A stretch of DNA of 33,056 nucleotides from a bacterium HR30 (GTDB lineage Bacteria > Desulfobacterota > Binatia > HRBIN30). Below the pieces are notes generated by a model, which was given only the letters and a program-made list of their open reading frames with translations, did not search any database and was not told the origin of the DNA. Where the stretch lies: contig BEIG01000029.1 of assembly GCA_002898795.1 (NCBI GenBank), positions 1 to 33,056 of the forward strand. Reading direction: 5' to 3'. A program made the position numbers and the translations under genes. Shown here piece by piece: positions 1 through 33,056 of this stretch (position 1 is its first letter; each line of letters starts with the position of its first letter).

Positions 1-70
1 TAGCTCCGGCCCCAGCCAAGCACCAGGAGCGAAGTAAACCACTGGTAACGTTCGCTTTGCGCTCGGCCAT
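1..70 (-). CDS. Possible start of a gene running off the left edge
   Basis: An ATG at 70 (minus strand) opens a frame that stays free of stops to the window edge, giving 23 codons beginning MAERKANVTS. It lies 31 bases downstream of the GH31 stop on the same strand, so it could be the next gene of that transcript. Upstream there is only a weak purine stretch (GAAAAG) next to the ATG, and 23 codons are too few to recognise a family or to exclude chance. Confidence 0.3.
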   Translation of the reverse strand, partial: MAERKANVTSGLLRSWCLAGAGA

Positions 71-101
71 CTTTTCACGCCTTCGGAAAGAACCCCGAGG
101 C

Positions 102-2660
102 TTACCTTGCCACGTATCTTTCGGTCGCTTCGGAAGGGCTGCGCAGGGTGACCGTGGCCTCGCGTGAAGCAGGGGAAAGGCGGACCAGGATGTGATCGCC
201 TTGGTGCTGCCAGCCTTCGTCTACCAGCTCCAAAGTTCCCACCGGAGCTTCCTCAGGGAAAAGTTTACCGCCAATACGCACGCTTTCGATTTTTACTGAC
301 CCGAGCCCCACGCACTCGAACAACGCACCAAATTGGAAATCCGCCCCTGGTTCGTAGCGCAGCTGCATGACGGCACCCGATCCCTGCCGGGAATCGAGAG
401 ACTGGGTTAGTCGCGTTCCATCGAACACCCGAAAGACGGTTTGAGGTCCTGGGAACACACGCACGTGCAAGACCCCAGGGGTGGTAGCAAAGGAGTCGAC
501 CAAATCCGGCTCTTCAGTGGGTACGAGAGTATCGATGGTCGGGCGCAACATCGGAACGAGGCCTCCGCGGCGCAGAAAAAAAGGCATGTCCTGCAGGGGC
601 GCTGGAACTAGGCGGTACCCTGGCCCTACATATTGCCGACCCGACCACCACTCGATCCATTCTCCACCGGGGAACAGCACGGTGCGCTCTCGTTCGCCTC
701 GATTCACCACGGGGGCCACCAGGAGGTAGTCGCCCAACATATACTGATCCCACGGATGCGCCCCTAGCGCAGGATTCACCAATCCAAGGGGGCGTTGAAT
801 TGCCCGCCCATCCTCGCGCAGGCGGTGCAAGTACGTCCACACGTACGGAAACAGCCGCAAGTGCAGGCGCGTGTATTTGCGATACCACTGAAGCATCTCC
901 CCATCGAATCCATTCTCCGGGGTGGGTTCCCACGCCACGTCGTTGGTACTCGTGCCAATCTGCATGGCCGGACTTAACGCCGTGTGTTGGAACCAGCGCG
1001 TAAACAGTTCTTTATCAGGTGGCGAGTGACGATAACCGCCGGTGTCCGACGCAAACAACGGAAAACCAGACACGCCGAGCGAAGAGCCGGCAACGACCGC
1101 CGCGGGCAAGCCGCCAACGGCAACGTACGTTCTTCCCTTCTCCGACACTCGCTCTCGGTGACGCGCAAAACTCGCGTCCAAGTCGCCAGGCCAAATTACC
1201 GGCCCGAAAGCCTGACCTCCAAACGTCGAGTGCCGCACGAGCAGCAGGCCCCCTTCGGGGGGTAATACGTCTGCGTATGTCTTGTGGTAAAAGAGTTGGT
1301 ACCGTGCATGCATCGTGCGCTCGTCGCTGCCGTCGGCAAAAAGCCAACGATTGCGCTGAGAGCTAAGGCCGACAACGACATCTTCTCCGTAATCCAGCTT
1401 GAAGCCAGCAACTCCCAAGTCGAGGTACGGCCGCAGCAACTCCTGCCACCACGTTCGCGCCGTGGTTTGAGTAAAGTCCAATGGCCTGCCCCAAGGATTG
1501 AGCAGGATCCCCGTACGCAGTGGAAAGAAGCCGCGGGCTTGGGCCTCCTCCCTTAGTTTACGCGTGGCCTCAGCCCGAGCATCCAAGTACGGCGTGTGCC
1601 AGAGAGCTACACGGTATCCTAAACGCCGTGCTTGCTCGAACATTCGCGGCGGGTCAGGAAACCGCGTTGGGTCGAAGTCAAAGGAATTGACGGCAGAGGC
1701 ATACGGCCGATCGATCCAGACGCCCGTAGCCGCAAGGTCGAGTTCCCTCATCCTCGTCAGATCGTGCTCGAACTGAATTTGGTCTCGGTTCTCGTCACGC
1801 CAGATTAATGGGCCGTAAACCCATTGCGGCGGCAATCGCGGATAACCCGTGACGTTGTAGTAATGCCGAGTGACATCCAACCCACTGGGGGCGGCGAACA
1901 AGTAGAGTTCTAACCCGAGGCTACTTGCCTCACCGGTGCCCACTATAACATCGACGAGTTCTGGATTGCTTCGCTCGACGTCGAAAATTCCTGGGTAATA
2001 CGAAGCAATAAACACGCCCCAACCATTGGCACCGATCAGCAGCGGCACAGGAACATGGGCTTCGTTGTAGAAGCTCTCCAACTCGGGGTCGACCTCGATT
2101 TGCATGGCTCGAAGTTTCCCGCGGTGGTTCACGTCATCGAAGTATTCACCCAGGCCGTAAAAACCCTCTTCCTCTGGCGCGGCAAACTGGAAGCGAAAAT
2201 AGGCAACCGGCCAGCTACCACCCGGACTCCACACAACCCGGAAGGATCCGTGGTCGATCTCCGTAATCGAGAGCCGAGCCTCCAAACCCTCTTCGTAGGA
2301 AAGGGCAAGCTCCCAGCCTGTCCTACTTTGCGAAACCACGCGGACGCTCACAGGGTGTAACCAGCGCAACCCCGATGGAGCGACGTAAACACCATTAGGA
2401 ACGAAAAGCGGGTAGGGATCGTAGTTAAACCCAGGATCCACCGCCTCGACAACACCCAGTTGCCAAGCTGATGGAGGAACCGCCACCAACACGCGTGCGC
2501 CACGCTGCAATGTAAGGTACCCGGTCGAACTCTCGAACACGAGCCGGTAATCGGAACCAAGGCCGGCCTCCTGAGCCCCTCCGACCTGTTCCCCGTCGTC
2601 GCCACATGCACACAGCAGCGCAAAGACGACCAGCACCGGCCAAAACCGCACCGATGGCAT
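102..2660 (-). CDS. GH31 family glycosidase, predicted lipoprotein (alpha-glucosidase/alpha-xylosidase type)
   Basis: An 852-residue glycoside hydrolase of family 31, expected to remove alpha-linked glucose, xylose or related units by a retaining mechanism. The nucleophile motif GFKLDYGED (Asp ~423) resembles the KTDFGE motif of E. coli YicI. The acid/base Asp (~493) sits in IWPGDLD, 70 residues later; the distance in YicI is 66. A beta-sandwich precedes the barrel (GLGEYF near 170), and the typical SDTGGY motif follows the acid/base. I chose the ATG at 2660 because it begins a short hydrophobic leader ending in ALLCAC, a plausible lipobox, which suggests a lipid-anchored periplasmic or surface enzyme. 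The frame stays open upstream to 2798, so a longer start is possible. No transporter lies next to it. Substrate cannot be told from sequence; the family call is firm. Confidence 0.88.
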   Translation of the reverse strand: MPSVRFWPVLVVFALLCACGDDGEQVGGAQEAGLGSDYRLVFESSTGYLTLQRGARVLVAVPPSAWQLGVVEAVDPGFNYDPYPLFVPNGVYVAPSGLRWLHPVSVRVVSQSRTGWELALSYEEGLEARLSITEIDHGSFRVVWSPGGSWPVAYFRFQFAAPEEEGFYGLGEYFDDVNHRGKLRAMQIEVDPELESFYNEAHVPVPLLIGANGWGVFIASYYPGIFDVERSNPELVDVIVGTGEASSLGLELYLFAAPSGLDVTRHYYNVTGYPRLPPQWVYGPLIWRDENRDQIQFEHDLTRMRELDLAATGVWIDRPYASAVNSFDFDPTRFPDPPRMFEQARRLGYRVALWHTPYLDARAEATRKLREEAQARGFFPLRTGILLNPWGRPLDFTQTTARTWWQELLRPYLDLGVAGFKLDYGEDVVVGLSSQRNRWLFADGSDERTMHARYQLFYHKTYADVLPPEGGLLLVRHSTFGGQAFGPVIWPGDLDASFARHRERVSEKGRTYVAVGGLPAAVVAGSSLGVSGFPLFASDTGGYRHSPPDKELFTRWFQHTALSPAMQIGTSTNDVAWEPTPENGFDGEMLQWYRKYTRLHLRLFPYVWTYLHRLREDGRAIQRPLGLVNPALGAHPWDQYMLGDYLLVAPVVNRGERERTVLFPGGEWIEWWSGRQYVGPGYRLVPAPLQDMPFFLRRGGLVPMLRPTIDTLVPTEEPDLVDSFATTPGVLHVRVFPGPQTVFRVFDGTRLTQSLDSRQGSGAVMQLRYEPGADFQFGALFECVGLGSVKIESVRIGGKLFPEEAPVGTLELVDEGWQHQGDHILVRLSPASREATVTLRSPSEATERYVAR

Positions 2661-2916
2661 CCGCCATGCCCATAGTGAGAAAGCTTCCGCACCCCGTCGA
2701 CCCGCCCCTCTCCTCTGAAAGCAGGACCACAACATGGCCCCCATTTGTCTTGTTACGGGAGAGCGGTCAACGAGGGTCCGCACCCTGGTGGTAGCCAAAC
2801 GTCACAGCCTAGTGTACCGCAGTCCTCGTCCCCAAGCTTGCATTGCCATCCCAACTTCGCTTTCCGGGCTACGTTCAACCTGTGGGACGAAAGCGCCAAG
2901 GGGAGAGTTAGTAACA

Positions 2917-3471
2917 ATGACCAAGCTAGATCCGCATCAATGCATTTTGTTCAGCGGCGGACTCAAAGGAAGCGAAGCCTGCTTCGGAGCTACCGCCGAG
3001 CGCTACGGGATCGAAGAAGTGACCTTTACGTTCGAAGGGCACCAAGTCGAGCGCCAACGAGGTTTGCGCGTTCTCACACACGAGGAGTTGCAAAAGGGCG
3101 ACGTAAGCCTGGCTTACGTCTCGAAGCTCATGCACCGCCGATACCCGGAAACCGATTACTTCAAGAAAGTTTTGCAAACGATTTGGTACCAGGTAAACAG
3201 CGCACAACAAGTGTTCGTCGTTGGCACGATCCTCCCGGACGGCACGGTTAAAGGAGGCACGGGATGGGGCGCTGAATTCGCAAAGTTGTGCAACAAGCCC
3301 CTCTTCGTGTTCGATCAAGCTCGCAATCACTGGTTTCAGTGGAGCAACGAACTCTGGGTGGAAGCGCTCCCTCAAATTTCTCATCACCACTTTTGTGGCA
3401 CCGGCACCCGCTACCTCGAGCCAAACGGACGGCAAGCGATCGAGGAGCTGTTTGCGCGATCTTTTGCCTGA
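2917..3471 (+). CDS. SLOG-like (Rossmann-type nucleotide-binding) protein
   Basis: A 184-residue cytoplasmic protein with no signal peptide. Near the N-terminus, LFSGGLKGSEACFGATAERYG follows the SGGxxGxDxxxxxxA pattern of the SLOG/YspA/DprA nucleotide-binding superfamily. A second conserved stretch (VVGTILPDGTVKGGTGWG, then KPLFVFD) resembles the Gly-rich second loop and following strand of those folds. SLOG domains bind nucleotides or nucleotide-derived ligands, but the specific role here is unknown. The start at 2917 has GGGGAG about ten bases upstream; the frame is open further upstream without a ribosome site. The gene is divergent from the GH31 gene and convergent with the RRM gene, so it is probably a single-gene unit. 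Family placement is by motif only and is moderately sure. Confidence 0.65.
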   Translation: MTKLDPHQCILFSGGLKGSEACFGATAERYGIEEVTFTFEGHQVERQRGLRVLTHEELQKGDVSLAYVSKLMHRRYPETDYFKKVLQTIWYQVNSAQQVFVVGTILPDGTVKGGTGWGAEFAKLCNKPLFVFDQARNHWFQWSNELWVEALPQISHHHFCGTGTRYLEPNGRQAIEELFARSFA

Positions 3472-3614
3472 GCAGCGGGCTTACGGACCAAAGTGCCACC
3501 GCGCCCTGGAGACCAAGGTCAACCCCCGAACAAATGGCGGTCCACAGCCGAGCCAATCAATCAACAAGGCCGCGCCTAGCCCTGGAGGTATCGAAGCTAC
3601 GAGCTTCGGCTGGT

Positions 3615-3643
3615 AGTTGTCCGTTCTGTCAGTTGTCCGTTCT
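3615..3643. repeat. Two direct copies of a 13-bp sequence in a convergent intergenic gap
   Basis: AGTTGTCCGTTCT occurs at 3615-3627 and again at 3631-3643, separated by three bases (period 16). It lies between the stops of the SLOG-like and RRM genes, so it is unlikely to be coding. It could be a small tandem duplication or a paired protein-binding site. Confidence 0.6.
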
Positions 3644-3668
3644 CTAAAGGTGTGAGCGGGTTTCCGCT

Positions 3669-3977
3669 TCAAAAACGACGGCCACCGCTGCGGCCACCCC
3701 GACCACCTTGGCGGCCGGACCCTCCCTTAGATTGCTCGCGGGCCTCGCTCACCGTGATGTTGCGACCCATGAACGACGAGCCGTTGAGTTGTTCGATCGC
3801 CTGCGCCGCTTCGGCAGTCGAGGCCATCTCCACGAAACCGAAGCCTCGCGAACGTCCGGTGTAGCGATCGGTGACGATCGCAGCGGATTCGCACTGCCCC
3901 GCACGGGAAAATAAGGCAAGCAAATCCGCGTCGGTGGCGTCGAACGGCAAATTGCCCACATAGAGTTTCCGACCCAT
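3669..3977 (-). CDS. RRM-domain RNA-binding protein (glycine-rich, cold-inducible type)
   Basis: A 102-residue single RNA recognition motif protein. RNP2 is KLYVGNLPF (residues 4-12) and RNP1 is RGFGFVEM (~44-51). The aromatic residues that stack on RNA in this family are present. A short Gly/Arg-rich tail (GRQGGRGGRSGG) ends the protein. Bacterial proteins of this type are often cold- or stress-induced RNA chaperones; that role is family knowledge and is not shown here. The start at 3977 is supported by a strong AAGGAGG six bases upstream. About 240 bases separate it from the Lnt stop upstream on the same strand. That leader may hold its own promoter, though I see no clear riboswitch or cold-shock element. 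Right after the stop is a short AGCGG/CCGCT hairpin without a T-tract. Confidence 0.92.
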   Translation of the reverse strand: MGRKLYVGNLPFDATDADLLALFSRAGQCESAAIVTDRYTGRSRGFGFVEMASTAEAAQAIEQLNGSSFMGRNITVSEAREQSKGGSGRQGGRGGRSGGRRF

Positions 3978-4216
3978 GTCATCCTCCTTCTTTATCGCTG
4001 CGGCAAGTCCACAGTTCCTTCGTTCCGGGTCGGACGGCTTACAGCAATCACGCCACAGCGGCGCCGTTATCGCCAAGCGCGGCGAAGCAACAACACGGCT
4101 AGTTGGGGGATTGCGTCGGACCCATGCCTCCCGGGCATTCTTTCTTGTCTCACCCCCCTTACCAGGGATTTCCATCCTGCACAACCCGCTCGAACGGGTC
4201 CGATGCCTTCCGGGCA

Positions 4217-5854
4217 CTAACGCCGTGAACTTTCCGGGGGCTTGCTTCTACTTCGTAACTGGCGCTGGATCCACCACGCGATGCCCAAGAATACAACTCC
4301 CACCACCGAACCCCACACCACCCAATCTCCCCATCGCACCACCAAGGTAGGTTCTGCGGAGCCAAACTCGACCCGAGCAACACCCACGCCTTCCCTGCCT
4401 GGGGGGACCAAAACGTTCACGCGGCCGGAAGGCTCAACCACTGCAGAAATGCCGGTGGGAGTGATCCGCACCTGCGGCTTGCGCGTCTCGATGCTTCTAA
4501 ACGCGCTCGCCACAAGCGCCCAGCGCTTTCCCGCCTCTCCCTCGAACCAAGAATCGTTCGATAAAGAAAGAAGGACGTCTGCCCCTCTGTCGGCCGCCGT
4601 CCTTGCCGGCTTTGGAAGCACGGCATCGTAACAAATGAGCGCAGCTACGCGGAATCTAGTTCCGTCGCGTCCTGGGATCTCCATCACTTCTAGTTTGGTT
4701 CCCGGACTCCACGTACCCAACCACGGAAAGCGCCTGCGCAACTGCGGGCTATCGAGCCACTCAGGCACGTATTCGGTAAAGGGAAAGGGGTGCAATTTGC
4801 GTTGGACCTTAACCCGCAGGCCCGTCTCCACTTCTGGAAGCAAAACAAAAGCGGCATTGTACTCGCGGCGATCGTCACGATCATAGGCGCCGAAAATCAG
4901 CGGCCGTTCGTGCACCTGGACAAACGCAGCGATCTCTCGGTCGAACAACGCGCCCTCGGGGCTCTTCGGTTTCGCAAAGGTGGTCGGGTACACGGTCTCG
5001 GGCCAAGCCCAGAGATCGATCTCCGCCGGTAGCGTTCGGGTCAAATGGAAGTATCGATCCAGAAGGTACCTTACCGCCCCAAAGGTTCCCAATTGCTCCC
5101 GGAGCCGATCGTAGTGCGAAATATTCCCCTGGACCGCGCCGATACGAACGGCCCGTGGAGGATCGGCCTTAAGCCCCGCCCCCGCGAGCCCCTCGAGACG
5201 CCAGTCACCGTAGAGCCATAAACTTACCGCCGTGGCTCCAGCGAGAGCGAAAGACCCAACTGCTTTCGGATATCTGCGCGCGCAAACGAGATCTTCTAGA
5301 CCGCACGCAATGCAAGCGTTGGCAAACACCAAAGCAAAGGTGAGAAGATACACCCCGCCAACATCCGCAGCTTGCACCCACTGGAGCACAGGCCACAAAC
5401 CGAGTCCGAGTGTATCAGCCAGGATTTTCGTCGGTGCCGTGCCTTCGCAAGCCACATAGGCCGCAGCACCAACTAAGGCCAAGGTCGGCGGGGCCATATT
5501 CGTCGTAAAGGATGGATCACGGCGCAGTCCGTACCACACCAAGGCCAACACGAGGAACTGCGGCTCCAAGAATGCACTCGCCGCAATCAAAACGATCGTG
5601 GCCAGCAAGATCGATGAACCCGTGTACGCACTGACCGCCACAGCAAACCAGGGGAAAACCAGCGCGACAAATGCGGCAGCACCACCGCCTGCAAATAAGA
5701 AGAGCTCTTTGATCGTTCGGCATCGGCTCCACACGATGAGCCACGGAACAAGCGCGAACCAGCCAGCATAGACGTACGGCCACTCACCGAGCCCGAACAG
5801 GGCAAGGAGGAGAACGCCGGCAATGGTGCCAATCACGTTCCAGGCCAGTGCCAT
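4217..5854 (-). CDS. lnt: Apolipoprotein N-acyltransferase
   Basis: A 545-residue inner-membrane enzyme that adds the third acyl chain to the N-terminal Cys of lipoproteins, the last step of lipoprotein maturation in Gram-negative bacteria. Several hydrophobic segments fill residues ~5-215. A periplasmic nitrilase-fold domain follows (~235-500), then a final membrane helix (~505-530) and a basic tail. The catalytic triad is visible: Glu286 in WAWPETVYP, Lys353 in QRKLHPFPFTEYVPE and Cys408 in ALICYDAVLP. The usual CYE after the nucleophile is CYD here, a mild variation. The gene lies 58 bases downstream of a Pro-rich membrane-anchored protein. Its substrates would include the several lipoproteins in this same window (GH31, AMIN-like, phosphoesterase, CX4CH protein). 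Confidence 0.95.
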   Translation of the reverse strand: MALAWNVIGTIAGVLLLALFGLGEWPYVYAGWFALVPWLIVWSRCRTIKELFLFAGGGAAAFVALVFPWFAVAVSAYTGSSILLATIVLIAASAFLEPQFLVLALVWYGLRRDPSFTTNMAPPTLALVGAAAYVACEGTAPTKILADTLGLGLWPVLQWVQAADVGGVYLLTFALVFANACIACGLEDLVCARRYPKAVGSFALAGATAVSLWLYGDWRLEGLAGAGLKADPPRAVRIGAVQGNISHYDRLREQLGTFGAVRYLLDRYFHLTRTLPAEIDLWAWPETVYPTTFAKPKSPEGALFDREIAAFVQVHERPLIFGAYDRDDRREYNAAFVLLPEVETGLRVKVQRKLHPFPFTEYVPEWLDSPQLRRRFPWLGTWSPGTKLEVMEIPGRDGTRFRVAALICYDAVLPKPARTAADRGADVLLSLSNDSWFEGEAGKRWALVASAFRSIETRKPQVRITPTGISAVVEPSGRVNVLVPPGREGVGVARVEFGSAEPTLVVRWGDWVVWGSVVGVVFLGIAWWIQRQLRSRSKPPESSRR

Positions 5855-5912
5855 GCTCCTCGCGGCTCCAGTTCCTCACCCGTTCGGGCCGGTTTGGCTG
5901 CGGGGCAGACAG

Positions 5913-6647
5913 TCACTCCTCAGGGGGTGCGGAAACCGCATCGCTCGGGGGTGGCTCGAAGAAGGGGACGTTCTGTTCCGGGACTTGCAAAATCTCTTTC
6001 GGAAAACCCGGAGGCGCTAACTCTGGGGGCACAACTAGGTCCGGAGGCAACGGAATCCGGTTCCCCTCCTCGTCATAAAGCTCCGCATCCGGGTGAAACA
6101 TCAGAATTGGGGGCAACGGCTTTCCATCGTCCGTCACCTGGTAGTGGCGAACGTAGCCCGGAGGCAAGTCGAAATCGTCGGGCACGATCAAGCCACTCTT
6201 AGGCGGATTGGTCCCAGGCGGAGGAAAAAGGGCGATTCCACTGACACCTTCCTCCGTTGTATCGGTGTCCACATCTTGACCTGCCTCCTCCGGCTTTTGC
6301 TGGACAACCGGCGTGTGCTCTGCGCTTGTTTGCCCTGTGCCAGGCTCCGGCTTCACATCCGCAACTGGCCCCTCCCCGCTCCCTCCGAGCCTCACCCGCA
6401 ACCGACGCCCAGAGGCTTGCGGAGCTTCTGGGCCAGATATGCCGCCGGCGGAGGCACCGATGCCCCGATTCGCGTTTTCCACTGGTTCGAACCCCCGCGG
6501 AACGTCCAAACCGCCCAAAGGAGAGAAACGCCACCACCCAACGCTGATTGCCACTATCGCGACGATTCCCCCTGCGAGCGCTCCTCGCCGCCAGGACCAC
6601 GGCCTCCTTTTACGCAGTACGCGCACACCGTCAGCTCTGCGCTCCAT
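5913..6647 (-). CDS. Proline-rich single-pass membrane protein of unknown function
   Basis: I do not recognise a family. The 244-residue protein starts with a basic segment (RKRRPWSWRR) followed by one membrane helix (GIVAIVAISVGWW, ~23-38). A long periplasmic part follows that is rich in Pro, Gly and Glu and looks largely disordered. Near the C-terminus is a more ordered acidic/Pro-rich block with LPPGYVRHYQVTDDGKPLPP and a later repeat-like use of PLPPDLVVPPELAPPG. This could be a stalk or partner-binding region. A GTG at 6659 is an alternative start, closer to a GGAGG; the ATG at 6647 is given. It sits between the dehydrogenase pair (stop at 6739) and lnt, all on the minus strand, so co-transcription is likely. 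Confidence 0.7.
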   Translation of the reverse strand: MERRADGVRVLRKRRPWSWRRGALAGGIVAIVAISVGWWRFSPLGGLDVPRGFEPVENANRGIGASAGGISGPEAPQASGRRLRVRLGGSGEGPVADVKPEPGTGQTSAEHTPVVQQKPEEAGQDVDTDTTEEGVSGIALFPPPGTNPPKSGLIVPDDFDLPPGYVRHYQVTDDGKPLPPILMFHPDAELYDEEGNRIPLPPDLVVPPELAPPGFPKEILQVPEQNVPFFEPPPSDAVSAPPEE

Positions 6648-6738
6648 CAAGGTAGACACGGCACCTCCGATCCTAGAGCCGCTGGACGGCAGCCAGCAAG
6701 CCGTGCTGCGGTGCGGTCCTTGGTAGCCGTCACCCCCC

Positions 6739-7872
6739 TCACCACCGGCACTCTTGCGCAACACGCTCCCGGTGCCATTCCGGACTCCCGAACGCATATC
6801 GATTCCACTGGGCACGCTTGAACCAAATGTGCAGATCGCGTTCCCAAGTGAAACCGATCCCGCCGAACACCCGCAACGCGTTTTCCGCGACGTTGCTGAA
6901 CACCTCTGACAAGTGCCCTTTCGCCAACGACGCCGCGTACGCAGCTTGCCGCGGCAAAGCATCCATTGCATGGGCGGCGTACCACACGAGCGAACGGGCC
7001 GGCTCTATTTGTGCAACCATGTCCGCACAGCGGTGCTTCACGGCCTGAAACGACCCAATTGGCCGGCCAAATTGGCGACGAACTTTCGCATACTCCACAG
7101 CCATCTCCAATAACCGCTCCGCACCACCGAGGCAGTCAGCGGCCAACAACACCGCGGCCGCATTTTGCACACGGGCAAGCAGCTTCTCGGCTTGGCCACC
7201 TGTGGCCAACAATGAGCGCCGCGGTACCGTCACATCGTTCAACACGACTTCGCACGGCCGGCGTGTTCGATCCACGTCATTCATCGGCCGCACGGCCACA
7301 CCAGCCTGCTCTCTCGGCACCAACACAATGGCCGTCGACTGCGCACGCCCCGCTGGGAGCCTGCAAACCACAAGGAACGCGTCGGCGACGTGGGCATCCA
7401 AGACAAACCGTTTCGTTCCATTGAGGCGGAGGCCAAATCGTCCGACAGAACCGCGCGCCTTGAGGGGGAATGGCCAAGCAGCCGTGTCCTCCTCGAACCA
7501 CGCCAGTGTCACCACCGCTTGCCCTTTCGCCAACAGGGGCAGCCACTGCCGCCGAACACTGGCCACACCAATTTGGCGTAAAGCGAGAATGGACAGTGTG
7601 TTCGCCAAGTAGGGGCCGGGCACTGCGGCGCGGCCTAGTTCCTCCGCTAAAACCGCAGCGTCCAAACACGTTCCCCCCGCGCCGCCAAACTCAACCGGAG
7701 CCAGCAAGCCCAACCAGCCAAGCTGCGCCATTTGCTCATAAAGCTTTCGCGGGTAGCCGTCGTGGTCGGCATCAAATACCGCATGGGCGGCCGCCGGCGG
7801 CCATTCAGCGGCAAGAAAATCGCGCGCCGTGCGTTGCAACAACTCCTGATCCGCAGACAACCCAAAGTTCAC
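6739..7872 (-). CDS. Acyl-CoA dehydrogenase, putative non-catalytic partner subunit
   Basis: A 377-residue member of the acyl-CoA dehydrogenase superfamily. FAD-binding features are present (RRQFGRPIGSFQAVKHR, then LRVFGGIGFTWERD). It lacks the catalytic Glu at both known positions: the C-terminal YEGTS motif is replaced by FKRAQWNR, and the helix-G position aligned with the partner's HER carries no Glu. The usual TEP..GSD flavin loop is also altered (AWFEEDTAAW). This matches the beta-type subunits of actinobacterial alpha2beta2 enzymes (ChsE1/ChsE5, FadE28/FadE27) that work with a catalytic partner on sterol side chains. The start is GTG at 7872 with AGGGGGTGG just upstream. It follows its partner gene by 27 bases, so the two are almost surely translated together. 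Substrate is unknown; sterol or other bulky ring-containing acids are an inference. Confidence 0.9.
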   Translation of the reverse strand: MNFGLSADQELLQRTARDFLAAEWPPAAAHAVFDADHDGYPRKLYEQMAQLGWLGLLAPVEFGGAGGTCLDAAVLAEELGRAAVPGPYLANTLSILALRQIGVASVRRQWLPLLAKGQAVVTLAWFEEDTAAWPFPLKARGSVGRFGLRLNGTKRFVLDAHVADAFLVVCRLPAGRAQSTAIVLVPREQAGVAVRPMNDVDRTRRPCEVVLNDVTVPRRSLLATGGQAEKLLARVQNAAAVLLAADCLGGAERLLEMAVEYAKVRRQFGRPIGSFQAVKHRCADMVAQIEPARSLVWYAAHAMDALPRQAAYAASLAKGHLSEVFSNVAENALRVFGGIGFTWERDLHIWFKRAQWNRYAFGSPEWHRERVAQECRW

Positions 7873-7899
7873 GGTCCACCCCCTTCGGCCATCGAGCGT

Positions 7900-9102
7900 T
7901 CACTCGGGCAGTGCACGTGGCTCGCGAGGAAGCCCGAGCCCGCGCTCGCCAATGATGTTCTTTTGGATCTCCGATGTTCCCCCACCGATGATCATCCCGA
8001 GGGTAAACATGAACTCGCGAATCCATCTCCCGCCGTCCACCGCGAACTTTGACTCAGAAGTCTGCGTGGCATAGCTGCCCAGGAGGTTGAGCGCACAAAC
8101 GGTAATGTCGTGGTTGAGTTCGGTGGAGACCAACTTGTTCACCGAGGCAGCAATCCCCCGAGGGCGCCCCAGAATCGTATCCGTCAACTGCCGATACGCG
8201 TGGTACCGCATAGCCTCCACCCGCATGGCTAGGGCTGCCAGACGCTGCCGCACCACCGGATCCTCTACGGCCGATCGCCCTTGACGCGTACACAGTTTGG
8301 CTAGCCGCACGAGAGCCGCGAAGAGCTGCTGGGTTGTTGTCGCAGCGCCCAACATATTTCGTTCGTGGAGCAACGTGGCGTTGGCCACCTGCCAGCCTTG
8401 ATGCAACTCTCCCACCAGGTGACTACGGGGTACCCGCACATTCTCGAACCACACTTCGTTGAAACCGCGCTCCCCGGTCATTTGAATCAATGGTCGCACG
8501 CTAATACCCGGAGACTTCATATCGATCAGCAGATAGGAAATGCCGTGGTGTTTCGGAGCATGCGGATCGGTGCGCACCAAGCAAAACATCCAATCAGCGA
8601 ACTGGGCGTTGGAAGTCCAAATCTTCTGACCGTTCACGATAAACTCATCGCCAACCAGCTCCGCGCGAGTTTGCAGAGAGGCCAGGTCCGACCCCGCGTT
8701 TGGCTCCGAGTAACCCTGACACCAGATTTCCTCCGCAGTGAGAATTCTCGGCAGGAAGCGACGTTTTTGCTCCTCCGTACCGAACTGGATCAGAGTTGGT
8801 CCGACCATTTGGATGCCCATTTGGCCGATCAGCGGTGGGGCCTGGGCACGAACCAACTCTTCGTCCACAATTGCTTGAGTCAACACATCGGCTCCTTGAC
8901 CCCCGTATTCCTTCGGCCAGCTCATCGCGACGTACCCTGCCTCGTACAACTTGCGCTGCCACTGCTTGGCGCGCTCGATGCGGCGGGGATCGTCAAAGGC
9001 AAGCTTCGCCAATCCACGCGGTCGCGAGGGAAGGTTCTTCCGCAGCCAGGCCCGCACCCGGCGACGAAACGCTTCGTACTGCGGTGGATAGGTCAGGTCC
9101 AT
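7900..9102 (-). CDS. Acyl-CoA dehydrogenase, catalytic subunit of a likely heteromeric enzyme
   Basis: A 400-residue flavin-dependent acyl-CoA dehydrogenase. The flavin loop is QGYSEPNAGSDLASL (~129-143), and the C-terminal GTSEIQKNIIGERGLGLPRE is typical of FadE26/FadE17-like proteins. The candidate catalytic base is Glu247 in LLHERNM on helix G. That is the position used by isovaleryl-CoA dehydrogenase and by ChsE4-type subunits, and it differs from the YEG Glu of medium-chain enzymes. It is the first gene of the minus-strand run and has GAGAGGG upstream of its ATG. With the adjacent 377-residue subunit it should form an alpha2beta2 enzyme that introduces the alpha,beta double bond in a CoA thioester. 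The substrate cannot be read from sequence. Confidence 0.93.
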   Translation of the reverse strand: MDLTYPPQYEAFRRRVRAWLRKNLPSRPRGLAKLAFDDPRRIERAKQWQRKLYEAGYVAMSWPKEYGGQGADVLTQAIVDEELVRAQAPPLIGQMGIQMVGPTLIQFGTEEQKRRFLPRILTAEEIWCQGYSEPNAGSDLASLQTRAELVGDEFIVNGQKIWTSNAQFADWMFCLVRTDPHAPKHHGISYLLIDMKSPGISVRPLIQMTGERGFNEVWFENVRVPRSHLVGELHQGWQVANATLLHERNMLGAATTTQQLFAALVRLAKLCTRQGRSAVEDPVVRQRLAALAMRVEAMRYHAYRQLTDTILGRPRGIAASVNKLVSTELNHDITVCALNLLGSYATQTSESKFAVDGGRWIREFMFTLGMIIGGGTSEIQKNIIGERGLGLPREPRALPE

Positions 9103-9250
9103 GCGTACCCTCTCGTTATGAACTTCCGAACCTGGAGATGATCCGACAGTCTCACCGGCAAATCAACTCGAGGGGGACTGAAGGCCGTACTGTCTATTTT
9201 GCAACGGCTTGGCTAGAAGAGCGGCGTTTTCCCAGCATCGGAGGTTCACC

Positions 9251-9880
9251 ATGCAAAGTCTTGCCATGCCTGCGTTTCTCACCAGCTTAGTCGTGGTTGC
9301 CGCGATGGGCTGGTACATCGTGGAGCTGCGGTCGGAGATCGAGCAACTCCAACGCGAGGTTCAAGCAGCACGCGCGACGACGTCACGACCGCAACGCGAT
9401 CCGGCCTCTTCCCAGACCAGCGGTGCTGCAGCGCCGGCAGCAGCGGGGCGAGTGCTCACGGAAGAGCAACGTGCAGCGATGGTGCGTACGCTTGGCGGAC
9501 CAAACTCGAGTCTCGCCAATCCCGTTTGGTTCGCCACGGTGCAGACTGACCCAGAAGCGGTAGCCTTTCAAAAACAGATCCAGCGTGCTTTCGAGGAGGC
9601 TGGGTGGATCGTCAAGGGCAACGCACCGGTGCGCTTTCGGATGAAGCCTGGTGTCTATGTGTTTGCAGCGGACGAAGATCCACCTGCCTATGTCGGCACT
9701 GCACAGCAGGCTTTGGAAGACGCCGGGATCGAGATCACCCAGTCGGGCCGGGGATATCGAGAGTTCTACCGCCAAAAAAAGGCGGAAAATCCGAATTGGA
9801 TCGGCTTCGACTTTGCCGAAGACCAGACCTACGTTATCGTGATCGGACGCAAACCAGAGCCGACGCCTCCTGCGTCGTGA
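9251..9880 (+). CDS. Membrane-anchored protein with coiled coil, function unknown
   Basis: A 209-residue protein I cannot assign to a named family. Residues ~5-20 form one membrane helix or uncleaved signal anchor (FLTSLVVVAAMGWYIV). A short coiled coil (LRSEIEQLQREVQAAR), a low-complexity Ala/Ser/Pro linker and a compact alpha/beta domain (~75-195) follow. Its pattern of a strand followed by AVAFQKQIQRAFEEAGW resembles small sensory or scaffold domains found behind membrane anchors in many proteobacteria. The ATG at 9251 has GGAGG seven bases upstream; a longer reading to 9209 lacks this. It is divergent from the acyl-CoA dehydrogenase operon and lies just upstream of the DUF971 gene. Confidence 0.75.
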   Translation: MQSLAMPAFLTSLVVVAAMGWYIVELRSEIEQLQREVQAARATTSRPQRDPASSQTSGAAAPAAAGRVLTEEQRAAMVRTLGGPNSSLANPVWFATVQTDPEAVAFQKQIQRAFEEAGWIVKGNAPVRFRMKPGVYVFAADEDPPAYVGTAQQALEDAGIEITQSGRGYREFYRQKKAENPNWIGFDFAEDQTYVIVIGRKPEPTPPAS

Positions 9881-9891
9881 CACGAGTCCCC

Positions 9892-10224
9892 ATGGCACAA
9901 GGAACAGCGCCACCGTATCCCGTCGAGGTCCGGAGAGATGCCGGGGAGGACTCTATGCAAGTGACATGGAGCGACGGTCACGTCAGTCGCTACCCGTGGC
10001 GCTATCTACGGGGTTGGTGTCCTTGTGCGCAATGCCAAGGGCACAGCGGGACACGACGTTTTCGCGAGGTTGAGGCCGCGCGGTTAGAGTACGTGTCCGT
10101 CGTTGGGCGATATGCTCTCAACCTACGGTGGAGCGATGGGCACGAAACGGGCATCTATACTTACCCATACTTACGCGACATTTGCCCTTGCTGCCGCGCA
10201 GAAGAGCCAGCAGCCGCGAGCTAA
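9892..10224 (+). CDS. DUF971 / gamma-butyrobetaine hydroxylase N-terminal-like protein
   Basis: A 110-residue stand-alone copy of the domain found at the N-terminus of gamma-butyrobetaine hydroxylases and next to Mrp/ApbC-type P-loop proteins (DUF971). The diagnostic pattern is the duplicated WSDGH (residues ~24 and ~81), each followed by an aromatic-rich strand, with PWRYLRGWCPCAQC after the first and YTYPYLRDICPCC after the second. The Cys pairs CPCAQC and CPCC could bind metal, but this is not proven. The start may instead be a GTG at 9877, which would overlap the preceding stop. Either way the two genes are close enough to be one transcript. The cellular role of stand-alone copies is unclear. 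Confidence 0.82.
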   Translation: MAQGTAPPYPVEVRRDAGEDSMQVTWSDGHVSRYPWRYLRGWCPCAQCQGHSGTRRFREVEAARLEYVSVVGRYALNLRWSDGHETGIYTYPYLRDICPCCRAEEPAAAS

Positions 10225-10821
10225 GCTTCTCCTCAGCCCTTGACCCGATGCAGCGCGCGCGGCGGGTAGCGCTCACCGTAGTATTTCCGCCGCATCTGCA
10301 CATATCCTATCGGTTCCGCCACGAGTCGGGAGAGCGCTCTCCCACGTCGGCAAGACGGTCATACCGCTCCCAAGCATTTGTGATCGAGGTGGTAGACGAC
10401 CTTTTCCGCGGTGCCCAGAGTGACAACGGCCTATCCTCTGTACGGCTGAACGAAGGTGTGGGAGAAACGAGCGGGATCGTGGGCGGGTCGGTTCTTCGGA
10501 CTTCTCACGCCGCAGGCCTAAGGGTACCCGGCAACAGCGCATCACAAAAGGGACACCGGCCCACGCTCAAGTAAGCGAGGTGCACCGGCAGGCCGAGTGA
10601 ACGCAACCGGCCAACGGAATTGGCGATCGTTCGTGGAATCCAGTCGTCGTAGGCAACGAAAAAAGTTGAACACGTGGCCGGGTGCCGCCCGCAGAAGATC
10701 ATAGCCACGCAGGGGCTGCAAAAGAGATGTCGCTGTGGCCACCGCTACTGCGTAAAGTGCCGTGCAGGCCTAGCCAGACGACCATTTTCCAGCGAGAACG
10801 CGGCACTGGCAAAGTTGGGGA
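10225..10821. other. Gene-poor stretch; possible decayed minus-strand coding sequence
   Basis: No confident gene. On the minus strand, one frame ending at 10233 reads like protein on both sides of an in-frame TGA (10359-10361). After it comes RLVAEPIGYVQMRRKYYGER and before it VTLGTAEKVVYHLDHK. A further TAG lies at 10431-10433, preceded by FSHTFVQPYRG. This could be the remains of a gene or chance. The upper part holds the small open frame listed separately. I see no repeat family or clear RNA. Confidence 0.4.
10505..10708 (-). CDS. Small hypothetical protein with a CxxC pair (uncertain)
   Basis: A 67-codon frame starting at GTG 10708 (or ATG 10702). It encodes a peptide with an N-terminal Cys pair region (FCGRHPATC), a plausible middle segment (AYDDWIPRTIANSVGRLRSLG) and a C-terminal RCPFCDALLP that looks like half a zinc ribbon. 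It lies downstream of tRNA-Leu on the same strand and just upstream of the possible decayed frame. There is no good ribosome-binding site, and another frame across the same bases is also open, so it may not be real. Confidence 0.3.
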   Translation of the reverse strand: MAMIFCGRHPATCSTFFVAYDDWIPRTIANSVGRLRSLGLPVHLAYLSVGRCPFCDALLPGTLRPAA

Positions 10822-10904
10822 TGCCCCAGGAGGGACTTGAACCCCCACCCGGTTGCCCGGAGCAGATTTTGAGTCTGCCGTGTCTGCCATTCCACCACTG
10901 GGGC
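10822..10904 (-). tRNA. tRNA-Leu (anticodon CAA)
   Basis: The minus strand folds as a class II tRNA. Acceptor arms are GCCCCAG and CTGGGGC plus discriminator A. The anticodon stem is GCAGA/TCTGC with loop CTCAAAA, giving anticodon CAA, which reads the Leu codon UUG. A long variable arm containing CCGG..CCGG is present, as expected for leucine. The T arm is GGGGG-TTCAAGT-CCCTC. CCA is not encoded after the discriminator. It lies 66 bases downstream of the HEAT-repeat gene on the same strand. Confidence 0.95.
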
Positions 10905-10970
10905 ATCAACCGGCTCGCTTCCCTAACGAATCGAACTCCCTGGATGCAACCGGTTCATCCACGGATCCTG

Positions 10971-11675
10971 TCATCTTGGTGGTTGTGGTGGTTGTTTGGG
11001 GAGAAAGGTATCTGTGGGCCCTTTGGCTTCGCGCGCCTTTGCAGACTGATAGTATTCGATCTTGGCCGAAGCTTCCCGTGCCAAACGACGAACAGTAGGG
11101 TCCTGGTCGTGATTGGCAAGCTGATGCAAAACCTCGAGTCCTTCCACCGCGCCAATCTCTCCGAGTGCGTAAATCGCCGTACCTCGCGTCGCCGGGTCGA
11201 GGTCCAACTGCAGGAATTCCACGATCGGGCGCGCGGCGCGAGGATCTCCAATTTTCCCGAGGGCCGCCAAAATTCGCTGCTTCATCGCTGGTTCACTCGT
11301 GCGCAAGAAAAGTTGCTGCACCAAGACTTGCGTGGCATCGGCAGCACGCATCTCTCCTAAAGCTTCTACTGCTTTTGCTCGGATGCGCATGTCCGTATCC
11401 CCAAGGGACTGGATCAAATACTCTACGGCCTTTCGGTCGCGCGAGGCCGCTAGTTGCCGCACCGCCTCGAGTCGAGTGTCGGGGTCGGGGTTGTTGAGCT
11501 TGCGAATGTGTTCGTCCAACGACCCCGTCTGCGCGCGGTTGCGCTGCTGGAGAGTACGGTTGGTGAACTGAGCTGAAGCGAGCACCGGAACAATGAGGGA
11601 AAACGCCACAAGGGCGAGCACGCAAGCGACCATTCGCCGCGGCCGGACATGAAGTCGTGGCATCCCTCGCACCAT
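10971..11675 (-). CDS. Secreted HEAT-repeat protein
   Basis: A 234-residue exported protein. A basic N-terminus and hydrophobic stretch (VLALVAFSLIVPVLASA) end in an ASA|Q cleavage site. About five helical HEAT/PBS-lyase-like repeats follow (for example DPDTRLEAVRQLA, DTDMRIRAKAVEALGEM, EPAMKQRILAALGKIGD, DPATRGTAIYALGEIG, DPTVRRLAREASAKIE). Such repeats usually form a curved binding surface; the partner here is unknown. The C-terminus is Pro-rich (PKQPPQPPR). The ATG at 11675 has GAGGGAA about eight bases upstream, while the frame runs to a TTG at 11690. It follows the AMIN-like lipoprotein gene by 30 bases, suggesting that the two work together in the envelope. Confidence 0.88.
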   Translation of the reverse strand: MVRGMPRLHVRPRRMVACVLALVAFSLIVPVLASAQFTNRTLQQRNRAQTGSLDEHIRKLNNPDPDTRLEAVRQLAASRDRKAVEYLIQSLGDTDMRIRAKAVEALGEMRAADATQVLVQQLFLRTSEPAMKQRILAALGKIGDPRAARPIVEFLQLDLDPATRGTAIYALGEIGAVEGLEVLHQLANHDQDPTVRRLAREASAKIEYYQSAKAREAKGPTDTFLPKQPPQPPR

Positions 11676-11705
11676 TGGATGTTCCCTCAACGACTCAATC
11701 TCGCC

Positions 11706-12158
11706 TTAACTGCTAGGTGCCGGCGACCCAAACCGAATCAAAATCCAGTCGGCCATTTCCCGCACGACGTACGGCGGGGGCTCGTCGCGCGCCAGCTCCA
11801 AGGTAACGCGGAGCACTCCTTTCTTTCGTGCCACACGCACGCCCTTCAGCTCGACGTCCGCTTGGGGCATCGTCCGTTCCGGAAAATCTTCCCCCGCGTT
11901 CGCTGCTGTTGCCTCGATCACCACTCGGGCCGGGCGCGACTTTCCTTCGTAGCGCACCAGATCTGGGGGGCGCGACAAACGGAGCAGCACTGCGCGGCCA
12001 GAGCCTTGATCGACCCCTACCACCTGCACCTGGCGTAAGAGAAGCGGAGTGGTCGTAGTTCCTGCTGCGGGTTCAAAAGTACGCGAGGCCATACTCGCGC
12101 AGCCGACAAGGCAAAGCGCTACGAAGCCGGCGAAAACAAGCGTCGCGCTGTTTCTCAT
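11706..12158 (-). CDS. AMIN-like domain lipoprotein
   Basis: A 150-residue predicted lipoprotein. Residues 1-20 form a signal sequence ending in LVGC (lipobox), followed by ASM. The mature part has the strand pattern of AMIN domains: RVVIEATA, then DVELKGVRVARKKGVLRVTLELA, then VREMADWILIRFG. These domains target secretins, amidases and other envelope machines to peptidoglycan or the outer membrane. This one is stand-alone, so it may be an accessory or pilot-like factor, but no secretin gene is visible nearby. The ribosome site is weak. The ATG at 12158 is chosen because it starts directly at the signal peptide; a longer frame to 12269 adds an unlikely Cys/Trp-rich leader. It is co-directional with the SDR gene upstream (103-base gap) and the HEAT gene downstream. 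Confidence 0.72.
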   Translation of the reverse strand: MRNSATLVFAGFVALCLVGCASMASRTFEPAAGTTTTPLLLRQVQVVGVDQGSGRAVLLRLSRPPDLVRYEGKSRPARVVIEATAANAGEDFPERTMPQADVELKGVRVARKKGVLRVTLELARDEPPPYVVREMADWILIRFGSPAPSS

Positions 12159-12261
12159 GCGTTGCTGCGGCTTAGCCCAGCCCGTCGTGATCGGCAAGCA
12201 GCTTGGGCACCGTCGCTCCCAAACGTTGGTGCCGGCCAGCCAGCTTCTGGCCACCAAAGGC

Positions 12262-13026
12262 TTACCCAACCATGGTCAGTCCGCCACTCACGCTGAGGAC
12301 CTGCCCCGTGATGAAACCTGCTTCTGGCATGGCGAAGAACGCGATGGCCGCAGCGACCTCCTCGGGCTTGGCAAGCCTTCCGAGCGGAATTGCTTTGGTC
12401 ATCGCCGCGATGATCTTCGCCCCAGCTTCGCTGCTTCGCACTTCGTCGAGAAGCGGTGTCTCGGTCGGTCCGGGGCACACCACATTGGCGGTGATTTGAT
12501 AACGTGCCAGCTCCCGTGCCAATGTTTTCGCGAAGGAAAGCAAGCCGCCTTTTGCCGCAGAGTACACCGCTTCTCCGCTACTGCCCACACGTGCGGCGTC
12601 GGAGCTGACGAAAACAAGCCGCCCGCGCCGGGCGTGGATCATGTCGTCGATCACCTCACGGGTCACGTAAATCGGCCCCAGCAAGTTGACCGCAATTAAT
12701 TGCTCCCAAAGCTCGGGCGAGTTCTCGACAAAGGGTTGAATTCGGTCCCACCCTGCGGCGCTCACCAGAATTGTGATTGGTCCCAAAATGGTCCTCGCCC
12801 GTTCTATCCCAGCTCGGACACTTTCCCGTTTTGTCACATCCATCATCACAGCCAACGCTGCACTGCCGCCGTCCCGAAGGAGCTGCGCGACGTGTTCGGC
12901 GCCATCCCCATTGCGGTCCGCAACCACAACCTGAGCGCCAAGTGCTGCGAGTTTTTCTGCCGTGGCGCGGCCAATGCCACTTGCGCCCCCGGTCACCAAC
13001 GCAATTTCACCGGCTAGCCGCTTCAT
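12262..13026 (-). CDS. SDR dehydrogenase resembling BadH (2-hydroxycyclohexanecarboxyl-CoA dehydrogenase)
   Basis: A 254-residue classical short-chain dehydrogenase. The NAD(P) loop is TGGASGIG (12-19), followed by Asn114, Ser142, Tyr155 and Lys159 of the catalytic tetrad (YSAAK). Several stretches recall BadH of Rhodopseudomonas palustris: GWDxxxPF near residue 92, SDAARVGSSGEAVY at 142-155, NVVCPGPTxTxLL, and the end GFITGQVLSVSGGLTM. BadH oxidises 2-hydroxycyclohexanecarboxyl-CoA to the ketone in anaerobic-type alicyclic acid degradation. A generic 3-hydroxyacyl-CoA dehydrogenase or FabG-like role remains possible, since no badA, badI or badK neighbour is here. Asp36 in VVADRN after the second strand suggests NAD preference. 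An AGGAGG lies about 21 bases upstream of the ATG, unusually far. Confidence 0.85.
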   Translation of the reverse strand: MKRLAGEIALVTGGASGIGRATAEKLAALGAQVVVADRNGDGAEHVAQLLRDGGSAALAVMMDVTKRESVRAGIERARTILGPITILVSAAGWDRIQPFVENSPELWEQLIAVNLLGPIYVTREVIDDMIHARRGRLVFVSSDAARVGSSGEAVYSAAKGGLLSFAKTLARELARYQITANVVCPGPTETPLLDEVRSSEAGAKIIAAMTKAIPLGRLAKPEEVAAAIAFFAMPEAGFITGQVLSVSGGLTMVG

Positions 13027-13028
13027 AC

Positions 13029-13096
13029 GTGGTTTTTACAACGGTCGCCTCCTTTCAGCAATTGCATGGACATTTTGTCCGGCAGCCCGTAAAAAC
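13029..13096. promoter_or_regulatory. Inverted 8-bp pair in a divergent promoter region (possible operator)
   Basis: GTTTTTAC at 13032-13039 and its exact reverse complement GTAAAAAC at 13089-13096 frame the 80-base gap between the divergent SDR and phosphoesterase starts. They lie close to the two start codons. The arrangement could be a shared operator pair or a chance A/T-rich match. Confidence 0.22.
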
Positions 13097-13106
13097 GACC
13101 ACAACC

Positions 13107-14363
13107 ATGAGTGTCCCTACCCGCATCTTACTGAGCTCTGCGACTGCAGTTACTACAGTTGTCCTTCTAGCCCTTGGCCTTGCCGGCTGTGGTTGGCTTG
13201 GCCTCCCGAGCGTCCGGGGGTGTTGGTCGACTTCTGCGGACGCAGCGTCTGTTGCGCCCGGCCCTCTGCTCCAACGGCTTGTGGTGCTTGGGGATTTTGG
13301 CGCGAGTTACGAGCAACGCAACTCAACCCTGGCTCGAGCGTTGCACCAGTTCTTGCAGGCTACGCCGGAAGCCAAGGCAGTCACGCATGTTTTGCTGCTG
13401 GGCGATAACTTCTACCCGCGCGGACTCGTCGGGGTGCAGGGCCACTGCGACCCAAGCCATGCAACCCCTGCAGCAATCGAGCACCAGTTAGAAGCCGTGC
13501 TCGAGCCCTTTGCCTTCTTGCGCGAACTGCGCATTCCGGTCACAGCAATCCCGGGCAACCACGACCACGGGTGTGGGACGTTTGGCTTAGAGAACCAAGC
13601 GAATCCCGACCGCTTTTTACCCCCGCACAAGCGTTGGGGATCCTTGTGGAACTTCCGTTACGGCGAACCTCAGGCGGTCCTTTTCTCCACAGCACGATTG
13701 CGCTTGCTTCTACTGGACAGCGAACCCATGGTACAAGACGGCAACTCCCTTCGAGCTTCCGCCGAAGCCCTGGAGCGGCTAATCACCGAGGAGCCTGGAC
13801 ACTATCGATGGCAGCTTGTTGCAGCACATCACCCGCTAAGAACGTTGGGGGAACACGACGGGGCGTTCCCGGCGGGCATACGCAAGCCGTTGACGTTCGT
13901 GCTCTTTCCGGTCCACTTCCTTGCTGCAGGAGGCTTGCCGCCGTTTTCCGCTCTTTCCCAAGAAGCTTACTCGTTTCGCTACCAACGGTATCGCCGCACG
14001 ATCGAACGGATATGGAAACACCATCCCGGCGCGGTCGATCTTTTCCTCGCGGGCCACGACCACAGCTTACAGCTCCTCGCGCCGCAAGAAGGAGGTTTTC
14101 CTACGGAACTGGTCGTCGGTAGTGGCGCCTACTGCAGCCCCGTTCGAGCGGACCCCAAGCTCATGTTCGCCGCAGCCAAACACGGCTTTGCTGTCCTGGA
14201 CTTCAGTGCAGAGTCCTTCACCGTGGCCCTTTACGCCACGAGCCCATGCGCCGACCAAGAAGTTTGCCCTGTAGGCAGCGGCCAGGCATACTCGCTCTAT
14301 CGAGCCGTGTTTCACCGCGACGCCTCGACGCAAAGCTTTGCCAAAAAGGGTGCGCTTTCGTGA
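13107..14363 (+). CDS. Lipoprotein metallophosphoesterase (purple acid phosphatase-like)
   Basis: A 418-residue calcineurin-like phosphoesterase. The signal sequence ends in GLAGC (lipid-anchored Cys28). The dimetal-site motifs appear in order: VLGDFG (first Asp), LLGDNFYPRG, IPGNHDHGC, VAAHHPL and AGHDHSLQL. Order, length and the GDFG start resemble tartrate-resistant (purple) acid phosphatases, which hydrolyse phosphomonoesters with wide range. The enzyme would act on the periplasmic or outer face. It has several Cys in the mature part (GHCDPS, GCGTFG, CADQEVCPVG) that could form disulfides. The ATG at 13107 has no clear ribosome site, but the lipobox supports it. The next gene starts 21 bases downstream, so it likely heads an operon with an acyl-CoA dehydrogenase and an MFS symporter. 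Confidence 0.87.
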   Translation: MSVPTRILLSSATAVTTVVLLALGLAGCGWLGLPSVRGCWSTSADAASVAPGPLLQRLVVLGDFGASYEQRNSTLARALHQFLQATPEAKAVTHVLLLGDNFYPRGLVGVQGHCDPSHATPAAIEHQLEAVLEPFAFLRELRIPVTAIPGNHDHGCGTFGLENQANPDRFLPPHKRWGSLWNFRYGEPQAVLFSTARLRLLLLDSEPMVQDGNSLRASAEALERLITEEPGHYRWQLVAAHHPLRTLGEHDGAFPAGIRKPLTFVLFPVHFLAAGGLPPFSALSQEAYSFRYQRYRRTIERIWKHHPGAVDLFLAGHDHSLQLLAPQEGGFPTELVVGSGAYCSPVRADPKLMFAAAKHGFAVLDFSAESFTVALYATSPCADQEVCPVGSGQAYSLYRAVFHRDASTQSFAKKGALS

Positions 14364-14384
14364 CACCGTAAGGAGGAATGAGCC

Positions 14385-16127
14385 GTGAGCGAAGCGTTTT
14401 TCCACGAGGACATGCGATGGTTTATGCAGAACCGTGTCGACTGGCCTGGGCTTCTGCGTTTACAGGGGCGGGCCCCCGAGTCTGCGGCGGAAGAAAAGGG
14501 AACCTACGTCGCGATCTTGGAAACTGCGGACCAGGTGTGTCGTAGCCTCGCGGAACAATCGCGCCAACACTGGCACGAGGAGGCGGAACTGGTGGACGGA
14601 GAAGTCAAGGTGCCCCCGCACATTGCGCAGGGGTACGAACAGTTGCGGCAAGCCGGACTTCTTTGCCTGCCTATTTCTCCAACTTACGGCGGCTACGGTT
14701 TGCCGTTTCTCATCAATACTTTCTACTTGGAAATGCTCGCCCGAGCAAACTCCAGTCTCATGACGATCGTCGGGCTGCAGACGGGCGTCGCGGGCGACAT
14801 CGAACGCTACGGCTCGGAAGAGATCAAGCAGCGCTATCTGCCGAAACTCACCAGCGGCGAGTGGCAGGGAAGCATGGACCTGACCGAACCCAACGCCGGC
14901 TCGGATCTAGGAAGTATTGTCACCAGGGTGACGGAAGAGCAGGGACGCTTTTTCGTGGACGGGGAAAAAATCTTCATCACGAATGGTGGGTCCCAAGTTC
15001 ACCTTGTTCTCGCCCGCGACGCCGCGACGTTCCAAAAAACACGCGGAACGACCACGGGTCTGAGCTTAGTCTTGGTTCCTGCATTTTTGCCCGATGGTAC
15101 ACGCAACCGCATGCGGGTCACGAAAGTGGAACGCAAGATGGGATTGCATGGATCTCCCACATGTGCGGTGGAGTTCGACCACGCAGAAGGGTTCATCCTT
15201 GGTCGCCCCGGCCAAGGCTTTCGCGCGATGCTCGATCTGATGAACAGCGCTCGCCTTGGGGTGGCGGCGCAAGCGCTCGGGGTTGGAGAAGCGGCCTTTC
15301 AGGAAGCCTTAGCCTACGCCAAGCAACGCATTCAGTTCGATGCCCCGATCATTCAGCAACCGCTGGTGAAATCCATGTTGACGCAAATGAGCATCAATTT
15401 GCAGGCCGCGCGCGCGTTGCTTTACCGTACGGCCGCGCTGGTCGACCGCCTAGAAGCGATCCGTAACTTCCTGGCCCAAGCACCAAGCGAATCTCAAGAG
15501 GAACTGCGTCAGGAACTGGGGCTACTGCGGCAGATCGTGCAATTACTGACACCGCTTTGCAAATACTACGCAACCGAAATCAGCAACGATGTTACCCGCA
15601 AAGCGGTGCAAGTGCATGGGGGCATTGGTTACATGGCCTCCTCACCCGTGGCGCAGTTTCACTGCGATTCGATTATTACCACGATTTACGAAGGCACTTC
15701 GGAAATCCAGGCCAGCTTCGCCCTAAAAGAAATGAGTCGAGGAAGCTTGTTTACCCTTTTCGACCAGATCGTCTCCGAGGTCCAAACCCTTCGCGGCGCC
15801 TACCCCGAGGAATCCCAGCGGATCGAGGAACTGGTCGAAAAGTGGATCCGCGGCTCGCTTCCCTCGTTGCTTGCCGATCCGCGTTATGCCTTGTTGAATG
15901 CCAAACGGCTCGCGGAGATGGTGATCGACGTGGTCGCGGCGGTAGAACTTTTGCACCAAGCAAACCGCTCCGAGGGAAAGCGGCTTGCGGCGCGAAGTTT
16001 TCTCGATCGGCGGTCGTTGGCCATCGAAATGGGGGCGCGGCGCATTCAAAGCGGCGACGTGCGCCGGCTTTCTCGCTACGACAAAATCCTGGGAATTGAC
16101 CTCGATACTCCAGCCGCTGCCACATGA
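14385..16127 (+). CDS. Long-form acyl-CoA dehydrogenase (FadE5/DmdC-like)
   Basis: A 580-residue acyl-CoA dehydrogenase of the long subclass, with an N-terminal extension (~1-75) and a C-terminal domain (~450-580) absent from classic ~380-residue enzymes. The flavin loop is MDLTEPNAGSDLGS (~164-177). The catalytic Glu436 sits in IYEGTSEIQASFALKEM, and QVHGGIGYM precedes it. FadE5 (broad fatty acyl-CoA) and DmdC (methylmercaptopropionyl-CoA) share this build; sequence alone does not decide the substrate. The start is GTG at 14385, eight bases after AGGAGG; a nearer ATG at 14378 is out of frame. Its last codons overlap the MFS start by four bases (ATGA), indicating coupled translation. Confidence 0.93.
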   Translation: MSEAFFHEDMRWFMQNRVDWPGLLRLQGRAPESAAEEKGTYVAILETADQVCRSLAEQSRQHWHEEAELVDGEVKVPPHIAQGYEQLRQAGLLCLPISPTYGGYGLPFLINTFYLEMLARANSSLMTIVGLQTGVAGDIERYGSEEIKQRYLPKLTSGEWQGSMDLTEPNAGSDLGSIVTRVTEEQGRFFVDGEKIFITNGGSQVHLVLARDAATFQKTRGTTTGLSLVLVPAFLPDGTRNRMRVTKVERKMGLHGSPTCAVEFDHAEGFILGRPGQGFRAMLDLMNSARLGVAAQALGVGEAAFQEALAYAKQRIQFDAPIIQQPLVKSMLTQMSINLQAARALLYRTAALVDRLEAIRNFLAQAPSESQEELRQELGLLRQIVQLLTPLCKYYATEISNDVTRKAVQVHGGIGYMASSPVAQFHCDSIITTIYEGTSEIQASFALKEMSRGSLFTLFDQIVSEVQTLRGAYPEESQRIEELVEKWIRGSLPSLLADPRYALLNAKRLAEMVIDVVAAVELLHQANRSEGKRLAARSFLDRRSLAIEMGARRIQSGDVRRLSRYDKILGIDLDTPAAAT

Positions 16128-17932
16128 CCCAAGCAGCGTCGAGTCGCCACACCGTTGCCGCAGAGGATAGCCCGGCCAGGGCGCTGCACTCCGACCGGGA
16201 ACGAGTTTCGCTGCGAACGTTGGTCGTGTACGGAGCCCCGAGTTTCGCTGGAGTGGCGATGCTCGTGCCGATTTTAATCCACATGCCCAAGTTTTACTCG
16301 GACGTCGTGCTGGTCCCCCTCGGGTACTTGGCGCTGGCCATTGCCGTTGCCCGAGCCATTGACGCTCTCGGCGATCCGTTTTTTGGTTGGCTCACAGATC
16401 ATCGCACGCGTTTTGGGCGCCGCCTTCCATATATTGCTCTATGGTCGCCACTTTGCGCGCTCGCGTTTCTTGCGCTGTTCGACCCTCCGCGATCCTTATC
16501 TCCCCAGGCCGCGGCGGTTTGGTTCGCCACCATGTTCGTTTTGTACTCCGTTTTTCACACCGCCTATGGACTACCCTATTGGGCGCTCGGAGCGGAATTG
16601 ACTTTGGACTATCACGAACGGTCCAAACTTTTTGGCGTCCGCGAAGCGTTCAGCATTCTCGGCACGATTTGCGCGTCGGTAGCCCCGGGCTTGCTCGTCA
16701 CATCCTTTCATCTCGACGAACGTGAGGCCTTTGCTTGGATTGGCGTGGTATTCGGGGCACTGCTGGTGCTGACGTGCTACGGTGTGGTGGCTTTTATCCG
16801 AGAACGCCCGGGCTTTGCCGAACGAACCTCCAACCCATTCGCGCCCGGCGTGCGCCGGGCCTTACGCAACCGGCCCTTTCGCATTTTGCTCGCCACGTAC
16901 GTTGTCTCCAGCGTTACCGGCGCAATTCCCGGAACCCTGATGCCGTATTACAACGCGTACGTGCTGCAGCCGGAAAACAAAGCTGGCTGGTTGTCGATCT
17001 TGCTCGCAGTGTATTTTTCCTCGGCGTTTATCTGCCTGCCCGGCTGGGTTCTGCTGGCGCGCCGCATCGGGAAAAAGGGCGCTTGGTTGGCCAGTTTCTT
17101 CATGGGAATCACGGGCGGGGCCGGGCTTTTCTTTCTGGGTCCCGGCGATCTAGTCTCGGCGACGTTCCTCATTGCTTGGGCTGGATCCAGCTTCGGTGCC
17201 GGCTTGTTTCTCGGGCCGGCCATGCAGGCCGACGTGATCGACTATGATGAGCTCCACACGGGTCGGCGCCGAGAGGCGCAATATTCGGCTTTCTGGGGCA
17301 TGCTGCCCAAACTGGTCGCGATTCCCAGTGCCGCTATTCCAATCGCAATCTTGGGTTCGATCGGTTACGTGCCCAACCAGCCGCAAACTCCACAGGTCGT
17401 ATTCGCCATCAAGGCGATTTTTGCGCTGGCCCCCGCAGTGTTCGCCTTCTTGGCATTTTTAATTGCATTGCGGTTTCCCATCTCGGAACAGATTCATCGC
17501 GAAATTTTGCAAGGAATAACCCGCCACCGCGAAGGATTACCAGCAATTGACCCGCTTACGGGGCTAACGCTGCCGCCTCCCCAGGACCGAGAAGTAGACG
17601 AACAAACCGGCTGGTTTCTCGATCACTTTTCCCCGCGCGAGCTCGAACATTACCTCGCTGGCTCCCCAGCAGCGGCAATTAAGTCAGCTTGGCGCTCTGC
17701 CATGGGGGCTGTCGGCGTTGGGGTTGGTTCCCTGGCCTTTGCGTTTACCCAAGTGCGGAGCTTCGAGGTCGACCCCGGAGCGTTACCCGTGCTTGCTGTG
17801 GTCGCCAGTGGTTTCTGCGTAGCTCTGGCCGCCTTCCATTTGTCGCGGTTGCCAGCCGCACGCGAACTTGCGCGGAAACAACTGCCCCGTCACGTTATCG
17901 AAGCTCATCTGCGAGCTCAGCAAAGCGCCTAA
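16124..17932 (+). CDS. MFS_2 (GPH-type) cation symporter with C-terminal extension
   Basis: A 602-residue membrane transporter of the MelB-like GPH/MFS_2 group. The signature in helix 2 and the following loop is clear: DALGDPFFGWLTDHRTRFGRR, with Asp80 and Asp84 matching the cation-site pair of MelB. About twelve helices are expected, to residue ~455. After that comes an unusual ~145-residue extension with a cytoplasm-like segment (~460-525) and two further hydrophobic stretches (~525-575). This family holds sugar symporters but also the animal lysophospholipid carrier MFSD2A. Next to an acyl-CoA dehydrogenase and a phosphoesterase, a lipid or carboxylate substrate is more likely than a sugar; this is inference. 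It overlaps the upstream gene by ATGA. Confidence 0.9.
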   Translation: MTQAASSRHTVAAEDSPARALHSDRERVSLRTLVVYGAPSFAGVAMLVPILIHMPKFYSDVVLVPLGYLALAIAVARAIDALGDPFFGWLTDHRTRFGRRLPYIALWSPLCALAFLALFDPPRSLSPQAAAVWFATMFVLYSVFHTAYGLPYWALGAELTLDYHERSKLFGVREAFSILGTICASVAPGLLVTSFHLDEREAFAWIGVVFGALLVLTCYGVVAFIRERPGFAERTSNPFAPGVRRALRNRPFRILLATYVVSSVTGAIPGTLMPYYNAYVLQPENKAGWLSILLAVYFSSAFICLPGWVLLARRIGKKGAWLASFFMGITGGAGLFFLGPGDLVSATFLIAWAGSSFGAGLFLGPAMQADVIDYDELHTGRRREAQYSAFWGMLPKLVAIPSAAIPIAILGSIGYVPNQPQTPQVVFAIKAIFALAPAVFAFLAFLIALRFPISEQIHREILQGITRHREGLPAIDPLTGLTLPPPQDREVDEQTGWFLDHFSPRELEHYLAGSPAAAIKSAWRSAMGAVGVGVGSLAFAFTQVRSFEVDPGALPVLAVVASGFCVALAAFHLSRLPAARELARKQLPRHVIEAHLRAQQSA

Positions 17933-18013
17933 GAGTGCTCCAAACCGGCCCTTCACTTGTTGCAACCCTTCAAGGCAAGGCGTGTCTATGTCCCCCGCTA
18001 TCCCGCGGGTCAT

Positions 18014-18823
18014 TCAAGGAAGTCGAAAGGGATCCTTGCCCAGCCATGCGAGTGGATTGGCCGGACCGCACCCTTTTCCCAACGGCAACGCTTGCTCGAT
18101 TGCTCTCTGAATAAACTGTTTGGCCAGACGCACGGAGTGGTACAGGTCATGTCCCTTGGCCAAGGCGGCGGCGATGGCTGCCGAGAGTTGGCAACCGGTG
18201 CCGTGCGTGTGCGGGGTTGCCACACGCACCTGCGAGAGAAGCACGGACTCTTGGCCATCATCGAACACATCCACGGCTTGCATCCCTTCCAAATGGCCGC
18301 CCTTCAACAGGCAGCTCCCGGCCCCCATATTCACGAATGCACGCGCAGCTCGCCGCATGTCGTCCACCGAGTGAATCCTTGTACCGAGCAATGCCTCGGC
18401 TTCTGGCACGTTCGGCGTAACCACAGTAGCCAAAGGAAGCAACGAAGAGCGGAGAGTCTCGATTGCATTCGGCTCCAGTAAGCGCGCCCCGCTTTGCGCC
18501 ACGATCACTGGGTCCACCACCAAAGGCTTCAGCCCGTAGCGCCGCACGGCAGCGGCAACGACTTCGATCGTCTCCCCGGTAGCCAGCATTCCCGTTTTTG
18601 TCGCCGCTGAGCCAATGTCGTTCACCACCGCCCGAATCTGCGCCTCGACGAAGGTCGCGGGTACGATCAAAACGTCTTCCACTCCGCAAGTGTTCTGCGC
18701 CGTCAGGGCGGTGATTGCAGTCATTCCGTACACGCCGAACACGGTGAAGGTTTTCAAATCCGCCTGAATTCCCGCACCACCACTAGAATCGGAACCCGCA
18801 ATGGACAAAGCGCGCGGCAGCAT
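18014..18823 (-). CDS. thiD: Hydroxymethylpyrimidine (phosphate) kinase
   Basis: A 269-residue ribokinase-fold enzyme of thiamine synthesis that phosphorylates HMP and HMP-P to HMP-PP for joining with the thiazole part. The N-terminal SIAGSDSSGGAGIQADLKTF is the standard ThiD substrate-binding motif. VVDPVIVAQSG follows, and PHTHGTGCQLSAAIAA holds the anion-hole GTGC (208-211). The length fits the family. It stands alone on the minus strand: convergent with the MFS gene (81-base gap) and divergent from glpX. I found no TPP riboswitch core (CTGAGA) in its 5' region. The ribosome site is AAGGACT next to the ATG. Confidence 0.96.
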   Translation of the reverse strand: MLPRALSIAGSDSSGGAGIQADLKTFTVFGVYGMTAITALTAQNTCGVEDVLIVPATFVEAQIRAVVNDIGSAATKTGMLATGETIEVVAAAVRRYGLKPLVVDPVIVAQSGARLLEPNAIETLRSSLLPLATVVTPNVPEAEALLGTRIHSVDDMRRAARAFVNMGAGSCLLKGGHLEGMQAVDVFDDGQESVLLSQVRVATPHTHGTGCQLSAAIAAALAKGHDLYHSVRLAKQFIQRAIEQALPLGKGCGPANPLAWLGKDPFRLP

Positions 18824-19153
18824 AGTCCTTAGCTAACGGCGGAAGCAGCAGATTCCAACTCAAGCGAAGCAAACAAAGGGACATCGGCCGCCGCCGGTAC
18901 CAACGCCAGTGCGGATCCGGTGCAGAAAACGCTGCTCGCTGACCTCCCTTTGTACGCTTGGCTTACCCGTACTCGCACTCCTCGTGTCCAAAATCGCAGT
19001 CGAAGCCTTGCCCCCGCTTTGCGCGAGTTTCAGCACGCGTTTCCTCTCGAGCGGCATTGCCGCAAAGACCCTTGTTCGGGGCACAAGCGCCATTGCCTCT
19101 GCCAGCCGCTTATGCCAGGAAGTTTGCACGTTCCCTTAGGGAGGGTGGTGATC
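18824..19153. other. Divergent thiD/glpX intergenic region, no confident gene
   Basis: About 330 bases separate the two divergent starts, and the region must hold both promoters. A minus-strand frame (18860-19129, GTG start, 89 codons) with AAGGGAA upstream is open here, and a plus-strand frame continues into glpX. Neither gives a recognisable protein, and both probably arise from base composition. Near the glpX start is AGGGAGGG (19138-19145). Confidence 0.5.
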
Positions 19154-20149
19154 GTGTCCTTCGAAGGCCTATTGTCACGAGAGTTTTTGCGTGTGGTGGA
19201 GGAGGCGGCGATTGCCGCGGCGCGCACGATGGGGCAGGGCGACCGCAGGCTTTCCGATCGGGTGGCTGTGGAAGCCATGCGGAAGTCCATGGACGGGCTA
19301 CCCATGCGTGGCACCGTTGTGATCGGAGAGGGAGAACGAGACGAGGCACCCATGCTCTACATCGGAGAGCGGGTTGGCCGGCAGCGAGCCGAAGATCCCG
19401 AAGTGGACATCGCTGTCGATCCATTGGAAGGAACCAACCTATGCGCCACCGGAGCGCCAGGGGCGATTGCCGTCTTGGCAGCTGCCAATAAGGGCGGGCT
19501 GCTGCACGCGCCCGACTGTTACATGGAGAAAATCATCGTGGGACCAGCCGCACGCGGCGCTGTGCACCTGGATGCCACGGTGAAAGAAAATCTCACCGCG
19601 ATCGCTAAACGGCTCGACCGCGCGGTAAAAGATCTCGTGGTCATCGTCCTCGACCGCCCGCGACACGAGAAACTCATCGAAGACATCCGTAGCGCGGGAG
19701 CACGAATTCGTTTGATTAGCGATGGCGACCTTTCTGCAGGGATCTCTGCAGCCATCCGCCGCACCAACGTACACGCGGTAATGGGCATTGGCGGCGCGCC
19801 CGAAGGGGTGCTTACGGCTGCTGCTTTGCGCTGCCTCAACGGCGGCATGGAGGGGCGCCTCGTGCCGGCAAAACCCGGAGAAGAGGAACGCCGACGGTTC
19901 GAAGAGCGATTGCGCGGGATGGGGATTGTCGACCCCAACCGAATTTACACGGAACAGGATCTTGCCCCTGGTCCGGACATCCTCTTTGCAGCAACGGGCG
20001 TTACGGATGGGTCATTACTTCGGGGGGTACGCTTCTTTGGTCATGGCGCGCGCACGTATTCCCTCATCATGACTCTGCGGGAACGGATCATCCGCTTCGT
20101 GGATACGGTGCACCTCGACGGTTCTCCGGACGCAGTCGTCGAGTTTTAA
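19154..20149 (+). CDS. glpX: Fructose-1,6-bisphosphatase class II
   Basis: A 331-residue GlpX-type FBPase that hydrolyses fructose-1,6-bisphosphate to fructose-6-phosphate, the committed gluconeogenic step. It uses a metal-dependent site: [16 protein letters not shown] (57-72), then [11 protein letters not shown] (Asp85, Asp89, Glu92). [10 protein letters not shown] and [21 protein letters not shown] follow. The chosen start is GTG 19154, nine bases after GGAGG, giving a protein that begins [11 protein letters not shown] and matches family length (~320-336). GTG codons at 19145 and 19148 overlap the ribosome site, and the frame runs on far upstream without a good start. It is followed after 55 bases by prfB, so it may be part of a housekeeping run. 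Confidence 0.95.
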
Positions 20150-20204
20150 GCGCGCCTCGGGCACGTGCTTGCGCCTGCTCCGTAGTTCATTAAAAACGAG
20201 AGCT

Positions 20205-21351
20205 ATGCAAAACCGTTCCGCAGAAACGCCGGTCTTCGACGAATCCCTGGTGAACCAGGTGCAAGAGTTAGCGCATCGGATCAACACCCTCGGGAGCTAT
20301 CTTTGACGTAGCCGGACGTGAACGTCGCCTTGCCGAGCTCGATGCCGAAGCAGCAGCACCAGAATTTTGGAACAAGCGCGAACGAGCACGGGAGGTGCAA
20401 CGCGAGCGAGCTGAGATTTTGCGGATACTCGAGGCGTGCCGGCAGCTAACTCGCCAACTCGACGACGCGCGAGTCTTACTAGAGTTCGCTCGGGAGGGCG
20501 ACACCGAATCTATCAGCGAGCTCAATCGCGTTGTCGCGCAACTACGGGAACAACTGGAGCAACTCGAGCTCCAGCGGCTGCTTTCCGGCGAGCATGACAG
20601 CGGAAACGCGATCCTGACAATTCACCCCGGGGCAGGCGGGCTCGAGGCCCAAGACTGGGCGGAGATGCTGCTGCGTATGTACTTGCGCTGGGCGGAGCGG
20701 CGGGGTTTCAAAACCGAAATTCTCGACTTGCAACCGGGGGAAGGCGCCGGCATCAAGAGTGCTACCGTTGCCGTCGAAGGACCCTACGCTTACGGCTACC
20801 TAAAGGCGGAAGTCGGTGTGCACCGCTTGGTGCGCATCTCCCCGTTCGATGCCAATGCACGCCGCCACACATCTTTTGCTTCTGTGTTCGTTTACCCCGA
20901 TCTCGACGAAGACATCGAGGTTGCCATCGACGAAAAAGACTTGCGGATCGACACCTTTCGCGCCAGTGGCGCTGGCGGACAGCACGTCAACAAAACCGAC
21001 TCAGCCGTCCGCATTACCCACATTCCTACGGGCATCGTAGTGACGTGCCAAAACGAGCGCTCCCAACATAAAAACAAGTCAATGGCCATGCGGATTCTGC
21101 GAGCCCGACTCTATGAGCTCGAGCTGAAGAAGCGCCAGGAGCAACTTGCTGAGCTAGCGGAGTCGCAGCGAGAAATTGCGTGGGGCAACCAAATCCGCTC
21201 GTACGTGCTGCAACCGTATCGCTTGGTGAAAGATCACCGCACCGGCGTCGAGGTCGGCAACGCCGACGCCGTTCTGGACGGCGATCTCGATGCCTTCATC
21301 GAAGCGTATCTGCGACAACAAGCCAGCCAATCGCCACCTGGTTCGAGGTAA
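20205..21351 (+). CDS. prfB: Peptide chain release factor 2, expressed by programmed +1 frameshift
   Basis: Release factor 2 recognises UGA and UAA stop codons and triggers peptide release. Frame 0 starts at ATG 20205, runs 33 codons and hits TGA at 20304-20306. A +1 shift after CTT reads GAC from 20305 and continues to 21351, giving about 381 residues. Family marks include the stop-codon reader tripeptide SPF in RISPFDANARRHTS and the catalytic GGQ loop in ASGAGGQHVNKTDSAVR. CQNERSQHKNKSMAM and the C-terminal helices follow. The frameshift is the usual autoregulation: low RF2 makes the ribosome pause at UGA and slip. The sequence between the two frames is not a mutation. The DnaQ/GIY-YIG gene follows by 35 bases. 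Confidence 0.96.
20292..20307 (+). promoter_or_regulatory. prfB programmed +1 frameshift site
   Basis: GGGAG at 20292-20296 acts as the internal Shine-Dalgarno-like element. It is followed by CTAT and then the slippery CTT TGA C (20301-20307), the same TATCTTTGAC core as in E. coli, where the element is AGGGGG. The SD-like match here is weaker or shifted compared with E. coli, but the spacing to CTT is kept. Confidence 0.93.
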
Positions 21352-21386
21352 ACGGATTCTTCGCACACGAAGAAGGCCGAGGCGGC

Positions 21387-23273
21387 ATGCGCGACAAAAT
21401 TTACACGTACCTCCAACAACGGCCGGCGGGCGCCAGCGTCGAGGAGTTACTCGACCTCATGTTCACTTACCCCGGGGCCGATCCGGAGCTGCGCCCCTAC
21501 CTCGTGCAACTCCTTCTGGAACCTGACCCAAGGTTTGTCTGGGACCCACACCTCCAGCGCTGGAAGCTCAGAGAATTTGCTACGTTCGGCCAAGCTGTCG
21601 ACGATGCCACGTTTGTCGTTGTCGACATCGAGACCACCGGCCTCACCCCCGATGCCGATGGCATCATGGAGATTGGGGCCGTGCGGGTGGAACGTGGGCG
21701 CATCGTGGGCCGCTTCGAACAACTGGTGCGCCCGAGCAAACGCCCGCCCCCCTTTATTGTTCATCTCACCGGCATCACTTGGGCAATGTTGCGGGACCAA
21801 CCCGCGCTCGCAGAGGTCTGGCCTGACTTTGTCGCCTTCGTACGCGATGGGGTACTGGTCGCTCACAACGCCAGCTTCGATCTGAGCTATCTGAACTTGG
21901 CCTCGCGCATCTTCAGCGGAGCCCCCCTTGCGGAAACGTACCTGTGCACGCTCAAACTCGCCCGTAGGCTGGTGCCAGAAACACGCCGGCGCGGGCTGGA
22001 TTCCTTGGCAGAACTTTTCGGATTACGCCTAGAAGGGCGCCATCGAGCCCTAGGGGATGCCCTCATCACCACGGAAATTCTCTTCCATCTCCTCGAGCGC
22101 GCAAAGCAGAGGGGGTTGCATCGCGTAGACCAAATCCTTGCCTTACAGCACGAGGGCCGCGACGGCCGACCTTTCTTTTGTCCGTTGCCTCGCGCGGTCG
22201 TGGAGCAGCTACCGAATACGCCGGGCATTTACCGTTTTTACAACCAAGCCAACGAGCTCCTGTATATTGGCCGAGCGAAAGATCTGCGCCGCCGCGTTTC
22301 TTCGTACCTCAGCAACTCCGAACACCATTCTCCGAAAACACTCGACCTGATTCGTCACATTCACAGCGTCAGTGTCGAGCAGTGCCCCTCAGAACTGGAG
22401 GCAGCGTTACGCGAAGCCGAAGAAATCCGCCGCGCCAAACCACCTTACAACCAAAGGTCGAAGCACCTGCCACAAATCGCTTACTTGAAGATCGGCCGGG
22501 AACGGGATTTCCCTCGCATATCCATTACGTCGCGCCCCGCCGGGCCTGCACAGCTACTCATCGGGCCTTTACGCTCGAGGCACGAGGCCGAGCGACTGCT
22601 TAAAATTTGGTTACGGATTTACGGGCTACGCACTTGCCGCGGGGAACTTGTGCCCGCACCCGAAGCAACACCGTGTTTCCAAGGTCAAACTGGGCTTTGC
22701 ACCGTGCCCTGCGCTGCCCGTATCGAACCCGGCGCGTATCAAGCGCGGGTTCAGGCCCTATTGGACGACATTGCCAGCAACGGTGAAGCCACTCGAAACT
22801 ACCTCCTAGTGGAACGGGATCGCCTCGCCCAACTCGAGCGCTTCGAGGCGGCACAACGAGTCCACGAAGACTTCGTTTTCTTCGAACGTCTTTGCTCTCG
22901 CTTTCGTGTTCTAGGTTGGCTGAACTCGGAACAAAACTTTTTGCTGCTTTTGCCAGAGGAGCACCGTGCCGCACTGCGCGCGTATGTGGTGCTCGGGGGA
23001 GAACTCGTAGCCCGAACGGTGATCTTTCATGGGAGCGAACTCGAGTCCTGGATGCTCCGCTGTGCGCTGGACTCCCCGTGTCCCAAGCGGCAGTTCGACC
23101 GTGTTGACGCCAGCGTGATTTTAGCCGCGTGGCTGCGCGATCGGCGCGTCAACAGCGGGGTGCTCCTTCGGCTACCGAAGGCAAACACAACATGGCCCGC
23201 CACCCTGATGGAAGAGTGGCGGGCCACATGCGAACAGCTTCTTGCTGCTCCGCAGCTAACACCCTCCGCCTGA
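21387..23273 (+). CDS. DnaQ-like exonuclease fused to GIY-YIG (UvrC/Cho-like) nuclease
   Basis: A 628-residue two-nuclease protein. Residues 1-65 form a small helical, winged-helix-like head. A DEDDh 3'-5' exonuclease covers ~75-240, with Asp80/Glu82 in VVDIETTG, Asp165 in HNASFD, and His219/Asp224 in HRALGD. A GIY-YIG domain follows (~277-356), with GIY at 280-282, YIG at 293-295, and Glu343 before KPPYN aligned with the catalytic Glu of UvrC. Then come Cys417, Cys430, Cys438 and Cys442, spaced almost like the four Fe-S ligands of E. coli UvrC, and a UVR-like helix pair (RDRLAQLERFEAAQRVHEDF). The RNase H-like nuclease and HhH parts of UvrC are absent. Similar exonuclease/GIY-YIG fusions are known in actinobacteria; a repair role is likely but the substrate is unknown. 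Start ATG 21387 with GAGG just upstream. Confidence 0.92.
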   Translation: MRDKIYTYLQQRPAGASVEELLDLMFTYPGADPELRPYLVQLLLEPDPRFVWDPHLQRWKLREFATFGQAVDDATFVVVDIETTGLTPDADGIMEIGAVRVERGRIVGRFEQLVRPSKRPPPFIVHLTGITWAMLRDQPALAEVWPDFVAFVRDGVLVAHNASFDLSYLNLASRIFSGAPLAETYLCTLKLARRLVPETRRRGLDSLAELFGLRLEGRHRALGDALITTEILFHLLERAKQRGLHRVDQILALQHEGRDGRPFFCPLPRAVVEQLPNTPGIYRFYNQANELLYIGRAKDLRRRVSSYLSNSEHHSPKTLDLIRHIHSVSVEQCPSELEAALREAEEIRRAKPPYNQRSKHLPQIAYLKIGRERDFPRISITSRPAGPAQLLIGPLRSRHEAERLLKIWLRIYGLRTCRGELVPAPEATPCFQGQTGLCTVPCAARIEPGAYQARVQALLDDIASNGEATRNYLLVERDRLAQLERFEAAQRVHEDFVFFERLCSRFRVLGWLNSEQNFLLLLPEEHRAALRAYVVLGGELVARTVIFHGSELESWMLRCALDSPCPKRQFDRVDASVILAAWLRDRRVNSGVLLRLPKANTTWPATLMEEWRATCEQLLAAPQLTPSA

Positions 23274-25961
23274 CTGACTTCGCCGCCGGAACCAAACAAG
23301 GGCGGCTATTCCGAGTAAGAACCACCCCGGCGTAGAGCTGTTCGCCGACACCAGTTCACACCCGCCGCTACGACTAACCCGAGTGACGATCTCTGGGGTC
23401 GGAGTCGCCGGCAGCGGGGTCGGAGGTGTGGGCAAAGGAGTTGGCGGTGCCTGACAAACACCCGCCAAGCAGAGGCTCGTGATGCAATCGGAGTTTTTCT
23501 GGCACGTCTCCCCTACGTCGAATGGAGGAACGCAGAATCCGCGGAATCCCGTGATGTCACACCGCTCGCCCGGTTCGCATTGCTCGACCTCGCAGCAAAC
23601 GTTGTGCACACAGAAGTCCGACTCGCATTGTTCCGGACGCGAGCACGTATCGCCTATGCGGCGGCGCGGCGTCGGCGTTGGTGGAATTGGCTGGCAGAAA
23701 CCGGCGTTGCCCGGAACACGGCACGACTGCCCCGGCGGGCACTCCTGCTGATTGCAGCATACGCCCCCCTCGATCGTGTTACAGAAGAAGAAGGACTCGC
23801 ATTGCGCAGTGTCCGAGCACGAGCCACCTCGCGGAACTTTGGTCGGAGTGGGCGTGGGCGGAGGATTATCACACACACCTACGCCCCCTCCGGTTGCCCG
23901 ACAGAAACCGCTCTCACAGTCATCGTTGCTGTCGCACTCCTGTCCGTTAGGCCGCTTGAGCTGGCAAGTACCGGCAAACCCCGGAATACTACACGACTGC
24001 CCCTCAGGGCAAAGGCGCTCGCGGCAACAAACACCGTCCACGCAGAAGCCGCTAATGCACCGCGCATCCGAGGTGCACGGGAATCCAATCGGCAGCGGCG
24101 TTGGAGTGAAAATCGGCGTTGGGGTCGCCGTTGGTTTGGGCACGCACTGGCCCTCGCGCCCGGGTTGCCCACATGTTTCGCTACTCGAGCACTGCCGTTC
24201 GCAACAGAACCCATCGATGCAGAAAGACGGATCGCACTGGGTTGGATCATCGATGCTGGAGCAACATTGCGCCGGATCGGTGCACGGGCTTCCCGGAGGT
24301 AGCCGAGTGGTGCATGTACCTTCGGAGCCAGGAATGTTGCAAGCAGCGTTCACCGCACACTGCGGGTCGCTGCAACACACCCCATCGGTGCAGAAACCCG
24401 AGGCACATTGCTCTGGCGCACTGCACGGGACACCATTGCCCGCAGGTGGTCCGCAAGTTCCGGTATTGCAGTATTGCCCCTCCGGGCAAGAAGCCGAGGC
24501 GCAGCAGAAACCATCCACGCAACGTCCGGACTCGCATTGTGCACCCAGCGTACAACGGCTGCCATTAGGCGCTGGCGGCCGACAGACGCCATCCAAGGTG
24601 GTCGCCCGCGGAGGCAGAATGTCGCATCGCTCCCCCTGCGGGCAGCTTGGAGTGCTACAACAAGTGTTGTTTACGCAGTTGCCAGACTCGCACTGCCTCC
24701 CAACTATGCATGCCGCGCCATTCGGGCGGGGCGGTACCTCGCGGGCACGCAACACCCGAACGGAATTGTTCGAAAACTCGGCGACGGCAATATCTGGAAT
24801 GGCATCCCCGGTAAAATCCATCGCTGCGATGCGGCGTGGACCCAAGCCAACGATCACTTGCGTACCGAACTCAAAACGACCGTCGCCCAACCCGGTGTAA
24901 ACGTTCACGAAGCCGGCAGTCACTGCGTTGTTGTCCGCTGCTCGCGTGCTGAACGACACTGCCAGGTCCTGCCGGGTGTCCAAGTCGAAATCCGCTGCCG
25001 CAATATCTTGCGGAGTGCAAACCACGGCCACGCCGCTAATCCTCGACGGACAAGAGAGCTGTAAAGGCGGCAAGACACGAAACAGCGGACTCTCTCCGCC
25101 AATCAAAATCGAGATCGAAAATTGGTTCACGGTGCGAATGTCGCGATTGACCACGGCAAGGTCGATCCGACCGTCATTGTTGAAATCCCCTTTAGTCATG
25201 CCAATCGCGTCGTTGCCCACCACGTACCGCTGGGGAACGACCCCACTAAACGTACCCGTGCCCGTGTTCAGAAAAACCGACACTTCGTCGGTGCCGCGGG
25301 TTCCGGTATCGAGCAAGATCACGTCGTCCAACCGATCACCATTCAAGTCGTGAGCCAAGATCACCCGCGGGTTTGCGTTCGCGGTCAGGGGAAAGGTTCC
25401 AACCCTGCTCAAACCCCGATTTCCTCCCTGGTTGACAAGAACAGTGAACGAATCCGCCGCCCCGTTCGCGGTTGCCGCGTCCAAACGCGTTCGACCGTCG
25501 CTATCAAAGTAGCCGGTAGCCACCCACACCGGCCCGCGCCGGGTTACGTCGAACGGCTGGGGTGTGGCAAACCGCCCGTCGTTACGACCACCTGACCCTT
25601 CGCCCCGGATGATAAAGAGCTTGCCGACGTTCGGGTCGGTAACGGCAATGTCGTTAATGTTGTCTCCGTTAAAATCTCCAACGGCCACGCCCCGAAGCAA
25701 GGTGCCAACTGGGATTTCCACCGCGGAAAGGAACACCCCCGTTGGGGTACCAAACAGAACGGTCACGCGATCGCGAACTGTACTGGATACGACAACGTCG
25801 TTGATCCCGTCTCCATTGAAGTCGCCACCCGTGACGTACGTGGGGCCATTTGGAACCAGACGTTGTTCCCCGGGGATGAAAGAAACTTGCGCGGACAGAG
25901 AGCCCACCCCCACAAACCCGACTGCGACAAGCGCGACAAACCCACTAATCGTACGCCTCAT
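23256..25961 (-). CDS. Exported FG-GAP beta-propeller plus Cys-module protein with C-terminal sorting-like tail
   Basis: A 901-residue cell-surface protein. The signal peptide ends in GSLSA|QVSF. Residues ~40-400 hold seven FG-GAP/VCBS motifs with Ca-type loops (DFNGDGINDVVV, DFNGDNINDIAV, YFDSDGRTRLDA, DLNGDRLDDVIL, DFNNDGRIDLAV, DFDLDTRQDLAV, DFTGDAIPDIAV), consistent with one seven-bladed propeller. Then nine Cys-rich modules follow the pattern C-x(6)-C-x-S-G-x-C-V-D-G-x-C-C, mostly with CPxGQxC and GxC (two are shortened). Thr-Pro linkers (PTATPTPIFTPTP, PTPTPTKVP) separate some of them. The end has a Cys (SGGCELVS), a hydrophobic helix (GWFLLGIAALVWF) and RRR, like a MYXO-CTERM-type sorting signal. 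GAGGAGA precedes the ATG. Function is unknown: adhesion or binding fits the parts. Its 3' end overlaps the convergent nuclease gene by 18 bases. Confidence 0.9.
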   Translation of the reverse strand: MRRTISGFVALVAVGFVGVGSLSAQVSFIPGEQRLVPNGPTYVTGGDFNGDGINDVVVSSTVRDRVTVLFGTPTGVFLSAVEIPVGTLLRGVAVGDFNGDNINDIAVTDPNVGKLFIIRGEGSGGRNDGRFATPQPFDVTRRGPVWVATGYFDSDGRTRLDAATANGAADSFTVLVNQGGNRGLSRVGTFPLTANANPRVILAHDLNGDRLDDVILLDTGTRGTDEVSVFLNTGTGTFSGVVPQRYVVGNDAIGMTKGDFNNDGRIDLAVVNRDIRTVNQFSISILIGGESPLFRVLPPLQLSCPSRISGVAVVCTPQDIAAADFDLDTRQDLAVSFSTRAADNNAVTAGFVNVYTGLGDGRFEFGTQVIVGLGPRRIAAMDFTGDAIPDIAVAEFSNNSVRVLRAREVPPRPNGAACIVGRQCESGNCVNNTCCSTPSCPQGERCDILPPRATTLDGVCRPPAPNGSRCTLGAQCESGRCVDGFCCASASCPEGQYCNTGTCGPPAGNGVPCSAPEQCASGFCTDGVCCSDPQCAVNAACNIPGSEGTCTTRLPPGSPCTDPAQCCSSIDDPTQCDPSFCIDGFCCERQCSSSETCGQPGREGQCVPKPTATPTPIFTPTPLPIGFPCTSDARCISGFCVDGVCCRERLCPEGQSCSIPGFAGTCQLKRPNGQECDSNDDCESGFCRATGGGVGVCDNPPPTPTPTKVPRGGSCSDTAQCESFFFCNTIEGGVCCNQQECPPGQSCRVPGNAGFCQPIPPTPTPRRRIGDTCSRPEQCESDFCVHNVCCEVEQCEPGERCDITGFRGFCVPPFDVGETCQKNSDCITSLCLAGVCQAPPTPLPTPPTPLPATPTPEIVTRVSRSGGCELVSANSSTPGWFLLGIAALVWFRRRSQSGGGC

Positions 25962-26224
25962 GAACCATTCTCCTCGTCTCGATCGCGACCGGCTTACCAA
26001 ATTCTTTTGCCTCGAGCCATTCCAGATTGCGGGCTCCTTTCTTTAACCCCGCACCAGGTTTGTCAAATAGAAAGATTCCCAACAGTCGAATGAGCCTTTA
26101 GCGCACAACTACCGATGTAAAGCAAGCGCCTTTGTGGCCACCCTGGAACGCCCTGGAGTAGCCGTGCTAGTGGCTCCCCAACACTCGTTCCAACCACGCC
26201 TTCGGGGCGACAAGGAGGTGCCTC

Positions 26225-27367
26225 ATGTTCTCTTTCGAGATGAGTCCGGAACAACGGGAAATGAAAGAACTCGCGCGCAAGTTCGCCGCAGAGGAAATCA
26301 TCCCCATCGCCGCCCACTGCGACGAAACGGAAACGTTCCCTGTGGACGTCTGCCGAAAAGCCTGGGAGCTTGGCTTGATGAACCTCGAAGTCCCGAAGGA
26401 ATACGGAGGTCCAGGGCTTGGCGTTTTGGACACCGTGTTGATCCTCGAGGAACTCAACTATGGTTGCGCCGGTATCACCAATGCGCTGGCGGCCAATGGC
26501 CTTGCGGCCGTGCCGCTGATCAAAGCGGGAAGCGAGGAACAAAAGAGGAAGTATCTGGGCATGCTAGCCCGGGAGTTTACCTTTGCGGCATTTTGCACCA
26601 CCGAGCCCGGAGCTGGATCCGACGTCGCCGGCATGTCCACCACCTACCGGCGAGTAGGCGATGACTTTGTCATCAACGGCGTGAAACATTTCATTTCCAA
26701 CGGATCCATGGCCCATTGGTACACGGTTTTCGCTACCCGCGACCGCAACCTCCGCCATCAAGGTATTTCTTGCTTCGTTTTGCCCGCCGACACGCCCGGG
26801 ATCAAACGCCGCCGCATGCACGGCAAACTCGGGCAACGTGCCGCCGACACCGCCGAAGTGGTGTTCGAGGAAGTGGTGGTTCCGAAAAGCGCCCTCGTGG
26901 GTGAAGAAGGGCAGGGGTTCAAATTGGCGATGCAAACCTTCGATCACACTCGGCCCGAAATTGGCGCGATTGCCATTGGCATTTCCCAACGTGCTCTCGA
27001 CGAGGCAAAAAAGTACGCACTCGAACGGCAAGCTTTTGGCCAGCCGATCGCTAATTTTCAGGCCATTCAGTTTATGCTCGCTGACATGGCCATCGAGCTC
27101 GAGGCCATGCGGCTCTTGACGTACAAGGCAGCTTGGCTGCTCGACCAAGGCGCCGGGGCGCCTATCGTTTCCAGTTACGCCAAAGCGTTCGGAGCCGACG
27201 CCTGCATGCGAATTACGACGGACGCGGTGCAAATCTTCGGTGGCTACGGGTACATGCGCGAGTACCCGGTGGAAAAACTGATGCGCGACGCCAAACTGCT
27301 TCAAATTTACGAGGGCACATCGCAAATCCAACGCGTCGTCATCGCGCGGAATCTTCTGAAGTCTTGA
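26225..27367 (+). CDS. Acyl-CoA dehydrogenase (short/medium-chain type)
   Basis: A 380-residue acyl-CoA dehydrogenase of the classic MCAD/BCAD type. The flavin loop is CTTEPGAGSDVAGM (124-137), followed by RQAFGQPIANFQAIQFMLADMA and QIFGGYGYMREYPVEKLMRDAK. The catalytic base Glu363 is in IYEGTSQIQR. It oxidises acyl-CoA to trans-2-enoyl-CoA and passes electrons to ETF. Length and all key residues are standard, so a homotetramer is expected. A strong AAGGAGG lies eight bases before the ATG. It stands alone: divergent from the FG-GAP gene across 263 bases and convergent with the aldolase gene. Among the four dehydrogenases of this window it is the most conventional. Confidence 0.95.
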   Translation: MFSFEMSPEQREMKELARKFAAEEIIPIAAHCDETETFPVDVCRKAWELGLMNLEVPKEYGGPGLGVLDTVLILEELNYGCAGITNALAANGLAAVPLIKAGSEEQKRKYLGMLAREFTFAAFCTTEPGAGSDVAGMSTTYRRVGDDFVINGVKHFISNGSMAHWYTVFATRDRNLRHQGISCFVLPADTPGIKRRRMHGKLGQRAADTAEVVFEEVVVPKSALVGEEGQGFKLAMQTFDHTRPEIGAIAIGISQRALDEAKKYALERQAFGQPIANFQAIQFMLADMAIELEAMRLLTYKAAWLLDQGAGAPIVSSYAKAFGADACMRITTDAVQIFGGYGYMREYPVEKLMRDAKLLQIYEGTSQIQRVVIARNLLKS

Positions 27368-27368
27368 A

Positions 27369-27394
27369 GCCCAGCCTCAGCCCACACGCTGGGC
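27369..27394. terminator. Hairpin in convergent gap (possible bidirectional terminator)
   Basis: GCCCAGC (27369-27375) and GCTGGGC (27388-27394) can form a 7-bp GC-rich stem with a 12-base loop, directly after the acyl-CoA dehydrogenase stop and before the end of the aldolase gene. No T-tract follows on either side, so it is at best a weak or factor-assisted terminator. Confidence 0.33.
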
Positions 27395-27451
27395 ACACGC
27401 CCTTCGTCCCACTGGCGTCCGCAGCCCTCCAGCCCCGACGGATCGCGTACG

Positions 27452-28375
27452 TTACTTCACCTTGCCAGCGTAAATGTCCATCACGGTGCGGAGAAACTCG
27501 ATGGCTTCTTGACGCGGGCGTTGAAACGAATTGCGACCAATGATGGAGCCGAAACCACCACCATCGCGAATGGCCCGAATCTCGTCCAAAATCGCACTCG
27601 TTTCTTTGGCCTCGCCGCCCGAAAAGATCACGATGCGGCGCCCATTGAACGCACTTTGTACCACGTGGCGCACTCGATCAGCGAGTGTTTCAATCGGAAT
27701 GCGCTGCTTTTCGTAAACCTTACGAGCCGCCTCCTGCTCGATGTGCGATGTTGGCGGCTTCACCTTGATCAAATGAGCGCCAAGCTGGGCAGCGATTTGA
27801 GCAGCGTATGCCACCACGTCTACAGCCGTTTCCCCCGCCTTCGACAAACCCGACCCACGAGGGTACGACCAGACAACAACGGCAAGTCCTTTCCGTTTGG
27901 CCTCCTCGGCCAATGCTCGCAACTGGCCATACATCTCATTGCGTGCCGCCGAGCCAGGATAGATGGTAAACCCAATAGCCACGCAACCCAGACGCAACGC
28001 GTCATCCACACTCCCCGTCACGGCAGGGCACGGATCGGAGCCGGTGTAAAGAGTGTCGGAATTGTTGAGCTTCAAAATCAGGGGGATCTCCCCCGCAAAC
28101 TCTGCTGCGCCAGCCTCGAGAAATCCCAACGGCGCCGCATAAGCGCTACAACCAGCCTCGATGGCCAATTCGAAGTGATACCGCGGATCGTAGCCGGCCG
28201 GGTTTGGGGCAAAACTCCGAGCAGGTCCGTGCTCGAAACCTTGATCGACCGGCAAAATAACCAGCTTCCCCGTTCCGCCCAGACGCCCGTGGTTGAGCAA
28301 CCGCGCCAAGTTGGTCAGCACCCCGGGATTCTCACTGCGGTACCAACTCAGAATTTCACGCACGCGCTCGGTCAT
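27452..28375 (-). CDS. fbaB: Class I fructose-bisphosphate aldolase (DhnA/FbaB family)
   Basis: A 307-residue Schiff-base aldolase of the archaeal/FbaB (DhnA) type that joins or splits fructose-1,6-bisphosphate. The VILPVDQGFEHGP motif (38-51) is typical. The Schiff-base Lys is in LIKVKPPTS (Lys204 or Lys206; I cannot decide which). FSGGEAK and GGFGSIIGRNSFQRP form the phosphate-binding loops. A strong GGAGGAGG lies just upstream of ATG 28375; the frame runs upstream to 28414 without a better start. With glpX in the same window it would support gluconeogenesis from acetyl-CoA-derived carbon, a sensible partner for the many acyl-CoA dehydrogenases. The gene stands alone on the minus strand. 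Confidence 0.93.
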   Translation of the reverse strand: MTERVREILSWYRSENPGVLTNLARLLNHGRLGGTGKLVILPVDQGFEHGPARSFAPNPAGYDPRYHFELAIEAGCSAYAAPLGFLEAGAAEFAGEIPLILKLNNSDTLYTGSDPCPAVTGSVDDALRLGCVAIGFTIYPGSAARNEMYGQLRALAEEAKRKGLAVVVWSYPRGSGLSKAGETAVDVVAYAAQIAAQLGAHLIKVKPPTSHIEQEAARKVYEKQRIPIETLADRVRHVVQSAFNGRRIVIFSGGEAKETSAILDEIRAIRDGGGFGSIIGRNSFQRPRQEAIEFLRTVMDIYAGKVK

Positions 28376-28758
28376 CCTCGTTCCTCCTCCGTGGCAATCG
28401 GAAACGCTGCCCACGTTAGAAAGCTCCAGTGAGCAAAGTCAACGCCACGGTTAGCTCGGCAAATTGGGCTGGCTCCGGTTTTGTTCCCTTCTCCTTTTGA
28501 TTCCGCGGTACTTATCGTGCGAAACCGTGCGCAATGTCGTGGTGTAGCCCAAGCGCAAGCACCGCCCGATTGCGGACGGGACGTCCGCACTCCCAGGCGA
28601 CGCGTGCTGGGAGCCCAGGTATGCCGGCCTGCATCCAACTCCGGGTTTTTGCGGACCAGACCTCTGCGCTCCCAGGCAATGCCGGGGAGAAGGGTGAACG
28701 TCACTCGCGTTTTCAGTTGGTGACCCGTAAAGTTCCTGCCCATCTTCTTGAACGACCG
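28376..28758. other. Intergenic stretch before the beta-helix gene
   Basis: About 380 bases between the divergent aldolase start and the likely start of the beta-helix gene. It holds the repeat pair listed separately. A plus-strand frame is open from 28534, but its first 75 codons cross the repeats and look non-coding. The promoters of both genes should lie here; I do not see clear -35/-10 boxes. Confidence 0.5.
28572..28677. repeat. Two imperfect 27-bp repeat units with palindromic core
   Basis: Units at 28572-28598 and 28651-28677 match at 22 of 27 positions (both start GCGGAC and end CTCCCAGGC), with a period of 79 bases. The first unit contains the inverted pair GCGGAC/GTCCGC. Just downstream CTCCCAG (28590-28596) pairs with CTGGGAG (28607-28613). 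Both units are followed within 35 bases by ATGCCGG. This looks like a dispersed intergenic repeat of the REP/BIME kind that can fold as a hairpin, but only these two copies are in the window. Confidence 0.6.
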
Positions 28759-31086
28759 ATGGCCATGGCAAAAAATCTTCAAGTGGCGAGAACGGAGCTG
28801 CCTGCTTTGTCGATTGGTGCGGCGCTAGCCCAATGCAGCCGTGCAAGCGCTCAACAATGGAATAGCCAGGGCTCTTGTGCTCGCGTAGCGCACACGGCGC
28901 ACAACAAAGACCAATTCTGGGGCTACCTAATCACCACCACGCTTGCTTTTGGCTTGCTCTCGAACATTGCCGTGGCCGCCCCCCAAGCGAGGGCGAGCGC
29001 AACCGAGCTCTGCCCCGCAGCGGCCGTCCCTGCTTGGCCCGAGGTTGCCGCACTGTTCGAGTCGCCACCGCGACCCGAGTGTTTCGACTGGAATGGCGAC
29101 GGCACCGTCTCCGTGGCCGACTGGGTGGTTGCGATCCTCCTATTGGGGGCAGGGCCTTCTCCCACTCCATGGCTCGGTACCCCTACGCCAACGAACACCC
29201 CCACGAACACGCCAACCCCATCGGCAACCCCGACCCCATCGAATACACCCACGCGAACACCCACTCCAACACCTTCCCGCACACCAACGCAAACCCCTAC
29301 CCCCACCATTACTCCCACACCGCCACCTTGCCCTCCAGATGGTGCTGCTAGCGTGGAAATCGACTTCCAAAACGGCGAGCTTCTGCCCGATGCCACGGCG
29401 CTGGTGAGCGGCGAGCTGCTGTTCCCCAGTTGCAACACGGATTCACCGCTGGCCACGAACTACTCGGGCCAAGTGTCGGCGACAGGCACGGCTAGCTTCG
29501 AGGGTCTCGTGCCAGGGGTTTGGATTCACCACGTCGCCGTCCTCCAACCTCCCACGGGCCAAGTGCAACATCGTCAAGGGCTAGTCGTTGCCGGTCCGAC
29601 ACCCAACCGTTTGCGCTGGCGCCTGTTCGCGTCGGTGTACACGGTCACGACACCCGACGACCGAAACGACTCTGCGCTGAGCCTCCGTGCTGCCCTGGAG
29701 CGAGCTAATACCTCGCTCGCTCCGACCCTGATTCGCTTCGACGATGCCGTCTTCCCGCCCGGACAACCGGTAACTGTCTTACTCCGCTCCGCTCTGCCAC
29801 CCTTGACTGGCGGCAACATCACCATCGACGGCTACGACGCCGGCGGAAACGCGGCTTTTCGGATCATCGATGCCAACGGTGGTGCCTACCCAGCGTTAGC
29901 CATCCGCAGCGCCCGCAATCACGTGCTCGGTTTAACGCTTCGTAACGTAGGGGGCACCGATCGCGATGTGGTATCGATCGCCGGACCAAGCGCGTTTGGC
30001 AACGCGATCGAAGACTGCCTCATCGAGGGTTCAACCACGGGCGACGCTGTCGGTATCGACGACCGAGCAGGGCGCGACTTTGCGGCTACGGCAAACGTCA
30101 TCCGCAACTCGGTGATCCGCGGTGCTAACGATAAAGGGATCAAGGTGACCACCGGGGCACACGCTCGTGTGGAGCGAAACTGGGTGATCCACAATGGCAA
30201 TGGCGGAGTTCAAGCCACCTTGGGCGGCAGGGTACTGGTGCGTGACAACCTGATCGAACACAACGAAGGCTCGTCCGCGCAAAACGGGATCGCTGTCAAC
30301 GGGGCACACCCTGCGAGTCCGGAAGACCCCGCACTGCTTCTTGCCGACGGCAACCTTGTGCGCCGTAACGCTGGAGCCGGCGTTCTCGTTCGCGCCCAAT
30401 CTGCTGCTTACCTGCGTGCGAACGTTTTCGCTCACAACGCCCGCGACGGCGGCCGCGCGCAGGCCGTTGACGCAGCGGGCAGCCCAGCAGTGCGAGCAGA
30501 CGAGAATGCGTTTGTCTGTAACCGCTCTGCCGGCTTTGTCGTAGAGTCGGACACACAAGTTGATTTCGGAGGCGGGGCGTTTGGGGGAACGGGCGGAAAC
30601 CTGTTCGCATGGAACGGCTCGGGCCAACCCCGCCGTAACTTCGTGCATGCCGCACGCACGCCGCTTTTCGCTCGCGGAAACTATTGGGAACGTTGCACTG
30701 CCCCCGGCAACTGCGAGGGCGTCGTGATCGATCAAGACATCGCCGGCAACACAACCCAAGCAGCGTTGACCCCAGCCCTTGCAGCGAGCACCGCTCAAAC
30801 ACCTCTCGTCAGGGCGGTGCGGCCGCGCGTTGCTCAAGCCGGAGAGCTGGTGCGTGTTATCGGTGCAGGATTCTTTCCGCAAACCTCGTCGTTCGTTTGC
30901 GCGGGGGAAGGTGGGTCCTGCGAGGACGCTTTCTGCGTGACGGTGAACGGAATTCCCGCCACGGTAGAAGCGGCAACGCCAACGAGCGTTTTCCTTCGAA
31001 TGCCAATGACTTGTTTTGGGCCAAGCACGCTCGAAATACGAACGCCCGAAGGTTCAGCCCTCACCGAGTACTGCATCCCCGATTGA
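28759..31086 (+). CDS. Exported right-handed beta-helix protein with dockerin-like, Thr-Pro linker and IPT parts
   Basis: A protein of about 775 residues. An internal hydrophobic signal (~52-74, LITTTLAFGLLSNIAVAA) follows an unusual basic leader, so the true start may be later than ATG 28759. After the signal comes one dockerin/EF-hand-like loop (CFDWNGDGTVSVADWVV), then a ~55-residue linker of TPT repeats (coded at 29155-29330). A beta-sandwich follows (~190-290), then a right-handed parallel beta-helix (~300-650) rich in GNxIxDC, NVIRNSVIRG and NGGVQA turns typical of pectate-lyase-like proteins. The end is an IPT/TIG-like domain (RAVRPRVAQAGELVRVIGAGFFP). It may bind or cut polysaccharide, but no catalytic residues can be named. 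It is convergent, 13 bases from the CX4CH lipoprotein. Confidence 0.85.
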   Translation: MAMAKNLQVARTELPALSIGAALAQCSRASAQQWNSQGSCARVAHTAHNKDQFWGYLITTTLAFGLLSNIAVAAPQARASATELCPAAAVPAWPEVAALFESPPRPECFDWNGDGTVSVADWVVAILLLGAGPSPTPWLGTPTPTNTPTNTPTPSATPTPSNTPTRTPTPTPSRTPTQTPTPTITPTPPPCPPDGAASVEIDFQNGELLPDATALVSGELLFPSCNTDSPLATNYSGQVSATGTASFEGLVPGVWIHHVAVLQPPTGQVQHRQGLVVAGPTPNRLRWRLFASVYTVTTPDDRNDSALSLRAALERANTSLAPTLIRFDDAVFPPGQPVTVLLRSALPPLTGGNITIDGYDAGGNAAFRIIDANGGAYPALAIRSARNHVLGLTLRNVGGTDRDVVSIAGPSAFGNAIEDCLIEGSTTGDAVGIDDRAGRDFAATANVIRNSVIRGANDKGIKVTTGAHARVERNWVIHNGNGGVQATLGGRVLVRDNLIEHNEGSSAQNGIAVNGAHPASPEDPALLLADGNLVRRNAGAGVLVRAQSAAYLRANVFAHNARDGGRAQAVDAAGSPAVRADENAFVCNRSAGFVVESDTQVDFGGGAFGGTGGNLFAWNGSGQPRRNFVHAARTPLFARGNYWERCTAPGNCEGVVIDQDIAGNTTQAALTPALAASTAQTPLVRAVRPRVAQAGELVRVIGAGFFPQTSSFVCAGEGGSCEDAFCVTVNGIPATVEAATPTSVFLRMPMTCFGPSTLEIRTPEGSALTEYCIPD

Positions 31087-31099
31087 AGCTCAGCAAGCG

Positions 31100-31951
31100 C
31101 TAGTCGTCCGGGGCACCACGCGCGATCCAATCCGTTAACGCCTCCAACCATTCAGGTTCCAGGCGTGGGCCCGACAACGGCATCGGGCTACCCCATCGAG
31201 GGTCGAAGCTGCTCAACTTGAGCTTGGTCAGCAGAAAGCTCGCCTCGGGCTGCCCCGGAGCAACCAGTAGCCAGCCAGACTCGCGGGCGTGTGCGTTGGT
31301 CGGAACAGCGCCAACGAGTGCTTGGTAAGGGTTGGTCAGATCGAGCCCAGCCGCGCGTGAAGTCCCATCGTGGCAGAACGCCACAGCGCACCGGGGGCCA
31401 AATATCTCCGCACGCAAGCGCGTAAACGAGCTGGGTGTTGGAGTACTACGTCCGCTGGGCGTAACTGTAGGCGTGGGAGTAGCGCTCGGTGTTGGCACAG
31501 CCACCGGATCTTCGCCTCGGGGGGCACCCGACAAAATCCAAGCTTCGATGCGCGCAAGCGTATCCTCGGACAGTGGGGCTGCGCCTAACGGCATGCGGCT
31601 TCCCAAGCCTGGGCCCGGCCCAGTGAGTTTGATCCACAGGAAGCTTTGCTCCGGCGCATGCGGTGTCACCCGTAGCCAGCCGGCTGCGCGAGCCGCAGCA
31701 TTCTCCGGAGCAGCGTTCACCAACTCATCGTACGCGTTCGGTCCTTCCAGTACCAAACCGCCGGCGGCAACTCCGGCGGAGTGACATGGCCCGAGTGCAC
31801 AATGGCGAGCGAAGATTTCACTTTGCAACGCGGCAAATGTTTCACCGCCCGACACAACTGAGGGAGGCCCATCACCGGCACACCCCGACAGCATGCCGGC
31901 AACGCACACCCCAACCGCGAACTGCAGCCAATACGGCGCTAGGTAACGCAC
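31100..31951 (-). CDS. Lipoprotein with two CX4CH cytochrome-like domains
   Basis: A 283-residue predicted lipoprotein (signal ending LSGC, lipid Cys24). It is made of two homologous ~105-residue domains separated by a Thr-Pro linker (~152-174). Domain one has HCALGPCHSAG (Cys51, Cys56, His57) and SRMPLG (Met120). Domain two has RCAVAFCHDG (Cys188, Cys193, His194) and SPMPLS (Met257). Each thus has CX4CH plus a Met at a similar distance, the pattern expected of a c-type haem with His/Met ligands, though with four residues between the Cys instead of two. The IFxxxC..CH pattern recurs in myxobacterial and planctomycete exported proteins. Haem binding is inferred. It starts with GTG at 31951 without a clear ribosome site, 32 bases after the small Cys/His protein. 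Confidence 0.85.
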   Translation of the reverse strand: MRYLAPYWLQFAVGVCVAGMLSGCAGDGPPSVVSGGETFAALQSEIFARHCALGPCHSAGVAAGGLVLEGPNAYDELVNAAPENAAARAAGWLRVTPHAPEQSFLWIKLTGPGPGLGSRMPLGAAPLSEDTLARIEAWILSGAPRGEDPVAVPTPSATPTPTVTPSGRSTPTPSSFTRLRAEIFGPRCAVAFCHDGTSRAAGLDLTNPYQALVGAVPTNAHARESGWLLVAPGQPEASFLLTKLKLSSFDPRWGSPMPLSGPRLEPEWLEALTDWIARGAPDD

Positions 31952-31983
31952 CGACGCAGGGAAAATGGCCCGGGGCTAGCGGA

Positions 31984-32352
31984 TCAGAGGCCCTTGGCCC
32001 CTCCAACGACGACGCTCGGCAAGTTGTTCCGAATGTATTTCTTGCCGGTCACCTCTGCCCGTTCTCCGGCGAGCTTTTTTACCTCGTTGTAAGGGGCTTC
32101 GTTGTTGTGGTCATCGACCAGGAGATACAGCTCGCCAGAATCCGTAAGCAGCCCCAGCGGAGTGCCCTTCTTGGCACACATCTGGGCGCAGCTCTTGTGC
32201 CCAGCCCCCCTTGCGCCCTTCGCCATGTAACACGCAAGGTCAACTATTTCTCCTTGCAGTTTGACCTCCTCTTGGGCCACCGCCACCGATACCCAGGCAC
32301 TTGCGAACAGCCCGGACAAAACGCCGATCCAACCTGCTTTCTTTAAGCTCAT
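31984..32352 (-). CDS. Small secreted Cys/His protein of unknown function
   Basis: A 122-residue protein with a clear signal peptide (basic MSLKK start, hydrophobic core, VAVA|Q cleavage). The mature ~96 residues look like a compact beta-barrel: LQGEIVDLACYM, then GHKSCAQMCAKKGTPLGLL, ELYLLVDDH and ERAEVTGKKY. Cys41, His52, Cys55 and Cys59, plus Met43 and Met58, lie close enough to bind a metal or haem or form a disulfide. I recall similar small proteins in other delta-like genomes but cannot name a function. It is the first gene of a minus-strand pair with the CX4CH lipoprotein, suggesting a joint redox or metal role. Only 30 bases separate its start from the divergent kinase start. Confidence 0.85.
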   Translation of the reverse strand: MSLKKAGWIGVLSGLFASAWVSVAVAQEEVKLQGEIVDLACYMAKGARGAGHKSCAQMCAKKGTPLGLLTDSGELYLLVDDHNNEAPYNEVKKLAGERAEVTGKKYIRNNLPSVVVGGAKGL

Positions 32353-32382
32353 AGGTGCACTAGTATCCGCGCTGGCTCGGCT

Positions 32383-33056
32383 ATGTCAATTTCACTTCAA
32401 CAGGTACGGCAACAAGTGGGGATTCACCCCGGCGCTTCTCCAGTCAAGGAAACGGCCGAAGCTATTGGGGGGACCCATTCTGCAGCTCTGTTTGCCGACC
32501 ACGCAGCCGAGGCCAAACCAGGCAGCGCGCAACGCACGGCAACTTCACCTCTGCTTCAAGTCGGCTTCCTTTATCTCACCGGACTTGCCATTGGCCTCCA
32601 CCTGGCTCTCGTGCATCTTTACCTCTGGGGTTCACCCCGGGCCTTTTTCTTTTTCCTCGGCGCAACGTTGTTATCCTGCACGGTCATCCTCGCGCTGTGG
32701 ATCTGGGTTTTACCCCGTTTCGCTGCGCTCCGCTTCCCAGCCCGACTTACAGCTCAGGTGTTAACCTCAGCAGGAGCCATCGCCGCCCTGTCTTTTCTCA
32801 CCGTGGAGGCAAATTCGTTTCTCTTTGGCGGCCACTCCATTTTGAATCCGTACGACGGGCCCGACCGCACCATCACCATTCCTGCCAGTGCGCTGCGCCA
32901 TGCGCCAGTCATTTACTTCCTCATCCCGATCGTGCCCACCGCCATTCTTTGCGTCGTTGGGTTTAATTTGCATTGGTGGCGAATCCTGGTCATGCAAGCT
33001 CGGGCGCGCGCTTTGGAGAACGTAGCGGCATCGGCACAGCTCGCGGCGTTGCGGGC
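32383..33056 (+). CDS. Sensor histidine kinase, LytS/YpdA type, N-terminal part (cut by window edge)
   Basis: The frame is open from ATG 32383 to the edge (224 codons). A hydrophilic leader (~1-60) is followed by about four membrane helices (~62-84, 90-112, 123-145, 172-195). The cytoplasmic start (WWRILVMQARARALENVAASAQLAALR) looks like the helix leading into the QPHFLFN box of His_kinase (LytS-type) proteins, which lies beyond the window. Family call rests on that juxtamembrane pattern only. The start is uncertain: there is no good ribosome site, and the divergent gene begins 30 bases away, so the true start may be further in, such as GTG 32419. Confidence 0.68.
   Translation, partial: MSISLQQVRQQVGIHPGASPVKETAEAIGGTHSAALFADHAAEAKPGSAQRTATSPLLQVGFLYLTGLAIGLHLALVHLYLWGSPRAFFFFLGATLLSCTVILALWIWVLPRFAALRFPARLTAQVLTSAGAIAALSFLTVEANSFLFGGHSILNPYDGPDRTITIPASALRHAPVIYFLIPIVPTAILCVVGFNLHWWRILVMQARARALENVAASAQLAALR

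Follow-up and report, generated by a model that had tools for sequence, protein, structure and literature searches.

The window, by which we mean the whole 33,056-nucleotide stretch of DNA that was analysed, carries on its minus strand a gene for a predicted surface protein with a signal-peptide-like start, an FG-GAP propeller region, a long Cys-rich stalk and a C-terminal tail (Table 1). The open reading frame listed by the program (23256-26000) starts from TTG; the ATG at 25961 is to be preferred, since the corresponding Met opens the ortholog from G002, a genome of the same genus, and the gene coordinates given in the earlier note were correct. The signal-peptide-like start is clear by eye and is kept in two orthologs. 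Pfam searches matched the propeller region to FG-GAP_3 (1.3e-27) and FG-GAP (2.8e-14), and six Ca loops fit the search pattern, at residues 47, 96, 205, 259, 324, and 382, with a degenerate seventh loop (YFDSDGRTRLD) at residue 151. The earlier note had read seven Ca-loop motifs as one complete propeller; the seven loops stand, six of them canonical, whereas a single seven-bladed propeller is plausible but unproven, as the AlphaFold2 model of the protein (mean pLDDT, 56.6) is too weak for counting blades. The best Foldseek matches of this model are chains that we take to be beta propellers, and with so weak a model they are poor evidence.

Table 1. Features of the surface-protein gene, in positions of the window
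Feature	Position	Strand	Basis
Surface-protein gene, 901 aa plus stop	23256..25961	minus	Start backed by the G002 ortholog (L195)
Putative N-terminal signal peptide, residues 1-24, MRRTISG...SLSA/QV	25890..25961	minus	By eye
FG-GAP propeller region with seven Ca-loop motifs, residues 25-409	24735..25889	minus	Pfam PF13517/PF01839, motifs, weak all-beta model
Nine Cys-rich modules with Thr-Pro spacers, residues 413-840	23442..24725	minus	Sequence reading
Thr-Pro spacer preceding the tail, residues 841-865	23367..23441	minus	Sequence
C-terminal sorting tail (GG-Cys868, hydrophobic helix, RRR), residues 866-901	23259..23366	minus	TIGR03901 over cut-off; shared tails

The stalk contains nine Cys modules by reading, and 66 Cys fall within residues 413 to 865. 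Seven of the modules have a CC step and two are short, with four Cys each, so that the earlier description of nine modules with a CC step was right in its count and slightly too strong as to the step; the Thr-Pro spacers are present as had been described. The modules faintly resemble EB and Dickkopf_N modules, both below the Pfam cut-offs, and no PDB sequence relatives of use were found for the surface protein. As a guess from the domain type, a disulfide-braced Thr-Pro stalk probably carries the propeller, which would bind a ligand (a sugar, the matrix, or another cell).

A plus-strand gene at 21180-23273 encodes a fused RNase T exonuclease and GIY-YIG nuclease, and its last 18 bases overlap the end of the surface-protein gene on the opposite strand. 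The plus strand at 28534-31086 encodes a large protein with a dockerin-like stretch, a long Thr-Pro spacer, and a NosD/beta-helix region but without the sorting tail, which indicates that Thr-Pro spacers are not confined to tailed proteins. On the minus strand at 31100-31951 lies a gene for a small lipoprotein-like protein made of two similar Cys-containing halves joined by a Thr-Pro spacer, one half of which matches PSCyt1 weakly.

The tail of the surface protein has the layout S-GGC-ELV...-WFLLGIAALVWF-RRR and is thus tripartite, consisting of a Cys motif, a transmembrane helix (judged by eye), and an Arg-rich C-terminal end. The curated NCBIfam model for the MYXO-CTERM signal (TIGR03901; cut-off, 20 bits) scores 21.3 bits on the protein (E value, 2.6e-4) and 27.5 bits on the same tail in a six-frame search of the genome, so the tail of Cys, hydrophobic helix, and RRR pointed out earlier is real and beyond chance. 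A 15-base DNA pattern for the tail codons gave no matches, as expected of a protein motif. The S-GG-C motif is kept in two same-genus orthologs, in which tail identity is 52 and 46%, compared with 94 and 91% for the propeller region.

Other proteins of the source genome (G000; 3.73 Mb in 211 contigs) carry the same tail. TIGR03901 gave nine matches there at E values of up to 10, three of them over the cut-off and one of these the surface protein's own; six of the nine, again with the surface protein's included, combine a Thr-Pro or a Gly-rich stretch, the Cys motif, the helix, and Arg. The match on C106 was rejected on reading as not a tail. Two profiles were then available for wider searches: A2, from 19 of 21 candidate tails (L009, which had been read in a wrong position, and L020, whose end was overlong, were omitted), and A3, which adds 20 tails for a total of 39 rows. 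Both contain the surface protein's tail and other tails of the order to which the source genome belongs, so that matches to those are not independent, whereas TIGR03901 is independent. The A2 profile gave 17 matches in the source genome (six in the profile and eleven read anew), of which 14 were judged real and three false; matches on C10, C164, and C32 were rejected on reading. The 14 real matches lie in 12 open reading frames, the surface protein's included, and a shared tail of the kind that the earlier note had proposed to look for is therefore found in about a dozen open reading frames of this genome. A fifteenth tail was seen by eye at the end of the open reading frame on C118.

A Pfam scan of nine other tailed open reading frames found five that pass a cut-off, comprising three FG-GAP proteins (one of which is a subtilase as well), a PD40 propeller, and a matrixin; the remaining four have no family over the cut-off (three without a match and one with Cys-rich repeats below the cut-off). 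Most MYXO-CTERM proteins of Myxococcus xanthus are described as predicted adhesins or hydrolases (PMC11980579), and because that cargo is similar, the FG-GAP, subtilase, and matrixin cargo found here counts for a sorting system.

Among the class genomes compared, the tail is restricted to one order. The comparison set held 39 related genomes of the class, 15 from the source order and 24 others. TIGR03901 exceeded its cut-off in all 15 order genomes and in none of the 24 others, and the A3 profile, at E values of up to 0.001, gave 139 matches with the same distribution (15 of 15 versus 0 of 24). Below the cut-off, at E values of up to 1, TIGR03901 matched in 34 of the 39 class genomes and 6 of 14 control genomes; in the controls, both this model and the protease model match weakly, never over the cut-off. 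Weak TIGR03901 matches outside the order that were read (L027-L032 of the set L027-L041) were not tails.

A script reading of the region following each match found a Cys in all 139 order tails. The residue before the last Cys is G in 104 tails and S in 26, and V, I, or L stands two places after this Cys in 125, a pattern that the A3 profile itself favours. The C-x-C arrangement occurs in 16 of the 139 order tails (and, by reading, in 11 of the 39 A3 tails), compared with 28 of the 30 Myxococcota tails read, an uneven comparison in that those 30 were taken from 132 matches in four genomes and are among the best-scoring ones per genome. Single-Cys G-C-x-[VIL] tails predominate in the order, in contrast to C-x-C in the Myxococcota tails read. 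The tail of the surface protein has a single Cys. The remark in the earlier note that GGCELV takes the place of the usual Cys cluster was accurate, and the predominance of single-Cys tails in the order supports its suggestion of a lineage-specific variant of a MYXO-CTERM-like system.

The source genome has two genes over the Pfam cut-off for CPBP proteases and one weak match. The candidate cognate protease, encoded on C8, scores 55.5 bits on PF02517 (CPBP, Rce1-like; cut-off, 22.4). Its best NCBIfam matches are the myxosortases, all below their cut-offs: MrtP (1.2e-31; 114 bits against 250), MrtC (5.8e-28; 100 against 195), and MrtX (1.6e-21; 79 against 180), with MrtZ at 65 against 325. On Mrt_core (NF040914) it reaches 95 to 98 bits, just below the cut-off of 100. 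Among the protease types that had been suggested earlier, the MrtX type fits this protein, which is nearest to the myxosortases though under their cut-offs. Neither of the two outcomes that the earlier note had named as refuting its proposal, a tail confined to this one protein and a genome lacking a candidate protease, was thus obtained. The CPBP gene on C45 was discarded as a candidate, as its product reaches 33 bits on Mrt_core and reads HGVFD in place of the HxxxN motif.

Across the class, Mrt_core scored at least 90 bits in 14 of the 15 order genomes (the exception being G014) and in 1 of the 24 others (G016), with the 90-bit line drawn after the gap had been seen (the next score is 42 bits); scores above the curated cut-off of 100 bits were found in 8 of the 39 genomes, all in the order. 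Fisher's test of protease against tail over the 39 class genomes gave 1.4e-8, which is no true probability, since the genomes are related. The co-occurrence inside the class is largely that of one clade and so represents few independent events.

Alignment A1, which comprises 15 proteases (14 of the order and that of G016), has E110, E111, R115, H152, H187, and N191 invariant in all 15, and these residues fit the EExxxR and HxxxN motifs reported as the catalytic motifs of MrtX (PMC11980579). The model of the C8 protease is confident (pLDDT, 94.1) and places EExxxR and HxxxN within helices. Its two best Foldseek matches are 6u0o_A (probability, 1.00; E value, 0.029) and 4cad_F (probability, 0.96; E value, 0.23), from the SagB-SpdC complex and MmRce1, respectively, in agreement with a CPBP fold; the 6u0o_A chain is presumably the CPBP-like SpdC. 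No PDB sequence relatives of use were found for the protease profile. A maximum-likelihood tree was made from the named loci except L084 and L093 (25 of 27), together with eight of the 15 proteins in A1; the contigs of the remaining seven correspond by length to those of named loci. In this tree, the 15 proteases group together with support of 81/97, which is not a strongly supported fork, and lie apart from the Polyangium enzymes. This placement does not suggest a recent gift from Polyangium-type myxobacteria.

The genomic setting of the protease gene is largely conserved. Of the 15 loci (L042-L056), 14 have a PilT-type ATP-binding motif downstream of the gene, on its strand and at a distance of approximately 790 to 1,020 bases, and 9 have an RlpA-like motif upstream. 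In the source genome, the neighbours on C8 are RlpA and two PilT/PilU-family ATPases, all over the cut-off, and a PmbA/TldD-like protein under the cut-off; the order of genes is rlpA-mrt-pilT-pilT (L102:5912-11100).

The analysis establishes the anatomy of the tail, its sharing among proteins, its confinement to one order among the compared genomes, and its co-occurrence with a protease with intact catalytic motifs in a genome that also encodes a type II secretion system (T2SS) secretin (GspD; 567 bits against a cut-off of 351). The T2SS lends no specific support, because it is common in the class (over the cut-off in 34 of the 39 genomes). As judged from these sequences, the surface protein is likely, with a probability of about four in five, to be a substrate of a myxosortase-type sorting system of one order of "Candidatus Binatota". 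In the published MrtX model, a tailed protein is exported by Sec and retained in the inner membrane, its Cys is lipidated, the CPBP protease cuts after the Cys, and the T2SS takes the product to the surface (PMC11980579). By analogy, the surface protein would be exported by Sec through its putative signal peptide, and its C-terminal helix would hold it in the inner membrane with the Arg-rich end inside. The invariant Cys of G-C-x-[VIL] would be lipidated, the C8 CPBP intramembrane protease may cut just after this Cys, as M. xanthus MrtX would predict, and the T2SS may then carry the lipid-anchored protein to the surface.

The protease might instead belong to the rlpA-pilT locus as a CPBP enzyme with a general housekeeping function, acting for example in pilus or wall assembly, with its match to the tail reflecting shared ancestry. 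Its constant place beside pilT in 14 of the 15 loci would be expected of such an enzyme, as would the presence of the pilT motif beside the protease gene of G016, a genome with no tail found, and the co-occurrence of tail and protease rests mainly on one order. However, the best curated relatives of the protease are enzymes of Cys-type sorting signals, and the pairing recurs elsewhere, although the link is weak there: outside the order, tails over the cut-off were found in 4 of the 22 genomes that have a protease hit and in 0 of the 22 that have none (one-sided Fisher's test, P = 0.054), and the tails of these four genomes (G049, G121, G211, and G276) look right on reading. A housekeeping role is on this evidence unlikely. 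When the limit was relaxed to an E value of 0.02, MYXO-CTERM matches were found in 6 of the 22 genomes with the protease and in 1 of the 22 without; that sole match, in G044, was found on reading to be without the Cys motif.

Slightly less probable again is that the tail is a plain C-terminal membrane anchor, in which the helix and Arg hold the protein without any cut and the CPBP protease does something else. A helix with a positive end is by itself a sufficient stop-transfer anchor, no tail was seen in open reading frames of at least 200 aa across 13.5 kb around the protease gene, and two genomes break the pairing of tail and protease. G014 has 12 tails and no protease hit, and the gene may simply be missing from its fragmented assembly of approximately 1,200 contigs; G016, which is 74% complete, has the protease and no tail found. 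Against this, a plain anchor needs no conserved Cys, yet the Cys is present in 139 of 139 order tails, with V, I, or L at position +2 in 125 (the latter being favoured by the profile), the orthologs retain SGGC though about half of the tail has changed, and the tails pass a curated sorting-signal model. Processing by another class of enzyme, either a rhombosortase acting on a GlyGly-CTERM-like tail or an exosortase acting on a PEP-CTERM-like one, was raised in the earlier note and would suit the Gly-rich motif before the helix in many tails, but it is very improbable, as MYXO-CTERM is the only NCBIfam sorting-signal model to match the surface protein at E values of up to 10 (neither GlyGly-CTERM nor PEP-CTERM was among the matches) and a myxosortase-type protease tracks the tails across the order.

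Some proteases related to that of the order may have other partners. Five genomes of the same phylum and other families (G039, G068, G078, G104, and G113) have no MYXO-CTERM match at E values of up to 0.02 despite Mrt_core scores of more than 124 bits, and their proteases may serve another, undescribed tail. A phylum-wide search of 395 genomes with the A3 profile, in which at most 18 candidates per genome were scored and negatives were not used, gave, among the matches listed, seven genomes with a profile match, five with the protease and two (G133 and G394) without a protease hit; the matches of these two stand as unread profile matches.

Myxosortases were reportedly discovered in silico by Haft (J Bacteriol, 2024). 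The pathway was shown in 2025 in M. xanthus, where the tag was called specific to myxobacteria, and MrtX was shown to cut its tag in Escherichia coli (PMC11980579). Compared with the MYXO-CTERM/MrtX system of Myxococcota (TIGR03901, NF040593; PMC11980579), the system described here is alike in its tripartite tail with invariant Cys, helix, and Arg end, its CPBP glutamic intramembrane protease, the starts that by eye resemble signal peptides, the similar cargo, and the T2SS secretin. It differs in being found in "Ca. Binatota", in having mostly one Cys (G-C-x-[VIL]) instead of C-x-C, and in a protease that groups separately from those of Polyangium and whose gene belongs to an rlpA-mrt-pilT-pilT locus. 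Several open reading frames of the order also have an internal tail and a second signal-like segment, whereas internal motifs are described as rare for MYXO-CTERM (PMC11980579). The JDVT-CTERM/MrtJ (NF033192) and Synerg-CTERM/MrtS (NF040589) systems likewise have CPBP proteases, the Synerg-CTERM system being likened by the name of its model, and JDVT-CTERM shares the invariant Cys (PMC11980579). The C8 protease is nevertheless far under the MrtJ and MrtS cut-offs (41 against 75 and 55 against 130, respectively), and MrtJ and a single JDVT-CTERM protein are reported to form a two-gene neighbourhood (PMC11980579), whereas the order has many tails. The GlyGly-CTERM/rhombosortase system (PMC3237569, PMC11980579) is alike in its C-terminal tag, with surface display via the T2SS only proposed in the present case; rhombosortase, in contrast, is a rhomboid serine protease, and the GlyGly-CTERM model has no match to the surface protein.

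Most tails in the order are terminal. Of the 139 matches, 131 lie within 35 residues of the stop codon, one lies at 42 residues, and seven run on for at least 166 residues. In six of these seven (G000 C118, G000 C202, G001 C23, G003 C15, G008 C30, and G013 C151), a second hydrophobic segment, signal-peptide-like as judged by eye, follows in frame within approximately 30 residues, with a further domain behind it; in the remaining one (G004 C204), the sequence past the tail looks out of frame. The A2 profile, at weaker E values, added two similarly built internal tails on C169 and C18 of the source genome, which brings the number of such open reading frames to eight (that on C118 lies at L096:2180-5323 and that on C169 at L192:2005-5229). 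Four of the eight (C118, C18, C169, and that of G008) have a second tail at the end, those of G001, G003, and G013 end without one, and that on C202 is cut short by the end of its contig. Among the second halves, the ones from C202, C169, and C18 belong to one family and a stretch of approximately 56 residues is common to the ones from G003 and G013, so the eight open reading frames amount to about six separate cases; the remaining second halves have no mutual likeness. No stop codon lies between the halves. At their junctions, C18, C169, and C202 lack an in-frame ATG but contain in-frame GTG codons, and C118 contains an in-frame ATG. The rare internal MYXO-CTERM motifs of M. xanthus include that of MXAN_5598 (PMC11980579), and among the Myxococcota tails that were read, L238 is internal as well; no useful papers about polyproteins or internal sorting signals were found in a literature search. 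If they are translated whole, these open reading frames could tentatively be viewed as surface polyproteins, with the helical hairpin being cut from both sides by the myxosortase-type protease and signal peptidase I. Were this so, cutting of the polyprotein would release two proteins in a fixed ratio, with one or both of them anchored.

"Ca. Binatota" is ranked as a phylum in the NCBI taxonomy, is described as yet uncultured, and has 16S sequences that some databases place among Deltaproteobacteria or Myxococcota (PMC8262859). No papers naming MYXO-CTERM together with Binatota were found in a literature search, and the words "CTERM" and "secretion" did not occur in a word search of the Binatota genome paper (PMC8262859). 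The tails and matching protease in this phylum indicate that the pathway may be wider than the myxobacteria. In M. xanthus, the two adjacent Cys of TraA were mutated together (PMC11980579); the order would be a natural variant in which one Cys suffices, which bears on the question of which Cys is lipidated. The rlpA-mrt-pilT genes offer a compact locus for study, and the tails predict surface proteins for a phylum that has yet to be cultured.
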